Of a DNA stretch of 64,000 bases, positions 1 to 64,000 are shown piece after piece. This DNA is from Paeniglutamicibacter psychrophenolicus (GTDB lineage Bacteria > Actinomycetota > Actinomycetes > Actinomycetales > Micrococcaceae). Under the pieces are notes generated by a model that saw only the letters and a program-made list of their open reading frames with translations, was not told the DNA's origin and made no database searches. The stretch is from positions 124,001-188,000 of the forward strand of contig NZ_JAGIOE010000001.1 in the NCBI RefSeq assembly GCF_017876575.1, read 5' to 3'. Each line of letters begins with the position of its first letter. The first letter of the stretch is position 1. A program made the translations under genes and the position numbers.

Positions 1-2
1 TG

Positions 3-860
3 CGCGAGGATCGCATGGCCTGGATCCTGGGGCACCTGGGCGGCTATCCCGACCAGCATTGCACCGCATTCATCGAGGTGGTGGCCGATCCGGCGCACAT
101 CGAGGAGGCGCGCGTGGATTTGTGCGCGATCTCCGAGGTGTTGACGGTCGATGACGCGACCAGCAGTGCCGACTTCCGGCTGACCTGCCTGGCCGCGGAT
201 TGGTTGACCATGGCCCGCCAGGTGTTGCCAAGCATCAAGGCCGCCCGCGGCGTCCAGCGCACCAAGGTCTCGCTGTGCACCAAGCTCTATTCCACGGGCA
301 ACGCGTGGCGCCTGGATGTGCTCTCCCCCGCACAGCAGTCCCAGATCCAGCGGCTGGCCCACCCGCCGGTTGCGCAACCAACCCTGATCCCCGACTCGTT
401 CTGGCCCATGTTGCGGGTGTTGATGCGCGATGGGCGTGCCACCGCAGCGGAGATTTCCCAGGCCACCGGACAGCATCCGTCCACCACGGGCAGGGCCCTG
501 AAGACCGCGTTGGAGACCGGGATGGTGACCCTGCGCTGCGAACTGGCTAGCCACTACACGGGCTACCCGCTGACGGTGCAGTGGTTCGCGAAGGTTCCGG
601 CCGGCTCGGCGGATGCCGTGGCCACCTTTCTGCGGGAGCACCGCACGCTGCGGCTGTGTGCCTCCACCACCGGGGCGGCGAACATGACCTTCATGATGCA
701 GATGCGCACCCCTGCGGACATCGCCGACCTCGAGGCCCGGCTGGCGGCACGGGTCCCGGGAGTCGACATCCTGGAGGCGAGCGTGGGCGTGCATTCCTTC
801 AAGCGCATGGGCTGGATGCTGGATCCGGACGGCAGGCCGACCGGGGTGGTCGTGACCTGA
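3..860 (+). CDS. Lrp/AsnC-family transcriptional regulator, 5' end outside window
   Basis: The reading frame is open to the left edge, so the N-terminus, probably the first HTH, is missing. The first internal ATG is at 15. What remains is one ligand-binding (RAM-like) module, then a winged HTH at about residues 130-175 of the visible part (ending in a STTGRALKTALE-type recognition helix), then a second RAM module. This is the duplicated 330-340 aa Lrp architecture common in actinobacteria. Members bind DNA and respond to small ligands, often amino acids; the target here is unknown. It converges on the MFS gene at 963-2417. The family call is firm, the role unassigned. Confidence 0.8.
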   Translation, partial: REDRMAWILGHLGGYPDQHCTAFIEVVADPAHIEEARVDLCAISEVLTVDDATSSADFRLTCLAADWLTMARQVLPSIKAARGVQRTKVSLCTKLYSTGNAWRLDVLSPAQQSQIQRLAHPPVAQPTLIPDSFWPMLRVLMRDGRATAAEISQATGQHPSTTGRALKTALETGMVTLRCELASHYTGYPLTVQWFAKVPAGSADAVATFLREHRTLRLCASTTGAANMTFMMQMRTPADIADLEARLAARVPGVDILEASVGVHSFKRMGWMLDPDGRPTGVVVT

Positions 861-889
861 CCTGCGTCGGAAAGACGCCCTTAACAACG

Positions 890-935
890 ATTCCCCCCGT
901 CATCCGCCCCCCTCAGGGGGAAATGGCGGGGGAAT
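890..935. terminator. Hairpin between convergent genes
   Basis: A C-rich arm (ATTCCCCC, then GTCAT) pairs with ATGGCGGGGGAAT, and an inner CCCCC/GGGGG pair stacks inside. It lies between the Lrp-type gene and the MFS gene, which converge, so it could terminate both. There is no strong T-run on either side. Confidence 0.4.
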
Positions 936-962
936 CGCCCAACCTACACCGGGCGAAAGGTG

Positions 963-2417
963 CTAGTGCGCGTGCACCTCGGCCTCGGCAGGCTCTTCGG
1001 CCTTGGACAGGAAGAAGGCAATGACGACCATGCCCGCGGCGCAGATCGAGGCCACCGTGAATCCGGCGGAGAACCCGTTGATCTGGGCCTGGATCGGATC
1101 GATCCCGGCCGCAGCCCCGGCACCGATGCGCGAGGCCAGAACACCAACCAACAGGGCGGTGCCTGCCGCGCCACCGAGCTGCTGCAAGGTGGAGAGCACG
1201 GCCGAGCCGTGGGAGTGCAGCGAATGCGGCAGCGGGTTCAGCGCGGTGGTGAAGGCCGGGGTGAAGATCAGCGCCAGCGCCAGCGACATGGTCAGGTGCA
1301 ACCCGATGATCACGCCGATGGCGGTCTCGGCACCCAGCAGGCGCGAGTAGCCGAACAGCACCAGGGTCAGGATCACGGCACCGGGGATCATCAGCGGGCG
1401 CGGGCCCACCTTGTCGAAGATCCGGCCCACGAACGGTGCCAGCAGGCCCATGAGCAGCCCACCGGGCAGCAGCATCAACCCGGTGGCCAGGGTGTCGAGC
1501 CCACGCACGTTCTGCAGGTACATCGGCAGCAGGATGATGACCCCGAACAGCGCCACCATCGCGAGCACCATCAGCGACAGCGACAGCGTGAATGGCCTGT
1601 AGGTGAAGGTGCGCAGGTCAAGCAGCGCGTGGTCCTTCTTTTGCAGGCGCAGCTGCAGCATCGTGAAGACCACCAATGCCATCACCGCAACCACGAGAAT
1701 GACCAGTGTCTCGGCATCCAGCCCGTTGGCCGAGAGCCTGCTGAGCCCGAAGACCAGCCCGCCGAAGCCGGGGATCGAAAGGATCACCGACGGGATCGAC
1801 AGCGGCATCTTTGACGCCTCGGCGACCTTGTTCAACCGCGGTGCGCCGATGAGCAGGGCGGCCAGCGCGATGGGGGCGACGATCAGGAACATGAAGCGCC
1901 ACGACAGCGAGTGCAGGATCAGTCCCGAGATCGTCGGGCCGATGGCCGGGGCCACGGAAATCACGATCGACACGTTGCCCATGATGACCCCGCGTCGTGC
2001 CGGCGGCACCAGGTCAAGGACAGTGGTCATCAGCAACGGCATCATGATCGCGGTGCCGGAGGCCTGGATCACGCGGGCAGCGAGAAGCAGGGAGAAGCCC
2101 GGTGCCGCTGCGGCAAGGAGCGTGCCCAGGGAGAACAGACCCATGGCCAGCATGAACACCCCGCGGGTGCTGAAACGCTGGAGCAGGAAGCCGGTGGCCG
2201 GGATGACCACGGCCATGGTGAGCATGAAGATCGTCGAAAGCCACTGGATGGCTTCCTCGCTGACCTTGAACTCGTGCATGAGCACCGGCAGTGCAACGTT
2301 CATGATGGTTTCGTTCAGGATCACCACGAACGCGGAAACGATCAGCACCGTGATGGTGGCCAAATCCTTGGGGTTGAGTTTGGTGCTGGTCTCGGTCACG
2401 GGTGTGGCCTCTTCCAT
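963..2417 (-). CDS. MFS drug-efflux transporter, DHA2 (EmrB/QacA) family
   Basis: A 484-residue integral membrane protein that probably exports drugs or toxic compounds by proton antiport. The N-terminus is short and hydrophilic, followed by many hydrophobic segments. The first segment contains the DHA2-like stretch LNETIMNVALP. An RVIQASGTAIMMP motif lies around residue 115, and a GPTISG motif C characteristic of antiporters near residue 160. The length suits a 12-14 helix protein. The last residues include a His-rich tail (EVHAH). It stands alone between convergent and divergent genes, and the substrate cannot be read from the sequence. Confidence 0.85.
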   Translation of the reverse strand: MEEATPVTETSTKLNPKDLATITVLIVSAFVVILNETIMNVALPVLMHEFKVSEEAIQWLSTIFMLTMAVVIPATGFLLQRFSTRGVFMLAMGLFSLGTLLAAAAPGFSLLLAARVIQASGTAIMMPLLMTTVLDLVPPARRGVIMGNVSIVISVAPAIGPTISGLILHSLSWRFMFLIVAPIALAALLIGAPRLNKVAEASKMPLSIPSVILSIPGFGGLVFGLSRLSANGLDAETLVILVVAVMALVVFTMLQLRLQKKDHALLDLRTFTYRPFTLSLSLMVLAMVALFGVIILLPMYLQNVRGLDTLATGLMLLPGGLLMGLLAPFVGRIFDKVGPRPLMIPGAVILTLVLFGYSRLLGAETAIGVIIGLHLTMSLALALIFTPAFTTALNPLPHSLHSHGSAVLSTLQQLGGAAGTALLVGVLASRIGAGAAAGIDPIQAQINGFSAGFTVASICAAGMVVIAFFLSKAEEPAEAEVHAH

Positions 2418-2562
2418 GGGTGTCGGATTGGTATTTTGCAGAACATTTCATTCTAGCGTCGGGGGACACCAGATGATTCCCGGAAAGCGAAAACATGTCC
2501 GGGATTACACAACACGGCCGCCGACGTGGCCCGCGGGCCCGCCGATGGGCCAAGATGGGAAC

Positions 2563-3102
2563 ATGAACGTTCGCACTCCGGATCCTTATCCCGGCTGGTT
2601 GTCCGATGAAGACCTCTACGAGGCCCGCGCCCGGTTGCCCATGCTTTACATCGAAGCCATCCCGGTGCGCCTGGATCCGCTCGGCTATGTCACGGAGATC
2701 GGCCTGCTGCTCACCGCCGATCCCGAGGGCAGGATGCTGCGCACCTTCGTCTCGGGCCGGGTGATGTACCGCGAGACCATCCGCGCGGCGCTGACCCGCC
2801 ACATCGAGAAAGACCTGGGTCCGATGGCGATGCCGCAGCTGCCGCCCTGCCCCGCGCCTTTCACCGTGGCCGAGTACTTCCCCTCACCCTCGGAGACCGG
2901 GTTGACCGATGAGCGGCAGCACGCCGTGGCGCTGGCCTACATCGTGCCGGTGCGCGGGGAATGCTCACCGCGCCAGGACGCACTGGAGCTGACCTGGTTG
3001 ACGCCCGAGGAAGCGCTGAGCCCGAACATCCAGGAGGAGTTCGCCGGGGGCCGGGAGAACCTGGTCCGCCAGGCCCTCGCCCACGTGGGGCACGTCGGCT
3101 AA
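2563..3102 (+). CDS. Nudix-fold protein with degenerate Nudix box (DUF4916-like)
   Basis: A 179 aa cytoplasmic protein resembling the DUF4916/NUDIX hydrolase family of actinobacteria. The start ATG was chosen because upstream codons are not conserved-looking. Residues around 65-90 align to the Nudix box G-x5-E-x7-R-E-x-x-E-E-x-G, but read G-x5-E-x7-R-H-I-E-K-D-L-G, so the metal-binding REXXEE core is altered. It may bind a nucleotide-like ligand without the usual hydrolysis, or use other residues. A CAAGAT box lies 6 nt before the start. It diverges from the MFS gene and has no obvious operon partner. Confidence 0.6.
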   Translation: MNVRTPDPYPGWLSDEDLYEARARLPMLYIEAIPVRLDPLGYVTEIGLLLTADPEGRMLRTFVSGRVMYRETIRAALTRHIEKDLGPMAMPQLPPCPAPFTVAEYFPSPSETGLTDERQHAVALAYIVPVRGECSPRQDALELTWLTPEEALSPNIQEEFAGGRENLVRQALAHVGHVG

Positions 3103-3117
3103 AGCGCAGCAGCGTCC

Positions 3118-3738
3118 CTAACGGCGCTCGAGCCGGCCGGCCAGGATCGGCTGGCCGGGTCCGGCCAGTTCCGCGGTGATGCCGCGGCGACCCGTCATCG
3201 CCATGAGCAGTGCCTCTCCGGGGCCCGCCACCTCGGGGCCCTTGCCATGGGCGAAATCCATGTCGATTGCCACGAGGCGCAGGCCGCGGATCCATCGCCA
3301 GGGCGCGAGCCGCGGGTTGCCCGGGGTCATGGCGAGCACCCGCAGCAGCCGTTCCTCGGGGATCTGCCGTTTCATCCCCAGCGGCCGCCTGATGTCTTGG
3401 TGGTGGATCATGCCGTCGGCCAGCCCGATCTTCCCGCCCAGGCCGGCGGCCAAACCGCTCGGGCGGGCATGGGCGCGGAGGTTGGCCAGCAACTCGGCGG
3501 CCGTGGCGTCCTTCATGGCGTCGACTCCGACCTGGTTGGCATGCACCACCCGCCCCTTGGCGAAGCGCCGCAGCAGGCCCATGGCACCGAGGTCGTCGTA
3601 GGAAACCACGTGCGCCACCACGTCGCGCACCCGCCACTGCGCGCACAAGCTCGGCGCATCCCATTGCCCGTCGGCAAGGCCCTCCAGGAAATCGGCGAGG
3701 TCGGTTCTTTCCGCCTGGGCCAGGTCCATGTCATTCAT
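3118..3738 (-). CDS. Mycothiol-dependent maleylpyruvate isomerase-type protein (DinB/MDMPI fold)
   Basis: A 206 aa protein with the N-terminal features of the mycothiol-dependent maleylpyruvate isomerase family (TIGR03083-like). These are a CAQWRVRDVVAHVV segment near residue 32 with a candidate metal-binding His, and a MIHHQDIRRPLG segment near residue 110. Family members use mycothiol, the low-molecular-weight thiol of actinobacteria, or act as thiol transferases; the substrate is unknown. The ATG at 3738 is used, and an alternative ATG 9 nt downstream would also work. It converges on the Nudix gene. Confidence 0.7.
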   Translation of the reverse strand: MNDMDLAQAERTDLADFLEGLADGQWDAPSLCAQWRVRDVVAHVVSYDDLGAMGLLRRFAKGRVVHANQVGVDAMKDATAAELLANLRAHARPSGLAAGLGGKIGLADGMIHHQDIRRPLGMKRQIPEERLLRVLAMTPGNPRLAPWRWIRGLRLVAIDMDFAHGKGPEVAGPGEALLMAMTGRRGITAELAGPGQPILAGRLERR

Positions 3739-3790
3739 GGGGCAATCCTGCCATGCCGCCGGCTGGCGGCGAGGACCGGGCAGGAAACCC

Positions 3791-4861
3791 TCAGGTTTTC
3801 TCCGGCACCAGCCTGCGCCGCAGCCGGGAGCCGTAGAGCGCGCCGAGGAGCACCACGAGCATCCCGACCAGGGCCCCGATGATGGTCTCGAGCATCCGGT
3901 CGTAGAGCAGCGTGGTGCTCAGCCCCGTTCCGATGGAGACGCCCACCAGGGCCAGCGGGGTGACGAAGATCTGTGCCAGGAAGTAGTTCCGGGCGATGAA
4001 CATCTCGGCCGCGAACTGCAGCAGCCCGATCATCGCCAGCAGCACCCAGGTCGGCGGCGCGAAGGCGATGACGGCGGCCATCAGCACCAGCCCGGTCAGG
4101 GTCCCGAGGATACGGTGGATGCCGCGGCGCACGCGGTGGCGGGTGGTGTGCCCCACCAGCGGGACCACCGCGGCCACCATGGCCCAGTAGCTGTGTCCGG
4201 TGGACAACACCGGGGCCAAGAGGTTCGCGATGGAACCGGCCAGTCCGGCGGCGAGCACATACATCAGTGCCTCGATCCAGATGGCCAGGCGCACCTGCCG
4301 CGACAGCGTGGCCGGTTTGAGGTAGGGCCCCCACGTGGCGCCCTTGGCAAAGAGCTTCCCGGAAAATCCGAGCACGATCGCCAGCAGCACCGCAGCCAGG
4401 GCGGCAGCCATCGACTCGGCCGGCGGCGGCTGGTGCGGCATCGAGGCAATGGCCGCAAAAGCGAAGATGTGGAAGAGCGAACCACCGGGGCGCAATTGCA
4501 GGTAGCCGGTGACCACCGAGCAGATCCCCGAAACAACCGTGGTCAGGCCAACGACCATCCAGGCGCTCGCCGCCAGGTCGTCGTGGTTGACGAGGTAGTG
4601 CGAGGCAAGTGCCGCGGCCAGGATCACGACCATGAACAGGCCCCCTGCCTTGGCCTGGGCCGCCAAACGGTTCGCGTATCCCGGCACCCGGCCGTAGACC
4701 CCGGTGAAGGCACCGAAGATCACGAACACCATCAGGTCCAGGCGATCGATGGCCAACAGGGTGAAGAGCGGGACAAAGATGCCCACGGCCGTGCGCAGCG
4801 CAACCCAATGGTCATTGGTCGACGGGCCCAGGCTCAGCAGGCTCCCAAACTTCTTGTCCAT
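3791..4861 (-). CDS. FUSC-family (aromatic acid exporter-like) membrane protein
   Basis: A 356 aa protein with two blocks of hydrophobic helices, about residues 25-160 and 195-335, separated by a hydrophilic stretch. This matches the FUSC / aromatic acid exporter architecture. The second block holds the SYWAMVAAVVPLVG-type segment and the HRVRRGIHRILGT motif typical of FUSC_2 domains. AGGAG lies 8 nt before the ATG. Homologues export aromatic acids or affect weak-acid resistance; the substrate is not known here. It diverges from tgt. Confidence 0.75.
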   Translation of the reverse strand: MDKKFGSLLSLGPSTNDHWVALRTAVGIFVPLFTLLAIDRLDLMVFVIFGAFTGVYGRVPGYANRLAAQAKAGGLFMVVILAAALASHYLVNHDDLAASAWMVVGLTTVVSGICSVVTGYLQLRPGGSLFHIFAFAAIASMPHQPPPAESMAAALAAVLLAIVLGFSGKLFAKGATWGPYLKPATLSRQVRLAIWIEALMYVLAAGLAGSIANLLAPVLSTGHSYWAMVAAVVPLVGHTTRHRVRRGIHRILGTLTGLVLMAAVIAFAPPTWVLLAMIGLLQFAAEMFIARNYFLAQIFVTPLALVGVSIGTGLSTTLLYDRMLETIIGALVGMLVVLLGALYGSRLRRRLVPEKT

Positions 4862-5039
4862 GTGTTCCGTGGCTCCTGGGGCATGGTCGGTGTTTCCTCG
4901 CGGCTATGCGGCGGGCCCGCGGCGCGGCACGTCCCCACGCATATACGCTACGCCCACATCCCCCTCGGGATCCGGTCCTATGAGCCATCCCACGCGGGCA
5001 TTTTGCCGGGGCCACGGGTGCATGCGGCACACTGGATAG

Positions 5040-6340
<1,301 letters not shown>

Positions 6341-6341
<1 letters not shown>

Positions 6342-6356
6342 CCTGCGGCGGCAGGT
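6341..6356. terminator. Short hairpin between convergent tgt and DUF4126 genes
   Basis: ACCTGC pairs with GCAGGT across a 4-nt loop. It starts at the last base of the tgt stop codon and ends two bases before the end of the opposing gene. It is only 6 bp with no T-run, so it is weak. Confidence 0.3.
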
Positions 6357-6357
6357 T

Positions 6358-6948
6358 CTAGGTTGCGGTTCCCGATCGCCGGGGCCGCAGCCTGCGCACG
6401 CCGACGACCAGCAGCACCGCCAGTGCCGCCGCGGCCAGGAGCACCAGCACCGGGGCGGCTACGGCCAGCAGGCTCAGACCCAGCGCCGTCCCGTCCTCCG
6501 CGGTGCTCACCACCGGGGCGGCAACCCCGGCGGTGCCCAGGTTCAGCAGCGGCCTGGCCCCGGACTTCAACAGGTGGAAGACCAGGGCGATCCCCGCGCC
6601 GATGAGCAGCGGCACCCACGCCGCGGTGCCGAACGTGTTTCCGGGATCCGCCACCGCAACGGTCTGGGCACCGACCCCGGAGGCAAAGACGAGCCCGCCG
6701 GAGGCCGGGCGCACCACCGTTTGCAGCGCGTCGTTGACCGAGTCAATGACGGGGATCTTGTCGGCGACCACCTCGATGAGCAGCAGCACCGCAAGGATGC
6801 CCAGGGCCCAGCCGTTGGACAGCCAGCCCCAGCCCTCGGGCAGCGCCACCCACGAGGTGAAGCGGTTCAACAGTCCCAGCACCAGCAGGGGGATGTAGGC
6901 GTTCAGGCCCGCGGCCGAACTCAGCCCCGCGGCCGTGAGTAGTTCCAT
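6358..6948 (-). CDS. DUF4126 membrane protein
   Basis: A 196 aa integral membrane protein of the uncharacterised DUF4126 type. It begins MELLTAAGLSSAAGLNAYIP, the usual opening of this family. There are about five hydrophobic segments, with a VADKIPVIDSVNDALQ loop near residues 60-75 that is also typical. The ATG at 6948 was preferred over a 14-codon-longer alternative because it matches family N-termini. The function is unknown. It lies downstream of the ABC permease gene on the same strand, separated by 68 nt. Confidence 0.75.
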   Translation of the reverse strand: MELLTAAGLSSAAGLNAYIPLLVLGLLNRFTSWVALPEGWGWLSNGWALGILAVLLLIEVVADKIPVIDSVNDALQTVVRPASGGLVFASGVGAQTVAVADPGNTFGTAAWVPLLIGAGIALVFHLLKSGARPLLNLGTAGVAAPVVSTAEDGTALGLSLLAVAAPVLVLLAAAALAVLLVVGVRRLRPRRSGTAT

Positions 6949-7016
6949 GGCTTCAGCGTAAGTGCCGCGGCGGTGCAATCGCCGCATTGGTGACGGTGCC
7001 GCACGCGGAAAACCTG

Positions 7017-8687
7017 CTACTGCTGCGCTCGGTGGACGTTGGACCGGTTCGAGGTCGAGGTGCCCACGCCCCAGGCCACGGCGGCCACCACCGCGGCAAG
7101 CACCAACATCACCGGCGGGATCGGTGCCAGCAGCAGGCCCGCAACCAGCGCGACGACCGACACCGCCATCACCTCGTACCCGTAGGTGAAGTGCAGGACC
7201 ATGGGGCCGGCGGCCTGGCCCATGGCGGCCATGAGCATCACCGATCCCCAGTCGATCGCCGGCCGGAACGCCATGCGCACCGCTCCGGCGGCAAGCCCCG
7301 CACCGGCCATGGCACCCAGGCCGAGCAGCACCGGGAAGTCCGCCGCGTCGATGCCCACGGCCCACCCCAGGAATCCGGACAGGCACACGCCCCACGGAAC
7401 CAGCAGCAGCGCCGCCACCAACGCGTGGGTTTGCCGCACGCCCACACGGCCCAGCGGAATGATCGCATCCAGCGACGGCACGTCAGCTGCCTGCGCGGCG
7501 GCCTTGGATGCCGCCCGCGCTGCCAGCACCGAGCCGACAAGCACCAAGACGGCCAGGACCAGCGGCTGCCCGCCGGGCACGGCGAAGACCCCGGCCGCCG
7601 GGACGCACAAGCCGGAAAGCATCCCCCGCCAGGTCTTGGGCGTGCGCAGCAGCACCAGCAGTTCGGCACGCACCAGCGCCGCATGGGGGCCGTGGACCCA
7701 TCGGGCCGGAAGCATGCGCGCAAAGGCATCCGATCCGCGGGCCCGGATACGTTCCCGCCTGGCACGGGCGCGTTTGCTTTCGCGGGTGCCCGCGGCATCC
7801 AGCGCGCTGCCCAGCGCCTTGTCATCCAGCAGTGCCAGCGCCGCTCCCGCGTGTTCGCTCGCTGCCCCGCTGGAAATCAATTCCCTGCCGGGAATACGTT
7901 GCAGTTGTCCCGCCAGGGCGGCGAATCCTCCGGCGCAGAGCACCGCGAGGACCACCGGAACCCACCAGGCCCCGGCCTGGGCCAGGAACGGCAGCGACGA
8001 CGGCAGCCACACCCACAGCGGCTCGAGGTTGCCCAGCCCGGTGATGCGCAGTAGCACATCGAGCAGGTAGGCCAACAACACCGCGATGGCCGCTGCGTTC
8101 AGGAGGGCGCGGAAACGCCCTGCCGCCTGACGGGCCTGGGACCATGCCGCCAGCAGCGAAAGCGCCACGAACAACAATCCCAGGGTCGCTGCACCCGCCA
8201 GCACCCCGGCAAACGATCCCCGGGCCAACCCACCGAGCACGGTTCCGTAGCCGATGGGCAGCCACAGGAAGGCCCCATACAAAAATGTGCTCACCAGACG
8301 TTGGCGCAGCAAGCGTGCCAGGAAGCCGTATCTTGCCACCGGCAGGCTGAGCCACCAGAATCCCTGGGCACGGTCGACCGCCGTCGGGCCGAGCTTGGAA
8401 ACCAGCAGCAGGGCCCCGAGCATTCCGAGCATCACCAGGGCGGAGGCCGCAGATTGGCCGGGAAGCACGCCGACACCTGCCCGCACGATGCCCGAGCCGG
8501 GGCCACCCCGGAGGTTCTCAAAGAAGGCCAGGGCAAGCCCTGCGGCGTAGCCAAAGACGATGGCGGCGGCCAGCAGGGAGATGTAGGCATCGCCCATGCG
8601 TTCCCAGAAGTCCTCGCGCTTTGCACGTTTCTCGACCACGCGGTTTCGCGCCCACGGATCAAAGTCGACCGGCTCGTTGTCAAGCAT
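7017..8687 (-). CDS. ABC transporter permease-like membrane protein
   Basis: A 556 aa protein with a hydrophilic N-terminus (EKRAKREDFWERMGDAYISL) followed by about 12 hydrophobic segments, interrupted by a charged cytoplasmic stretch at about residues 300-345. No periplasmic-binding or ATPase motif is present. It starts 10 nt after the stop of the ABC ATPase gene on the same strand, so the two form one transcription unit and probably one exporter. The family resembles poorly characterised actinobacterial permeases (DUF6297-like). The substrate is unknown. Confidence 0.65.
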   Translation of the reverse strand: MLDNEPVDFDPWARNRVVEKRAKREDFWERMGDAYISLLAAAIVFGYAAGLALAFFENLRGGPGSGIVRAGVGVLPGQSAASALVMLGMLGALLLVSKLGPTAVDRAQGFWWLSLPVARYGFLARLLRQRLVSTFLYGAFLWLPIGYGTVLGGLARGSFAGVLAGAATLGLLFVALSLLAAWSQARQAAGRFRALLNAAAIAVLLAYLLDVLLRITGLGNLEPLWVWLPSSLPFLAQAGAWWVPVVLAVLCAGGFAALAGQLQRIPGRELISSGAASEHAGAALALLDDKALGSALDAAGTRESKRARARRERIRARGSDAFARMLPARWVHGPHAALVRAELLVLLRTPKTWRGMLSGLCVPAAGVFAVPGGQPLVLAVLVLVGSVLAARAASKAAAQAADVPSLDAIIPLGRVGVRQTHALVAALLLVPWGVCLSGFLGWAVGIDAADFPVLLGLGAMAGAGLAAGAVRMAFRPAIDWGSVMLMAAMGQAAGPMVLHFTYGYEVMAVSVVALVAGLLLAPIPPVMLVLAAVVAAVAWGVGTSTSNRSNVHRAQQ

Positions 8688-8697
8688 CAGGCGTGGC

Positions 8698-9390
8698 TCA
8701 ATCGTGGGCAATGGCTGCAGCCCCTTGGGCGACGGTGGCCGGGATGACCCGGCCGTCGGCGACCAGCAGCACCGAGTCCGCAACGGTCGCGAGGAAGACC
8801 GGGTCGTGGGTGACGACCAACAGCGCGGTTCCCGCGGTGGCCAGTGAGCGCAGGCGTGTGGCCAGGGCGACCCGCATCACCGGGTCGAGGCGTTGTTCGG
8901 GTTCGTCGAGGACCAGCAGGTTGCAGGGACGCAGCAGGGCGGCGGCCAGCAGCAGGCGGCGGCGCTGCCCGGAGGAGAGCCGGTGCGGGTATTCGGTGCG
9001 GGCAGCTTCCAGCTCGAAGAAGGCCAGTTCGTGCTCGACGGCGGCCTGGGGCTCGGGCATTCCGTGCCCGCCGGCGATGAGCTGGAGGTGATCCTCCACG
9101 CTCAGCGAGGGGAAGAAGGCGTCCTCGTCGAAGACGACGGACACGGCCTTGCGGTAGATGAAGCTCGAGTCGTCGGTGAAGGAGCCGAGGATCACCGATT
9201 CCCCAGCGACGGGTTCCTGGTAGCCGACAAGTGTGCGCAGCAGCGTGGATTTGCCGGCGGCGTTGAAGCCAACGATCCCCAGCGATTGGCCCGGTTCCAG
9301 CAACAGGTCCAGCGGCCCGCACACGTCCTGGCCGCCGTAGCCGGCGACAAGTCCCGTGGCCCTGAGCAGTTCGCGGTTCATGGTGTCCAT
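8698..9390 (-). CDS. ABC transporter ATP-binding protein
   Basis: A 230 aa nucleotide-binding domain. Walker A is GFNAAGKST near residue 40. The signature motif LSSGQ is near residue 138 (Ser-Ser-Gly-Gln rather than Ser-Gly-Gly-Gln). Walker B reads LLVLDEPE near residue 160, and the switch His is in VTHDP. It energises the permease encoded immediately downstream. An ATP-powered exporter of unknown cargo is the likely product of this two-gene operon. Confidence 0.85.
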   Translation of the reverse strand: MDTMNRELLRATGLVAGYGGQDVCGPLDLLLEPGQSLGIVGFNAAGKSTLLRTLVGYQEPVAGESVILGSFTDDSSFIYRKAVSVVFDEDAFFPSLSVEDHLQLIAGGHGMPEPQAAVEHELAFFELEAARTEYPHRLSSGQRRRLLLAAALLRPCNLLVLDEPEQRLDPVMRVALATRLRSLATAGTALLVVTHDPVFLATVADSVLLVADGRVIPATVAQGAAAIAHD

Positions 9391-9550
9391 GCTTCGACGC
9401 TACCAACCGGCGCCGCCGCCGCGCCTCAGCATTGCGGACGACATCGCTCCCGCAACCGAAGAATGGAGATTGGAAACAAGAAGGCGGTGGCCGGCTTCGT
9501 CAAGTGCAGACGAAGCCGGCCACCGCCGACTCAATGTTTCGCGGCTGCCG

Positions 9551-10276
9551 CTACGAGGCGGTGCCCGCGGTCTGCGGCCCGGGGGCGTAGCTGGGTTCGC
9601 GGCGCTTGAACCAGCGGATGACCAGCGTGGTCACCGGCACGAAGAGGAATTCCACGGCCGTCTTGTAGACGAAGCCGACCAGCACGTAATTGATGAACGT
9701 GGGCATGTCGGTGATGCCGATGACCGTGGCGGCAATGGAACAGAAGATCAGGGTGTCGGCGAATTCGCCCACCCCGGTAGAGCCCATCAGGCGGCCCACC
9801 AGGCCGCGTTCGCCGAAGCGTTCCTTCATCTTCACCAGCACCCAGGAGTTCAGGGTCTGCCCGACCAGGAAGCCGAGCAGCGAGGCCAGGACGATGAGCC
9901 AGACCGGCCCCAGGGTGCGTTCGAGGGCTTCCTGTCCGTCGTACCATTCGGCCGCGGGCAGGTGGATCATGATCCAGAAGCACGCCGTGGAGAAGGCCGC
10001 CAGCGCGAAGGTGGTGACAATGGCCCGGCGGGCGACCTTGAAACCGTAGACCTCGGAAATGACGTCACCGATGATGTAGGCCAGCGGGAAGAGGAAGAAT
10101 CCGCCGTCGGTGACGATGGAGCCGAAGGTGACGCCCTTGGCGGCACCGATGTTGGAGAGGATGACCACGACGGCCATCAGGGCGAGCACTGTGGAGAAGT
10201 AGGGGCTTCCTGCGGACGCGAAAACGGCGCGCGGAGCCTGTGTACGTGTTGAAGTGGAGGCGGTTTTTTCGCCCAT
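9551..10276 (-). CDS. Queuosine precursor transporter (VUT/YhhQ family)
   Basis: A 241 aa integral membrane protein of the VUT/YhhQ (COG1738) family, which imports preQ0, preQ1 or queuine for tRNA modification. Characteristic segments are LSNIGAAKGVTFG near residue 50, LAYIIGDVISEVYG near residue 80 with the conserved acidic pair, and VGQTLNSWVLVKMKERFG near residue 150. The ATG at 10276 excludes a basic, non-conserved extension. The nearby tgt gene provides the enzyme that would use the imported base. The approximately 105-nt leader contains a strong hairpin (10336-10354) and follows an inverted repeat. Confidence 0.88.
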   Translation of the reverse strand: MGEKTASTSTRTQAPRAVFASAGSPYFSTVLALMAVVVILSNIGAAKGVTFGSIVTDGGFFLFPLAYIIGDVISEVYGFKVARRAIVTTFALAAFSTACFWIMIHLPAAEWYDGQEALERTLGPVWLIVLASLLGFLVGQTLNSWVLVKMKERFGERGLVGRLMGSTGVGEFADTLIFCSIAATVIGITDMPTFINYVLVGFVYKTAVEFLFVPVTTLVIRWFKRREPSYAPGPQTAGTAS

Positions 10277-10335
10277 GGTGGTTCCCAATCGAAGAAGTGG
10301 TTCGCCAAGCCGATCCCGGGGCTTCGATTCCGGCT

Positions 10336-10354
10336 CCGTCCCAAGCCGGGACGG
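10336..10354 (-). promoter_or_regulatory. Leader hairpin upstream of the queuosine-precursor transporter gene
   Basis: CCGTCCC and GGGACGG pair perfectly around a 5-nt loop. The hairpin lies about 60 nt upstream of the start codon, inside the likely 5' leader. It may be an RNA regulatory structure, but it does not show the short preQ1-I consensus, so a riboswitch identity is not claimed. Confidence 0.35.
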
Positions 10355-10383
10355 GGCGGTCGAGGCGGGTGGGACCGCTCGCT

Positions 10384-10406
10384 GTATTAGCACTTGAGGT
10401 TCAAGT
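10384..10406 (-). promoter_or_regulatory. Candidate promoter and operator for the queuosine-precursor transporter gene
   Basis: On the minus strand a TAATAC -10-like box (10389-10384) is preceded by the perfect inverted repeat ACTTGA-N3-TCAAGT at 10392-10406. That repeat covers the region just upstream of the -10 element. It looks like a dimeric repressor or MerR-type site; the regulator is unknown. Confidence 0.4.
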
Positions 10407-10509
10407 ATCCCATGCCGCATTCCCAACCATTTTGCGGTTTCCCCCTCACTTGGCCTGCTTCTCTCCGCGGCAACGACCGTTCCGCCGCTTTCTGCTGGGG
10501 AATACTGAA

Positions 10510-10538
10510 TTTTGAACATGTTCAAAAAAGACTATGAT
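10510..10538 (+). promoter_or_regulatory. Promoter with an 18-bp perfect palindrome, likely TetR operator
   Basis: TTTTGAACATGTTCAAAA (10510-10527) is a perfect palindrome that overlaps a -35-like TTGAAC. A TATGAT -10 box is at 10533-10538. The TetR-family gene begins 31 nt further on. This arrangement is the classical one for autorepression. Confidence 0.6.
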
Positions 10539-10569
10539 GGAGATCCGGCCAACAATGGAGGCAAGTGCC

Positions 10570-11217
10570 ATGAGGACAGCGACCGCCAAAAGCACCCAGA
10601 CCCGCCAATTGCTGCTGGACACGGCCCTGGAACTGTTCGCCACGAAGGGCTTCTCGGGGACAACGATGCGCGTGATTGCCACGGAATCCGGGCTTTCCCT
10701 AGGCAATGCCTACTACTACTTCGAGTCCAAGGACGCTATCGTCCACGAGCTTTTCCGCAACCTTCTCGAACGGCACCGGACCGCCACCTGGCCGCTGCTG
10801 GTTCCGGGAAACAACCTTGAGACCAACCTGCGCATTGCCCTTGACCAGGCGCTCGAAATCATGACACCGTTCCACGAATTCGGACCTGCGTTTATCCGCA
10901 CCGCATTTGCCGGTGCCCACACCGAGCTCGGCGACGTCCACCGCGCCCTCGAATTCGGGCTCTGGCGCCAGGTCGTGGCTGCCAGCAGGCCGCTGCCCCC
11001 GCTGGCCATCCGCAACGACCTGCCCGAACTGCTGTGGCTGATCCAGCGCGGGATCTTCCTGTTTTGGGCCTACGATTCCTCCCCCGGGGCCGCTCGCAGC
11101 CACCGGCTCATCAAGAATGTCGCGCCCGTGACGGCCCGCCTCGTCGTGCTCTCCCGAATGCCGGTGGTCCGCAGCATTCTCGACGATGTGCTCTCGATGG
11201 TTCGCACCGCATCCTGA
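10570..11217 (+). CDS. TetR-family transcriptional regulator
   Basis: A 215 aa DNA-binding repressor-type protein. The N-terminal HTH spans about residues 10-55 (LFATKGFSGTTMRVIA then LSLGNAYYYFESKD). The C-terminal ligand domain is unassigned. The ATG at 10570 is preferred to earlier in-frame ATGs because GGAGG lies 8 nt upstream. The perfect palindrome at 10510-10527 overlaps its own promoter, so autoregulation is likely. It diverges from the queuosine-precursor transporter, whose promoter region it could also influence. The ligand is unknown. Confidence 0.88.
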   Translation: MRTATAKSTQTRQLLLDTALELFATKGFSGTTMRVIATESGLSLGNAYYYFESKDAIVHELFRNLLERHRTATWPLLVPGNNLETNLRIALDQALEIMTPFHEFGPAFIRTAFAGAHTELGDVHRALEFGLWRQVVAASRPLPPLAIRNDLPELLWLIQRGIFLFWAYDSSPGAARSHRLIKNVAPVTARLVVLSRMPVVRSILDDVLSMVRTAS

Positions 11218-11401
11218 GTCGGGAAGGGCCCCGGATCCTGCGCATCGCAGCATCTCCCAACTTGGAATCGGCAGGCGCAGGCGTAGAGTCGGTAATGAAC
11301 CACCCAAGGGACGCCAGCGCACAACGATCATTGGTGATCAGCAAGGCGTTTGCGCCCCCAACAGGTTTTTCGTTGCCCGTCCTTGAAACAGGAGCCGCCA
11401 G

Positions 11402-12058
11402 ATGCCATTCGAACGCTCAAGCCTTCCGCGCTGGGTCCATGCCTTTGCCCTGCTGCGCGACCGCACCGTGACCCGCGAAGAGCCCGGCCGGCTGCACAGC
11501 GTTGCCGAAGACGGCAGCAGCTACGAAATCACCTGCCCCTGGCCCGGCACCGGCGGCCTTGCATCCCTGCTGGGCGACACCGAACTTTCATCCCACCAAG
11601 GCCAAACCAGGCTGACGTTCCTGGGCCCACCGGACGAGTCCGCCGGCCGTGAACTGGTCGCCCGGGGTTGGAGCCTCAGCGACCGGCGCGTGCTGCTGGC
11701 CGCGCTGGCCAACGACGTTGAGCAGGTGGTCTCGCTGCCGGAAACGGCCACGCTGTTCGAAGCCCCGATGGCCGACTACGACGTGGTTGAAATCGCCGAC
11801 TTCGACGCGACCGCGGGCCGCGGCCGGATCCGTTTTGGCGAGGATTTCGCACTGCTCGGAGACCCGAGCATCACCGCAACCTCGAACATCGAGCAGTTCC
11901 GCGCCGCGATCCTGGCCAACCTGGCCGCCGCTGCGGCACGCCAGGGCCTGCCGGTGCTGTTCATGGTCACCAGCGCCGACACCGCCACCGGAATACGCGC
12001 CGAACGCGCGGCCGGCTGGTCCAACGCCACCCAGCTGACCACTTTCACCCGGGCCTGA
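11402..12058 (+). CDS. Hypothetical protein, possibly GNAT-like
   Basis: A 218 aa cytoplasmic protein with no signal peptide or membrane segment. The C-terminal half (about residues 120-218) has the order of a GNAT acyltransferase: a strand with aromatic and acidic residues, an AAILANLAAAAARQG helix, a VLFMVTSADTATGIRAERAAGW segment, and a closing strand. The usual acetyl-CoA loop R/Q-x-x-G-x-G/A is not clear. The N-terminal half is unrecognised. AGGAG precedes the ATG. A TAGAGT box at 11284 could be the promoter, leaving a leader of over 100 nt. Confidence 0.45.
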   Translation: MPFERSSLPRWVHAFALLRDRTVTREEPGRLHSVAEDGSSYEITCPWPGTGGLASLLGDTELSSHQGQTRLTFLGPPDESAGRELVARGWSLSDRRVLLAALANDVEQVVSLPETATLFEAPMADYDVVEIADFDATAGRGRIRFGEDFALLGDPSITATSNIEQFRAAILANLAAAAARQGLPVLFMVTSADTATGIRAERAAGWSNATQLTTFTRA

Positions 12059-12139
12059 TTCCCGGTCACCTGTTCCCGACCGGAACCGCCGGGCTGCCGA
12101 GCCGCTCCCGGGTGGAATCGGCGCGCAGGAAAACCACCC

Positions 12140-12145
12140 TAAAAT
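12140..12145 (+). promoter_or_regulatory. -10 element for a leaderless ThiD/PdxK-type kinase mRNA
   Basis: TAAAAT lies 6 nt upstream of the ATG at 12152. That spacing places the transcription start at or next to the start codon. No convincing Shine-Dalgarno sequence is present. Confidence 0.45.
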
Positions 12146-12151
12146 GGATGC

Positions 12152-12976
12152 ATGACTTCTGCCACCACCGGGACCCGTCCCGCCATCACCTTGACCATCG
12201 CCGGTTCCGAAGCAACCGGCGGAGCCGGCGCCCAGGCCGACCTGAAGACCTTCCAGGAATTGGGGACCTACGGCATCGTTGCCCTGACCTGCATCGTCTC
12301 CTTCGACCCGAAGGACAACTGGAACCACCGATTCGTCCCGGTTGAACCGCAGGTCATTGCCGACCAGCTCGAAGCTGCCCAGACCTGCTACGCAGCGGAC
12401 CTGAAGACCGTCAAGCTCGGCATGATGGGCTCCCCGGCCACCATCAACACGGTTGCCGCCGCGCTGAAGAACCAGGAATGGGACAACGTCGTCCTGGACC
12501 CGGTGCTGATCTGCAAGGGCCAGGAACCGGGCCACGCCCTGGACACCGACGAGGCGCTGAAGACGATCCTGCTGCCGCTGGCCACCTTCGTCACCCCCAA
12601 CCACTTCGAGGCAGAGTCGCTGTCCGGGATGAGCATCAACAACGCCGAGGACCTGACCGAGGCCGCAAGGAAGATCCACGCACTCTCCGGCGCGGCCGTG
12701 CTGGCCAAGGGCGGGGTCCGCCTGGCAGGCGCCGAGGCCGTGGACGTGTTCTACGACGGCGAAACCCTTGAGATCCTCTCGGCCCCGAAGGTCGGGGAAG
12801 TTGCCGTGTCGGGTGCCGGTTGCTCGCTGGCCGCCGCCATCACCGCCGAGCTGGCCAAGGGCGAGAGCCCGCTGCAGGCGGCCCGCAATGCCAAGGTCTT
12901 TGTCACCGAGGGCATCAAGAACCGCGTGGCCTCCGCCGCCCCGTTCGACGCCCTGTGGCAAGGCGGAACACGCTAG
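12152..12976 (+). CDS. Hydroxymethylpyrimidine/pyridoxine kinase (ThiD/PdxK family)
   Basis: A 274 aa ribokinase-fold kinase that phosphorylates hydroxymethylpyrimidine (thiamine pathway) or pyridoxine/pyridoxal (vitamin B6 salvage). The N-terminal TIAGSEATGGAGAQADLKTF matches the ThiD/PdxK substrate site. VLDPVLICKG lies near residue 115, TPNHFEAESL near residue 150, and the anion hole SGAGCSLAAAI near residue 225 contains the cysteine of the Gram-positive PdxK/ThiD2 branch. Sequence alone does not separate the two substrates. The gene is monocistronic with a strong terminator. Confidence 0.8.
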   Translation: MTSATTGTRPAITLTIAGSEATGGAGAQADLKTFQELGTYGIVALTCIVSFDPKDNWNHRFVPVEPQVIADQLEAAQTCYAADLKTVKLGMMGSPATINTVAAALKNQEWDNVVLDPVLICKGQEPGHALDTDEALKTILLPLATFVTPNHFEAESLSGMSINNAEDLTEAARKIHALSGAAVLAKGGVRLAGAEAVDVFYDGETLEILSAPKVGEVAVSGAGCSLAAAITAELAKGESPLQAARNAKVFVTEGIKNRVASAAPFDALWQGGTR

Positions 12977-13004
12977 GGCTTCCGCAACCCGAAGGCCATC
13001 CAAG

Positions 13005-13044
13005 AAAACGCTGGTCCCATGCATGCATGGGACCAGCGTTTTTT
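13005..13044 (+). terminator. Rho-independent terminator
   Basis: A perfect stem from CGCTGGTCCCATGCATG folding on itself is flanked by AAAA on the left and TTTTTT on the right. It lies 28 nt after the kinase gene. The A/T flanks would let it work in both directions. Confidence 0.9.
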
Positions 13045-13356
13045 CGTTTCCCCCCAGAAACGCCGCCGCTTCACCGGCGCACGGACAAACAGGTTCGCGG
13101 CAGCGGCGTCCTTGCCCGATGCCAACCGTCGCTTCCCCATCCGTCCCGCGCCCGCGGTGCGGGCAGTGGCTCCTCCCCAAGAGGGCCACCGACTGCCCAA
13201 AGACTATCGATGGCCTCCGACACTTTGCCGGACCCGGGCTCCCTTCTTCCCTCCGGCGTCCGCTTGCACGGGAACAAAACGGTTCCGCGGGTCCGGATTC
13301 CCATCCCCGCTTCCAGCCCGGCCCGCGACATTTTCCAAAGAATCTCAAACAACCCC
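13045..13356. other. Intergenic stretch upstream of the subtilase promoter
   Basis: About 310 nt without a credible gene: the open frames here lack a ribosome binding site and family resemblance. Only the promoter of the next gene begins at its right end. Confidence 0.5.
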
Positions 13357-13387
13357 TTGATATGTGCCGCGTCTCACATAGTATGTG
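13357..13387 (+). promoter_or_regulatory. Subtilase promoter with operator-like palindrome
   Basis: TTGATA (13357-13362) and TAGTAT (13379-13384) are separated by 16 nt. CACATA-G-TATGTG (13375-13387) is a perfect palindrome over the -10 box, and a further TATGTG half-site lies at 13361-13366. Three such half-sites suggest binding of a repressor or activator. Confidence 0.6.
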
Positions 13388-13468
13388 GCGTGGGACGGTA
13401 CCCACTATCCGCTCGCGGGAATCCGTCCTCATCACTCCCAGTCACTCCCACCGGATTCAAGGAGAACC

Positions 13469-16400
13469 ATGTCCAACCCGCGTCGTCACAGACTTGCGCG
13501 GACGATCTTGGCGTCGGCCTCGGGGCTTGCCCTGGCCGTCACCATGTCTGTCCCTTCCCTTGCGGCACCGCCGACGATCGACCCGGCACCGGGTGCCGAC
13601 TCACCGTCCCTCGGCGGGACTGCCCCCAAGGCGCTGAAAAACCTGAAGGTCTCCGGCCCGCTGGCCGCTGCCAAGGGCGATGTCTCCGTGTTCGTCCAGT
13701 TCGAGGGCGAAGGAGCCTTCGAAGCCACCCAGCCGGACAGCGCCAAAACGCCACACGGCAAGTCGGTCAAGAACCCCGACAAGGTCAAGAAGATCCGCGA
13801 CGGCATCAAGGCCAAGGGCAAGTCGGCCGCCAAGGCCGCCAAGGCCGAGGTCATCTACACGACCACCAACTCGCTGCCGGGCGTGGCACTGCGCGGAGAC
13901 GCCGACGCCTTGCGCGCACTGGCCTCGCGTCCCGACGTCAAGAAGATCACTGCGATCGTCCCCAAGACCCCCGAGAACAAGGGCTCGGACATCGACACCC
14001 GCGCCCTCGAGGCATGGAACACCCTGCAGGAAACCGGCGAGGGCATCACCATCGCCGTGCTGGACACCGGCATCGACTACACGCACGCCGGCTTCGGCGG
14101 CCCCGGAACCCTCGAGGCGTACGCAACCGCCCAGGCATCCAAGGACCTGCCGTCCAAGACCTCCGGGCTGTATGACCCCGAGAAGTTCATCGGCGGCTGG
14201 GACCTGGTCGGCGACGACTACAACGCGGACCCGAGCGCGCCGAGCTACCAGCCGGTTCCCAAGCCGGACTCAAACCCGCTTGACTGCGCCTCGGCCGGAC
14301 ACGGCTCCCACGTCTCGGGCACCGCTGCCGGATACGGCGTGAAGGCCGACGGCACCACCTTCAACGGCGACTACACCAAGCTCACCGCCGACGAGGTGGG
14401 CTCCATGCTCATCGGCCCGGGCTCCGCCCCCGAGGCATCGCTTGTCGGCATCCGCGTCTTTGGCTGCGAAGGCTCCTCCTCCGTGGTCGGCCAGGCACTG
14501 GACTACGTCCTGGACCCGAACAACGACGGCGACTTCTCCGACCGCGCCCAGATCGTGAACATGTCCCTGGGCTCGGACCACTCGCCGGTCGAAGACCCTG
14601 AGAACGACATCGTCAACACCCTCACGGGCCTGGGAATCCTCTCCGTCGTGGCCTCCGGCAACGCCGGAGACGTCACCGATGTCGGCGGCTCGCCGGGCAA
14701 CGCCCGCTCCTCGCTGACCGTGGCCAACTCCGTGGGCACCAAGGTCACCCTCGATGGCATCAAGGTCAACGCACCTGCCGAGTCCGCGGGAACCGCGGCA
14801 GGCCAGTACTCGGCCAACTTCAACTACACCACCGCCGACCCGGCCAAGCTGACCGGGGATGTCGTCATGGCACCGGCTGCCAACGCCTTCGGCTGTGCCC
14901 CGTTTGCCGACGGATCGCTGGCCGGCAAGTGGGTCTGGCTGCAGTGGAGCGAGAACCTCGAATTCCCCTGTGGCTCGGCAACCCGCTTCAACAACGCCGA
15001 GAAGGCCGGCGCAACCGGTGTCATCCTGGACTCCGAGGTAGCTGTCTTCGAGGCCGGCATCGCCGGAAACGCCACGATCCCCGGCGCCCAGTTCACCAAG
15101 GCCTACTCCGATGCGCTGCGTCCCGCGGCCGAGAACGGCACGCTGAACGTCACCCTGGATCCGAAGCTGGTCGGCACCGCCTCGGTCGAGTCGGGAATCG
15201 GGAACACCCTGAACTCCTCGTCCTCGCGCGGCGTGCATGGCTCGGAGGGCATCGTCAAGCCGGACGTGGCCGCACCGGGCACGCTCATCGGCTCGGTGGG
15301 CGTGGGCACGGGCAACGGCCCGGCCGTCATGTCCGGCACCTCCATGGCAACCCCGCACACCGCGGGCATTGCCGCCCTGGTGGCAGGCAGCGGCGACTAC
15401 ACCGCATTGCAGGTCAAGTCCCTGGTGATGAACACCGCCACGGTGGACATCCTGGCCGCCAACGGCGAGGCCTACGGGCCAAACCGCGTGGGTTCCGGGC
15501 GCGTCATTGCCGATGCGGCCATCAATTCCCCCGCCTACGCATTCGCCACCGCGGACCCGGACCTGGTTTCCGTGACCTTCGGCGTCATCGAGGTCGACAA
15601 GACCAAGTACAAGGCCGCCAAGTCCATCACCGTGGTCAACAAGTCCGACAAGACCCAGACCTACAAGGTGAAGTACCTGCCATCCACGCAGATCCCGGGT
15701 GCAGGGTACTCCCTGGACAAGAACAGCGTGACGCTCGCGGCCGGGGCAAGCACCCAGATCAAGGTCACCCTTGACGTGGATGCCCGCAAGTACGCCAAGA
15801 CCATCGATCCGACCATGGACCGCACGCAGCTTGGCCTGCCGCGCGCCTGGGTCGCCGATGTCTCGGGCCGCGTGGAACTGAGCAGTGCCACCGCCCCGAC
15901 GCTGCGCGTCCCGGTCCAGGCGGCACCGAAGCTGGTTGCCGACATGGGCGCCAAGAAGATCATGCTCGCCCCCGGCGCCACCTCCGGCACAGTCGACCTG
16001 GCCGGCAAGGGCGTCCTGGCCGGTTCCGGCGACACCCAGGTGGTGTCGTTGCTCTCCGCGTTCGAGCTCGGGGCATCCTCGGGCAAGCTGCCCGCCGGCG
16101 CCGACGCGGTTCCGGGCGCACGCTCCATGGACCTGCAGCACGTCGGTGCCGCATCCACCGCCCGCACCACGGGCGTGGCCGACGGTCTGCTGAACTTCGG
16201 CGTGAGCACCTGGGGCAACTGGGCCCACCTGGCCGGTGCCACGGAGATCGACGTCGAAATCGACACCAACGGCGACGGGGTGGCGGACTTCGTCACCTTC
16301 AACAGCTACTTCGACGAGCTCGATGCCGACCTGGCAGCGACCTACGACCTGCGCAACGGTTCGCAAGTTGACCTGCAGTTCCTCAACGGGCTGGGCGGCG

Positions 16401-16756
16401 ATGTCGACACCAACACCTTCGATACCAACGTGGCATCCCTCCCCGTGTCGCTCGCTGCCCTGGGCCTGAGCGGCTCCAGTGCACCGATCGCCTACCGCGT
16501 GAGCACGTACTCCGTCTACAACGCCGACGACACCGGGGCCCTGGCCCCGGTGGACGAGACCGATTGGATCGCCTTCGATGCGATCGCCCCGGAATTGTCC
16601 TTCGTTGGCGGCGGAACCGCGTTCGCCGACCTGGACAAGGCCAAGCTGACCGCGACCATCGCCGCGGACAGCACCGACGCCAAGGCCCTGTTCCTGCACA
16701 TGCACAACGCCTCGGGCAACCGCGCCCAGGTGGTGGATGTGGAGGTGCGCAAGTAG
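13469..16756 (+). CDS. Secreted subtilisin-family serine protease (S8) with PA domain
   Basis: A 1095 aa exported protease. A Sec signal peptide covers about residues 1-32 and ends near SLAAPP. A propeptide (I9-like) follows to about residue 160. The catalytic triad is Asp199 in VLDTGID, His278 in GHGSHVSGT and Ser625 in SGTSMATPH. The long gap between His and Ser holds a protease-associated domain at about residues 430-560. After the catalytic domain come a fibronectin-like region near 690-800 and further beta-rich segments to the C-terminus. There is no LPXTG motif or membrane anchor, so it is probably released. AAGGAG precedes the ATG by 4 nt. Confidence 0.92.
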   Translation: MSNPRRHRLARTILASASGLALAVTMSVPSLAAPPTIDPAPGADSPSLGGTAPKALKNLKVSGPLAAAKGDVSVFVQFEGEGAFEATQPDSAKTPHGKSVKNPDKVKKIRDGIKAKGKSAAKAAKAEVIYTTTNSLPGVALRGDADALRALASRPDVKKITAIVPKTPENKGSDIDTRALEAWNTLQETGEGITIAVLDTGIDYTHAGFGGPGTLEAYATAQASKDLPSKTSGLYDPEKFIGGWDLVGDDYNADPSAPSYQPVPKPDSNPLDCASAGHGSHVSGTAAGYGVKADGTTFNGDYTKLTADEVGSMLIGPGSAPEASLVGIRVFGCEGSSSVVGQALDYVLDPNNDGDFSDRAQIVNMSLGSDHSPVEDPENDIVNTLTGLGILSVVASGNAGDVTDVGGSPGNARSSLTVANSVGTKVTLDGIKVNAPAESAGTAAGQYSANFNYTTADPAKLTGDVVMAPAANAFGCAPFADGSLAGKWVWLQWSENLEFPCGSATRFNNAEKAGATGVILDSEVAVFEAGIAGNATIPGAQFTKAYSDALRPAAENGTLNVTLDPKLVGTASVESGIGNTLNSSSSRGVHGSEGIVKPDVAAPGTLIGSVGVGTGNGPAVMSGTSMATPHTAGIAALVAGSGDYTALQVKSLVMNTATVDILAANGEAYGPNRVGSGRVIADAAINSPAYAFATADPDLVSVTFGVIEVDKTKYKAAKSITVVNKSDKTQTYKVKYLPSTQIPGAGYSLDKNSVTLAAGASTQIKVTLDVDARKYAKTIDPTMDRTQLGLPRAWVADVSGRVELSSATAPTLRVPVQAAPKLVADMGAKKIMLAPGATSGTVDLAGKGVLAGSGDTQVVSLLSAFELGASSGKLPAGADAVPGARSMDLQHVGAASTARTTGVADGLLNFGVSTWGNWAHLAGATEIDVEIDTNGDGVADFVTFNSYFDELDADLAATYDLRNGSQVDLQFLNGLGGDVDTNTFDTNVASLPVSLAALGLSGSSAPIAYRVSTYSVYNADDTGALAPVDETDWIAFDAIAPELSFVGGGTAFADLDKAKLTATIAADSTDAKALFLHMHNASGNRAQVVDVEVRK

Positions 16757-16786
16757 CACTGCGGCTTGGTGCCGCAACAGGCACCG

Positions 16787-16849
16787 ACGGCGCGGCCCGC
16801 CGGATGGCGGTTCAGTGGTTTGAACCGCACATCCGGCGGGCCGCGCCGT
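16787..16849 (+). terminator. Very long hairpin terminator after the subtilase gene
   Basis: A stem of about 28 bp with a single bulged A. The outer arm is ACGGCGCGGCCCGCCGGATG and the inner arm GCGGTTCA/TGAACCGC, around a 6-nt loop. Only a short T-tract (GTTTCC) follows. Confidence 0.75.
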
Positions 16850-16875
16850 TTCCGCATGCGGGCAGCCGGCGGGCT

Positions 16876-16881
16876 TAGGCT
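16876..16881 (+). promoter_or_regulatory. -10 element for a leaderless serine hydrolase mRNA
   Basis: TAGGCT ends 7 nt before the ATG at 16889. No ribosome binding site is visible, which fits leaderless transcription. Confidence 0.45.
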
Positions 16882-16888
16882 CGGGACC

Positions 16889-17803
16889 ATGGATGGAATA
16901 TCGATCCCCGCTTCGCTGGGCCGGATGCTGCCCCCGGGTGCCGCGGCAGCCTGTCGCGGACCCGGAGACGAGGGAGCCGTGCAGGTTTTCGGTTCATCCG
17001 AGCCCCTGCCGGTCTTCAGCGTGACCAAGATGTTCGTAGCCGCCGGCGTCCTGCGGGCCGTGGATGCGGGCCGCTTCAAGCTCGCAGATCCACTGGCTTC
17101 GCGACTGCCCGGAGCCCCGGCCGGCCGCACGATTTCCCAGGTGCTCACGCATACCGCGGGGATGGGCAATTACGCCTCAAGCCCCGGCTACCTGGCCGCC
17201 GTCCGCCAACGGCCGGCGGACCCGTGGTCGCTGGAGGACATCGCCGCCGCCGGCAGCGCTTCCGAGCCCGGTCCCTTCGCCTACAGCAACACCGGCTACT
17301 GGTACCTGGGCGCGCTGCTCGAGGAGGTCTCCGGGATGTCGCTGGGCCAGTACCTGCACCGGGAAATCTTCGAACCGGCCGACATGGCCTCGACACGCTA
17401 TCCGGATCCGGAAACCGCATTGACGGATTCGGGCTACTCGACGCTGTGGGCCGGGCCCGCCGGGGCCGCGTTCTCCACGCCGGCCGACCTGCTGCGCTTC
17501 GGCGACCTGGTCACGGAACGCAACCCGCTCTTCCCCTCGTCCCTGTCCCCCGCCATGCGCGCCGCGTTCATGGATTCGGTTCCCGTGGCTGCCCCAGCGC
17601 CGTGGAGTGCGCCGCGCTACGGGGCCGGGGTCATGATCGATACGGACCTGCAGCTGTGGGGGCACGGCGGTGCCGGGCCCGGGTACCGCGCCGCGGTCTT
17701 CACCTCCCGGGCCACCGGGATCGCGGCCGCTGCCATTGCCCCCGAGACCAGCGGCTTCAGCCCCGAAGAGACCCTGGTGTCGCTGCTGGGGCCCAAGGAC
17801 TGA
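16889..17803 (+). CDS. Serine hydrolase, beta-lactamase/DD-peptidase family (class C-like fold)
   Basis: A 304 aa serine hydrolase of the beta-lactamase superfamily (penicillin-binding-protein or esterase type). The SxxK motif is in FSVTK near residue 45, the YxN motif in AYSNTGYW near residue 132, and a third motif HGGAG near residue 258 replaces KTG. HTAGMGNY near residue 95 is also typical. No signal peptide is seen, so it may act in the cytoplasm as an esterase or peptidase. It converges closely on the GH3 gene (6 nt apart). The natural substrate cannot be told from the sequence. Confidence 0.75.
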   Translation: MDGISIPASLGRMLPPGAAAACRGPGDEGAVQVFGSSEPLPVFSVTKMFVAAGVLRAVDAGRFKLADPLASRLPGAPAGRTISQVLTHTAGMGNYASSPGYLAAVRQRPADPWSLEDIAAAGSASEPGPFAYSNTGYWYLGALLEEVSGMSLGQYLHREIFEPADMASTRYPDPETALTDSGYSTLWAGPAGAAFSTPADLLRFGDLVTERNPLFPSSLSPAMRAAFMDSVPVAAPAPWSAPRYGAGVMIDTDLQLWGHGGAGPGYRAAVFTSRATGIAAAAIAPETSGFSPEETLVSLLGPKD

Positions 17804-17809
17804 GTCCGC

Positions 17810-19135
17810 TCAGCGCCGATCTTCCTTGACCCGCAGCACGTGCAGCGCCGCGGCATCGATGAGCCGGGCGAAGGCGGGGTCCTTGCCGGCCTCGGCATAC
17901 AGGGCATTGGCGATCGCCGGCATCTTCGGCGCGTCCACGCAGAGCATCATGGTCCCGCCGGCCTCGAAGAAGCGCAGGGCCCGGGCGCCCAGGGTCCAGG
18001 GGGACAACTGCACTGCGTCGCACATGTCATCCGAGACGATGATGCCGTTGAACCCCAGGTCCTCGCGGAGCATCGAACGCATGATGGTCGAGGAGAACGG
18101 GGCGATGTTCTTCGCATCGATCCTGGAGTAGTAGGCGTTGGAAACCATCACCCAGTCGTTGCCCGCGGCGATGCCGTCGCGGAAGGGCTTGAGGTAGCCA
18201 TCACGCCGGGTGGTCTTGGTGTCGGTGACGTTCCTGGCGGTATCGGTGTTCTTGGTGACGCGTCCGAGCCCCGGGAAGTGCTTGATGACCGGGTCCACGC
18301 CCGCGGCCAGCATCCCCGAGGAAAAAGCCCGCGTTGCCGCCGAAACCGTTGCCGGGTCGTACCCGTATTCGCGCTTCCAGTAGCCGATGGGCGCGTTCGA
18401 CGGAGCGAAGGACGCAGAGGGGACGGTGTCGGCCACCGGGGCGAGATTGACGTTGACCCCGGCGGCGGCCAGTTGCCCGCCCCAGACCTCGGCACGCTCG
18501 CGCAGGGTCGCGGTGGCCCAGCTGCCCTGGACCAGCGCCGTGGGCAGGGTGGAGAAGCCGCTGCCCTTCAGGACCTGGACATAGCCTCCCTCCTGGTCGG
18601 TGGCCACGAACGCGTCGACGTCCACCGACAACGCCTTCGCGATGGTTGACTCGACCCGTTGGACCGCGCCGGCCGTGGCCCCGGTTCCCGCACTGCTGCG
18701 GCCCTTGAGGAAGAAGTTCCCCAACTCGTGGGCGGCAATGGTGGACCTGTCGGCGGCGCTGCTGCCCGTTGCCGGGACACCCACCATCAAGACCTGCCCG
18801 ATTCGCTCCTTCAGGCTCATGGCGGCCAGCGTCTTTTCGGCCGGGTCTTGCTGCGCGGTCGGGGCGGGTTTGTCGCTGTGCGTCGGCGTTGCGCTGGGTT
18901 CGTGGCTCGGTGTCGCCGACGGCGACTGGCTGGCGGACGACGGGCTCGAAGGCGGTGCCGAGGTAACCGATGGTGCAGGTGTGCCCGAGGATTGGGTCGG
19001 GGCGGGGTTTGAGCTCGTTGCGCTTGGCGGCGCGGGTGCCGGGGTCGGAGCGCAGCCGGCCAGGACCATGCTGGGTAGAACCAACAGGGGAAGGACCACC
19101 CGATGCCCAAAAATCCTTGCTCGCGAATTGTTCAT
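17810..19135 (-). CDS. Glycoside hydrolase family 3 lipoprotein (NagZ/LpqI-like)
   Basis: A 441 aa lipoprotein with signal peptide and lipobox LAGC (Cys28). A Pro/Ser/Thr-rich linker spans about residues 29-95, then a single GH3 barrel follows. ATDQEGG lies near 178-184, KHFPGLG at 285-291, and SDD at 368-370 carries the predicted nucleophile Asp369. Family members cleave beta-N-acetylglucosaminides in cell wall recycling. The acid/base loop after KHFPG reads NTDTARN rather than the DSH motif of typical NagZ, so the specificity or mechanism may differ. It is probably anchored on the outer face of the membrane. Confidence 0.8.
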   Translation of the reverse strand: MNNSRARIFGHRVVLPLLVLPSMVLAGCAPTPAPAPPSATSSNPAPTQSSGTPAPSVTSAPPSSPSSASQSPSATPSHEPSATPTHSDKPAPTAQQDPAEKTLAAMSLKERIGQVLMVGVPATGSSAADRSTIAAHELGNFFLKGRSSAGTGATAGAVQRVESTIAKALSVDVDAFVATDQEGGYVQVLKGSGFSTLPTALVQGSWATATLRERAEVWGGQLAAAGVNVNLAPVADTVPSASFAPSNAPIGYWKREYGYDPATVSAATRAFSSGMLAAGVDPVIKHFPGLGRVTKNTDTARNVTDTKTTRRDGYLKPFRDGIAAGNDWVMVSNAYYSRIDAKNIAPFSSTIMRSMLREDLGFNGIIVSDDMCDAVQLSPWTLGARALRFFEAGGTMMLCVDAPKMPAIANALYAEAGKDPAFARLIDAAALHVLRVKEDRR

Positions 19136-19331
19136 GGTCCACAGCCTCTTTTCTCCACCACATCCAGCGTGCCAGAGATTCGGCCGCCCGGAAGCCAATG
19201 GAACCAAAAACGTGACCTGTGGATTTGTTGCCCATCGTGCCATGGCGCCTTGGCCCGCGCGGTCGCAGGACCGGCGGAATCTGTCGGCGGGCGCGCATAG
19301 GCTGGGCACAGGACTATTGAAGGAGGATCCC

Positions 19332-19712
19332 ATGGCATCGGAAGGTCCCTTTGGCACCGAAATGGTTCCCGGGGTCTGGACCATGCCGTCGCGCGGCATC
19401 GAGTGGTGCGACTGCGGGCGACACCATGTGCTGGACCGGGACATCGTGTTCGGTTTCGCCCAGGACCTGGTTGAAGACCCGGATTGGATGACGCACGACG
19501 AGGTCGTCGACACCGCCATGGACCTGTGGAACTACGTGTCGGTTTGCGAGTTCTTCCTGCTGGGCATCCGGCGCTCGGCGAGCGCCGTGAACGGCGGGCC
19601 GGCACCCAGGTACAGCTTTGAACGCGGCCTGGAAATCGTGGCGTATTTTTCCAAGACCTGGCAGGGGTGCCCGGAGGAAATCTGTTCCCCGTCGCGCGAC
19701 CGCGAGGATTAG
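19332..19712 (+). CDS. Hypothetical protein with CxCxxxH motif
   Basis: A 126 aa acidic cytoplasmic protein not recognised as a known family. AGGAGG lies 5 nt before the ATG, and a TAGGCT box lies at 19298-19303. A Cys/His cluster, WCDCGRHHV near residues 24-32, could bind metal, and two more Cys residues lie at the C-terminus (QGCPEEICS). The middle is helical ([18 protein letters not shown]). Its last 4 bp overlap the end of umuC on the other strand. No function is assigned. Confidence 0.6.
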
Positions 19713-20983
19713 GCCTTCACCACCGGGATGTCGGCCCAATCGGTGGTGAACTTGGGCGAGGAGTAGTCCCGCTTCATCGACCATCCCGGTTCCACGGCCA
19801 GTCCGCCCGAGCCGAGCCCAATGGACTTGTTCCCGAATTTCGCCTTGACCGCGCCCAGCACGTCCCCGACGTGCGTTTCGGCCATTTCCTCTTCAAAGAT
19901 CCCGAAGGCTGCCTGCCCTGGCTCCGGCTGCAAGCCGGAAAGCACCACCCCGCCGCGGACGTACGAGGCCCCGGGGTGCATGATTTCACGCATGGCCCCG
20001 ACCGCCAGGCGGGTGAGCAGGATCGGGTCCTGGGTGGGCGAGGGCAATTTGAGCGTGATCGAGGGAAACGAGGCCTCCCCGGAGGCAAAGCGGCTGGTTC
20101 CCGCGGTGACGGTCAGCAGCGTGGCCCACAGTCCGTCGGACATCAGCCTGGCGGCCCCGCGCTGCGCATAGATGGACATGACCTCGACCATGTCCTCGAT
20201 GGTTGTCACCGGGTTGGAGAAGGACCGCGAGTACATGATCTGTTGCTTGTCTGCCCGTTCCTCGTTGTGGGGAATGCACGGGGTCCCATTCAGTTCCAGG
20301 ACCGTGCGTTGGAGCACCACCGAGAACTTCTTCCGGATCTCGGTCACGTCGGCCGCCTTGAGGTCGGCGATGGTGGAGATGCCCATGCCCGACAGCCTTG
20401 CTCCGGTGCGGGCCCCGACACCCCACAGGTCGGTGACGGGAACCCTGGACTGGATGTCCCCAACCACTTGCGGGTCCATGGAATCCATGGAGCACACACC
20501 GTCCAGGTGCGCGTTGCGCTTGGCGACGTGGTTGGCGAACTTGGCCAGGGTCTTGGTCGGTGCCACGCCCACGCAGACCGGGACCCCGACGCTGCGTCCA
20601 ACGGCGGAACGGATGCGAGTGGCCAGTTCACCGAGTTGCCCGGGGTTGCCTTGGACGCCGATGAAGGACTCGTCGATGGAGTAGACCTCCTGCCAGGTGC
20701 CAAAGCGCGAGAGCACCTCCATGACCCGGGCGCTCATATCCCCATAAAGTTCGTAATTGCTCGAGCGCACGGCCATGCCGTGGCTTTGGATGAACTGCTT
20801 GACCTTGAAGAAGGGTGCGCCGGTGGTGATCCCCAGGTCCTTGGCCTCCTGCGAGCGCGCCACCACGCAGCCGTCGTTGTTGGACAGCACGACCACGGGC
20901 CTGCCGATGAGCTTCGGGTCGAAGACCCGTTCGCAGGACACGTAGAAGTTGTTCACGTCCACCAGCGCAATCCGCTCCGTCAT
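19709..20983 (-). CDS. umuC: Y-family DNA polymerase, DNA polymerase V catalytic subunit
   Basis: A 424 aa translesion polymerase. The N-terminal catalytic Asp is in [16 protein letters not shown], and the second catalytic pair is in YSIDESF near residue 100. [20 protein letters not shown] near residue 135 is the typical UmuC/DinB palm segment, and [15 protein letters not shown] near residue 190 is the helix-hairpin-helix. The length matches E. coli UmuC (422). It lies downstream of umuD in the same direction, but 380 nt away rather than adjacent, and may have its own promoter at 21145-21172. Confidence 0.9.
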
Positions 20984-21141
20984 GGCGTCTCCGAGCGGTG
21001 CAACCGCACACCGAAGGCCGGGGACTCGCAAGGCAACGACACCGCCCCCTGCGGGAGCGGGGCTTCCCGGATGTCGTTTCGACGGGTGGGCAGAATCGGG
21101 CGGCCATCGACCGTTGGCAGGAACGGATTTTTCACGGTCGT

Positions 21142-21172
21142 TTCTTTATAGACTTCTAAATTCTTTATACAA
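21142..21172 (-). promoter_or_regulatory. Candidate umuC promoter with direct repeat
   Basis: On the minus strand TTGTAT (21172-21167) and TATAAA (21150-21145) are separated by 16 nt. TTCTTTATA occurs twice on the plus strand (21142-21150 and 21161-21169), 19 bp apart. This is the most AT-rich patch of the neighbourhood. Confidence 0.5.
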
Positions 21173-21321
21173 GAATCAAGCCCCTCTGCCAGGGCTTCGA
21201 TGACCATGCCACCAGCCAAGAACTGCCATGGAGGCCGCCTCCATCTCCAAGAGCTTCTCTGGGTGAAGCGTGGGAGCCGCCCTGCCCCCAGGCACGAAAA
21301 GCGACCAAGAAATCTCGGGGA

Positions 21322-21339
21322 TCCCCCTTTCACGGGGGA
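21322..21339 (-). terminator. Hairpin after umuD
   Basis: TCCCCC pairs with GGGGGA around a 6-nt loop, about 23 nt past the umuD stop codon. The T-run is poor, so termination may be partial. Confidence 0.4.
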
Positions 21340-21361
21340 ACAATTCAAGGGGAATGCACCG

Positions 21362-21784
21362 CTACACATGGTGCAGGCACCGGGTGACGACGCCCCAGAT
21401 GGTGGTTTCCTCGGTGATCGCCTCGGCCTGCTCAACCGGTTGCTCGTCGCTGGACAGGACCATGGCGCCCCGGCGGGACACGAGCCGGCGGATGACCAGT
21501 TCCCCGTCCTGGACCGCGATGACCACCGAGCCGTCGCGCGGGGCCACTGCGCGGTCCACGATGACCTCGTCGCCGTGGCTGATCCCGGAAGATGCCATCG
21601 AGTTGCCCGAGACCCGCATGAGGAAGGTCGAGGTCCGGTCCCTGATCAGCAGGCGGTTCAAGTCGATCCCGCCGCCGTAGTAGTCCCGTGCCGGGGAAGG
21701 GAAGCCCATGGCTTCGACCGCGCCGACCGGCCCCTGGGATTCCGGCATCGGGGCGGGTGGCTGCGGCAGGTCCATTCCAAACAT
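21362..21784 (-). CDS. umuD: UmuD-like SOS peptidase-fold protein with altered catalytic residues
   Basis: A 140 aa LexA/UmuD-type S24 protein that would partner UmuC in DNA polymerase V. The nucleophile is Ser62 in SGNSM. The lysine that completes the dyad in E. coli UmuD (VKKL) is replaced by Arg99 (VIRRL), and the cleavage site Cys-Gly is Met26-Gly27 within AMGFPSPARDY. Self-cleavage may therefore be lost or altered. The ATG at 21784 follows a GGGGG-rich ribosome binding site; an upstream ATG at 21808 is possible. A LexA-like box lies just upstream, so SOS control is likely. Confidence 0.85.
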   Translation of the reverse strand: MFGMDLPQPPAPMPESQGPVGAVEAMGFPSPARDYYGGGIDLNRLLIRDRTSTFLMRVSGNSMASSGISHGDEVIVDRAVAPRDGSVVIAVQDGELVIRRLVSRRGAMVLSSDEQPVEQAEAITEETTIWGVVTRCLHHV

Positions 21785-21800
21785 GAGCCCCCGACTTTCA

Positions 21801-21822
21801 TAGAACATAGATTCGATGTCAA
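21801..21822 (-). promoter_or_regulatory. umuD promoter with LexA-like SOS box
   Basis: A perfect TTGACA -35 box (21822-21817, minus strand) is followed directly by TCGAATCTATGTTCTA (21816-21801). This matches the actinobacterial SOS box TCGAAC-N4-GTTCGA with two mismatches. A repressor bound there would block the promoter. Confidence 0.65.
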
Positions 21823-21856
21823 GCCTACCAGCGGAGGCCGCGGGTGCGGGGTCCGG

Positions 21857-22750
21857 CTACCGTTCTTTGAAGACGTTCCCTTCCCGCGGCGCCTCGCGGG
21901 CCGCGGAGGTTCTCGATGTTCCCGAAGGCGCATTGCCGCCGGTGCGGCGCACGGCCGCGCGGAGCCACCAGAACAGCAGCAAGGCGCCGACCAAGGCGGT
22001 CCAGGCCCATGATGGAACCACCGCGTCGAGTTGCCGTCCCAGGTTTTCCATCGCAGCAATCATGCTCGAGGGCAACAGCTCAGGGACGGCCGCCATGCCG
22101 TTGGTGAAGATCATGAGCCACCCAACGGCCGCGGTGACTGCTCCCATCAGCAGCGAGGTCGTGTGCAGGCGCAGCCTACCCACCTTGAGCAGTCGACCCC
22201 TCATCCAACCCACCGAGCGGTGGCCGAGCCTGCGGATCGCCATCGCAATGAGCATGATCGGAAGGACCATCCCCACACCGTAGAGCCCCAGCAGCGTCCC
22301 TCCGCGGGCCGGGCTCGCGGAGGTCAGCGCCAACGTGAGGATCGCGCCCAGCACCGGGCCGGTGCAGAACCCCGCCACCCCGGATACCGCGCCCAGGGCA
22401 AAGGTACCGGCCAACGAACCGGCCACGGGCCGGGGCTTGCCCGCAAGGAACCGGGCGAAATCGATGCCGCCGCCGAATGCCGTCAACACGCCCAGGGCAA
22501 TGAGCACCCACCCGGCGCCGGCGAGCAATAGCCCGCGGTCCAGGACGATGGTTCCACCCAGCCACCCCAGTCCCAGGCCGAGCGGGACCAGGGTGAGGAG
22601 CAAGCCGGCCAGGAAGACAGCGCCCAGGCTCAGCAACCTGGCACGTGAGGTGGAGATGGTGGCAAAGAGCGCGGGCAGCAGCAATGCGTTGCAGGGGCTG
22701 AAAACCCCGAGCATTCCGCCGATCAGTGCGTATCCGAGCCCGATGTCCAT
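21857..22750 (-). CDS. CcdA/DsbD-like thiol-disulfide membrane protein
   Basis: A 297 aa protein with about seven to eight membrane segments that would move reducing equivalents from cytoplasmic thioredoxin to extracytoplasmic thiol proteins. Cys20 in GVFSPCNALLLPAL and a second Cys in GVAGFCTGPVLGA near residue 128 occupy the positions of the redox pair of CcdA (helices 1 and 4). The C-terminal tail is basic. The gene starts 18 nt after the DsbA-like gene, so the two form an operon. The acceptor is probably the DsbA-like neighbour or a cytochrome maturation protein. Confidence 0.82.
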   Translation of the reverse strand: MDIGLGYALIGGMLGVFSPCNALLLPALFATISTSRARLLSLGAVFLAGLLLTLVPLGLGLGWLGGTIVLDRGLLLAGAGWVLIALGVLTAFGGGIDFARFLAGKPRPVAGSLAGTFALGAVSGVAGFCTGPVLGAILTLALTSASPARGGTLLGLYGVGMVLPIMLIAMAIRRLGHRSVGWMRGRLLKVGRLRLHTTSLLMGAVTAAVGWLMIFTNGMAAVPELLPSSMIAAMENLGRQLDAVVPSWAWTALVGALLLFWWLRAAVRRTGGNAPSGTSRTSAAREAPREGNVFKER

Positions 22751-22768
22751 CGGTTTCCCAGCCCGGCC

Positions 22769-23512
22769 CTAGCGGGCCAGTTCCTCGTCGATGGTTTGGA
22801 CGAAGACTTCCAGCGGTTGGGCACCGATCAACGGGCGGCCATTGACGATGAAGGTCGGGGTTCCGGTGACGCCCAGGGCGCCGGCCTCGTCGTGGTTCTT
22901 CTGCACCAGGGCCGCGGTGTCGGCGTGCGCCGCGTCCGCGGTGAACTGCTTGGCATCAACCCCGATGCGCTCGGCCAGTGCCGCGATGCCCTTGGCGGAG
23001 TAGTCGGCGTCCTTGGCGGTGGCCCCCTTGGCGAAGATCGCGTCGTGGAATTCCTGGTACTTGCCCTGTTTGCCGGCCGCAACGGCAAGCTCGGCGCTTT
23101 GCCGCGAGTTTTCGCCGAAGAACATGATGTCGCGGTACTCGATGCGCAGTTGTCCCCCGGCGACATACTTCTCCAGGATGGTCGGCAACGATTCGGAGGC
23201 CCACTTGGCGCAGTAGCCGCATTGGTAGTCGGAATAGGTCACCATGACAACCGGTGCATCGAGTTCGCCGACCGCAGTGGGGTCATTGGCATCGCGTCGT
23301 TCCACGTTGATCCGTTGCTGGGTCTCCGAGGGTGCTGCCTGGCTCGGGCTCGGGCTTTCCTGCGTCGCCGCGGCCGCCGGCGATGCGGCGGTTTCACCGG
23401 GTGCGGCAATTTGCAGGCCAATCACGATGCCCAATCCGAGGGCCACCGGAATCGGGAGAATCCAGAACCACGGCAGTTTCGCCTTGGTTGGTGTTGCAGG
23501 GGATTCCGTCAT
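22769..23512 (-). CDS. Membrane-anchored DsbA-family thioredoxin-fold protein
   Basis: A 247 aa protein with one N-terminal transmembrane helix (about residues 16-36), a Ser/Pro/Ala-rich linker to about residue 70, then a DsbA-like thioredoxin domain. The active site CGYC is near residue 98 (TYSDYQCGYCAKW), and the cis-Pro loop is GTPTFIVNG near residue 220. It acts outside the membrane on disulfide formation or reduction. It is followed by the ccdA-like gene, its likely electron partner. The ATG at 23512 was chosen; an in-frame GTG lies 9 nt upstream. Confidence 0.85.
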   Translation of the reverse strand: MTESPATPTKAKLPWFWILPIPVALGLGIVIGLQIAAPGETAASPAAAATQESPSPSQAAPSETQQRINVERRDANDPTAVGELDAPVVMVTYSDYQCGYCAKWASESLPTILEKYVAGGQLRIEYRDIMFFGENSRQSAELAVAAGKQGKYQEFHDAIFAKGATAKDADYSAKGIAALAERIGVDAKQFTADAAHADTAALVQKNHDEAGALGVTGTPTFIVNGRPLIGAQPLEVFVQTIDEELAR

Positions 23513-23753
23513 GTCCGAGACACTGGTTCCTTCCCGGTTGGGCCCTCGTACCCCCGTGACGCTTCGGCGTCCCCAAGGAGATGGGAAGGCCAGTTGGTGC
23601 GGAGGCTGGGCGGGGGGGTGTTTTCCTCCCTTGAACGTATCGAAGTGAAGTGCACTTGGCGAATTGGCGTCGGGACGCCACCACGGAAGCCGGCACCCCT
23701 GCATGCGGCCCGCCGCGGTCGCTCCCCCTGCATCGAGCGGCCTTGGCCTGCTC

Positions 23754-24584
23754 CTACGCGTAGGGCCAGGCCACCGTCATATCCGCCGGATCGTCGGCCC
23801 ACGGCAGCACATGCCAGATTTCGTGCGGTGGTCCCACCGAGGTCGCGCCGGCTTCCTCGACCCAGCTGCAGGCCTGGTCATAGGCCGCCAGGATCGCCGG
23901 GAAGGCCGTCTCGGCCCCGGAGACCCGGATGCTGGCGTAGCGGCCTCCGGCCAGCCGGTAGCTGCGCACCGGTGCGTCGTTGGTGCCGGCGGCGCCGGCA
24001 GCGAGCCTGTCCACCGGAAGGCAAACTTCCAGCGGCCCGTCGGAGTCCGGGGTGATTTCCTGGTGGAAGATGCCAAACGGGTCGCCGGTGACGGCCAGCC
24101 CTTCGGCATCGGCGAAGGCCTGCAGTTGTTCCAGGCTCTGCTTCATCCCGGTGTCAAGGCCGTCGACGAAGGCGTGCAGCATGATGGAGATCAGGTGTCT
24201 CTCTGGTTCCAGCACGGTAGTGACGTTATCCATGTCCTGTCCTTTGAGGTGCGCCCGCACGGCGGCGAGCAGGGTGGAAGTCGATTCGGTGTTGTTCCGG
24301 ACGGCGGATTCGTAGGCGGCCAGCTGCTCCAGTGCGCCTTCGGGGTCCGCCGAGCCAAGGGCCAGCAACGTGGAGATGCCCTCGAGCGGCATCGACGCCG
24401 CGCGCAACATCGCGATCATGCGGCCCCGGCTGCGTTGGTCCGGATCGTAATAGCGGTATCCGGTGAATCGGTCCACGGATACCGGCACCAAAAGCCCACG
24501 GTCGCCATAAAGCCGCAGGGCCTTGGGTGAGAGCATGGTCGCCTGAGCAAAGGCGCCGATGCTTAAGAGCTTTTCGTGGTTCAT
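23754..24584 (-). CDS. MerR-family regulator with GyrI-like effector domain
   Basis: A 276 aa regulator of the BltR/BmrR type. The MerR winged HTH is at about residues 6-75 (LSIGAFAQATMLSPKALRLY, then the FTGYRYYD wing), a coiled-coil dimerisation helix lies near 78-115, and a GyrI-like ligand domain spans about residues 125-276. Such proteins often sense amphipathic drugs or metabolites and distort promoters with long spacers. Its own promoter has a 19-bp spacer with an imperfect palindrome and no leader. No efflux gene is adjacent, so the target may be elsewhere or only itself. Confidence 0.85.
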   Translation of the reverse strand: MNHEKLLSIGAFAQATMLSPKALRLYGDRGLLVPVSVDRFTGYRYYDPDQRSRGRMIAMLRAASMPLEGISTLLALGSADPEGALEQLAAYESAVRNNTESTSTLLAAVRAHLKGQDMDNVTTVLEPERHLISIMLHAFVDGLDTGMKQSLEQLQAFADAEGLAVTGDPFGIFHQEITPDSDGPLEVCLPVDRLAAGAAGTNDAPVRSYRLAGGRYASIRVSGAETAFPAILAAYDQACSWVEEAGATSVGPPHEIWHVLPWADDPADMTVAWPYA

Positions 24585-24590
24585 GGCTTC

Positions 24591-24621
24591 AGTCTTTTCC
24601 TTGGCCCTGGGTCAAGGTCAA
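24591..24621 (-). promoter_or_regulatory. MerR-type promoter with 19-bp spacer
   Basis: On the minus strand TTGACC (24621-24616) and AAGACT (24596-24591) are separated by 19 nt, the long spacer typical of MerR-activated promoters. The near-palindrome CTTGGCCCTGGGTCAAG (plus strand, 24600-24616) fills the spacer. The -10 box lies 6 nt before the ATG, which implies a leaderless mRNA. Confidence 0.6.
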
Positions 24622-24637
24622 CCGCCATGGGCCATGG

Positions 24638-26257
24638 TTATTTATTGGCCCGGGCAGAGGAGATTTCCGCGTGGATGTGATCCATGTGCAAGGTGGTCGC
24701 GTTCCATCCGCGCGAGGATTCCAGGTGCTTGCCCCAGCCGCCGGTCGAGTACGGTCCCCACTGGCCGTCCTCGGCCAGCCAGAGCTTGTCCCGCCAGATC
24801 AGGTAGCTGATCCCCAGCCGTTCGTGGTTTTCCACCAGGTACTCGGCGATCCGGTCCCCGGCCTTGATGCCGGCGGCCGAGGAATAGTCCTTGATCATGA
24901 AGTCCGCGGCCAGCCCCGAGCTGTGCCCGATGGATCCGGCGCGCGAGCCGCCGACGCTGCTGATGCCGGCCCCGAAACGCTCCTGCACGTCCTTGATCAT
25001 GGCCCGGGTCATGGGCTGCAGTTCCTTCGGCGCCCGGTATTCGACGCTGCTCAGCAGCGTGTTCTTGATCCAGCCAGTGCCCTTCGAGGTCTTGACCTGC
25101 GACCATCCGTCGGAGGACTTCAGGTAGGCCATTTTTTCGTTTGCGGGCAGGATCCCCAGGGAGCTGAAGGAGGTCGAGGGTCCGGTGCGGACGTTTGCGG
25201 CGTAGGCGGTCCAGCGATACGAGGTGGAGTTGTTGTTCGGTTCGCTGGTGGCCAGCGACGAGCTCGGGATCCAGCCCTGGCCGGCCGGAGTTTCGATGTA
25301 CGACCAGTTTCCTGCGCTCTTGACCAGCCGGACCTTTGTACCGTCGGTTTGCACGGCCAGGCGGTTTGAGGACAGCGAGGCCTTCTCGTACATCGGTTGC
25401 GTGCCGTCCACCCAGCGGTTGGCGCCGGCGACCGGATTGGACTCGGGTACCTGGCCGGCGGCCTTCACCAAGTAGTGGGAACTCACCCATCCGGTCCGGG
25501 AGCCTGCCTTCACCTCCCACCAGGCGCCGCTGGCCTGGCCCGTCCTGGCGACAGCAGTGCCCTTTGCCAAGACAACCAGCGATTTGAAGTGGGTGCCGGG
25601 GTGTTGGCGCAGGTTCAGGTTCGCACTGGTCCGGTGGGTCGCGGAGGGCGTGGGAGCCGGCGCGGGCGTCGGCGTCGGCGTCGTGCCGCCGGACTTCACC
25701 AGGTAGTTGGAGCTCACCCATCCGGTCCGCGAACCGGCCTTCACTTCCCACCAGGCGCCGCTGGCCTTGCCGGTCCGGGCGACAGCGGTGCCTTTTGCCA
25801 GGACCACCAGCGACTTGTGGTGGGTGCCGGGATTTTGCCGCAGGTTCAGGTTCGCGTTGGTTCGATATCCCGCTGCGGCCCGGGGCGCGGGAGCAGCGAC
25901 GGTGCTCTTCGCCAGGTAGTGGGAGCTCACCCACCCGGTCCGCGAACCGGCCTTCACCTCCCACCAGACACCGCTGGCCTTGCCCATCCGGGTCACCGCA
26001 GTGCCCTTTTTGAGCACGGCCAGCGAGTCGAAGTGGGCGCCGGGGTTCTGCCGCAGGTTCAGGTTCGCGGTCGTTCGAATGATCGTGGTGGTTTGTGCAC
26101 GCGGCGCTACGGGCCTCTTCGCGACGACCAGATGCGTCTGGGGCGAGGTCGCGGGTGCCGGCGCTGCCATCACCGCGGGGGCCAGCGCTCCGACCGCCAG
26201 CGTCGCACCGAACGTCGCCGCTGCAAGCCGCAGGGAAAGAAGTGGTTGTGTGCCCAT
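24638..26257 (-). CDS. Secreted five-SH3b protein with VldE/ARB_07466-like C-terminal domain
   Basis: A 539 aa exported protein. A Sec signal peptide covers residues 1-32 (cleavage near VMAAPAPA). Five bacterial SH3 domains follow at about residues 62-118, 132-188, 210-265, 283-336 and 350-403. The first three are nearly identical (GTAVARTGKASGAWWEVKAG-type cores) and look recently duplicated; the other two are divergent. The C-terminal domain (about 405-539) has His445 and Asp452 in GHSSGLAADF, and HMDHIH with His524, Asp526, His527 and His529, as in M15-like wall enzymes. A cell wall binding and possibly peptide-cleaving role is likely. AAGGAG precedes the ATG. Confidence 0.82.
   Translation of the reverse strand: MGTQPLLSLRLAAATFGATLAVGALAPAVMAAPAPATSPQTHLVVAKRPVAPRAQTTTIIRTTANLNLRQNPGAHFDSLAVLKKGTAVTRMGKASGVWWEVKAGSRTGWVSSHYLAKSTVAAPAPRAAAGYRTNANLNLRQNPGTHHKSLVVLAKGTAVARTGKASGAWWEVKAGSRTGWVSSNYLVKSGGTTPTPTPAPAPTPSATHRTSANLNLRQHPGTHFKSLVVLAKGTAVARTGQASGAWWEVKAGSRTGWVSSHYLVKAAGQVPESNPVAGANRWVDGTQPMYEKASLSSNRLAVQTDGTKVRLVKSAGNWSYIETPAGQGWIPSSSLATSEPNNNSTSYRWTAYAANVRTGPSTSFSSLGILPANEKMAYLKSSDGWSQVKTSKGTGWIKNTLLSSVEYRAPKELQPMTRAMIKDVQERFGAGISSVGGSRAGSIGHSSGLAADFMIKDYSSAAGIKAGDRIAEYLVENHERLGISYLIWRDKLWLAEDGQWGPYSTGGWGKHLESSRGWNATTLHMDHIHAEISSARANK
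25463..26074 (-). repeat. Three tandem near-identical SH3b-coding repeats
   Basis: Segments at about 25904-26074, 25694-25864 and 25463-25630 encode almost the same 56-57 residues, each followed by a variable Pro/Ala/Thr linker. This suggests unit gain and loss by recombination. Confidence 0.75.
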
Positions 26258-26383
26258 GGTGCTGACTCCTTCAAAAGGGAATTGACCGTGAGGCATCAAT
26301 CCCTGTGGATCGGTACGCGCTTGGGTACACCCTATGTGGCCAGAGTTGCTGATGTCACGGGTGGGACACGAGTGATTAAATAA

Positions 26384-26425
26384 TGGTCGGTCGTCCCGGG
26401 GACTTTTCCCCGGGACGACCGACCA
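26384..26425 (-). terminator. Terminator of the acyl-CoA synthetase gene
   Basis: The arm TGGTCGGTCGTCCCGGGGA pairs perfectly with its complement around a tight loop. On the minus strand it is followed by the T-rich ATTATTTAAT. Confidence 0.85.
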
Positions 26426-26451
26426 CCGAAACACGCCAAGGCGCGGCGGCG

Positions 26452-28041
26452 CTAGGCCTGTTGCCGCAGCACGTTCTTTTGCACCTTGCCGGTGGAGGTC
26501 CGCGGCAGGTCCTGCGGGAAGTGGATGGTCTTGGGAACCTTGAAGCCCGCCAGTTGCATGCGGGCGTGGGCCTGCAACGCAGCCGCGTCGATCTGCGAGC
26601 CGCTGGCCCGGATCACGTAGGCAACCGGGGTTTCCCCCCATTTCTCGTCCGGCACGCCGATCACCGCCACGTCAAGGACCTCCGGGTGGCTGGCGAATGC
26701 CTGCTCAACCTCGATGGTCGAGATGTTTTCCCCGCCGGAAATGATGATGTCCTTGGCGCGGTCCTTGAGCTGGATGTAGCCGTCGGGGTGCATCACTCCC
26801 AGGTCCCCGGTGTGGAACCAGCCCCCTGCGAACGCCGCGGCGGTGGCTTCTTCGTCCCGGTAGTAGCCGATCATCACGTTGTTGCCGCGCAGCACGATTT
26901 CACCCATGGTCTCCCCGTCGGCCGGCACGTCGTTCATGTCCGGATCCACGATGCGCGCCGATTCGGCCTGGACCATGCCCACGCCCTGCCGCGAGACCCG
27001 TTGGGCCTTGGCCTCGTCGTCCAGCTCGTTCCATGCGTCCTGGTACTCGCAGATCGTGTAGGGCCCATAGACCTCGGTGAGGCCGTAGACGTGGACGACC
27101 TCGATGCCCAGTTTTTGCAGCTTCCGGATGATCGCCGGCGAGGGCGGGGCCCCTGCGGTGGTGATCCTGATGCCGCGTTCCAGCTCGTGGGCCCGGGGCG
27201 AGTCGGCGATGATCGAGCAGACCGTCGGGGCGCCGCACAGGTGGGTGACGCCGAGGTTGTCAATCGCGTCCCACACCGGTTCCTCGCGGACCGCCCGCAG
27301 GCACAGGTGCGTGCCGCCGGCCGCGGTGACGGCCCAGGGCGTGCACCAGCCGTTGCAATGGAACATCGGCAGGGTCCACAGGTATCGGGTGCGGGCGTCA
27401 AAGCCCTGGTGGAAGGCCTCCCCCATCGAGTTCAGGTAGCTGCCGCGGTGCGAATACAGCACGCCCTTGGGCTTGCCGGTGGTTCCCGAGGTGTAGTTCA
27501 GCGCGATCGGAGCCCGTTCGTCGGCAATCGCGTACCCGAGGTCCGTCCCGGTGCCGGTGGCAATGAACTCCGCGTAGGTGCCATCCACGAGGACGTCGGG
27601 CCTGCCGCCGGTGAATTCGGCATCTTGGATCTCAATGATCGCTTCCAAGGTCGGGACCTCGGCGTGCAGCGTCTCCACCGCACCGAGGAGCTCCGAGTCG
27701 GCAAAGAGCATCTTCGTTGCCGAGTGCTCCATGATGTAGCCGAGTTCGCGGGCCGAAAGCCTGGTGTTCAATGCCACGAGCACGCCGCCGGCCAGCGGGA
27801 CGGCGTAGTGGGCGATGAGCATTTCCGGGATGTTCGGTGCCAGCACCGCGACGCGGTCCCCGGGCTCTATCCGCGCGGCCAGCGCCTTGGCGAATTGCTG
27901 CACCTCCGCCCCGAATTGCGCATAGCTGTAGGACCGTGCCCCGTGCACGATGGCTTCCTTGGACGGGTACACCTCCACGGAGCGCTGCAGGAATCGCAGT
28001 GGTGTCAGTTCCGAGTGGTTGGCCAGTGGTTGCACGCCCAT
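26452..28041 (-). CDS. AMP-forming acyl-CoA synthetase
   Basis: A 529 aa adenylate-forming ligase that activates a carboxylic acid, probably a fatty or aryl acid, with ATP and CoA. The P-loop-like motif YTSGTTGKPKG is near residue 175, VYGLTEVYGP near 310, GWFHTGDLG near 408 and DRAKDIIISGGENIS near 430. The C-terminal catalytic lysine lies in PRTSTGKVQK near residue 518. GAGGAG precedes the ATG at 28041; an upstream ATG adds 24 residues without a ribosome binding site. It resembles the medium/long-chain AlkK/FadD-type group. No beta-oxidation genes are adjacent. Confidence 0.88.
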   Translation of the reverse strand: MGVQPLANHSELTPLRFLQRSVEVYPSKEAIVHGARSYSYAQFGAEVQQFAKALAARIEPGDRVAVLAPNIPEMLIAHYAVPLAGGVLVALNTRLSARELGYIMEHSATKMLFADSELLGAVETLHAEVPTLEAIIEIQDAEFTGGRPDVLVDGTYAEFIATGTGTDLGYAIADERAPIALNYTSGTTGKPKGVLYSHRGSYLNSMGEAFHQGFDARTRYLWTLPMFHCNGWCTPWAVTAAGGTHLCLRAVREEPVWDAIDNLGVTHLCGAPTVCSIIADSPRAHELERGIRITTAGAPPSPAIIRKLQKLGIEVVHVYGLTEVYGPYTICEYQDAWNELDDEAKAQRVSRQGVGMVQAESARIVDPDMNDVPADGETMGEIVLRGNNVMIGYYRDEEATAAAFAGGWFHTGDLGVMHPDGYIQLKDRAKDIIISGGENISTIEVEQAFASHPEVLDVAVIGVPDEKWGETPVAYVIRASGSQIDAAALQAHARMQLAGFKVPKTIHFPQDLPRTSTGKVQKNVLRQQA

Positions 28042-28187
28042 GTGCTCCTCGTTCCGGTCGTCAGCGATAATTCCGGCCACAGCCACCAATGCGGCATGTG
28101 ACGCGGGCGACAATTGCCCCGCACCAGACTAAGGCCTTGGAACCTAGTTTCACAATCCGGCATCGAGTCCCAAGCCCCTTGGGGTGC

Positions 28188-28700
28188 CTAGGACCCGTCG
28201 GCAGAAGCCGTTCCGCGCTGGGATTCCTGGAACGACTGGAAATGCAGGTAGCGCAGCCGTGGCACCAGTTCGTCGGCCGGCCCGTCCACCCGGATGCCGG
28301 GCACCACCAGGTTGATGGGCAGCGCGGCCACCGCCCCTGGAGCGGCACCCCACTCCCGGCGCCAGGAGTCAAGCATGGCCGCCGAGGCGGCGAAGACGAT
28401 GCGCCCCAGCCCGGCCCAGCCGTGGGCGCCTGCGCACATCGGGCAATGCTCCCCCGAGGTGTAGACCGTGGCCGCGGCCCGCCGCGCGGGCTCCAGGTTG
28501 ACCAACGCCCACTGCGCAATGGCCAGCTCGGGATGCGCCGTGGAATCCCCTCCGGCCACGTGGTTGCGGCCCTCGTAGAGAACAACCCCGTCTGCATCGA
28601 CGAGTATCGAGCCGAAGGGCTCGTCGCCGGCCTCCAGGCCCTCTTCGGCCAGTTCAACACAGCGGGTCAGGTGGCCAATGTCCAAGCGAGTCAGTTCCAT
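28188..28700 (-). CDS. Nucleoside/guanine deaminase-type zinc enzyme
   Basis: A 170 aa member of the CDA/dCMP deaminase fold. The first zinc ligand and general acid are in TAHPELAI near residue 70, where HPE replaces the usual HAE, and the two Cys ligands lie in EHCPMCAGA near residue 98. The C-terminal part (LRYLHFQSFQ) resembles guanine-deaminase-like proteins rather than tRNA adenosine deaminase TadA. The ATG at 28700 was chosen; one 18 nt upstream is possible. It diverges from the UDG-like gene. Confidence 0.75.
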   Translation of the reverse strand: MELTRLDIGHLTRCVELAEEGLEAGDEPFGSILVDADGVVLYEGRNHVAGGDSTAHPELAIAQWALVNLEPARRAAATVYTSGEHCPMCAGAHGWAGLGRIVFAASAAMLDSWRREWGAAPGAVAALPINLVVPGIRVDGPADELVPRLRYLHFQSFQESQRGTASADGS

Positions 28701-28813
28701 GGCCCCATCATGCGACATGGGCGTCGTTTTGCCCACCGTGGCATGCCATGGACAGGCGGAATGCACCAAAGCCATATTCGGCGTAGGCTCAACGGGAGGG
28801 CGAAAGGTTAATA

Positions 28814-29443
28814 ATGAGCCAATCCGAGTACTTTGAAGAACAGCTGAGCAAGGTGGAGGACGATTCCGTCGCCGAGCTCACGGCATTATGTCGCAAGCTG
28901 CAGGACCAACAGCCCGGTTCCCGGGTTCCGCTCATCGATCCGGTGCACGACGTCGATGAGGCTCGGGTCATTTCCTTGCAAATCGCGCCGGGTCCCGGAA
29001 CGTCTTCGGGCTTCCTGTCCTTGCGCAACGACGATCCCACCGCGGCACGGCTTGCTGCAGTCTATGAGGCTGCCGGGCTGGAGCCGCGTTTTGGCATCCC
29101 GTGGAATGTCTTTCCGTGGGAACTGCCCGAGGGTGGCACCAAGCTGACCCCGGACCAGGTCAAGGCCGGCATCCGCCCGCTGAAGGAGCTCATGCGCATC
29201 GCGTACCGCACCTCGGCGATCGTGGCCCACGGAACCGAGGCCAAGCGCCTGGTCCAGGCCTGGATCAAGGCCGGCGGCCAGCAGGTCATCAACCAGCGCG
29301 GCATCAAGATCTATGAGGTGCGTTCCACCGCGGACCGCGCCTTCCTGGGATCGGCCGAAAAGCAGCAGGCCTGGTTCGATGAAATGGTCGCCGCCTACAC
29401 CGACGCCATGGCGCGGGCCGGATTGCGGCCAGCGGGCAAGTGA
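28814..29443 (+). CDS. Uracil-DNA glycosylase superfamily-like protein
   Basis: A 209 aa cytoplasmic protein resembling actinobacterial proteins annotated as uracil-DNA glycosylases. GPGTSSGFLSLRNDDPTAARL near residues 57-80 and WNVFPWELP near residue 97 take the places of the catalytic and uracil-binding loops, and AIVAHGTEAKRL near residue 137 that of the DNA-contacting His motif. The classical GQDPYH motif is absent, so activity is unproven. A TAGGCT box is at 28784-28789. It overlaps the next gene by 4 nt (GTGA), so the two are translationally coupled. Confidence 0.55.
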   Translation: MSQSEYFEEQLSKVEDDSVAELTALCRKLQDQQPGSRVPLIDPVHDVDEARVISLQIAPGPGTSSGFLSLRNDDPTAARLAAVYEAAGLEPRFGIPWNVFPWELPEGGTKLTPDQVKAGIRPLKELMRIAYRTSAIVAHGTEAKRLVQAWIKAGGQQVINQRGIKIYEVRSTADRAFLGSAEKQQAWFDEMVAAYTDAMARAGLRPAGK

Positions 29444-30294
29444 AGGTCCTTGTTCTCGGTGCCGGGGATCTCGGCACCGAGGCGGGGCTCCGCTTCATTG
29501 CGGCCGGCCACCGGGTCACCGCGTGGCGCCGCCGCCCCGAGCTTTTGCCTGCCTCCTTTGGCACCCGCCGGGTCGACCTTGGCGACGCCGGCACCGAGTT
29601 GCCGACCATCGATGCCGACACCGACATCGTGGTTTTCACTCCCGCCGCGCCCGACCGCAGCGAAGAGGCCTACCGGCGCACCTATCTTTCGGCCGCGCAT
29701 CGCATGTTCGACGCGCTGGCACGCGACGGCGTTGACCCGAAACGCTTCCTGCTGATCTCCTCCACCGCGGTCTATGGCGACGCGGCAGGCGGCTGGGTCG
29801 GTGAGGACGCCCCGATCTCCCCGCGCACCGCAACGGCGCGGATACTGGCCGACACGGAGGCGTTGGTGCGCGAGCGAGCATCGGCGCCCATCGTCCTGCG
29901 CCTTGCAGGCATCTACGGACCCGGCCGCAACCACCTGATCACCCAGGTGCGCGACGGGGCAGCCCGCACCCCTGGAAAAACCGTGTGGACCAACCGGATC
30001 CACCGCGACGATGCAGCCTCGGCCATCGTGCACCTGTGCACCGCGGTGCGGGCACCGGATCCGCTGTACCTGGGTGTCGACCACGAGCCGGTGGACCTGG
30101 CCGAGGTGCAGCGCTTCATCGCCGCATTCCTGGACGTCCCGATGCCCGGGCCCGGGGACGCCCCGGTGAACCGCGGGGGCGACAGACGCCTGTCCAATGC
30201 ACGCCTGCTGGCAACGGGGTTCCGTTTCGCGTTCCCGTCATACCGCGAAGGCTACGCAAGTGTGCTGGCCGGCGAGGGCACCCGGCACCCCTGA
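29440..30294 (+). CDS. NAD(P)-dependent epimerase/dehydratase-family protein
   Basis: A 284 aa extended-SDR Rossmann protein starting at a GTG that overlaps the previous stop codon. The nucleotide-binding loop is VLGAGDLGTEAG at residues 5-16, the single-residue-short GxGxxG form seen in YeeZ-like proteins. SSTAVYGDAAGGW near residue 107 holds the Ser/Tyr region, but the usual Tyr-x3-Lys is not evident, and LRLAGIYGPGR near 153 is typical. The substrate is unknown. Coupling to the UDG-like gene suggests co-expression rather than a shared pathway. Confidence 0.7.
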   Translation: MKVLVLGAGDLGTEAGLRFIAAGHRVTAWRRRPELLPASFGTRRVDLGDAGTELPTIDADTDIVVFTPAAPDRSEEAYRRTYLSAAHRMFDALARDGVDPKRFLLISSTAVYGDAAGGWVGEDAPISPRTATARILADTEALVRERASAPIVLRLAGIYGPGRNHLITQVRDGAARTPGKTVWTNRIHRDDAASAIVHLCTAVRAPDPLYLGVDHEPVDLAEVQRFIAAFLDVPMPGPGDAPVNRGGDRRLSNARLLATGFRFAFPSYREGYASVLAGEGTRHP

Positions 30295-30310
30295 GCACTG
30301 CCGCCATTTT

Positions 30311-30344
30311 CGTGCCCGGGACGCCCGGCGTCCCGGGCACGTTT
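30311..30344. terminator. Bidirectional hairpin terminator
   Basis: CGTGCCCGGGACG pairs with CGTCCCGGGCACG, followed by GTTT on the right and preceded by TTTT on the left side of the plus strand. It lies between the convergent epimerase and SDR genes. Confidence 0.75.
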
Positions 30345-30347
30345 ACG

Positions 30348-31133
30348 CTAGCTGGACCAGATGTCGTCGCCGCGCAGGGTGGCATCGGCGCCACCGTCAA
30401 TGTAAATCGTCTGCCCGGTGACATGCGTGTTCTCCTCGCTCGTCAGCCACGCCAGCTGGCGCGCGATCACCACGGCCTCCGAGTGGTAATTCAGCGGCAT
30501 CGGCACGTTGTCATCGGCCAACTTGCGCCCCGCTTCGGTGGCAAGCAGTTCGCGCGTCATGTTGGTGATGACGGTTCCGGGGGCCACCGCGTTCAGCGGG
30601 ATGCCGGCCCCGGCCCAGGGCGCGGTGATGCATTCGCGGCGCACCCAGCGGGAGATGGCACGCTTGGACGAGGAATAGTTCATGTAGCCCTCCAGTTCCC
30701 CCCGGCTCTCCAGTTCCGCACCCAGACGAAGTGCCTCGGCCTCATCCCCGGCCAGCATGGCCTCGACAAGGGTCTCCGAATTCGCCTGCAGCGAGGCCAT
30801 GGACGAAACCACTGCAACGCGCGGCGCCGCGGAAGCCGCCAGCGCCGGCAGCAGGCCTTCAAGAAATGACGTCACGCCAAAGAAATTCACCGACACGGTA
30901 AAGGCCTTCGGGGCGGAGACCCCTGCCGCGGCGATGATCGCATCGATCCTTCCCCCGCCCGCAGCCAGGGTATCGGCGACCGCGGTTTCGCGTCCCGCTG
31001 CGGTGGAGAGGTCGGCATTCACCTCGGTGTTGCGCAGGTCCACGCCAATCACCTTGTGCCCGCGCTCGCGCAGCAATTCGGCGGTTGCGGCTCCAATGCC
31101 GGATGCGGATCCCGTGACTACATACGTTCTCAT
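30348..31133 (-). CDS. Short-chain dehydrogenase/reductase
   Basis: A 261 aa classical SDR. The cofactor motif TGSASGIG is at residues 7-14, followed by VIGVDLRN with Asp favouring NAD(H). The catalytic Ser region VVSSMASLQ lies near residue 108, and the Tyr-x3-Lys motif reads YSSSK near residue 150. The NAG motif is AAAGVSAP. The C-terminus ends with the common TGQTIYIDGGAD segment. It resembles hydroxysteroid dehydrogenase-like SDRs. The substrate is unknown and no operon partner is seen. Confidence 0.85.
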   Translation of the reverse strand: MRTYVVTGSASGIGAATAELLRERGHKVIGVDLRNTEVNADLSTAAGRETAVADTLAAGGGRIDAIIAAAGVSAPKAFTVSVNFFGVTSFLEGLLPALAASAAPRVAVVSSMASLQANSETLVEAMLAGDEAEALRLGAELESRGELEGYMNYSSSKRAISRWVRRECITAPWAGAGIPLNAVAPGTVITNMTRELLATEAGRKLADDNVPMPLNYHSEAVVIARQLAWLTSEENTHVTGQTIYIDGGADATLRGDDIWSS

Positions 31134-31605
31134 GAAATATGGCCTTCCCGGAGGCCCGCGGGCGGCCAGGGCTTCTTGTCCCACGCTCGTCCCGGATGGG
31201 CCAACCTTTCCGATCCCCACGCTACGCCCGGATCCACGGTTCCAGGGGGCCGTTCACCGACAGCTGGAATGATGGCGGAACCAAAAAACCTCTGCTATGT
31301 CCGGTTTTCAAACGGCCGGAGCCATCCACGGCGAACCGGTGCCAGCCTGTCGCGTCGCCGCACGCCCCTGGCGGGATTGCCCGATGCCGTGGCCTCCGCG
31401 TCTCGCCCGCCATGCCGGACAGGGCGGAGTCTTCCCGGTCCGGTGCTGCGCCTGCGGACCTCCAGCGGGTTCACCAAGCACCACGCGACGAGCGGTTGGT
31501 GAAGAGCGATATGAACCCGCCTCCGGCAGCTGCAGCGACCTCCATTGTTCGGCGGTGAGGTCCCTCGGTGCGGGTTCCTCCAACAACCCGCCCCCGGATG
31601 CAAGA
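31134..31605. other. Intergenic stretch without a recognised gene
   Basis: About 470 nt. The open frames found here have poor composition and no ribosome binding site. It contains an 8-bp inverted repeat TTCACCAA/TTGGTGAA (31470-31477 and 31496-31503). It may be decayed coding sequence, but no parent gene was recognised. Confidence 0.4.
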
Positions 31606-31654
31606 AACCCCGGTGAGCGGTGCGATCTGTTGATCCGCACCGCTCACCGGGGTT
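31606..31654 (-). terminator. Terminator of the first DadA-like gene
   Basis: AACCCCGGTGAGCGGTGCG pairs perfectly with its complement across an 11-nt loop. On the minus strand TTTCTT follows the stem. Confidence 0.85.
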
Positions 31655-31677
31655 CCAGCGGCATTGCCGCCGAGGGC

Positions 31678-32955
31678 CTAGAAGCCCTTGCGCAGCGGGT
31701 CGAAGTGGCGTGCCACGGACGGCTTTTCCTTGCCCAGGATGCCGGCGGCGATCATCTTGCCGGTCAGCGGGCCCAGGGCCACGCCCCACATGCCGTGTCC
31801 GCCGCCAACGTGCACGCGCGGGGAACGGGTCGCGCCGACCAGCGGCATGCCGTCGGCGGTGCAGGGGCGTCCGCCGACCCATTCTTCCTTGCGGCTTTCC
31901 CAGTTGATGCCCTTGTAGACCGGGGCCGCCGCGGCGACGATGGCCTCGATGCGCTTGGGCTCCAACGGGTGGTTGGCGTCGCGGAACTCCATGGTGCCGG
32001 CGATGCGGAAGCGGTCCCCGAGCGGGGTGCAGGCCACGCGCTGGGACGGGAAGTAGATCGGGTGGGTCGGCATGACCTCGGGCTGGACGGTGAAGGAGTA
32101 GCCGCGGCCCGCCTGGACGACGACGTTCACGCCGAACTTCTTGGTCATGTCGTTGAGCCAGGCGCCGGTGGCCATGACCACGTGGTCGGCGGTGATCGAA
32201 CGGCCCTCGGAGCCGATGACGGTGACCGAGCTGCCGTTGTCACGGATGTCGGTGACGTTGTAGGAACCCACGATGTCGCCGCCGCGGGCGATGACGGACT
32301 CGGCGAGGGATTCCATGTACTTCGGCGGGTTCAGGAAGCGCTGGTTCTTGATGGCCACGCCTGCAGCCACGGAATCGGAGAGGGTCGGCTCGATGGCGCG
32401 CAGCTCGTCTCCGGTGAGCAGGTCGAACTCGACGTTGCCGCCGGTCTTCTTGATCATGTCGAACTCGTGGAGCAGTCCGTCGCGGTCCTTGAGCGACTTG
32501 AAGCCGGTCAGGAACGGGTTGGCCGGCTTGGTCTTCTCGACGACGCCCGGGCCCGCGTTGGTGCCCTCGGCGATCTCGTCGAAGGCGTCCAGCCCGGTGG
32601 TGCCGAGCTCGGAGTAGATGCGCATGGCCTCCTGCCACTTCTTCGGGGTGCTGTGCCAGGTGAACCCGATCAGGAAGCGAAGCAGCTTGGCGTTGGCCTT
32701 AAGTGGAATGTACAGCGGGGACGCTGGGTCCATCATCATCTTCAGGCCGCTGGAGAAGATGGAGGGTTCGGCGATCGGCAGGGTCAGCGCCGGGGTCAGC
32801 CAGCCGGCATTGCCCCACGAAGCACCGGAGGCCACGCCGCCGCGGTCAACGACCGTGACCTTGACGCCTTCTTCCTGCAGGTACCAGGCGGTGGACAGGC
32901 CGACGAACCCGGCGCCGACGATGACAACATGCTCAGGCGTCGTTACGCTGGCCAT
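31678..32955 (-). CDS. D-amino-acid dehydrogenase-like FAD oxidoreductase (paralogue 1)
   Basis: A 425 aa DadA-type flavoprotein that would oxidise the C-N bond of an amino acid or amine and pass electrons to the respiratory chain. The FAD dinucleotide fold is VVIVGAGFVGLSTAWYL at residues 10-26, and GASWGNAGWLTPA near residue 44 is the DadA-like substrate/FAD loop. VACTPLGDRFRIAGTMEF lies near residue 315, and the C-terminal FAD motif is GGGHGMWGVALGPLTGK. A close paralogue is at 59331-60671, next to xsc. It is monocistronic, with a promoter-like AT-rich region at 33060-33120. The substrate is uncertain. Confidence 0.8.
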   Translation of the reverse strand: MASVTTPEHVVIVGAGFVGLSTAWYLQEEGVKVTVVDRGGVASGASWGNAGWLTPALTLPIAEPSIFSSGLKMMMDPASPLYIPLKANAKLLRFLIGFTWHSTPKKWQEAMRIYSELGTTGLDAFDEIAEGTNAGPGVVEKTKPANPFLTGFKSLKDRDGLLHEFDMIKKTGGNVEFDLLTGDELRAIEPTLSDSVAAGVAIKNQRFLNPPKYMESLAESVIARGGDIVGSYNVTDIRDNGSSVTVIGSEGRSITADHVVMATGAWLNDMTKKFGVNVVVQAGRGYSFTVQPEVMPTHPIYFPSQRVACTPLGDRFRIAGTMEFRDANHPLEPKRIEAIVAAAAPVYKGINWESRKEEWVGGRPCTADGMPLVGATRSPRVHVGGGHGMWGVALGPLTGKMIAAGILGKEKPSVARHFDPLRKGF

Positions 32956-33149
32956 GGTTCACACTCCATTCAAGATTTTTCTAACACTTGGGCTCAACTT
33001 TGGCGGGGAATGCGGCGCGAAGCAACGGGACTTCGTTTTTCATCGGTGACGCAGGCCACAGCACCTTGTTGTTTGCATTAAATACGGTAAAGACGATCGT
33101 TTATCATTTTTTCTGCGTCGAGTCGTTCGGAGGACGGGTTTCTGACCCG

Positions 33150-33764
33150 TCACGCGGTGTCTGGCCTGTCTCCATCCTCGGTTGAATCGATCACTTGCGC
33201 CAGCGCCAGGGCGCCGACCGGGGCGAAACCGTGCATGTCAACCCCGACGTTGATGCCCCGGCCCGAGACCAGGAAGGCATTGTGGACGTGACCGTGCAGT
33301 AACCATGCCCCCTCGTCACGCAACCGGAACTGCGCATAGCGGTCGCCGCCATGGGAATCCCCCGCGTACGGGAAATGGCTGAGCAGCACCTTGCGCCCCG
33401 GCACATTTTTCACCGTCGCGGGCAGCTTGACGCGTGCGAAATCCTGCACGGAGGCGAAGCCCGCATCGAGGAACTGCCGGAGGTGGCGCTGCGCCCCGAT
33501 GCGCCCGGGCCAGCAGGCGTCGTGGTTGCCTGCGACCAGGTGCTTGGTGCCGTGCAGCTCGGAGACGATCTCGAGCCCGCGGGCCTTGTCACCCAGGGCC
33601 CAGTCCCCCAGCACCCAGACAGTGTCCGCGGCGCCCACCACCTGGTTCCACCTCCGGATGATCTCGGCATCCATTTCGGCGACGTCGGCAAAGGGCCTGT
33701 GGCAGGACTCGATGATGCGGGCATGTCCGAAGTGGGTATCGGAGGTAAACCAGGTGCTTCCCAT
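33150..33764 (-). CDS. Calcineurin-like metallophosphoesterase
   Basis: A 204 aa enzyme with the full metallophosphoesterase motif series: DTHFGH at residues 9-14, GDWALG near 53, GNHD near 78, LSHFPY near 128 and GHVHN near 158. It hydrolyses phosphoesters with two metal ions; the substrate is unknown. GAGG precedes the ATG at 33764. It diverges from the SNF2 helicase gene, 111 nt apart, and its 3' end lies in the promoter region of the DadA-like gene. Confidence 0.85.
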   Translation of the reverse strand: MGSTWFTSDTHFGHARIIESCHRPFADVAEMDAEIIRRWNQVVGAADTVWVLGDWALGDKARGLEIVSELHGTKHLVAGNHDACWPGRIGAQRHLRQFLDAGFASVQDFARVKLPATVKNVPGRKVLLSHFPYAGDSHGGDRYAQFRLRDEGAWLLHGHVHNAFLVSGRGINVGVDMHGFAPVGALALAQVIDSTEDGDRPDTA

Positions 33765-33863
33765 TGTTTCCGCCTCTTTCCCCGCCACCCGGACGTTCCC
33801 GGCGGGTTTCAGCCCACAGGCCCACTGCGGCCATTTTGGCTCCGTGGCGTGGGTGCCCGCCTT

Positions 33864-33869
33864 TAGACT
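33864..33869 (+). promoter_or_regulatory. -10 element for a leaderless SNF2 helicase mRNA
   Basis: TAGACT ends 6 nt before the ATG at 33876, and there is no ribosome binding site between them. Confidence 0.45.
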
Positions 33870-33875
33870 ATTGAC

Positions 33876-36800
33876 ATGTCTTCCGTTGCACCACTGCTCA
33901 ACTCCACCACACTGATCCGTGAGCTTGTCGGACCACTCAGCCTGGATCGCGGGGCGGCCTACGCAAGCCAGGGCAGGGTCCTGGACGTCAACTGGGTCGA
34001 GCCCATGGGCATCGTGCGCGCTTCGGTGTTGGGCTCCGGCGGCATGGTCTACCGCACCGCGGTCCATTCCCAGGTGCGCCACGGGCTGCTCATGCCCCAG
34101 CTGGGAATCTGCACCTGCCCGGTGGGCTCGAACTGCAAGCACGCCGCGGCCGCGCTTTTCGCCTACATGTGGGACGAGACAAACTACGAGGATCCCGATC
34201 CGCGTGCCCCGTGGGAGCGCACGCTGGACTCGCTCATCGGGGACGGCGGTGCCGCCGGGCAGGAAACCGAGCAGCGCACCCTGGGGCTTCAATTTGAGCT
34301 GCGCCCGAAGACCCTGCAGCGCTACCAGGCCTCGGCCATGGCCAAGATCAAGGACGGGACCATCCCGCACACCTCCAAGCTGGAGTTGCTGCTGCGCCCG
34401 GTCCAGCTCAACGACAAGGGCCGCTGGGTCTCGGGCAACCTGGCCTGGCAGCATTTCCGCTACACCCGCACCGGCGGCATCCCGACCCTGCCCTTCGACT
34501 ACTCCTACGACCCGGACCAGGTCGAGTGGTTCTGCACGCTGCTGCAGCTGAACTCCTTTGTCGCGTGGAACGGGACCCACCTGTCGGCCAGCGATTTCCT
34601 GACCCCCATGGTGTGGAACCACCTGGCACGGGCCGCGGCGCTGGGCATCGAACTGCGCGGCCAGTCGGCAAAATCCTCGGTCCGGGTGCACGATCCGGTC
34701 GCGGTCCGCACCGACATCGCCTCCGAGGGCAAGAAGCTGCGGATCCGTCCCTCGGTCGATGTGCTGCCGCCGGACTTCGACAGCGACTTCCTCGGCGCCG
34801 TGGCCGACCACGGGGTCTTCTGGTGGGACACCACCGAGGGCATGAAGAACGTGGACCTGCACCTGGCGCCCTCCCGCGCCAAGCTCCCCGCATTGGTCAC
34901 CGGCCTGCTGGCCACCGACAAGAAGGTCACCATCCCGGCCAACGGGCGGGAAAACTTTGAGCAGGAGTACCTGCCCAAGCTCGCCAAGGCCTCCGAGCTC
35001 TCCTCGATCGACCACTCCGTCGAGGTGCCGACCTCGCTGGAACCAGTCATGCTGCTGCGCGTCGAGCACTTCGCCGGCCAGCAGAACCCGGTCCGCAAGC
35101 AAAAGAAGGACGAAACCTCGGTCCCGGGCATCAACCTGCATTGGGGCTATTCCTACGGCAACCACCAGGTGCCCCTGGAGCTGGTGGCGGGAACCGAACG
35201 CAACCCCAAGGCCGAGCTGGCCATGCAACGCGAAGTCGCCGCAGCGATCGCCTCTTTCCCCCAGGCCTATGCCGATGCCTTCGCCAATCCGCAACGCAAC
35301 GTTGCCGCCACCCGGGTCGCACCGCGCCTGCATGGCGTCGCGGCGGCACGGTTCATCACCGAGGCGCTGCCGGCATTGCAGGCCCTGGAAAACCTGCGGG
35401 TACACATCGACGGCGAACAGCCGGAGTTCGAGGAACTCACCTCCAACCCGCTAATCACCATCTCGACCGAGAACACCGAAACCAACGACTGGTTCGACCT
35501 GGGCGTCGAAGTCGCGATCGACGGCAACAAGGTCCCGTTCACCGAGCTCTTCCAGGCACTGGCGCACGGCGATGAATACCTGATGCTGCCCGACGGCAAG
35601 TACTTTGCCCTGGACCGCCCGGAATACGAGCAGCTGCGCCGGCTCATCGAGGAGGCCCGCGCACTGTCGGACGCCACAAGCGACGGCACCATACGGATTT
35701 CCAAGCACCAGGCCTCGCTCTGGGAAGACCTCAAGGACATCGCCACCAACGTCGAGGCGTCGGCCGCGTGGAAGCACTCCACCGAGGGACTGAGCAACAT
35801 CCTCGAGGTCGACCACGCCCCGCTGCCGGCCGGCATCGACGCCACGCTGCGCCCCTACCAGCTCGAGGGCTTCGAATGGCTCTCCTTCCTCTACGACAAC
35901 GGGCTGGGCGGGGTGCTCGCCGACGACATGGGACTGGGCAAGACGCTGCAGACCCTGGCGCTGATCCAGCACGCCAAGGACAACCACGACGAGTCGACCG
36001 GAAAGATGCCGCCGTTCCTGGTGGTGGCCCCGACCTCCGTGGTCTCCAACTGGACCGCCGAGGCGGCACGCTTCGCCCCGAACCTGCGCAGCGTCTACAT
36101 GACCGAGACCGTGCGCCGCGGCGGGGTCCCCGCCCACGAGATCGCCGCCGAGGTCGACATCATGATCACCTCTTACGGCCTGTTCCGCATCGACCAGGAC
36201 GAATACGCAGCCACCAGGTTCTCCGGGCTGATCCTGGACGAGGCGCAATTCGTGAAGAACCCCGCCACGCAGGCCTCCAAGCAGGCCCGCGACTTCCCGA
36301 CGCCCTTCAAGCTCGCGATCACCGGCACCCCCATGGAGAACAACCTCTCCGAGCTCTGGTCGATGTTCGCCATTGCCGCCCCGGGGCTCTTCCCCGCACT
36401 CAAGCGCTTCGACGAGACCTACCGCAAGCCCATCGAGAAGGACGGCGACAACGAGGCCCTCAAGCGCCTGCGCCGCCGGATCCGCCCGCTGATGCTGCGG
36501 CGCACCAAGGAACTGGTGGCCACGGACCTGCCCGAGAAGCAGGAGCAGATCCTGGAGCTCGACCTGGCGCCCAAGCACCGGGTCATCTACCAGCGGCACC
36601 TGCAGCGCGAACGCCAGAAGGTGCTGGGCATGCTCGAGGACATGGACAAGAACCGCTTTGCGGTGTTCTCCTCGCTGACCAAGCTGCGCCAGCTGTCCCT
36701 GGATGCCTCGCTCATCGACGAGGAGTACGCCTCCGTTCCCAGCAGCAAGCTCGACGCCCTGCTCGAGCAGCTCGAGGACCTCACCGCCGAGGGCCACAAC

Positions 36801-37247
36801 GCCCTGGTCTTCAGCCAATTCACCTCGTTTCTGTCCAAGGCCAGCGACCGGCTCACCGAGGCCGGGATCGAGCACGCCTACCTGGACGGCTCGACCACCA
36901 AGCGCGCCAAGGTCATCGAGTCCTTCACCTCCGGCAAGGTCAAGGTGTTCCTGATTTCGCTGAAGGCCGGCGGGTTCGGCCTGAACCTCACCCAGGCCGA
37001 CTACTGCTTCCTGATGGATCCGTGGTGGAACCCGGCCTCGGAGAACCAGGCCGTGGACCGTGCCCACCGTATCGGGCAGAAGCGCAACGTCATGGTCTAC
37101 CGGATGGTTTCCAAGAACACCATCGAGGAAAAGGTCATGGCGCTGAAGGACAAGAAGGCCAAGCTCTTCACCGCGGTCCTCGACGACGATGCCGCCTTTG
37201 CCTCGGCGATCAGCGCCGACGACGTTCGCTCGCTCTTCGCGGATTAG
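33876..37247 (+). CDS. SNF2/RapA-type helicase with N-terminal SWIM zinc finger
   Basis: A 1123 aa DNA-dependent ATPase. The N-terminal SWIM domain has Cys79, Cys81, Cys87 and His89 in CTCPVGSNCKH. A long actinobacterial middle region (about residues 130-640) follows. The SNF2 core has Walker A DDMGLGKT with Lys689, the DEAQ box at 788-791 and the TGTPMENNLSELWSM motif. The C-terminal helicase lobe carries LISLKAGGFGLNLTQADY and DRAHRIGQKRNV. It probably remodels protein-DNA or RNA polymerase complexes. The unrecognised gene at 37317 follows after 69 nt. Confidence 0.92.
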   Translation: MSSVAPLLNSTTLIRELVGPLSLDRGAAYASQGRVLDVNWVEPMGIVRASVLGSGGMVYRTAVHSQVRHGLLMPQLGICTCPVGSNCKHAAAALFAYMWDETNYEDPDPRAPWERTLDSLIGDGGAAGQETEQRTLGLQFELRPKTLQRYQASAMAKIKDGTIPHTSKLELLLRPVQLNDKGRWVSGNLAWQHFRYTRTGGIPTLPFDYSYDPDQVEWFCTLLQLNSFVAWNGTHLSASDFLTPMVWNHLARAAALGIELRGQSAKSSVRVHDPVAVRTDIASEGKKLRIRPSVDVLPPDFDSDFLGAVADHGVFWWDTTEGMKNVDLHLAPSRAKLPALVTGLLATDKKVTIPANGRENFEQEYLPKLAKASELSSIDHSVEVPTSLEPVMLLRVEHFAGQQNPVRKQKKDETSVPGINLHWGYSYGNHQVPLELVAGTERNPKAELAMQREVAAAIASFPQAYADAFANPQRNVAATRVAPRLHGVAAARFITEALPALQALENLRVHIDGEQPEFEELTSNPLITISTENTETNDWFDLGVEVAIDGNKVPFTELFQALAHGDEYLMLPDGKYFALDRPEYEQLRRLIEEARALSDATSDGTIRISKHQASLWEDLKDIATNVEASAAWKHSTEGLSNILEVDHAPLPAGIDATLRPYQLEGFEWLSFLYDNGLGGVLADDMGLGKTLQTLALIQHAKDNHDESTGKMPPFLVVAPTSVVSNWTAEAARFAPNLRSVYMTETVRRGGVPAHEIAAEVDIMITSYGLFRIDQDEYAATRFSGLILDEAQFVKNPATQASKQARDFPTPFKLAITGTPMENNLSELWSMFAIAAPGLFPALKRFDETYRKPIEKDGDNEALKRLRRRIRPLMLRRTKELVATDLPEKQEQILELDLAPKHRVIYQRHLQRERQKVLGMLEDMDKNRFAVFSSLTKLRQLSLDASLIDEEYASVPSSKLDALLEQLEDLTAEGHNALVFSQFTSFLSKASDRLTEAGIEHAYLDGSTTKRAKVIESFTSGKVKVFLISLKAGGFGLNLTQADYCFLMDPWWNPASENQAVDRAHRIGQKRNVMVYRMVSKNTIEEKVMALKDKKAKLFTAVLDDDAAFASAISADDVRSLFAD

Positions 37248-37316
37248 CACGGAGCCGGAAGGCACCACCCAAGTAGCACCCAGAATTTTCCAAGCCCAGA
37301 GGGGGACGACACCAAC

Positions 37317-38444
37317 ATGTCGAAATCAAAATCCGCCGGCACGCCACGCAGCGGGCACCCGGGACGCAACCCAAGCGCCGGCGCCTCCAAGTTCGAGGAC
37401 CAGGTCCGCACGGCCATGCGGCCCTACGCCGCGCAATTGCGTGCCTTCTTCAACCAGCGCCACACCCCGGACGACTCCGAGGCCGGCGTCGAGGGCCTGG
37501 TCACCCTGCTGACGGTCCATGCCCGGCTGCGCGGGAAGGTGGCGGTGTCCGAGCTCGACCATGACGCGCTGGCCATCCAGTTCACGGACCTGCGCGAGCT
37601 TGGCGACGAGGTCGCCGTCGCGTGCGCCGCCATGCTGCGCGAGTTCATGCTCTTTTTGGCCGAAACCGGCCGTTGGAGCGGAGAGGTGGAGGAATTCAAG
37701 GCCGTCTTCGACCTGCTGTCGGCCCAGGGCGGCCAATCCCCCGTTGTGGTTCACGAGCTTGACGAAGCCAGCGCGGACGAGCGCTGGGCCAAGCTGCCGA
37801 TGGTGGCCACGGCTCGGGCTTTGCTGGCCTGGGTGGGTGAGGGCCGCGAGGTGGCAGAGGACGGATTGCTGCTGCCCACCGACCTGGTTTCGGCCGCCGC
37901 GGCCGTCGGGCTCGAGGTCCGCCTGGACCCGGAATCCGAGGATGCACGGCCGGGCTGGGTGCCCGAGGCCGGATCCTCGGTTGCCACATTGGCTCAGCTT
38001 CCGAAACTGGGCACCTATTGGGATGCGCTGTTGCGTGCCGGGGTACTGAGCTTCCAAAAGGGAAGGGCACTTCCCAACCCGGTGGTGGCCGAGGCGTTGA
38101 ACGCCGATTCGGGATTCAGCGCCCGCGGGGCGAAGGACCTGGTGGCCGAGGGACTCTACGCCCACATCCTGCTCAATGCCGTGGGTCCGGATGCGGACCA
38201 CACCGTCACGCAGATGACCGCCGCGTTGCTGGCCAAGGCCGGATCGGCGAATCCCCCGCGCACCGAGGCAGCCTTTTCGATTCCCGCAGCCGGGGAGCTG
38301 GAGCCGGAACAGGCCCACCTGCAGCCGCTCTTCGCAAAGACCGTGCCGGCCGCCGAGGCCCTGCTGCGTGCCGCCGAGGCCGAGGGACTCGTGCGCATCG
38401 GCAAGCACATCCGCGTGCCGCGCGTGCTTCGCGCCCCGCTGTAA
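37317..38444 (+). CDS. Uncharacterised helical protein, family member A
   Basis: A 375 aa soluble protein with a basic, disordered N-terminus (residues 1-28) and then mostly helices. No known domain was recognised. It shares a pattern with the protein at 48719-49963: EFMLFLAETGRWSGEVEEF near 107-125 matches its EFLHTTGTWGGTHEQF, and LGTYWDALLRAGVLSFQKGRA near 235 matches its LELYWDALVGAGLIELSASRA. The last 60 residues (AAEALLRAAEAEGLVRIG) look like a small winged-helix. It follows the SNF2 helicase by 69 nt on the same strand and may be co-transcribed. No function is assigned. Confidence 0.75.
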   Translation: MSKSKSAGTPRSGHPGRNPSAGASKFEDQVRTAMRPYAAQLRAFFNQRHTPDDSEAGVEGLVTLLTVHARLRGKVAVSELDHDALAIQFTDLRELGDEVAVACAAMLREFMLFLAETGRWSGEVEEFKAVFDLLSAQGGQSPVVVHELDEASADERWAKLPMVATARALLAWVGEGREVAEDGLLLPTDLVSAAAAVGLEVRLDPESEDARPGWVPEAGSSVATLAQLPKLGTYWDALLRAGVLSFQKGRALPNPVVAEALNADSGFSARGAKDLVAEGLYAHILLNAVGPDADHTVTQMTAALLAKAGSANPPRTEAAFSIPAAGELEPEQAHLQPLFAKTVPAAEALLRAAEAEGLVRIGKHIRVPRVLRAPL

Positions 38445-38495
38445 CGTGCGCTGACCCGGGTGGCCGAAGAGGTCTTGGCCTAGGTTCCAATGCTT

Positions 38496-38546
38496 AACGT
38501 CGTGGGGCGGTGAAGATGCCTGGCATCTTCACCGCCCCACGACGTT
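38496..38546. terminator. Bidirectional terminator
   Basis: A 25-bp perfect stem (AACGTCGTGGGGCGGTGAAG and following bases) around a minimal loop. It lies between the convergent gene at 37317 and the nitroreductase gene, with CTTA and TTCTTG flanks. Confidence 0.85.
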
Positions 38547-38570
38547 CTTGCTTCGGGCTTGGCCGGATGT

Positions 38571-39194
38571 CTAGATGCTGGTGGTTGCCACGTCGACGTC
38601 CAGGCGCGGCAGGCGATCGAACCACGGGTTCTCGCCGGGGGCGCCCACGTTGACGATGAGGAACGCGTGGTTGGCGGAGTCCGCGTTGATGACCGAATCC
38701 ACTCCGGCAGCGTCGAAGCCGCCCATCGGGCCGGCGTGCAGTCCGGCCGCGCGAACGGCCATGATGAAGTAGCCGGCCTGCATCCAGGCATTGTTCTTGG
38801 CGATTTCGGCGCGCGAGGCGGCATCCTGGTCGAACATGGCCTTGCGCTCGGGAGCGTGGGGGAAGAACACCGGAAACTGTTCGTGCCAGTCGGCGTCGTA
38901 GCTAAGCACCGCAAGCGCCGGGGCGGCCAGGGACTTGGCCCGGTTCCCTTCCATCATCTTGGCGACGACTGCCTCGCGGGCCTCGGCGCTCTTGACCCAG
39001 GTGATGCGCAGCGGCTGGTTGTTCATCATCGTCGGGCCCATTTTGGTGAGCTCGTAGATGGCATCGAGGGTCTCGTCGGCCACGACTTCCTCGGAGAAGG
39101 TGTTTGCGGTGCGGGCTTCAAGGAAGAGCTTGTCTGCGGTGTCGGCATCGATCGACAGTTGGTCGTACACGGTTGCGGCGGTTTCAACGCTCAT
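38571..39194 (-). CDS. Nitroreductase-family malonic semialdehyde reductase-like protein (RutE-type)
   Basis: A 207 aa flavin-dependent reductase of the RutE/HadB group. ELTKMGPTMMNNQPLRITWV near residue 49 is the FMN-binding helix with the subgroup's Asn-Asn-Gln, and IMAVRAAGLHAGPMGGFD near residue 144 and VNVGAPGENPWFDRLPRLD near 187 are RutE hallmarks. In uracil catabolism RutE reduces malonic semialdehyde, but no other rut genes are in the window, so a general quinone or nitro reductase role is equally possible. It is monocistronic. Confidence 0.8.
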   Translation of the reverse strand: MSVETAATVYDQLSIDADTADKLFLEARTANTFSEEVVADETLDAIYELTKMGPTMMNNQPLRITWVKSAEAREAVVAKMMEGNRAKSLAAPALAVLSYDADWHEQFPVFFPHAPERKAMFDQDAASRAEIAKNNAWMQAGYFIMAVRAAGLHAGPMGGFDAAGVDSVINADSANHAFLIVNVGAPGENPWFDRLPRLDVDVATTSI

Positions 39195-39638
39195 CTGGGG
39201 GTGTTCTCCTTGCGGTTCTTCGGCGGCTTCCTACCAGGCAGAACCGCCACAGCCACGGGAAGCATTCCCTCGGGGCCTGTGAAGCGCATCACCCGCCGGG
39301 CCAATCACCGGAAAATCGGGGCAACCATGAGCTTAAACATCAGCACGCCCGACGACGCCGATGGTGGCTTCTCTTGGGGTAGAAGCGACCTAGGAACCTT
39401 CAATGCCAAATGCTCCTTGGGGGAAAGCATTTGACGTGATTCCTGTGCTGCGAACCAACTTGGGGGCTCGGTTCGCGGGGCTGGCGTCGTCTGGCGTGCT
39501 GGAAATGAGTTCTGGAAACGCCACTCGCAAAACGTTCCTAGTTCCCATCAATCGGCCATTCCGCCGATGTAGTACCTACTCTATCCACTCGGACGAGCGC
39601 TGCACATTAGACCTTTGGCCATACTTGATGAGGTAACC
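39195..39638. other. Intergenic stretch of about 440 nt
   Basis: The right half is less GC-rich than its surroundings. No ribosome binding site with a plausible frame and no recognised protein were found. It separates the nitroreductase promoter region from the end of the histidine kinase gene. Confidence 0.4.
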
Positions 39639-40931
39639 TCACAATTGGTCCGAGGCCTCGGAGGTGTCCTCGGAAGCCTTGAGGTCTTGGTCGATGGTGG
39701 TGGCCGGGAGTTCGGCACGCACCACCCAATCGCCGCGGACTCGCTTGGCGGAGAGGGTGCCGCCGAAGGCCGCCATCCGGTCGGACATGCCGACGATGCC
39801 CGAGCTGTGCCCGCCAACGTCGAAACCTTGGTCCATGACGTGGCGGGGTAGCGAGTTGGCAATTTCCAGCCATACCCGGTCCCCGACCACGAGTGCCTCA
39901 ATGCGACATGCGGCATGCGGCTCCGCATGCTTGACGATATTCGTCGTGGATTCCTGCAGAACCCTATATAGCGCGGCCTGCGCGGACTGCGGCAAGCCAG
40001 CAAGCCTCGGATCGGCCATGGTCTTCGTCGGATGGCCAAGATCAATCAGCCGCTCGGCAAACACCTCGACACCGATGAGGATCTCTAGGCTGCTGGCTGC
40101 ATTTCCCGCCGAGTCAACGAGTGATCCGTCCACGCGGGTCGCGGACCCGTCCGATCGCAGGACGTTGAGCATGACGCGGAGGTCCTGCAGCGCCTCCTTC
40201 GAGGTATTCCCAATGACCTTGAGCGCGGCCTGGGCAACGGCGGGATCCCCCGAAAAACCTGCGGCCTTGGCCTGCATGGAAATCACGGTGATGTCATGGG
40301 CCACGATGTCGTGCAGGTCTCTGGCAATGGCCTTGCGCTCGGCCTCCACGGCTTCTTGCTGCTTGCGGCGCAGGTCTTCGATGCGTCGTCTGTCGGACTC
40401 ACGCTGATCTTGGTACTTTCGAGCGAAAAGTGCCACAAAATAGGCCACTGCTAGCAACGGCACGAGAATAATCAGGAAACCCACGTCATAGGATCTGACA
40501 ACGATGATCAGGATGGCCCAGAGTCCAGTTATACATAGGTACCTGAAAGCAAACCTGCGAGTTTCCACCAAACTAATCAGACCGACCAGTAGGGGAACCA
40601 CGAGCAGCGAGAAAAGATAGGCGCCCGTAAAAACGGTCAGCGCCATGGCAACAATTGAGACGATGACTGCGTACCGCGCCCGGACCCAAAGCAGTCCAAT
40701 AGAAAGAGTGTAGGTTGCGTTGACGCTGGCTTCAGTCGCACGCCGCTGAAATCTAACCGGGTCGGATTCGCTGACAAGGCTCACAATATCGGTGACGAAA
40801 AGCAGTGCGACAACACAGCTGGCCACCAGGAGAATCGTCCTTCCCAAAGTGGAGGACGACTTCTCGCTAGCGACTTCAGAGTCAGAAACGGTTGGATTCA
40901 CCGCTCTATTCTCACCCAAAGTAGGACTCAT
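39639..40931 (-). CDS. NarL-type sensor histidine kinase (HisKA_3) next to a secreted peptide
   Basis: A 430 aa membrane kinase. Six hydrophobic segments lie at about residues 32-50, 73-85, 87-105, 107-122, 129-146 and 149-170, with only short external loops. They are followed by a coiled segment and the HisKA_3 dimerisation helix with phospho-accepting His207 in ARDLHDIVAHDIT. The HATPase domain has an N-box TTNIVKHAEPH near 335-345 and a G-box GHSSGIVGMSDRM near 385. The compact multi-helix sensor resembles those of peptide- or membrane-sensing kinases. It starts 18 nt after the small secreted peptide gene and should share its mRNA. Its partner is the divergent response regulator. Confidence 0.9.
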   Translation of the reverse strand: MSPTLGENRAVNPTVSDSEVASEKSSSTLGRTILLVASCVVALLFVTDIVSLVSESDPVRFQRRATEASVNATYTLSIGLLWVRARYAVIVSIVAMALTVFTGAYLFSLLVVPLLVGLISLVETRRFAFRYLCITGLWAILIIVVRSYDVGFLIILVPLLAVAYFVALFARKYQDQRESDRRRIEDLRRKQQEAVEAERKAIARDLHDIVAHDITVISMQAKAAGFSGDPAVAQAALKVIGNTSKEALQDLRVMLNVLRSDGSATRVDGSLVDSAGNAASSLEILIGVEVFAERLIDLGHPTKTMADPRLAGLPQSAQAALYRVLQESTTNIVKHAEPHAACRIEALVVGDRVWLEIANSLPRHVMDQGFDVGGHSSGIVGMSDRMAAFGGTLSAKRVRGDWVVRAELPATTIDQDLKASEDTSEASDQL

Positions 40932-40949
40932 TCCTATGAGCCCCGAGTT

Positions 40950-41159
40950 CTACCTAGGGCATGCCGCACCGAGGTAACGGCACAGCCAATCATTGAATGC
41001 ATCAGATGCACCGGCAGGCGAAGCAACCGGGAGAGAAGAGCCTTGGGATATGGGACCTGAGACAACGGCAGCCTGAGCAGGGATGGCGGCCGGCAGCAAC
41101 AGGGCAGCGGACATGGTTACAGCAGCGAAGATACGAGTTTTACGAGTCATGTTGCTCAT
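40950..41159 (-). CDS. Small secreted peptide with two cysteines, candidate signal for the adjacent kinase
   Basis: A 69 aa precursor. A positively charged N-terminus (MSNMTRKTR) is followed by a hydrophobic core and a clear Sec cleavage site PAQA-AVV, releasing about 39 residues that are Gly/Ser/Pro-rich. The mature peptide ends in the aromatic motif DWLCRYLGAACPR, whose two Cys residues are separated by six and could form a ring. Alternative ATGs at 41177 and 41150 are possible; none has a strong ribosome binding site. It is immediately upstream of the kinase gene, 18 nt apart. No known family was recognised. A pheromone or kinase-modulating peptide is inferred from context only. Confidence 0.6.
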   Translation of the reverse strand: MSNMTRKTRIFAAVTMSAALLLPAAIPAQAAVVSGPISQGSSLPVASPAGASDAFNDWLCRYLGAACPR

Positions 41160-41179
41160 TCTTGCACTTATTTCCATAA

Positions 41180-41253
41180 GTCAACAGGTGTTTTCCCAAA
41201 AGTTCATGTTGTTGACCATCAAAGACGCTGATTACCCAAAAGCTCACTAGACT
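41180..41253. promoter_or_regulatory. Shared divergent control region with 40-bp-spaced direct repeats
   Basis: CCCAAAAGTTCA (41195-41206) and CCCAAAAGCTCA (41235-41246) are direct repeats 40 bp apart, about four helical turns. GTCAACA (41180-41186) and TGTTGAC (41210-41216) are inverted repeats that include a TTGAC element in each direction. TAGACT at 41248-41253 ends 7 nt before the GTG of the response regulator and lies 1 nt after the second repeat. This looks like a response-regulator binding region serving both promoters. Confidence 0.55.
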
Positions 41254-41260
41254 CAAGGCT

Positions 41261-41932
41261 GTGACCGACATCCAAGTTCTCGTGGTTGATAACGAACCAC
41301 TCATGCGCCAAGCCCTCAAAATCATCCTTGAAGCCGCCCCGGGGTTTCAATGGCTTGGAGAAGCGACAAACGGCATCGAAGCCGTCGACTTCTGCGCGGG
41401 CAACAATCCGGATGTAATCCTCATGGACATGCAAATGCCCCGCATGGACGGTGTTGAAGCAACCAGCATCATCACCACAAATTACCCGGGCATTGGCGTA
41501 CTTGCCATCACCGCATTTTCCTCGGAGGAATACCTGGTCCCGGCTCTTCGCGCAGGAGCCGCTGGTTACCTGGTCAAGGACGCCGAGCCCACGGAAATCC
41601 TCGCAGCCATCCAGGCAGTGCAAGACGGAAGCGCGGCGATTTCCGCGTCGGTGTCGCAGGACCTAATTCGCGCAATTCGCGAAGCCCACGACGTAAAGCC
41701 CAGCAGTTCCATCGGGCCGAACCCCATGGCTCTGTCCGAGCGGGAGCAGGAAGTCCTCCAACTACTCGCACGGGGCAGAAACAATCCGGAGATGGCCGCA
41801 GAATTGCACATTTCCGAGGCAACTGTGAAAGCCCACCTGAGTCGAGTCATGGCAAAATTCGGCGTCCGGGACAGGGTCCAGGCCCTGATTCGTGCCGCCC
41901 AATACGGACTGGTCGAGCTTCATATGGACTAA
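41261..41932 (+). CDS. NarL/LuxR-family response regulator
   Basis: A 223 aa two-component regulator starting at GTG. The receiver domain has the acidic pocket VVDNEP (Asp10), phospho-acceptor Asp56 in VILMDMQMP, the conserved Thr84 in ITAF, and Lys106 in YLVKDA. A linker leads to a LuxR-type HTH at about residues 158-215 (LSEREQEVLQLLARGRNN, then ATVKAHLSRVMAKFGVRDR). The likely partner is the kinase at 39639-40931, transcribed divergently. A TAGACT box 7 nt before the GTG implies a leaderless mRNA, and an adjacent direct repeat suggests autoregulation. Confidence 0.92.
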   Translation: MTDIQVLVVDNEPLMRQALKIILEAAPGFQWLGEATNGIEAVDFCAGNNPDVILMDMQMPRMDGVEATSIITTNYPGIGVLAITAFSSEEYLVPALRAGAAGYLVKDAEPTEILAAIQAVQDGSAAISASVSQDLIRAIREAHDVKPSSSIGPNPMALSEREQEVLQLLARGRNNPEMAAELHISEATVKAHLSRVMAKFGVRDRVQALIRAAQYGLVELHMD

Positions 41933-42148
41933 CCGGTCGGCGAATGGCTCTGGGGTGCTCCGAGCGCTTCACCACCAACGCCTTGTACGATTCCGAATCC
42001 GACCCCTGAACCGTATGTGCGGGGCTTACTTTTGTCTGGAAAACCTTGTAGTTTTTTCCTAAGTTGAACTCCAATTCATAGATTCTCAAAGTTTCGCAAA
42101 TTTGGTGGTGATTCCCACCTTTCTTGTTGGTCGCCCCCTGCCATCCCA

Positions 42149-42154
42149 TAGGCT
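42149..42154 (+). promoter_or_regulatory. -10 element for a leaderless BCCT transporter mRNA
   Basis: TAGGCT ends 6 nt before the ATG at 42161. Confidence 0.45.
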
Positions 42155-42160
42155 CGGGAA

Positions 42161-43942
42161 ATGACAACCGAACAGACAAAGACGAGTACATCACCCCGTG
42201 TACACCGGTGGGTCTTCTGGCCCGCGGCCATTATCACCATTGTTTTTGCCACGTTCGCCATGACCATGCCCGGTACGGCAGAGTCATTCTTCTCATCCAT
42301 CCAGACGAAGATCATCGGATACTTCAACTGGTACTACGTCCTGATTGCAACGGGCTTTGTGGTGTTCAGTCTCTGGCTGGGATTCGGGAAATTCGGCGAG
42401 ATCAAGCTCGGCAAGGACGAAGACGAACCGGAGTTCTCCCTGGGTTCCTGGTTCTCGCTTCTCTTTGCCGCAGGGATGGGCATCGGCCTGGTTTTCTACG
42501 GCGTCTCCGAGCCGCTGAGCCACTTTGCCTCACCCAAACCCGGCGCTTCGGGGTCCCCGGCAGACCTTGCCCAACAGGCCCAGGCCCAAACGTTCCTGCA
42601 CTGGGGCGTCCATGCGTGGTCGATCTACGTTGTCATCGGGTTGGCCCTGGCCTACGCGATCCACCGGCGAGGCCGACCCATTTCGATCCGCTGGACCCTC
42701 GAACCATTGCTGGGTCGCAAGGTCCATGGCGGCCTCGGCAACCTCATTGACGTTGTAGCCCTGGTCGGCACGATCTTCGGTGTGGCCACCTCACTGGGCT
42801 TGGGCGTCCTGCAGATCAGTGCCGGCCTGGAAAGCGCCGGCATGTTCAAGGCCTCCCAATTCATCGACATCGTCATCATTGCCGTCGTCACCTGCCTGGT
42901 GCTCTTCTCCGTGCTTTCGGGCGTTGGCAAGGGCATGAAGTGGCTCTCGAACACCAACCTGATCTTGGCCGGGGTGTTCGTCGCCTTCCTGCTGATTGTT
43001 GGTCCCACGCAATTCCTTCTGCGCAACTTCGTGCAGTCGATCGGCAACTACCTGCAAAACTTCCTTGCCATGTCCTTCAACGTCAGTGCCTTCACCGGCG
43101 CCGAAGGCGAAGCCTGGCAGGGCGTGTGGACCACGTTCTACTGGGGCTGGTGGATTTCCTGGGCCCCGTTCGTGGGCATCTTCATCGCCAGGATCTCCCG
43201 CGGCCGCACGGTGCGCCAGTTCGTTGGCGGAGTCATCCTGGTCCCCACGGTTGTCACCATGCTGTGGTTCGCCGTCCTGGGAGGAACCGCGATCTACGGC
43301 CAGCTGCAAGGCACCGGGAACCTCGTGGCTGCCGACCGCTCGATCGACACCGAAGGCGCGTTGTTCGCCATGCTGGACACCTTGCCGGCCGGTTCCGTGC
43401 TGACGGTCGGGGCAATCATCATGATTGTCATCTTCTTCGTCACCTCGGCCGACTCGGGCGCACTGGTCATGGGCATGATCGCCACCGGCGGCGACGTGGA
43501 ACCGAAGAACTGGATCCGCATTTTCTTCACGCTGGCCACTTCCCTGCTGGCCGCTTCGCTGCTCATATCCGGAGGCCTCGAAGCCCTCAAAACCGCAGCC
43601 ATCGTCATCGCGTTGCCCTTCAGCATTGTCTTGATCATGATCTGCTGGGCGACGTACCGGGCGTTTTCCCGTGAAGTGAAGGTCTATGAGAAGGCCCGAC
43701 GGATGGCGTTCGTGGACCACATCGGTGACTTCTACGGGTTGGAAGTTGAAGGCCCGAACCGGGATTCGCAGCTGCTCAATCTCCAGAACCTGACGGCAAG
43801 GCTGCGCCGGGCCGTTCCCCAGGGTCGTCGAGCCGATGCCGCGGTGCCGGCTGTCTTAGTTGGCGCGACAGCTGTCCATGGCGCAGACGCACCCAAGGCC
43901 GATGCCGGACAGCCCGGAGGGCACCCCAAGTCCACCAACTAG
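42161..43942 (+). CDS. BCCT-family betaine/choline/carnitine transporter
   Basis: A 593 aa sodium- or proton-coupled importer of betaine-type osmolytes. It has about 12 membrane helices; the glycine-rich segment AAGMGIGLVFYGVSEPL near residue 105 is the BetP-type substrate and sodium site region. HWGVHAWSIYV near residue 148 and GWWISWAPFVGIFIARISRGR near residue 328 (the Trp box) are hallmarks. The short N-terminus and a C-terminal tail with charged residues fit osmosensing members. The substrate within the family is not resolved. It lies 228 nt after the response regulator but has its own -10 box. Confidence 0.92.
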   Translation: MTTEQTKTSTSPRVHRWVFWPAAIITIVFATFAMTMPGTAESFFSSIQTKIIGYFNWYYVLIATGFVVFSLWLGFGKFGEIKLGKDEDEPEFSLGSWFSLLFAAGMGIGLVFYGVSEPLSHFASPKPGASGSPADLAQQAQAQTFLHWGVHAWSIYVVIGLALAYAIHRRGRPISIRWTLEPLLGRKVHGGLGNLIDVVALVGTIFGVATSLGLGVLQISAGLESAGMFKASQFIDIVIIAVVTCLVLFSVLSGVGKGMKWLSNTNLILAGVFVAFLLIVGPTQFLLRNFVQSIGNYLQNFLAMSFNVSAFTGAEGEAWQGVWTTFYWGWWISWAPFVGIFIARISRGRTVRQFVGGVILVPTVVTMLWFAVLGGTAIYGQLQGTGNLVAADRSIDTEGALFAMLDTLPAGSVLTVGAIIMIVIFFVTSADSGALVMGMIATGGDVEPKNWIRIFFTLATSLLAASLLISGGLEALKTAAIVIALPFSIVLIMICWATYRAFSREVKVYEKARRMAFVDHIGDFYGLEVEGPNRDSQLLNLQNLTARLRRAVPQGRRADAAVPAVLVGATAVHGADAPKADAGQPGGHPKSTN

Positions 43943-43959
43943 CACGCACGGCAAACGGC

Positions 43960-44009
43960 AACGTGGGGTGGTGGTTCCCGTCCAAGGACGGGAACCACCA
44001 CCCCACGTT
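43960..44009. terminator. Bidirectional terminator between BCCT gene and ctaD
   Basis: A 24-bp stem beginning AACGTGGGGTGGTGGTTCCC pairs perfectly with its complement around a 2-nt centre, with TTCGTTTC following. The flanking genes converge. Confidence 0.85.
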
Positions 44010-44048
44010 CGTTTCGACCCGCATTCCTGTCGCTGCGGGAGTCCGGCA

Positions 44049-45779
44049 TCAGCCCGATTCGTCAGTGTCCTTCTGCTGTGCCGGGCCGAACACCTTGGCC
44101 ACGGGGCCTCGCGGGGTTGTCCGCGCGCCGAGCTCCGGGTGGTGGAGGTCTAGGGCCGGGCGTTCGGAACGGATGCGCGGGATCGAGTTGAAGTTGTGGC
44201 GCGGCGGCGGGCAGGATGTTGCCCATTCCAGCGATCCGCCAAAGCCCCACGGATCGTCCACGACCACCTTCTTGCCGTGGCGATGCGTGATCCACACGTT
44301 CCAGAAGAACGGGATCATCGAAGCTCCCAGGATGAAGGAGAACACCGACGAGAATTGGTTCATCGTGGTGAACCCGTCTTCGGGAAGGTAATCCGCGTAG
44401 CGACGCGGCATCCCCATGACGCCCAGCCAGTGCTGGATCAGGAACGTGCCGTGGAAGCCCACGAACAGCATCCAGAAGTGGATCTTGCCCAGTCGCTCGT
44501 TGAGCATCTTGCCGGTCCACTTCGCCCACCAGAAGTAGAAGCCCGCGAACATGGCGAACACCACGGTGCCGAAGACCACGTAGTGGAAGTGCGCCACCAC
44601 GAAGTATGTGTCGGTCACATGGAAGTCCAGCCCCGGTGCCGACAGGACGATGCCGGTCAGCCCGCCGAAGAGGAAGGTCACCAGGAATCCGATGCTCCAG
44701 AGCATCGGGGTCTCGAATGTGACAGAGCCTCGCCAGAGGGTGCCGATCCAGTTGAAGAACTTCACGCCCGTGGGCACCGCGATCAGCATGGTCATGAAGG
44801 CGAAGAACGGCAGCATGACCTGGCCGGTGGCATACATGTGGTGGGCCCAGACGGAAATCGAAAGCGCCGCGATGGAGATGGTCGCGAAGATCAATCCCTT
44901 GTAGCCGAAGATCGGCTTGCGGGAGAACACCGGGAAGATCTCGGTGACAATGCCGAAGAACGGCAGCGCAATGATGTAGACCTCGGGGTGCCCGAAGAAC
45001 CAGAACAGGTGCTGCCACAGCATCGGGCCGCCCGCTTCCGGATCATACACATGCGCACCGAACCGCCTGTCCGCACCCAGGGCGAACAGCGCCGCCGCCA
45101 GCGGCGGGAACGCCATCAGGATCATGATCGCGGTGATCAACGTGTTCCACGTGAAAATGGGCATGCGCCACATGGTCATGCCCGGGGCACGCAGGCAGAT
45201 GATCGTGGTAACGAAGTTGACCGCGCCCAGGATGGTGCCGAAGCCCGACAGCGCCAGGCCGAAGACCCAGAGGTCACCGCCGATGCCGGGGCTGAAGGTG
45301 GTGTTCGCCAACGGCGCATACCCGGTCCAGCCGAACGCCGCCGCGCCCTGCGGGGTCAGGAAGCCCGAAATCGCGATGGTCGAGCCAAAGAGGAAGAACC
45401 AGAAGGCCAGCGCATTGAGCCTGGGAAACGCGACGTCGGGCGCCCCGATCTGCAACGGCATCATCACGTTGGCAAAACCTGCAAAAAGCGGAGTCGCGAA
45501 CATCAGCAGCATCAGCGTGCCGTGCATGGTGAACAGCTGGTTGTACTGCTCCTTGGTCTGCACGATCTGCAGGCCGGGGTCGAACAGTTCCGCCCTCATC
45601 AGCATCGCCATCACGCCGGCCAGGCAGAAGAAAGTGAACGAGGCGATCAGGTACATGTACCCGATCCTCTTGTGGTCGGTGGTCGTGAGCCAGCCGACGA
45701 TCATCCTGCCCTTGGTCAGCGGGACGGCCCTTGGTTGGTCGCGGGTCAGTTCATCCGTTGCGTATTCATAGGTTGCCAT
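44049..45779 (-). CDS. ctaD: Cytochrome c oxidase subunit I
   Basis: The 576 aa catalytic subunit of an aa3-type terminal oxidase. About 12 membrane helices are present. HGTLM near residue 85 holds the low-spin haem ligand, [10 protein letters not shown] near 253 holds the CuB His and the cross-linked Tyr, WAHHMYATG near 303 holds the next CuB ligands, and HFHYVVFG near 388 holds the haem ligands. The C-terminal tail is cytoplasmic and long, as in actinobacteria. No ctaC, ctaE or ctaF lies next to it, so it is an orphan copy or the rest is elsewhere. Confidence 0.95.
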
Positions 45780-45965
45780 TTTTCATCTCACGGTTTCCCC
45801 AAACGACGTGGCAGCCGCCCGCTGTTCCCCGGCCGGGCAACCGACCCACGAAGTTTCTGTGGTTCGAAATGTGTGGTTCTTCCCCAGCATGCTCTTCTTT
45901 GCGCAAAGTTGCTAGGGTTGGCCACCGGAAGGCACCGGTGCCACCTGCCAGGTCCGGGGCCGAAC

Positions 45966-47219
45966 TCAGCCGCCGAACCGAAGCCTTGTCGCGCGATACC
46001 CCAGGCCCACGGCGAACATGGCCAGTCCGCCGATGACGGCGGATACCGGAAGCGAGGCGACCAGCACCGCGCAGCCAGCGGCCCCGGCAACCCCCAGCCA
46101 GACCGGCCCCAACCGCTCGTTCTTCGGTTGCCTCGCGGCCGAGATATTGGCGATCAGGTAATAGACCAGGACCCCGAACGACGAGAAGCCGATGGCCGTG
46201 CCCAGGTCGAAGAATGCGATGAGCACCAGGATCGCGGCACCGACGACGAGCTCGGCCCTCAAAGGCGTGGAGAACCGAGGGTGCACGGCCGAGAGTGCCC
46301 GGGGCAGGTCGTTCTCCCGGGCCATTGCCATGGCGGTGCGTCCGATCCCTGCAACCAGGGCCAGCAACGCACCCAGGGAAGCCAGCGCCGCCGCAACCTG
46401 TACCAACGGAAGCGCCCAAGAGTCTCCCATAGCGGTCGCCAGCGGCTTGGGGCTTTGGGCAATGCCGGCCGTCCCCAGGACATCGATCAGCACCAGTGCC
46501 ACCGCGGCATAGAGGACCACCACGATGCCAAGCCCGATCCCGATGGCCCGAGGAATGCTCCGGGACGGGTTGCGCACTTCCTCACCCAGGGTCGCGATAC
46601 GCGCGTAACCCGCAAACGCGAAGAACAACAGCCCCGCTCCCTGCAAGACGCCAAAAACCCCGTGGTTGGTCCCGGCAACGTATTCCGGCGGAGCATGTCC
46701 TCCCGCCAGGATCACCACAAGGACCACTGCCAGGAGCGCCAGGACCGCGGTGACGATGATCCTTGCCGCGGTCGCCGTGCGGGTAACGCCCAGGCAATTG
46801 ACGCCCACGAGCAGTGCCACCGCCACGGCGGCCACCGGCTTCACCCAGGGCCCGGGGACCGTATAGGTGGCAAAGGTCAACGCCATGGCTGCGGCGGATG
46901 CAGTCTTGCCGACCACGAATCCCCACCCGGCAATGAACCCCGGCCACGGCCCCAGCACCTCCCGCCCATAGGCATAGGTGCCGCCGGAGGTCGGGTAGCG
47001 TGCCGCGAGCTGGGCGCTGGAACGAGCATTGGCATAGGCAATTGCGGAGGCCAGGAACAGGGAGACCAAGAGCGCGGAACCGGCCGCGGAGGCCGCGGGC
47101 GTGAAGGCTGAAAAAAGGCCCGCCCCGATCATGGCACCCAACCCGATCATGACCGCGTCAAAGGTGCCCAAACGACGTTGAAGGCTTGGCCCCACTTCTT
47201 TCCCGCCCTGAGATTGCAT
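45966..47219 (-). CDS. APC-family amino acid permease
   Basis: A 417 aa transporter with 11-12 helices. The first helix carries VMIGLGAMIGAGLFSAF, the substrate-binding GxG-type motif of the APC fold. ARYPTSGGTYAYGREVLGPWPGF near residue 75 and FAGYARIATLGEEVRNPSRSIPRAI near residue 205 are the conserved loops of cationic or general amino acid permeases. The length is short for the family (usually 450-500), the C-terminal helices being compact. The substrate is unknown, and it is transcribed away from the exonuclease gene. Confidence 0.85.
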   Translation of the reverse strand: MQSQGGKEVGPSLQRRLGTFDAVMIGLGAMIGAGLFSAFTPAASAAGSALLVSLFLASAIAYANARSSAQLAARYPTSGGTYAYGREVLGPWPGFIAGWGFVVGKTASAAAMALTFATYTVPGPWVKPVAAVAVALLVGVNCLGVTRTATAARIIVTAVLALLAVVLVVILAGGHAPPEYVAGTNHGVFGVLQGAGLLFFAFAGYARIATLGEEVRNPSRSIPRAIGIGLGIVVVLYAAVALVLIDVLGTAGIAQSPKPLATAMGDSWALPLVQVAAALASLGALLALVAGIGRTAMAMARENDLPRALSAVHPRFSTPLRAELVVGAAILVLIAFFDLGTAIGFSSFGVLVYYLIANISAARQPKNERLGPVWLGVAGAAGCAVLVASLPVSAVIGGLAMFAVGLGYRATRLRFGG

Positions 47220-47347
47220 CCATAAGTCTTACTACACGAAAGTTAACACCCGGTGGGGCCCGAACACACAGCCAGACGCCCACGGCCCGGCCGGGTGGCC
47301 TAGGATCAAAACACATCGTCGGATACGGGCAAGAAGCGGGGGCCTCC

Positions 47348-48595
47348 ATGGCACAGGGATATTTCGCCGTGATTGACACGGAAACCACGGGGCTTTTCCC
47401 GGGAAACCACGACCGGATAGCGGAAATTGCCGTCATCACCCTCGACCGCTCCGGCACCGTGCTGGATCGGTGGGAAACGCTGGTCAACCCCGAACGGGAC
47501 CTGGGCAAGCAATCCATCCACGGGATCCGTGCCAAGGACATCCTCGAGGCACCGCGCTTCGTCGACATCGCCCAGGAGCTTGACTGGCGGCTGTCCGGAA
47601 CCATCGTCGTCGCGCACAACCTCGGCTTCGACGTCCGCTTCCTCGGCGCCGAATTCCAGCGTGCGGGGCTGGCCCTGCCGGACTTCTACCTGCCCCGCGG
47701 CCTGTGCACCATGCAGATGGCCCACGAATACCTGCCCGGAGCCGGGCGTTCCCTGCAGGACTGCTGCGATTCGTTCAGCATCGAGCTGCGCCATGCGCAC
47801 AGCGCCGGGGACGACGCCGAGGCCACCGCGGTGCTCCTGTCCCGGTACATGGAGCTTGACCCGGACCTGGACGACTGGGACTACCTGCTGGAGCAGGCCG
47901 CGGCCACCAGCTGGCACGCCGCCACTCCTCCCGCGCTGTTTGCACCGGTGCACCGTTCCACGGAGGGAACCAGGGAAACCCACTTCGTAGACCGGATCGT
48001 GGTTCGCCTGCCCGAAATCACCGGGCCGGCCGAACACCAGGAATACCTGGCGTTGCTCGACCGCGCGTTGCTTGACCGGTACCTCTCGGCCCACGAGCAA
48101 TCCGCCTTGGTTGCGATGGCAGACGAGATCGAACTGAGCAGGACCACCGTCATCGAACTGCACGGCCAGTATTTTGCCTCGGTCGCCGACACAGCTTGGG
48201 CCGACGGCGTCCTCACCCACGACGAGCTGGACGACCTGGCAACCATCGCCCAGCTGCTTGGCATCTCTTCCGCGCAACTCGAGGCCGCATCGCTGGCCAG
48301 GCCGGCCACCCCGCCACGGGCCCCTTCCGTGAACGCCGCGTCTTCGTCGTTCCTGGAGCCCGGGGACCTCGTCGTGCTCACCGGGGACATGACCCGGCCC
48401 CGGAGCGCCATCGAGGCCGAACTGGAATCCGCCGGGTTCAAGTCGCACCCGGCGGTGACGAAAAAGGTGAAGCTGTTGGTGGCCGCCGACCCGGACAGCC
48501 TCTCGGGCAAGGCCCGCAAGGCCAGGTCATACGGCATCCCGGTGGTTGGCGAGGATTACCTGTGGAACCAGGTCCTTCATCCGGCCGGGCACTGA
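47348..48595 (+). CDS. DnaQ-type 3'-5' exonuclease with C-terminal BRCT domain
   Basis: A 415 aa protein. The exonuclease domain covers residues 1-165: ExoI motif VIDTETTG at 8-15, ExoII AHNLGFDVRF near 92, and ExoIII HAHSAGDDAEAT near 153, all with the metal-binding acidic residues. A middle segment (about 215-320) resembles a TerB-like helical domain, and a BRCT domain lies at about 338-413 (VVLTGDMTRPRSAIEAELESAG). It probably acts in DNA repair or replication proofreading. The ATG at 47348 is preceded by a G-rich ribosome binding site. The uncharacterised gene at 48719 follows on the same strand. Confidence 0.85.
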   Translation: MAQGYFAVIDTETTGLFPGNHDRIAEIAVITLDRSGTVLDRWETLVNPERDLGKQSIHGIRAKDILEAPRFVDIAQELDWRLSGTIVVAHNLGFDVRFLGAEFQRAGLALPDFYLPRGLCTMQMAHEYLPGAGRSLQDCCDSFSIELRHAHSAGDDAEATAVLLSRYMELDPDLDDWDYLLEQAAATSWHAATPPALFAPVHRSTEGTRETHFVDRIVVRLPEITGPAEHQEYLALLDRALLDRYLSAHEQSALVAMADEIELSRTTVIELHGQYFASVADTAWADGVLTHDELDDLATIAQLLGISSAQLEAASLARPATPPRAPSVNAASSSFLEPGDLVVLTGDMTRPRSAIEAELESAGFKSHPAVTKKVKLLVAADPDSLSGKARKARSYGIPVVGEDYLWNQVLHPAGH

Positions 48596-48718
48596 GACGG
48601 CCGAGAAAACCGTCGTTCGCTGTACCAACGGCTCCGGCTCGCTAGTATGCTCAAACCGATAGCGGCCTTGCCGTCCCCATGAGGCATTGCCACGAAGCCC
48701 GACACGTGTGGAATGAAA

Positions 48719-49963
48719 ATGTCTCACAAAGACCCGAAAACAGCCAAGAATGCCGAACCGGCACCCCGGGAATCCCGCGGGCCGGCCATCGTCAGCATCG
48801 GCGAATATCGCATACGGCGCGAGATTCCAAGCGTGCTCCCGGCGTTCGAAGCCTGGTGCCGCGAGAAGAATTTTGATGTCCGCGGTGACGAGCTCAAGGC
48901 ACGAATCACAGCCTTCCTCGGACACTACGCACGCCACAACAGGAACAGCGACATCACCTTCCTGAACGTCCAGGCCTTCGCGGCAACACTGGATGAGTTG
49001 ATGTTCTTCGGGAAAACCAACGACTTCCTGGACATGACCCACGTCTTTGGCGCCTACCTCGAGTTCTTGCACACCACCGGCACCTGGGGCGGGACCCACG
49101 AGCAATTCGTGCAGCTCGACACCTACTTCAAGTGCTTCAGCTTTCCCAGATTCGAGCCGTCCTACTCCCCGATCCCCGAGCTCCAGGCCGCCATCATCAC
49201 CGTCCCCAAGCTCTCCGAGGACGAGGTCACCGAAGTCATCGGAAAGCTGCCTGTGGCCAGGAGGGTGCTCTCGTTCCTGAAATGGCTCGGACCAAGGCGC
49301 GAGATCACCAGCTTGAAGGTGCTGAACAAGAAGCACGTCCAGGAGGCCGCCGCAGCCCTGGATGTCGATGCCGTGCCCGTCTCCGGCGCCCTTCCGGTCG
49401 GAGGGCAACCCACGAGCGGTCCGGTCCTGTTCAAGAGCGCGGCAGGCGTCGGCCGGCTTGAACTTTATTGGGACGCGCTGGTCGGTGCCGGACTGATCGA
49501 GCTCAGTGCCAGCCGTGCCTACCCGAGCCCCGAGGCAATCGGCTTCCTCGAGGATCCATCCGCGAACCTTGTCGAGGTTGTTCGCACTATCGCCCGGAAC
49601 ATGTACGGGGCATTCTCCCAGGAGGTCAGTGACCGTTACCAGGAGATGGAAATGGGGTACCTGACCCGGTATTTCCTGTTGGAGGCCGCGGTTGAACCGA
49701 TCAATGTCGAGGTGCTCAAGCACCCGGTCCGAGGCCTTCCCGATCTTGATCCGCGGGGAGAGCCCGACATCATTGCGATTGCCTGGCGACGGCTGGAACG
49801 ACTGCGCGACGAGGGGCTGGTCGAGATTGGTTCATGCCTTTCCATCCCGCCGGCCTTGCTGAAGCCCTTGGTCCTTGAACTCGCGAAGGCCTCCGAGGTT
49901 GCGGTCCGTTTCAAGGACCCTGCCGACGAGGCCGCGGCTTTCGACAACTACCCGCCGGCCTGA
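48719..49963 (+). CDS. Uncharacterised helical protein, family member B
   Basis: A 414 aa soluble protein, mainly helical and not recognised as a known family. It is a distant relative of the protein at 37317-38444, sharing the EFLHTTGTWGGTHEQF segment near residue 110, a KLPVARRVLSFLKWLGPRREI segment near residue 175 and LELYWDALVGAGLIELSASRAYPSP near 245. Member A reads LPMVATARALLAWVG and LGTYWDALLRAGVLSFQKGRALPNP at these places. The C-terminus (about 345-385) looks like a winged-helix with RLRDEGLVEIGSCL. An ATG 6 nt upstream is an alternative start. The function is unknown. Confidence 0.72.
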   Translation: MSHKDPKTAKNAEPAPRESRGPAIVSIGEYRIRREIPSVLPAFEAWCREKNFDVRGDELKARITAFLGHYARHNRNSDITFLNVQAFAATLDELMFFGKTNDFLDMTHVFGAYLEFLHTTGTWGGTHEQFVQLDTYFKCFSFPRFEPSYSPIPELQAAIITVPKLSEDEVTEVIGKLPVARRVLSFLKWLGPRREITSLKVLNKKHVQEAAAALDVDAVPVSGALPVGGQPTSGPVLFKSAAGVGRLELYWDALVGAGLIELSASRAYPSPEAIGFLEDPSANLVEVVRTIARNMYGAFSQEVSDRYQEMEMGYLTRYFLLEAAVEPINVEVLKHPVRGLPDLDPRGEPDIIAIAWRRLERLRDEGLVEIGSCLSIPPALLKPLVLELAKASEVAVRFKDPADEAAAFDNYPPA

Positions 49964-49984
49964 GTCCGGCAAACCGCGGCAGGG

Positions 49985-51184
49985 CTAGGTCCGGATTCCC
50001 AGGTGGTTCGCCAAGACGTGCTCGGCAATGGCCATGGACGAGGTTGCCGCCGGCGAGGGCGCGTTGCGCAGCAGCGTGACCGGCCCGACCTGGTCCACGG
50101 CAAAGTCATCAAGCAGCGAACCGTCCTTGGACCATGCCTGGGCGCGAACACCCGCCGTGGTCTTGTGCCGCAGGTCCGAGGGCAGCAGTTCCGGGATAAA
50201 GGCCTGCGCAGCCTTGAAATACAGCGGTTTGAAGAGCGAGGCGGCGATCTCCTTTCCACCCATTTTCCAATGGGCCTTGGCCAGGGCGCCGGCCCCTGGC
50301 CACCGCAGGGACTCGAGGGTGTCGCGGACCGAGATCCTGCCCCACGAATACCCCTCCCGGGCCAGTGCCGGTACGGCGTTGGGCCCCACATGCGTTTCGC
50401 CATAGACCCCGCGGGTGAAGTGGACCCCGAGGAACGGGAACGCGGGATCCGGAACCGGGTAGATCATGCCCTTGACCAGATCGTTGCGCTCGGGGGCCAG
50501 GGACCAGTACTCGCCGCGAAACGGCAGGATCCGTGGCGAGTCCGAGGCCCCGACCAGCCTGGCGATGGCGTCGGAATGAAGGCCGGCGCAGACCACCAGC
50601 CGGTCGAAGACGTGGGTGGTGCCGGAGGTGGAAACGCGGCAGCTTCCGGCCGAGGATTCAACGGCCACGACCTTTTGGTTCAGCAGCACCCTGCCGCCGG
50701 CCCGCCGCACCTGGTTGGCCAAGGTTTCGGCAATCGCCGCGTAGTCGACGACCGCGGTGTGCGGGGAGTGCAGTGCAGCGACCCCCGCAGCGTGCGGCTC
50801 GATCTCGCGCAGCCGCGCCATGGAGACGCGGGCCAGGTCCGGAACCGCGTTCAGGACGGAGCGCCGCTGGATCTCATCGAGCCGCGGGACCTCGCCGGCG
50901 TTCAGCGCCACCACGAGCTTCCCGGCCTCGCGGTACGGGAGGGAATGCTCCTGGCAGTATTCACGGGTCATCGCCCGCCCCTTGGCGCAGAGTTCGGCCT
51001 TGAGCGAGCCGGGTTGGTAGTACAGCCCGGCGTGCACGACCCCGGAGTTGTGGCCGGTTTGGTGCATGGCCACACGGGATTCCTTCTCCAACACCGTCAC
51101 GTCGAATTCCCCCGTGCGGGCCAGCGCCTGGGCGATGGCCAGGCCCACGATCCCGGCGCCAACGATCCCGATGCGTTCGGCCAT
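49985..51184 (-). CDS. lhgO: L-2-hydroxyglutarate oxidase/dehydrogenase
   Basis: A 399 aa FAD enzyme that oxidises L-2-hydroxyglutarate to 2-oxoglutarate, feeding electrons to the membrane quinone pool or oxygen. The FAD fold is GIVGAGIVGLAIAQALA at residues 6-22. HQTGHNSGVVHAGLYYQPGSLKA near residue 42 is the LhgO hallmark, and ILPFRGEYWSLAPE near 222, IYPVPDPAFPFLGVHFTR near 245 and RAQAWSKDGSLLDDF near 350 are also conserved. A purine-rich GGGAAA precedes the ATG. It lies alone between convergent genes. Confidence 0.88.
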   Translation of the reverse strand: MAERIGIVGAGIVGLAIAQALARTGEFDVTVLEKESRVAMHQTGHNSGVVHAGLYYQPGSLKAELCAKGRAMTREYCQEHSLPYREAGKLVVALNAGEVPRLDEIQRRSVLNAVPDLARVSMARLREIEPHAAGVAALHSPHTAVVDYAAIAETLANQVRRAGGRVLLNQKVVAVESSAGSCRVSTSGTTHVFDRLVVCAGLHSDAIARLVGASDSPRILPFRGEYWSLAPERNDLVKGMIYPVPDPAFPFLGVHFTRGVYGETHVGPNAVPALAREGYSWGRISVRDTLESLRWPGAGALAKAHWKMGGKEIAASLFKPLYFKAAQAFIPELLPSDLRHKTTAGVRAQAWSKDGSLLDDFAVDQVGPVTLLRNAPSPAATSSMAIAEHVLANHLGIRT

Positions 51185-51301
51185 GATTTCCCGCTCTCCC
51201 CGTGCAAATGGTGGTGCCAGCGGCCCTGCCTGGCCATTGCATCGTCTCACGGCGGCGCCTCAGATAGAGAGGGCATTGAGCGGGCGCCTGAGGCCAAGCG
51301 G

Positions 51302-51871
51302 CTACCGGGTGAGCGGTGCGCCCACCGTTTCCCCGTTGACGCTGCGCACCTTCCAGGGCCCTTCGTCGTTGTCCAGCAGCGAGACCGAGCCATTGAGGAT
51401 GCTGTCGAATTGGACTTCGGCGAGCGCGGACAGCGTGTAGCGGATGATCGTTCCGTGGCACACCACAGCGACGTTCCTGCCCGGGAAGTCCGCGGCGATC
51501 TTCTCGATCGCGGCCTTTCCGCGGGCGACCACGGAGTCCAGGGCCTCGATGCCGCCGCCGGACTTTTCTGGCCAGAGCTTTTCCCATTCCTCGTCCGTCA
51601 TGCCCTCGGCCTGGCCGTAGTCGCGCTCGATGAGTTCGTCATAGCTGCGGCCCAGTTCGATGCCCAGGCCGGCGGCGATGATTTCGGCCGTTTCACGCGC
51701 CCGGGAGAGCGGGGAGCTGACGATTGCGTCCCACGTTCCGGCTCCAAGCACCGCCACGGCGTCACGGGCCTGCTGGCGTCCGACGTCGTTGAGCGGAATG
51801 TCGCTGGAGCCCTGCAGGCGGCCTTCGGCGTTCCAGTTGGTTTGTCCATGGCGAATGAATCCGAGTTTCAT
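51302..51871 (-). CDS. Histidine phosphatase family protein (phosphoglycerate mutase-like)
   Basis: A 189 aa enzyme of the histidine phosphatase superfamily. The catalytic RHGQTNWN is at residues 7-14 with the phosphorylated His8, the second Arg is in SSPLSRARETAE near residue 55, and the second His is in VVCHGTIIR near residue 140. It resembles CobC/PhoE-type broad phosphatases more than glycolytic mutase. The substrate is unknown. It diverges from the GAF regulator gene. Confidence 0.88.
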   Translation of the reverse strand: MKLGFIRHGQTNWNAEGRLQGSSDIPLNDVGRQQARDAVAVLGAGTWDAIVSSPLSRARETAEIIAAGLGIELGRSYDELIERDYGQAEGMTDEEWEKLWPEKSGGGIEALDSVVARGKAAIEKIAADFPGRNVAVVCHGTIIRYTLSALAEVQFDSILNGSVSLLDNDEGPWKVRSVNGETVGAPLTR

Positions 51872-52025
51872 GGTTTCATTCTCCCGGTTCGTGCCCTCCA
51901 TCGCCCACCTTGTGACGTCGAAGGGCAGCGGCCCCTCGAAACCGGGCGGGGCTTGCCCATGGGTCGGGGCCCCTTTCACGGATTCCGCTTCCGTGCGATC
52001 CTCTAAGGGGTGAGAGGTGGGACAC

Positions 52026-53186
52026 ATGAGGCCGCAACGGCTGGAGGCCGCATTGGCTGCATTCGAGGATCCGGCGGCCAAGGCCCGCTCGCTGGTGCCC
52101 CTGCACCGGGCCTGGGCCAGCACCGCGGCCATCCCCGCACCGGTGCGTCCCGTGGTGGCCCGCTCGTGGCAGCGGCAGTCGCTGAAGAACCCGGCCATCC
52201 GGCCGCTGGGCACCGGGGACATTGTCGACCGCAGGGAACGCGCGGCGGTACTGTCGGGCCTGGTGCCGATGCTCGAGGAGCGCCTGCTGCAATTAGCCGC
52301 GGACGCCGGCAACGAGCTGGTCATCAGCGACGACGAGGGCTACGTCCTGTGGGTTGCCGGGCCCTCCCCCATCCGCCGGCGCAGCGAGGACATCGGATTC
52401 GTCGCCGGGGCGCGCTGGCGGGAAACCGATGTCGGCACCAACGGGCTGGGCGCCGCCATGGCCGAACGCACCCCGGTGCAGATCTTCGGCCCCGAGCACG
52501 CCCGCGAGGAACAACACACCTGGGTGTGCACCAGCGCCCCGATCATCGAGGAACGCACCGGCCAGGTGCTTGGCGCCATCACGCTCTCCGGGTCCTACCG
52601 CACCGCGCACCCGCACACGCTGGCCCTGGTCAGCGCGACCGCGCGGGAGGCCGCCTGCCTGCTGGCCGCGCGGCACGATCGTGAACTGCACCTGCTGGCG
52701 GGCTCGGTTCCAGCCCCGCCGGGCCGGCACGTGCTGGTCGATGCGCAGGGCTGGGTGGCGCATTCGGCGGGCTTCGGGGTGGGGAACCGCCTGCGGCTGC
52801 CCGGAAACCTGTGCGCCGGCGGGACCTGGCTCCCCGAACTCGGGGCGGTCCTGGCCGAAGAAGTCCCCGGGGGCTGGCTGCTGCACGGTGGAAACCGCGA
52901 GACGGACGCCCGGCTGGAACTGGAGCTGGCCCCGGTGCCGGTGGCCGTGCTCGTCCAGGATGGACAGCGCACCGAGATCCGGCTCAGCGAGAGGCACGGC
53001 CAGATCCTGGCCCTGTTGGTGGCGAACCCCGAGGGCCTTGACGCCCACGGGCTCATGGAGCAGTTGCCGGGGACCACCACGACCGTCACGGTGCGCGCCG
53101 AACTGTCGCGGCTGCGGGCCAGGCTCGGCGGGCTGATCGAGTCCCGCCCCTACCGGCTTGGCCTGCCGGCAAGCTTCCGCGCTTGA
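52026..53186 (+). CDS. GAF-domain transcriptional regulator (AcoR-like N-terminus, no sigma-54 domain)
   Basis: A 386 aa regulator. The N-terminal part resembles AcoR-type activators (RPVVARSWQRQSLKNPAIRPL near 45), followed by a GAF sensor domain at about residues 80-210 with VGTNGLGAAMAERTPVQIFGPEH. There is no AAA+ sigma-54 activator domain; instead the C-terminus (about 310-380) carries a winged HTH (LSERHGQILALLVANPEGLDA). The ATG at 52026 follows a GGTGGG site. It reads toward the monooxygenase gene, whose promoter has a TTGCAACC direct repeat that it may bind. Confidence 0.75.
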   Translation: MRPQRLEAALAAFEDPAAKARSLVPLHRAWASTAAIPAPVRPVVARSWQRQSLKNPAIRPLGTGDIVDRRERAAVLSGLVPMLEERLLQLAADAGNELVISDDEGYVLWVAGPSPIRRRSEDIGFVAGARWRETDVGTNGLGAAMAERTPVQIFGPEHAREEQHTWVCTSAPIIEERTGQVLGAITLSGSYRTAHPHTLALVSATAREAACLLAARHDRELHLLAGSVPAPPGRHVLVDAQGWVAHSAGFGVGNRLRLPGNLCAGGTWLPELGAVLAEEVPGGWLLHGGNRETDARLELELAPVPVAVLVQDGQRTEIRLSERHGQILALLVANPEGLDAHGLMEQLPGTTTTVTVRAELSRLRARLGGLIESRPYRLGLPASFRA

Positions 53187-53200
53187 GGTTTGGGCGGGCG

Positions 53201-53218
53201 TTGCAACCTCTTGCAACC
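53201..53218 (+). repeat. Direct repeat TTGCAACC before the monooxygenase gene
   Basis: TTGCAACC occurs at 53201-53208 and again at 53211-53218, a 10-bp period that puts both on the same DNA face. TAGCAT (53243-53248) could be the -10 box, so the repeats sit upstream of the -35 region as an activator site would. Confidence 0.55.
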
Positions 53219-53284
53219 CTCGCGGCACTGTGATCCAGCTCATAGCATCGTCTCCATCGCAACATGCTTTCGAAGGAGATCGAC

Positions 53285-55075
53285 ATGACTGACCAAAATG
53301 CCGCCACGGCGGCGGGGCAATGGCTCGGCGAGCTGGAACGCGCCCTGGGGGCGGGCAACACCGAGGCCGCTGCGGCGCTCTTCGGCGAGGAATCCTACTG
53401 GCGGGACCTTTCCGCGCTGACCTGGAACCTGCACACCTCCGAGGGCCGGGAACAGATCAAGGACATGCTCGACGGGGTCGGGCCGGACGCCTGGCCGCGG
53501 GATCTCGCGCTGGCCTCCGCCACCGAGGGCGACGGCGTGATCGAGGCCTGGTACACCTTCACCAACAAGTCCATCGACGGCAAGGGGCTGCTGCGGCTGC
53601 GCGACGGCAAGTGCTGGACGCTGCTCTCCACGGCCCAGGGGCTGCGCGAGTTCCCGGAACCCGCCGGAGCGCTGCGCGAACGCGGTGCCGACCACGGGGC
53701 GGAAATGTCATCGGAGAACTGGTTGGATCGGCGCAACCGGCGCGAGGCCGAGTTCGGGATCACCGATCAGCCCTACGTGCTGGTCATCGGTGGCGGGCAG
53801 GGCGGCATCGGGCTCGGCGCCCGGCTCAAGCGCCTGGGCGTCCCGGCATTGGTCATCGACAAGCACCCGCGCCCGGGAGACCAGTGGCGCTCGCGCTACC
53901 ACTCGTTGGCCCTGCACGACCCCGTTTGGTACGACCACATGCCCTACATCCCCTTCCCCGACCACTGGCCGGTGTTCACCCCCAAGGACAAAATGGGCGA
54001 CTGGCTCGAGCACTACACCCGGCTCATGGAGCTCGACTACTGGTCCAACACCGAGGCCACCTCCGCCACCCACGACCCGGGCACCGGGACCTGGACGGTG
54101 CAGCTCATCCGCGAGGGGAAGGCGCACACGCTCCACCCCGCGCACGTGGTGATCGCCACCGGCATGTCCGGGATCCCCAACGTCCCCTCGTTCGCGGGCC
54201 GGGACGTTTTCGCCGGGGAACAGAACCACTCCTCCACGCACCCGGGCGGGGAGGCGTACCGCGGCAAGAACGTGGTGGTCATCGGCGCGAACAACTCCGC
54301 CCACGACATCTGCGCCGACCTGGCCCAGAACGGGGCCAAACCGGTGATGGTGCAGCGCTCCAGCACCCACATCGTCCGCTCCGAGTCCCTGATGGACACC
54401 GTCCTCGGGCCGCTGTACTCGGAGGAGGCACTGGCCAACGGCATCGGGACCGAGACCGCCGACTTGATCTTCGCCTCGATCCCCTACAAGGTGCTGCCCG
54501 AGTTCCACCGCCCCGCCTTCGAGAAGATCCGCGCGGACGACGCGGACTTCTACCAGGGGCTCGCCGACGCCGGGTTCGACCTGGATTTCGGCGACGACGA
54601 CTCGGGATTGTTCCTCAAGTACCTGCGCCGCGGCTCGGGCTACTACATCGACATCGGCGCCTCGGCGCTGGTCGCCGACGGGTCCATCGCCCTGGCCCAC
54701 GGGGATGTGGCGCGCCTGACCGAGGACTCGGTGGTGCTCGATGACGGCACCGTGCTGCCGGCGGACGCGGTCATCTACGCGACCGGCTACGGGTCCATGA
54801 ACGGCTGGGCGGCCAAGCTCATCTCCCAGGACGTGGCCGACGCCGTGGGCAAGTGCTGGGGCCTGGGCTCGGAAACCACCAAGGACCCCGGTCCGTGGCA
54901 GGGCGAGCTGCGGAACATGTGGAAGCCGACCCGGCAGGAGAACCTGTGGTTCCACGGCGGGAACCTGCACCAGTCCCGGCACTATTCCAAGTACCTGGCA
55001 CTGCAGCTCAAGGCACGCTTCGAGGGCATCGACACCCCGGTCTACGCGCTGGCCGAAACGCACCACACCTCCTGA
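53285..55075 (+). CDS. Flavin-containing monooxygenase-like FAD/NADPH protein with N-terminal SnoaL-like domain
   Basis: A 596 aa protein. Residues 1-135 form a SnoaL/NTF2-like domain (LGAGNTEAAAALFGEESYWRDLSALT). Then comes an FMO/Baeyer-Villiger-type core with FAD motif VLVIGGGQGGIGLGARLKRLG near 165, the fingerprint HSLALHDPVWYDHMPYIPFP near 205, and NADPH motif VVVIGANNSAHDICADL near 337. Its reaction probably inserts oxygen into a small organic substrate using NADPH. AAGGAG precedes the ATG by 9 nt. It follows the GAF regulator, its likely activator, on the same strand. Confidence 0.85.
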   Translation: MTDQNAATAAGQWLGELERALGAGNTEAAAALFGEESYWRDLSALTWNLHTSEGREQIKDMLDGVGPDAWPRDLALASATEGDGVIEAWYTFTNKSIDGKGLLRLRDGKCWTLLSTAQGLREFPEPAGALRERGADHGAEMSSENWLDRRNRREAEFGITDQPYVLVIGGGQGGIGLGARLKRLGVPALVIDKHPRPGDQWRSRYHSLALHDPVWYDHMPYIPFPDHWPVFTPKDKMGDWLEHYTRLMELDYWSNTEATSATHDPGTGTWTVQLIREGKAHTLHPAHVVIATGMSGIPNVPSFAGRDVFAGEQNHSSTHPGGEAYRGKNVVVIGANNSAHDICADLAQNGAKPVMVQRSSTHIVRSESLMDTVLGPLYSEEALANGIGTETADLIFASIPYKVLPEFHRPAFEKIRADDADFYQGLADAGFDLDFGDDDSGLFLKYLRRGSGYYIDIGASALVADGSIALAHGDVARLTEDSVVLDDGTVLPADAVIYATGYGSMNGWAAKLISQDVADAVGKCWGLGSETTKDPGPWQGELRNMWKPTRQENLWFHGGNLHQSRHYSKYLALQLKARFEGIDTPVYALAETHHTS

Positions 55076-55135
55076 CGGCGGCCGCCGGGCCCCGAACTCC
55101 GGCGTATTGTCGGGGCTTCGGGGCACAATGGTGTT

Positions 55136-57613
55136 GTGAGTCCCGCACGCCACGATCCCGCCCAGACGCAGCTTCCCCTGGATGACGAAGCGATCGCCGC
55201 GATGGCGCCCGCCCACCCGGAGGTCGAAGACGTGGCCGGCGCCGGGGAGGTTGCCGGCTCCGTGCAGCGCGAGCTCGAGGCGCTGCGCATCGACAACAAG
55301 CGGCTGCGCAAGCTGCTGGAACTTGGCGAGGCCGAGGCCCGGGCGGCGGCCCCGGCCCAGGGGCAGCTCGCCCTGCGTGCCCCCGGCCCGGTGACCGCGG
55401 CCTCCCCGGAGGCCGAGAAGATCCGGCTCTACATGGACCTGTTCCGCACCCGGACCGATGTCTTTGCGCTGCGCTGGGAAAATGCCGCGGAGGGAAAGGC
55501 CGGCTGGGTTCCGGCGGTTCCCGGCGGCTGGCGCAAGTGGATGGACCGGGACAACACCAACTACACCCGGCTCACCCCCGCCGAGGTCGAGGCCCACCTG
55601 CGCGGGCGCCAGCACATCGGGCTCTACCCGCTCACGGAGGCCGACAGCTGCGCCTTCGTGGCCGCCGACTTCGACGGCGCGGCGGCAATGCTCGATGCCC
55701 TGGCCTACCTCAAGGCCGCCCGCTACCGCGACATCCCCGCGGCCCTGGAGGTCTCGCAGTCCGGGCGCGGGGCCCACGTGTGGATCTTCTTCACCCACTT
55801 CGTCCCCGCCGAGGCCGCCCGGGCCCTGGCCAGCGCGCTGCTGCACGAGGCCATGGGCATCCGCGGCTCGATGTCGCTGCGCAGCTACGACCGGCTCTTC
55901 CCCTCCCAGGACCGGCACACCGGCAAGGGCATGGGCAACCTGATCGCGGCCCCGCTGGCGGGCAGGCGCCGGAAACACGGCACCACGCTCTTCCTGGATC
56001 CCGCGACCCTGGAACCCTTCGAAGACCAGTGGGCCTATCTCTCGGGCCTGGGCAGGGTGAGTCCCGGCGAACTGAAATCGCTGCTGCGCACCCTGCCGGC
56101 GCCGGTCACCGGGCGCAAGACCCGCCTGGAGGTCCCGGCCTCCTCCAAGATCTCCCCGCGCCCGGCACCGATTGTCCAAGCGGTCATCGGCGCACGCATC
56201 ACGCTGCGCTCCACCGACCTGGGCCCGGCCATGATCACCGCGCTGAAGCACGCCGCGGCCCTGCCCAACCCCGACTTCCATGAGCGCCAGCGCCAGCGCC
56301 GCTCCACCTGGGGCATCCCGCGCTTCCTGGCCAGCTACGACGAAACCCTTGAGGGCGACCTCATCTTGCCCCGCGGTCTGCTGCCGATGCTCGAAAAGCT
56401 GGTGGAAACCGCCGGCAGCCGCCTGGCGCTCACCGATGGCCGCGTGGGCGGCCAGCCCCAGGACTTCGAGTTCACCGCGACCCTGCACCCCGAGCAGGCC
56501 CGGGCCTTCGAGGCGCTGGCGGCCCGCACCCACGGCGTGCTGGTGGCGGCCCCCGGCAGCGGCAAGACCGTCATGGCCTGCGCCCTGATCGCGGCCAAGT
56601 CCGTCTCCACGCTGGTGCTGGTGGACCGCAAGACGCTGGCGGACCAGTGGCGCGGGGAGATCCTGAGGTTCCTGGGCGAGAAGTCCGGGCAGATCGGCGG
56701 CGGGAAGTCCAAGACCACCGGGCGGATCGACGTTGCGTTGCTGCCCACGCTGGCGCGGCGCAAGAACGTCGCCGAGCTGGCCGCCGGGTACGGGTTCGTG
56801 GTCGTCGACGAGTGCCACCACGTCCCCGCCGCCGCGTTCAGCCAGGTCATGAACCAGATCCCTGCCCGGTCCTGGCTCGGCCTCACCGCCACCCCGTACC
56901 GGCGCGACGGGCTGGAAGAGCTGATCTTCCACCAGCTGGGCAGCTTCACCCACGAGTTCACCGCACCACGCCACGGTCAATTGCCGCAAAGCGCCGCCGA
57001 GCATCCCGCCCCGGCACTGCAACTGCAGCTGCACGAGACCGCCTTCGAGTACGACGGGGACATCGATCCGAGCTCGCCGGGCGGCATCACGCAAATCCAC
57101 AAGATCCTCATCGAGGATCCGGCCCGCGTGGCCCAGGTCGCCGGCGACATCATCGAGGCGCACGCACAGGGCAGGCAGGTCCTGGTGCTTTCGACCTGGA
57201 AACGGCACCTGCAGCTGATTTCGGCGGCGCTGCGCGCCGCGGGGCTGGACCCGGTCGAGCTCACCGGCTCGCTCAAGGCCGGGGCGCGCCGCGCAGCCAT
57301 GGAGCGGATCGATTCCACCCCGGCCAACGAGCCGCTGCTGGTGCTGGGCACCGGGTCGCTGATCGGCGAGGGCTTCGACTGCCCGCGCCTGGACACGCTC
57401 TTTCTGGCGGCCCCGATTTCCTTCCGGGGCAGGCTCCTGCAGTACGCCGGGCGCGTCACCCGGCCGTACCCGGGAAAGGCCAATGCCGTGGTGCACGACT
57501 ACGTCGATGTCCGCACCCCGGTGATTGCCCGGGCCTACGACAAGCGTTCGGCCGGGTACCGGGAGCTGGGGTTCGACCCCGTGCCAGTCGCTACCCCGCG
57601 TCCAGCTCCCTGA
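55136..57613 (+). CDS. Primase-helicase fusion, TOTE conflict-system type
   Basis: An 825 aa protein starting at GTG. Residues 40-66 are a coiled segment. An archaeo-eukaryotic primase domain spans about 95-310, with catalytic Asp178 and Asp180 in ADFDG and the nucleotide motif SGRGAHVW at 209-216. The C-terminal half is an SF2 helicase with Walker A APGSGKT (Lys477), DECH at 558-561, GLTATPYRRDG and the QYAGRVTRPYPGK motif VI. This domain order matches the AEP-helicase protein of TOTE conflict systems. No partner nuclease or terminase gene is adjacent. Its last 23 bp overlap the end of the sialidase gene on the other strand. Confidence 0.85.
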   Translation: MSPARHDPAQTQLPLDDEAIAAMAPAHPEVEDVAGAGEVAGSVQRELEALRIDNKRLRKLLELGEAEARAAAPAQGQLALRAPGPVTAASPEAEKIRLYMDLFRTRTDVFALRWENAAEGKAGWVPAVPGGWRKWMDRDNTNYTRLTPAEVEAHLRGRQHIGLYPLTEADSCAFVAADFDGAAAMLDALAYLKAARYRDIPAALEVSQSGRGAHVWIFFTHFVPAEAARALASALLHEAMGIRGSMSLRSYDRLFPSQDRHTGKGMGNLIAAPLAGRRRKHGTTLFLDPATLEPFEDQWAYLSGLGRVSPGELKSLLRTLPAPVTGRKTRLEVPASSKISPRPAPIVQAVIGARITLRSTDLGPAMITALKHAAALPNPDFHERQRQRRSTWGIPRFLASYDETLEGDLILPRGLLPMLEKLVETAGSRLALTDGRVGGQPQDFEFTATLHPEQARAFEALAARTHGVLVAAPGSGKTVMACALIAAKSVSTLVLVDRKTLADQWRGEILRFLGEKSGQIGGGKSKTTGRIDVALLPTLARRKNVAELAAGYGFVVVDECHHVPAAAFSQVMNQIPARSWLGLTATPYRRDGLEELIFHQLGSFTHEFTAPRHGQLPQSAAEHPAPALQLQLHETAFEYDGDIDPSSPGGITQIHKILIEDPARVAQVAGDIIEAHAQGRQVLVLSTWKRHLQLISAALRAAGLDPVELTGSLKAGARRAAMERIDSTPANEPLLVLGTGSLIGEGFDCPRLDTLFLAAPISFRGRLLQYAGRVTRPYPGKANAVVHDYVDVRTPVIARAYDKRSAGYRELGFDPVPVATPRPAP

Positions 57614-59189
57614 CGGCACCGGTTGCGGTGTCCGCCCGGAAGCTGCGTTCCCAGGTTTGCCCGCCGGCATGCACGGCGCAGCGCACCGTTGCGTGCCCGC
57701 GGGCCACGTCGGCTTCGGTAACGGTGTAGGTGGGGGTGAAATACAGGGCCGCTTCCCCGGGCCCCACCGCCGCGGCCGGGAAGGATGCGGCCACGTCCCC
57801 GTCGAAGTTTCCCTCCAGTACCGCCTCGACGGTGTGGCCGAATGGGTTCCGGAAGCGTCCGGTGAAGGCCAGGATGTCCCCGGCCCGAAACCCCGGTGCG
57901 GCGGGCCCGTAGTTCACGTCCTGGGCTTCCCGGGTGCCCAGCACCTGGTTCCCGTCCCCGTACCCCTGCCCGATTTCCTTCCAGGTGTGCACGCCCCACT
58001 GGGCGGGCGCTGCGGAGATGGTGTGGGATTCCCCGACGCCTTGCCAGGTTCCGGGGCGTGACGGGGTGATCGAGCGCAGCACCAGGCAGAAGTCCCCGCC
58101 GTCGTCATCAAGGTATGCCTCGGCTGCCGCGTCCAGGGCCGCAGGGGCCAGGTGCGCCGCGGCCAGCCGGGCGAAGACGATCTCGCTGTAGCCGTTGTCC
58201 TCGTAGAGCACTCCGAGGGCGCCGTCGGGCAGCAGCGCCGCGGTGGAGTAGGCGCTGGATCCGCGGCGGATCGCGGCGACCGGGCGCCAGCCGGCGCCCT
58301 CGTCGCGGGAGAAGCTCAGCACGGTGTTGCGGCGCAGGTCGGTGTCCCGGTTGTTGGTGGCCAGCAGCAGCCCCGGGCCCGTTCCGGGTTCCGGGAGCCG
58401 GAGGATGCTGCCGTTGTCGCTGGGATCCGGCAGGCTCGACACCGGTTCCAACGGCCCGTAGCTGTGCCCGCCGTCGGTGGAGATGGCCTGCAGCCGGGCG
58501 CCGCGGGCGCGCGAATTCAGCAGCACCCTCCCGCCGGGCAGCTCGACGACCTTGTTCTCGTTGGCCTCGGTGGCGGTGGCCTGGCCGAGTGTCCAGGTCT
58601 GGCCGTGGTCGTCCGAGTAGGCGGAGGCGGCGCGGATGTTCCCGTGCAGCAGGATGACCATTTGCTGGACCAGACGCCCGGCCCACGGCCCGTGTTCGAG
58701 CTGGATCCCGGCCCCTGCCGCGGCGAAGATCCCGGTGATGCCCTCGCGCTTGAGCGCCCCGGTCAGCCGCCGGTGGCTCCAGGATTCCCCGTCGTCATCC
58801 GAGAAGGACACATCCACGTGCTGCACCGCGTCTTCGGGTTCCAGGCCCTCGACGGCCTCGAAGAACCCGGCATGGGTGCCGGCGGCGTGGAAGCAGAAGA
58901 TGCGCCCGGTGATCTTGTCCACCAGCAGGCTGGGGTCCCCGAAGCCCTGCAGACCGCTGCCGGTGCGGATTTCCTGCTGGGCCTCCCAGTTCGCCCCGTT
59001 GTCGAAGCTACGGCGCAGCAGCAGGTCGATGGTGTTGGGCAGGTCATCGAGGTTGGGGCGCCCGTCGTAGGCGGCCAGGACCGTTCCGGCGGTGGACACG
59101 GCAAGTGCGGGGATCCGGTATTGGCGGTGGCCGCCGGCGCCGCGGGCGGCCAGGACCTGGTGGGAGAACGGGGAAACGTCATGGGTCAT
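57591..59189 (-). CDS. Exo-alpha-sialidase (GH33-like), no signal peptide
   Basis: A 532 aa six-bladed beta-propeller. YRIPAL near residue 24 carries the Arg of the sialidase RIP motif, and LAAYDGRPN near 39 is an Asp-containing active-site segment. At least four Asp-box-like repeats are visible: SFDNGANW, SDDDGESW, SDDHGQTW and SRDEGAGW. The C-terminal 120 residues form a beta-sandwich. There is no export signal, so it would act in the cytoplasm or leave by another route. The substrate could be sialic acid or a related sugar. It converges on the primase-helicase gene with a 23-bp overlap. Confidence 0.82.
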   Translation of the reverse strand: MTHDVSPFSHQVLAARGAGGHRQYRIPALAVSTAGTVLAAYDGRPNLDDLPNTIDLLLRRSFDNGANWEAQQEIRTGSGLQGFGDPSLLVDKITGRIFCFHAAGTHAGFFEAVEGLEPEDAVQHVDVSFSDDDGESWSHRRLTGALKREGITGIFAAAGAGIQLEHGPWAGRLVQQMVILLHGNIRAASAYSDDHGQTWTLGQATATEANENKVVELPGGRVLLNSRARGARLQAISTDGGHSYGPLEPVSSLPDPSDNGSILRLPEPGTGPGLLLATNNRDTDLRRNTVLSFSRDEGAGWRPVAAIRRGSSAYSTAALLPDGALGVLYEDNGYSEIVFARLAAAHLAPAALDAAAEAYLDDDGGDFCLVLRSITPSRPGTWQGVGESHTISAAPAQWGVHTWKEIGQGYGDGNQVLGTREAQDVNYGPAAPGFRAGDILAFTGRFRNPFGHTVEAVLEGNFDGDVAASFPAAAVGPGEAALYFTPTYTVTEADVARGHATVRCAVHAGGQTWERSFRADTATGAVRELDAG

Positions 59190-59269
59190 CCTCCATCTCT
59201 ACCGCCGTCCCGCCGTCCGAACCAAGTCGGCGCATGGTGCGTTACGGGGCGGGACATGCGCCGGGGCGC

Positions 59270-59296
59270 GGTGCGGACCCTGACGGGTTCCGCACC
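59270..59296 (-). terminator. Hairpin after the second DadA-like gene
   Basis: GGTGCGGA and TTCCGCACC pair with an inner CCC/GGG around a tgac loop. The T-run is lacking. Confidence 0.4.
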
Positions 59297-59330
59297 ACGC
59301 CTCCCCGGTGTCGTTGCGCCGGGGCGCGGG

Positions 59331-60671
59331 TCAGCGCAGCGGATTGAAGTGCCGCATCACCGCCGGGGTCGATTCCCCGGTGATCGCGGCGGCCAGCATC
59401 TTGCCGGTCAGCGGGCCCAGCGCCACGCCCCACATGCCGTGGCCGCCGGCCACGTGCACGCGGTTCGAGCGGGTGGCCCCGATCAGCGGCAGCCCGTCGG
59501 TGGTGCAGGGCCGGGATCCGACCCATTCCTCCTGGCGGTCCTCCCAGTTGATGCCGGTGAACAGCGGGGAGGCCGCTGCGACGATGGCCTCGATTCGCTT
59601 GGGCTCCAGCGGGTGGTCGGCATCGCGGAATTCCATGGTGCCCGCCACCCGGAACCTGTCGCCCAGCGGGGTGCAGGCCACGCGCTGGGCCGGGAAATAG
59701 ATCGGGTGGGTCGGCATGACCTCGGGAACCACGGTGAAGGAGTAGCCGCGTCCGGCCTGGACCACGCGCTTGACGCCGAATTTCCGCGCGAGCTTGCCCA
59801 GCCAGGCACCGGTGGCGATGACCACCGCATCGGCTCCCTGGGTGCGTCCGTGGACGTCGATGACCTCGACCCCGTGGGCGTGTTCGCGGATGTCGGCGAC
59901 CTCGAAGTCGGTGGTGATCCGCCCGCCGCGGGCGATGACCGAGTCGGCCAGGGAGTCCATGAACTTGGGCGGGTTGATGAAGCGCTGGTGGTGGATCGCA
60001 ACACCGGCCTTGACGCCGTCGCCGAGGGTGGGTTCCATGGCACGGATGTCCGCGGCGTCCAGCAGGTCGAATTCGACCTGGCCGCCGGAGGCGCGGATGC
60101 CCTCGAACTCGTGCAGCAGCCCGTCGCGGTCCTTGAGGCTCTTGAAGCCGGTCAGGAAGGGTTCGGCCGGCTTGGTGGGTTCGGAAACGCCGGTGCCCAG
60201 GGTCGTGGTTCCGCCGCCGCTTCCGGAGGCTCCGCCGCCGACGGCCGCGTGGTCCCGGCCGATCCTGGTGACGGCGTTGGCCTCGGAGATCTCGTCGAAG
60301 GCATCCAGGCCGGTGGCGCCGATCTCGCTGAACACGGCCATGGCCTCGCGCCACTTGCCCGGGGTGCAGTGCCGGGCGAAGCCGAGCAGGAAGCGGATCA
60401 GCGAGGGCTTGGCCGAGAGCGGGATGTACAGCGGGGAGGCCGGATCGAACATGGTCTTCAGCCCATAGGTGAGCACCGAGGGTTCGCTCAGCGGCAGCGT
60501 GAGGGCGGGGGTCAGCCAGCCGGCGTTGCCCCACGATGACCCGGCGGCGACGCCGTCGCGGTCCACCACGGTGACGTTGACACCGCGTTCCTGGAGGTAC
60601 CAGGCGGTGGCGAGTCCCACCATGCCCGCACCGATGACGACCACGTTTTCCGGCGTCTGCGTATTGCTCAT
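59331..60671 (-). CDS. D-amino-acid dehydrogenase-like FAD oxidoreductase (paralogue 2) next to xsc
   Basis: A 446 aa DadA-type flavoprotein very similar to the protein at 31678-32955. FAD motif VVVIGAGMVGLATAWYLQE is at residues 10-28, SSWGNAGWLTPALTLPLSEPS near 45, and GGHGMWGVALGPLTGK near the C-terminus. It differs by a Gly/Ser-rich insertion around residue 145-160 (GGGASGSGGGTTT), likely a surface loop. It follows xsc on the same strand after 166 nt that contain a strong hairpin. Beside xsc it could oxidise taurine or an N-alkyl taurine to sulfoacetaldehyde, as TauY-type dehydrogenases do. This is inference. Confidence 0.78.
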   Translation of the reverse strand: MSNTQTPENVVVIGAGMVGLATAWYLQERGVNVTVVDRDGVAAGSSWGNAGWLTPALTLPLSEPSVLTYGLKTMFDPASPLYIPLSAKPSLIRFLLGFARHCTPGKWREAMAVFSEIGATGLDAFDEISEANAVTRIGRDHAAVGGGASGSGGGTTTLGTGVSEPTKPAEPFLTGFKSLKDRDGLLHEFEGIRASGGQVEFDLLDAADIRAMEPTLGDGVKAGVAIHHQRFINPPKFMDSLADSVIARGGRITTDFEVADIREHAHGVEVIDVHGRTQGADAVVIATGAWLGKLARKFGVKRVVQAGRGYSFTVVPEVMPTHPIYFPAQRVACTPLGDRFRVAGTMEFRDADHPLEPKRIEAIVAAASPLFTGINWEDRQEEWVGSRPCTTDGLPLIGATRSNRVHVAGGHGMWGVALGPLTGKMLAAAITGESTPAVMRHFNPLR

Positions 60672-60751
60672 TGTTCGCTCCAATCCTTGTGCTGTCTCCC
60701 GCGGTGCACCTCGTTGTGCGGCGGCGGAAGTGAATCTCTGGGGGATGCAAG

Positions 60752-60806
60752 CGGGGGAAGGCGAGGCAAGCGGGCACCGCGGTGCCCCCTGCCTTGCCCT
60801 CCCCCC
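60752..60806 (-). repeat. Long hairpin between xsc and the DadA-like gene
   Basis: GGGCACCGCGGTGCCC is a perfect 16-bp palindrome nested inside longer arms (GGGGGAAGG and CCTTGCCCTCCCCC). With no T-run, it may be an mRNA-stabilising or attenuating structure rather than a terminator. Confidence 0.5.
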
Positions 60807-60837
60807 ACTCATTGCTGCCCGGGGTTGCCTTCCGGGT

Positions 60838-62643
60838 TTAGACGTAGTCCTTGTACTTCTCCAGGTGGCGGACCGGGGTGGACAGCGCGTCACGGCGGAA
60901 CGGGTCGCCCAGCTCGCGGGTGCACATGACCTCGATGACGGTGGTCTTGCCGTCGACCATCTGGGCGTTCAGGGCTTCCTTGAGGGCGGCACCGACGTTC
61001 TCCAGCTTGTCCACCACGATGCCCTCGGCACCCATGGAACGGGCCATCTCGGCGAAGGACTCGCCGTTGTCCAGCTCCCCGGCGATGAAGCGGCGGTTGT
61101 AGAACTCGACCTGGTTCTTCTTCTCGGCGCCCCACTGGCGGTTGCGGAAGACGACCGCGGTGACCGGCAGGTCGTGGCGGACCGCGGTGAGGACCTCGCC
61201 CATGCTCATGGCCCAGGCGCCGTCGCCGGCGTAGGCGATGGCAGGGCGGTGCGGGGCCGCGGCCTTGGCGCCGATGATGGTCGGCAGCGCGTAGCCGCAG
61301 TTGCCGAAGGACATCGGGGCGAAGAAGCTGCGCGGCTTTTCGAAGCGCAGGTAGCTGTGGGCCACGGAGTTGATGTTGCCGATGTCTGTGGAGATCATCA
61401 CGTCTTCCGGCATGGCGTTTTCCAGTTCGCGCAGCACCTGGCGCGGGTGCAGCCAGTTGCCTTCCTCGCCCTTGGCCTCCTCGATGACGTCCAGGGAGTA
61501 CTCGTCCTTCTCGTGGGTCCAGGCGGAAAGCTCCTGCTCCCAGGCGTCCTTTTCGGCCTTGATGTTCGCGGCGCGCTCGGCCTTGGTGGCGTCCGAGGCG
61601 AGCTCGGTGCCCTCGAGGCGCTTGACCAGTTCGATGGCCACGGCCTTGGCGTCGCCGGTGATGCCCACGGATATCTTCTTGACCAGTCCGAGCTTGGTGT
61701 GGTCCGCGTCGATCTGGATGATCTTGGCCTCGGTGGGCCAGTAGGCCTGACCGTACTGCGGCAGGGTGCCGAACGGGCCAAGCCTGGTGCCCAGGGCGAT
61801 GACGACGTCCGCCTCGGAGATCAGCTTCATGCCGGCCTTGGATCCCTGGTAGCCCAGCGGGCCGGCCCAGAGCGGGTGGCTGGCGGGGAAGGAGTCGTTG
61901 TGCTGGTAGCTGTTGACCACCGGTGCGCCCAGGCGCTCGGCCAGGGCCTTGGCTTCCTCCACGCCGTCGGCCATGACCACGCCGCCGCCGGAGACGATGA
62001 CCGGGTTCTTGGCGGTCTTGAGCAGCTCGATGGCCTCGTCGAGGGACTTGGTGCCGCCGGCACCGCGGTCCACGCGGCGGGGGGCGGGGATCTCGGTGAT
62101 GGATTCGCCGTAGAAGTAGTCGCGCGGGATGTTCAGCTGGGTCGGGCCGTTTTCGCTCATGGCGCGGTCGAAGCAGCGGGCGGTGAATTCGGCCATGCGG
62201 TTCGGGTGGGTGACATGGCCCTGGTACTTGGTGAATTCCTGGAACATCGGCAGCTGGTTGGCTTCCTGGAAGCCGCCCAGGCCGATGGTGTTGGTTCCGG
62301 CTTCCGGGGTGATGATCACAACCGGGCTGTGGGCCCAGTAGGCGGCGGCGATGCCGGTGACGCAGTTGGAGATGCCCGGGCCGTTCTGGCCGATGACCAC
62401 GCCGTGGCGGCCGGAGGCACGTGCATAGCCGTCGGCCATGTGGGCGGCGCCCTGTTCGTGGACGACCGGAACCAGGCGGATGCCGGCGGGGGCGAAGATA
62501 TCCATGGCGTCCATGAAGGCAGAGCCCATGATGCCGAAGATATCGGTGACGTCGTTGGACACCAGCGTCTCAACGAAGGCTTCCGACGACGTCATCTTCT
62601 GCGCGCCCTTGACGACCTCGCGGGATGTGGCCTTTTCAGTCAT
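60838..62643 (-). CDS. xsc: Sulfoacetaldehyde acetyltransferase
   Basis: A 601 aa ThDP enzyme that converts sulfoacetaldehyde and phosphate to acetyl phosphate and sulfite, the committing step of taurine and other C2-sulfonate catabolism. Signature segments are VVHEQGAAHMADGYARASG near residue 62, with the ThDP-activating Glu, FEKPRSFFAPMSFGNCGYALP near 430, the ThDP motif AYAGDGAWAMSMGEVL near 458, and FRNRQWGAEKKNQVEFYNRRF near 485, which is characteristic of Xsc rather than glyoxylate carboligase. AAGGAG precedes the ATG. It is divergent from the IclR gene and has a TTGACG/TAGCTT promoter. Confidence 0.9.
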   Translation of the reverse strand: MTEKATSREVVKGAQKMTSSEAFVETLVSNDVTDIFGIMGSAFMDAMDIFAPAGIRLVPVVHEQGAAHMADGYARASGRHGVVIGQNGPGISNCVTGIAAAYWAHSPVVIITPEAGTNTIGLGGFQEANQLPMFQEFTKYQGHVTHPNRMAEFTARCFDRAMSENGPTQLNIPRDYFYGESITEIPAPRRVDRGAGGTKSLDEAIELLKTAKNPVIVSGGGVVMADGVEEAKALAERLGAPVVNSYQHNDSFPASHPLWAGPLGYQGSKAGMKLISEADVVIALGTRLGPFGTLPQYGQAYWPTEAKIIQIDADHTKLGLVKKISVGITGDAKAVAIELVKRLEGTELASDATKAERAANIKAEKDAWEQELSAWTHEKDEYSLDVIEEAKGEEGNWLHPRQVLRELENAMPEDVMISTDIGNINSVAHSYLRFEKPRSFFAPMSFGNCGYALPTIIGAKAAAPHRPAIAYAGDGAWAMSMGEVLTAVRHDLPVTAVVFRNRQWGAEKKNQVEFYNRRFIAGELDNGESFAEMARSMGAEGIVVDKLENVGAALKEALNAQMVDGKTTVIEVMCTRELGDPFRRDALSTPVRHLEKYKDYV

Positions 62644-62732
62644 TACAAGTCTCCTTCGTGGATCAAGACGTCGCAATCACGCAAAGTCTCAAAAAATGAT
62701 TCGAACTGCTCCCATAAACGGGATTGCTCACA

Positions 62733-62762
62733 AAGCTATGCGACCCAGCTCACATCCGTCAA
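62733..62762 (-). promoter_or_regulatory. xsc promoter
   Basis: On the minus strand TTGACG (62762-62757) and TAGCTT (62738-62733) are separated by 18 nt. This predicts a leader of about 80 nt with a good ribosome binding site. Confidence 0.6.
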
Positions 62763-62782
62763 GACCCTATTCCATTTATTCT

Positions 62783-62796
62783 TCGTACTGATACGA
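62783..62796. promoter_or_regulatory. IclR-type operator candidate
   Basis: TCGTA-N4-TACGA is a perfect 5-bp inverted repeat over the TACGAT -10-like box of the iclR gene. It also lies about 20 bp upstream of the xsc -35 box, so one site could control both directions. Confidence 0.45.
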
Positions 62797-62834
62797 TTTA
62801 ATGAAACTTCGCACAACGGATGATTGGATCGATC

Positions 62835-63674
62835 ATGGAAAATCTCACGGAACCGGATCTCGGGCCCGCGGGTGCCGTCCAGGGCGAAACACCGGCCCTG
62901 CGCCTCTTCGCACTGCTGGAGCTGATCACCACCCGCGACCAGCTCTTCACCCTGCAATCCCTGGTGGACCAGACGGGGCTTCCCAAGCCGACCCTGCACC
63001 GCATGCTGCAACAACTCGAGGGCGCCAACCTGCTGACCCGCCAGTCCGACGGCCGGCACTACGGCACCGGTTCGCGCATGCGCCGCATGGCCGAGGACGT
63101 GCTGCTCAACGACACCCGGCACGGCACCCGGCACGCCATCCTGCGCGGACTGGTCGACGAAATCGGCGAAAGCTGCAACATCACGGCCCTGTCCGGCAAC
63201 GAGGTCATCTACCTGGACCGCGTGGAAACCAACGAGCCGCTGCGCGTGTACCTGGGCCCCGGTTCCCGGGTGCCGGTGCATTGCTCGGCCAGTGGCAAGT
63301 TGATCCTCGCCCAATTCGGCCCCACCCAGCGCGAACGCGTGCTGACCAGCGGACCGCTGCAGCGCTTCACCGCGCACACGCTTACCGACAAGACGGAAAT
63401 CGAGGCCGAGCTGACCCAGATCCGGCGCAACGGCTACGCCGAGGACCGCCAGGAATACCTGGACGGGCTGGTCTGCCTAGCCGTGCTGGTCCCCAACCCG
63501 GCAGGCCGTTCCAACCTTTGCGTCGCGGTGCAGGCCCCGATGATGCGCAAGAGCTCGGCGGACCTGCTCACCTTGCTGCCGGCCCTGCGCCGGGCCGCCG
63601 AGAGCATCTCGCGTCTCGAGGACCACGCGGATCTGGGCTCTCCGGAGTCCGAGCCGATCGCGGCAGGGTGGTGA
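62835..63674 (+). CDS. IclR-family transcriptional regulator, probable controller of xsc
   Basis: A 279 aa regulator. The N-terminal winged HTH covers about residues 15-75 (LFALLELITTRDQLFTLQSL, then LPKPTLHRMLQQLE). The IclR ligand domain covers about 95-265, with the hallmark PVHCSASGKLILA near 152 and NGYAEDRQEYLDGLVCLAVLV near 202. An ATG 15 nt upstream would add five residues. It diverges from xsc, and the inverted repeat at 62783-62796 lies between them. The ligand could be a sulfonate or its degradation intermediate. Its stop overlaps the region where the CobS-like gene starts. Confidence 0.88.
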   Translation: MENLTEPDLGPAGAVQGETPALRLFALLELITTRDQLFTLQSLVDQTGLPKPTLHRMLQQLEGANLLTRQSDGRHYGTGSRMRRMAEDVLLNDTRHGTRHAILRGLVDEIGESCNITALSGNEVIYLDRVETNEPLRVYLGPGSRVPVHCSASGKLILAQFGPTQRERVLTSGPLQRFTAHTLTDKTEIEAELTQIRRNGYAEDRQEYLDGLVCLAVLVPNPAGRSNLCVAVQAPMMRKSSADLLTLLPALRRAAESISRLEDHADLGSPESEPIAAGW

Positions 63675-63679
63675 ACCGG

Positions 63680-64000
63680 ATGAACCACCAAACACCCGGG
63701 CTCGCAGCCCAGGAGCTGGTTTCGGTCCGCGAGATATTCGACATTGACAGCGAAGCGCGCGCGCCGCGGTTCGTCGAGGCCACCGAGCACGTCCCGGCCA
63801 TCGACCCGGCCTACCGCTTCAACCCCGATGTCACCCTGGCGATCCTGGCCGGGTTCACCCACAACAGCCGGGTGATGGTCCAGGGGTTGCACGGCACCGG
63901 GAAGTCCACCCACATCGAGCAGGTCGCCGCCCGGCTGAACTGGCCGCTGATGCGGGTGAACCTGGATGGCCACATCAGCCGCCTGGATTTGGTCGGCAAG
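63680..64000 (+). CDS. CobS-like MoxR-type AAA+ ATPase, 3' end outside window
   Basis: The first 107 residues only. SVREIFDIDSEARAP near residue 14, AIDPAYRFNPDVTLAILAGFTHN near 40 and Walker A GLHGTGKSTHIEQVAARLNWP near 68 match the aerobic cobaltochelatase subunit CobS. A GTG at 63671 would overlap the iclR stop as GTGA. CobS with CobT and CobN inserts cobalt into corrins, but CobS/CobT-like pairs beside catabolic genes may act as maturation chaperones. Placement after iclR and xsc suggests the latter; downstream sequence is needed to see a cobT or VWA gene. Confidence 0.8.
   Translation, partial: MNHQTPGLAAQELVSVREIFDIDSEARAPRFVEATEHVPAIDPAYRFNPDVTLAILAGFTHNSRVMVQGLHGTGKSTHIEQVAARLNWPLMRVNLDGHISRLDLVGK

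Follow-up and report, generated by a model that had tools for sequence, protein, structure and literature searches.

A probable peptide-signalling locus with a diverging peptide-sensor cassette in Paeniglutamicibacter psychrophenolicus and related Micrococcaceae

The 64,000-nucleotide stretch of Paeniglutamicibacter psychrophenolicus DNA that was analysed here as a whole (the window) contains a locus which, judged by comparison of sequences, is likely to serve peptide signalling and to be diverging in its specificity, an autoinducing peptide being sensed by the adjacent kinase in this reading. The precursor would be exported through Sec and cut by signal peptidase after AxA, and the C-terminal end W-x-C-x-x-aromatic-G-x-x-C could then close a small disulfide loop outside the cell. 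No enzyme devoted to maturing or exporting the peptide is encoded at the locus. Sensing of the peptide is proposed for the membrane half of the neighbouring HisKA_3 kinase, and the kinase would phosphorylate the divergent NarL-type regulator, which probably targets the common promoter region as well as genes outside the locus. The mature peptide would diversify together with the sensor as one cassette, giving rise to related species with different peptide-receptor types. We infer that the peptide is the ligand of the kinase; the disulfide, binding, the sign of the response, density sensing, autoregulation and the targets are presumed parts of this scheme. The following features were assigned in the window.

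38571-39194: RutE-like malonic semialdehyde reductase, flanking gene
39639-40901, minus strand: membrane sensor histidine kinase, HisKA_3, with DesK-like core and GTG start
39639-40931, minus strand: kinase frame as read in the first-pass annotation
40395-41079, minus strand: hypervariable block of mature peptide, spacer and kinase sensor half, from identity to locus L012
40921-40946, minus strand: hairpin between the peptide and kinase genes, with covariation
40950-41150, minus strand: peptide precursor gene from its conserved start, 66 aa; frame and start kept in 15 of 15 genus genomes
40950-41177, minus strand: peptide frame, 75 aa from the first ATG
40953-41069, minus strand: mature peptide, 39 aa, with variable linker and conserved C-terminal loop
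40959-40982, minus strand: C-terminal two-cysteine loop CRYLGAAC (C-X6-C), preceded by WL
41070-41150, minus strand: Sec-type signal peptide (MTRKTRIFAAVTMSAALLLPAAIPAQA); n-region, hydrophobic core and AQA by inspection
41179-41184, minus strand: TTGACT, candidate -35 element of the peptide gene with putative function; in 13 of 15 genus rows, absent from L022 and L023
41261-41932, plus strand: divergent NarL/LuxR-type response regulator with Response_reg and GerE
42161-43942: BCCT betaine/choline transporter, flanking gene

The first-pass annotation had described a precursor of 69 aa starting at 41159. While the small exported frame proved to be real, its conserved start is the ATG at 41150, where M(T/N) is found in 15 of 15 genus genomes. 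The mature 39 residues following PAQA end in DWLCRYLGAACPR, exactly as and where described. For the kinase, relatives do not retain the ATG at 40931 (L010 has AGG, L016 has GCG, and other codons occur in further genomes), but the aligned position of 40901 is GTG or ATG in all 15 genus genomes, and translation of the kinase probably starts at GTG 40901. Thus, the gap between the peptide and kinase genes measures 48 nt and contains the hairpin, which corrects the distance of 18 nt reported before.

The assignment of a NarL-type kinase and a divergent LuxR-type regulator was borne out by Pfam. The kinase contains HisKA_3 (PF07730; E 3.9e-17, 63 bits compared to a cut-off of 24), HATPase_c remaining under its cut-off (19.8 versus 26.4), and the regulator contains Response_reg (E 2.4e-27) and GerE (E 1.8e-19). 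By its domain and its NarL-type partner, the kinase belongs to the HisKA_3 (NarL-type) kinases. Six helices, as originally claimed for the kinase, are weakly supported: an AlphaFold2 model places six helices at the N-terminus with a mean pLDDT of 59.5, and when four kinases were scanned for hydropathy under strict settings, three to four clear segments emerged. The best PDB matches of this model revealed a DesK-like core. A discussion of the binding site was dropped because the pLDDT of 59.5 is too weak for this purpose. No protease, prenyltransferase or exporter gene was detected between or directly beside the regulator, peptide and kinase genes of the window.

A kinase profile search of 395 genomes of the family (E <= 1e-75) yielded 69 genomes of six genera. 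Sixty-eight of them were examined; G155 (genus g4) was left out since its kinase locus is cut by a contig end. All 15 Paeniglutamicibacter genomes (g1) combine the peptide with the kinase and the divergent regulator, and at 51 of 51 loci in five genera (g1, 15; g23, 18; g4, 7; g27, 2; g15, 9) the frame immediately preceding the kinase has a terminal C-X6-C, followed by at most four residues before the stop. At L142, two frames fit this rule and the one with a leader was kept. Hence, the gene order in relatives that the first-pass annotation had suggested to look for does exist, and an exported peptide gene is linked to a membrane kinase and a regulator, as in a peptide pheromone two-component system. 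The cysteine pair is invariant, a Trp precedes the first Cys at -2 in 39 of the 51 loci, loop position 4 is Y, L, F or W in 50 and position 5 is Gly in 47. The linker from leader to loop is variable in both length and sequence. Conserved Trp and Cys with a variable linker had been named in the first-pass annotation as support for a signal. A peptide-profile search of the order mostly matched the signal peptides of unrelated frames, and kinase-anchored searches worked better; few candidates were scored per genome (four in the family and order searches).

It has to be considered that the peptide frame may be a chance open frame, as it is short and shares no similarity with a known family. Representative peptides gave no meaningful match in Pfam and NCBIfam (one set of six peptides) or in PHROGs (two peptides), in agreement with the first-pass annotation, which recognised no known peptide family. 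However, a chance frame is contradicted by the conservation of start, leader, motif and stop. The mature part furthermore shows pN below pS in 17 of 18 close pairs, the relation being reversed in L149/L151, and as a background, nine of the 726 frames from stop to stop that reach 45 aa or more in the window, the peptide frame included, end in C-X6-C-X0-4. A chance frame was thus ruled out, its probability being close to nil.

The surroundings of the locus were compared for part of the loci. The RutE-like side is common to g1 and g23, and other flanks are shared among g4, g13 and g15. In this comparison, neither a target nor a conserved output gene was found beside the locus in all genera, nor does any gene other than regulator, peptide and kinase adjoin it in all genera. 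This argues against a small bacteriocin whose sensor for immunity or self-induction would be the kinase-regulator pair, even though the peptide is small, exported, cysteine-containing and variable as a bacteriocin might be. Moreover, no bacteriocin family exceeded the cut-off in Pfam or NCBIfam. Such a function is very improbable here, with the reservation that the roles of bacteriocin and signal are not mutually exclusive.

The sixth genus, g13 (loci L150, L155-L159, L162, L164-L170 and L172-L174), is a special case. The first-pass annotation had stated that its proposal would be refuted by relatives which retain kinase and regulator but miss the peptide. This applies to none of the 51 loci in the five other genera but to 14 of 17 genomes in g13, which possess no C-X6-C frame between regulator and kinase and whose sensors are not hypervariable. 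The other three loci (L172-L174) carry a different hydrophobic small frame that ends in FCRAFPxAxxC or ICRAFPTANGC. In the tree, g13 comes next to g4 and g15 at modest support (86/75); the branches of this tree are long and its deep forks open. With kinase and regulator present but no peptide, g13 lends itself to comparison as to what is sensed by the kinase alone.

Peptide-receptor specificity is suggested by the joint divergence of peptide and sensor, from which signal peptide and catalytic half are spared, similar to agr and comX. Between the window and L012, the synonymous difference (pS) amounts to 0.44 in the mature peptide (last 34 residues) and 0.74 in the kinase sensor, compared to 0.11 for the signal peptide, 0.15 in the catalytic part, 0.20 in the regulator and 0.11 (BCCT) and 0.13 (RutE-like) in the flanking genes. 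Identity is 55-83% within the block and mostly 88-98% on either side; the edges of the block at 40395 and 41079 were judged by eye from 60-nt windows. In another genus, the pair L144/L146 showed pS values of 0.00 for the signal peptide, 0.22 for the mature peptide and 0.72 for the sensor, with catalytic parts at pS 0.01 and pN 0.000, and the block of L176/L070 has a similarly sharp shape. Eighteen close pairs were chosen by hand. Sensor pS exceeded catalytic pS in all of them and mature-peptide pS exceeded signal-peptide pS in 17, L149/L151 being the exception, and the contrast is weak in L078/L175, L071/L136 and L160/L161. In sliding windows, three of four pairs show a drop in identity that starts at the signal-peptide border and stops ahead of the phospho-acceptor box, whereas the edges are blurred in the fourth, L071/L136.

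The regulator of the window locus is 97-98% identical to those of L010, L012 and L013, and the loop is CRYLGAAC, compared to CRNLGALC in the species that are nearest by regulator and catalytic part. The window sensor is closest to that of L011 (74%), whose regulator is 86% identical and whose loop is CRYFGAAC; it shares 69% each with the sensors of L013 and L016. Thus, the window shares the loop type CRY.GA.C with L011, the locus whose sensor is closest to its own.

Adjacency, co-diversification and the missing exporter gene would look alike if the peptide were a private membrane partner that holds the kinase of its own cell off or on, perhaps reporting the state of the envelope or the redox state via its cysteines, a pair that could be redox-sensitive. 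Yet, a private partner would have less reason for clear-edged cassette divergence between close species. Divergence of this kind is typical of competing signal types, as in agr and comX. We regard the private partner as unlikely and favour a secreted signal with diverging specificity.

A possible peptide-sensing system was already the proposal of the first-pass annotation and is supported, over and above the co-location of the genes, by the hypervariability of mature peptide and sensor, which distinguishes the locus from control kinases and from the peptide-less clade. In two species comparisons, four other HisKA_3 kinases each gave sensor pS values of 0.03-0.32 and pN values of 0.019-0.060, compared to 0.65-0.71 and 0.233-0.275 for the locus kinase (four kinases per comparison passed the motif, identity and length filters, and the sensor limits were slightly unlike those of the 18-pair comparison). 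In peptide-less g13, the ratio of sensor to catalytic pN is 1.15-1.24, calculated from only four close pairs with the three variant-peptide loci left out, whereas peptide-bearing pairs in the same divergence bins reached 1.55-2.74. The closest divergence bin, which holds no g13 pair, gave 6.99 for peptide-bearing pairs.

On the other hand, the sensor might be hypervariable for another cause, e.g. phage or antibiotic pressure on the kinase, the adjacent peptide being carried along. In favour of this, the variable block is contiguous, spacer included, and some sensors differ although the peptide ends of the pair agree: the last 16 peptide residues of L010/L013 are identical at a sensor pS of 0.51 and pN of 0.092, L010/L012 have nearly identical peptide ends at a sensor pS of 0.53, and L149/L151 have identical loops at a sensor pN of 0.155. 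By contrast, a peptide merely carried along does not match the finding that in 17 of 18 pairs the signal part has changed less than the mature one, the preservation of the loop at 51 of 51 loci or the peptide-less clade without sensor excess (only four close pairs). The chance that such a pressure accounts for the block is therefore slim.

For the preferred signalling system, it follows from the differing sensors at identical peptide ends that the loop alone does not explain the sensor variation. The linker differs in all three pairs. Either the linker matters, or the variation has partly another cause, or different stages have been caught. In L074/L128, peptide and sensor are both nearly the same (sensor pN 0.006), and the sensor pS of 0.13 is lower than the catalytic pS of 0.23. 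Joint diversification of peptide and sensor next to a conserved catalytic part and regulator, as in a peptide pheromone system, was found, with a weak correlation of distances. When the peptide end was compared with the sensor in partial Mantel tests that controlled for catalytic part and regulator, each of the four genera tested gave a positive but weak association (p 0.117, 0.095, 0.041 and 0.061). Across 50 distinct loci, partial r was 0.06 (p 0.11) for peptide and sensor and 0.52 (p 0.0002) for peptide and catalytic part; L017 was omitted from the distance tests as it is identical to L016. In g15, the synonymous sensor excess is slight (median 0.07), and the sensor excess vanishes past a catalytic pN of about 0.08.

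The hairpin at 40921-40946 is supported by covariation. Six of nine pairs show changes on both sides in 13 sequences, and none of 500 shuffles scored as high. The covariation score of 0.396 fell to 0.255 or less when the partner was slid by one to three columns. In the window copy, seven of nine positions pair by reading. It is conceivable that the hairpin sets the ratio of peptide to kinase transcript.

Intergenic alignments made per genus revealed TTGACT for the majority of g1 loci and GTATATAAG for the majority of g23 loci, with no motif common to all genera. Direct repeats of the form CCCAAAAG(T/C)TCA upstream of the peptide gene were rejected as regulator sites, as they are clear only in the window and the nearest species. 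Most g23 loci, such as L066 and L071, possess TTGACTT followed by ATTCGGC.TATGA between the peptide stop and the kinase. This arrangement resembles a separate kinase promoter, which would replace the strong hairpin of g1. In the window, TAGACT lies just ahead of the regulator GTG (41248-41263) and AAGAAT just ahead of the peptide ATG (41148-41167). Because these promoter-like elements are so near to the start codons, leaderless transcripts of regulator and peptide are possible.

Outside the family, such kinases are rare. A kinase search of 386 genomes of the order (E <= 1e-70) led to two genomes, and searches of the two families concerned (24 and 151 genomes, E <= 1e-60) retrieved them from one and four genomes, respectively. 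At each of the resulting six loci in five genomes, the kinase is preceded by a small frame that combines a hydrophobic leader with a terminal cysteine pair, the ending being C-X6-C in L194, L196, L197 and L198, C-X5-C in L195 and C-X9-C in L199. A regulator is adjacent at each of these loci and is divergent in five. In L199 (G740:C4, kinase match 26536-27570), a divergent copy that is the second one of its genome, all three genes share the same strand.

Genus g15 is apparently Micrococcus, since the catalase of one of its genomes is identical across 379 residues to PDB 1gwe, which we take to be the Micrococcus luteus catalase. The genome with this M. luteus-type catalase carries the system as L161 (G133:C1:320300-327300), with a peptide ending in EWTCRHFGIWCD. 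M. luteus is a model for natural transformation. According to a 2026 paper, evidence that this species has a dedicated peptide or two-component system for inducing competence is currently lacking (PMC12849477). A link to competence via the regulator Mlut_14110 was discarded: this regulator, listed as one of the citrate/malate type, forms one operon with its own kinase (PMC8467076), and on that account does not look like the regulator of the system described here. The literature searches, which covered few subscription papers, brought up no account of a comparable system for these bacteria.

Whether the loci constitute an undescribed peptide pheromone family throughout the Micrococcales, Micrococcus included, with Sec-exported peptides for which signal peptidase and the spontaneous closure of a disulfide loop suffice, DesK-like kinases and a peptide-sensor cassette that is exchanged or diverging, is a tentative proposition whose chances are just short of even. 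If true, it would provide a general cell-to-cell peptide code for these high-GC Gram-positives. The 51 peptide-kinase pairs, the clear specificity cassettes and the simple chemistry (unmodified, two cysteines) make the proposal directly testable with synthetic peptides.

Peptide pheromones sensed by membrane kinases have been worked out mainly in Bacillota. Like the ComQXPA system of Bacillus, the locus has a small peptide gene directly upstream of a multi-helix kinase, a NarL/LuxR-type regulator and a polymorphic peptide and receptor. The differences are the Sec signal, the divergent regulator and the lack of a prenyltransferase between the genes; the peptide has a two-cysteine loop instead of the prenylated Trp of ComX. 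At the locus, no ComQ prenyltransferase lies between the genes, and the flanks encode the RutE-like reductase and the BCCT transporter. Likewise, the peptide belongs to no Pfam family and no NCBIfam model came near its cut-off, so that a ComX family was not detected. In ComQXPA, all four genes share a single strand (PMC4008528).

With Agr (AgrBDCA) of staphylococci and their relatives, the locus has in common a ring-forming C-terminal cysteine peptide, a membrane kinase and a hypervariable block of signal and sensor that is flanked by conserved parts. It deviates by its HisKA_3/DesK-like kinase, its Sec signal and a ring that would be a disulfide and not a thiolactone. The best match to AgrB in the genome reached 16.3 bits against a cut-off of 23 and has a stop inside, and an AgrD-type precursor was not matched in Pfam, the leader being of the Sec type with AxA by inspection. 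The streptococcal pheromones of the ComCDE and BlpC type are also leader-bearing peptides sensed by a membrane kinase. However, the window leader ends in PAQA (AxA site), there is no double-glycine leader in the window peptide, and the kinase is of a different class. In its catalytic core, the kinase matches DesK in structure and HisKA_3 in sequence and thus resembles kinases of the DesK/LiaS type. Those are sensors of membrane state or stress, though, while here a peptide gene is fixed beside the kinase and the sensor is hypervariable. The combination of a peptide pheromone with a membrane kinase is known; what appears to be new is its variation by Sec export, a cysteine loop that would need no maturation enzyme, a DesK-like kinase and an actinobacterial host.
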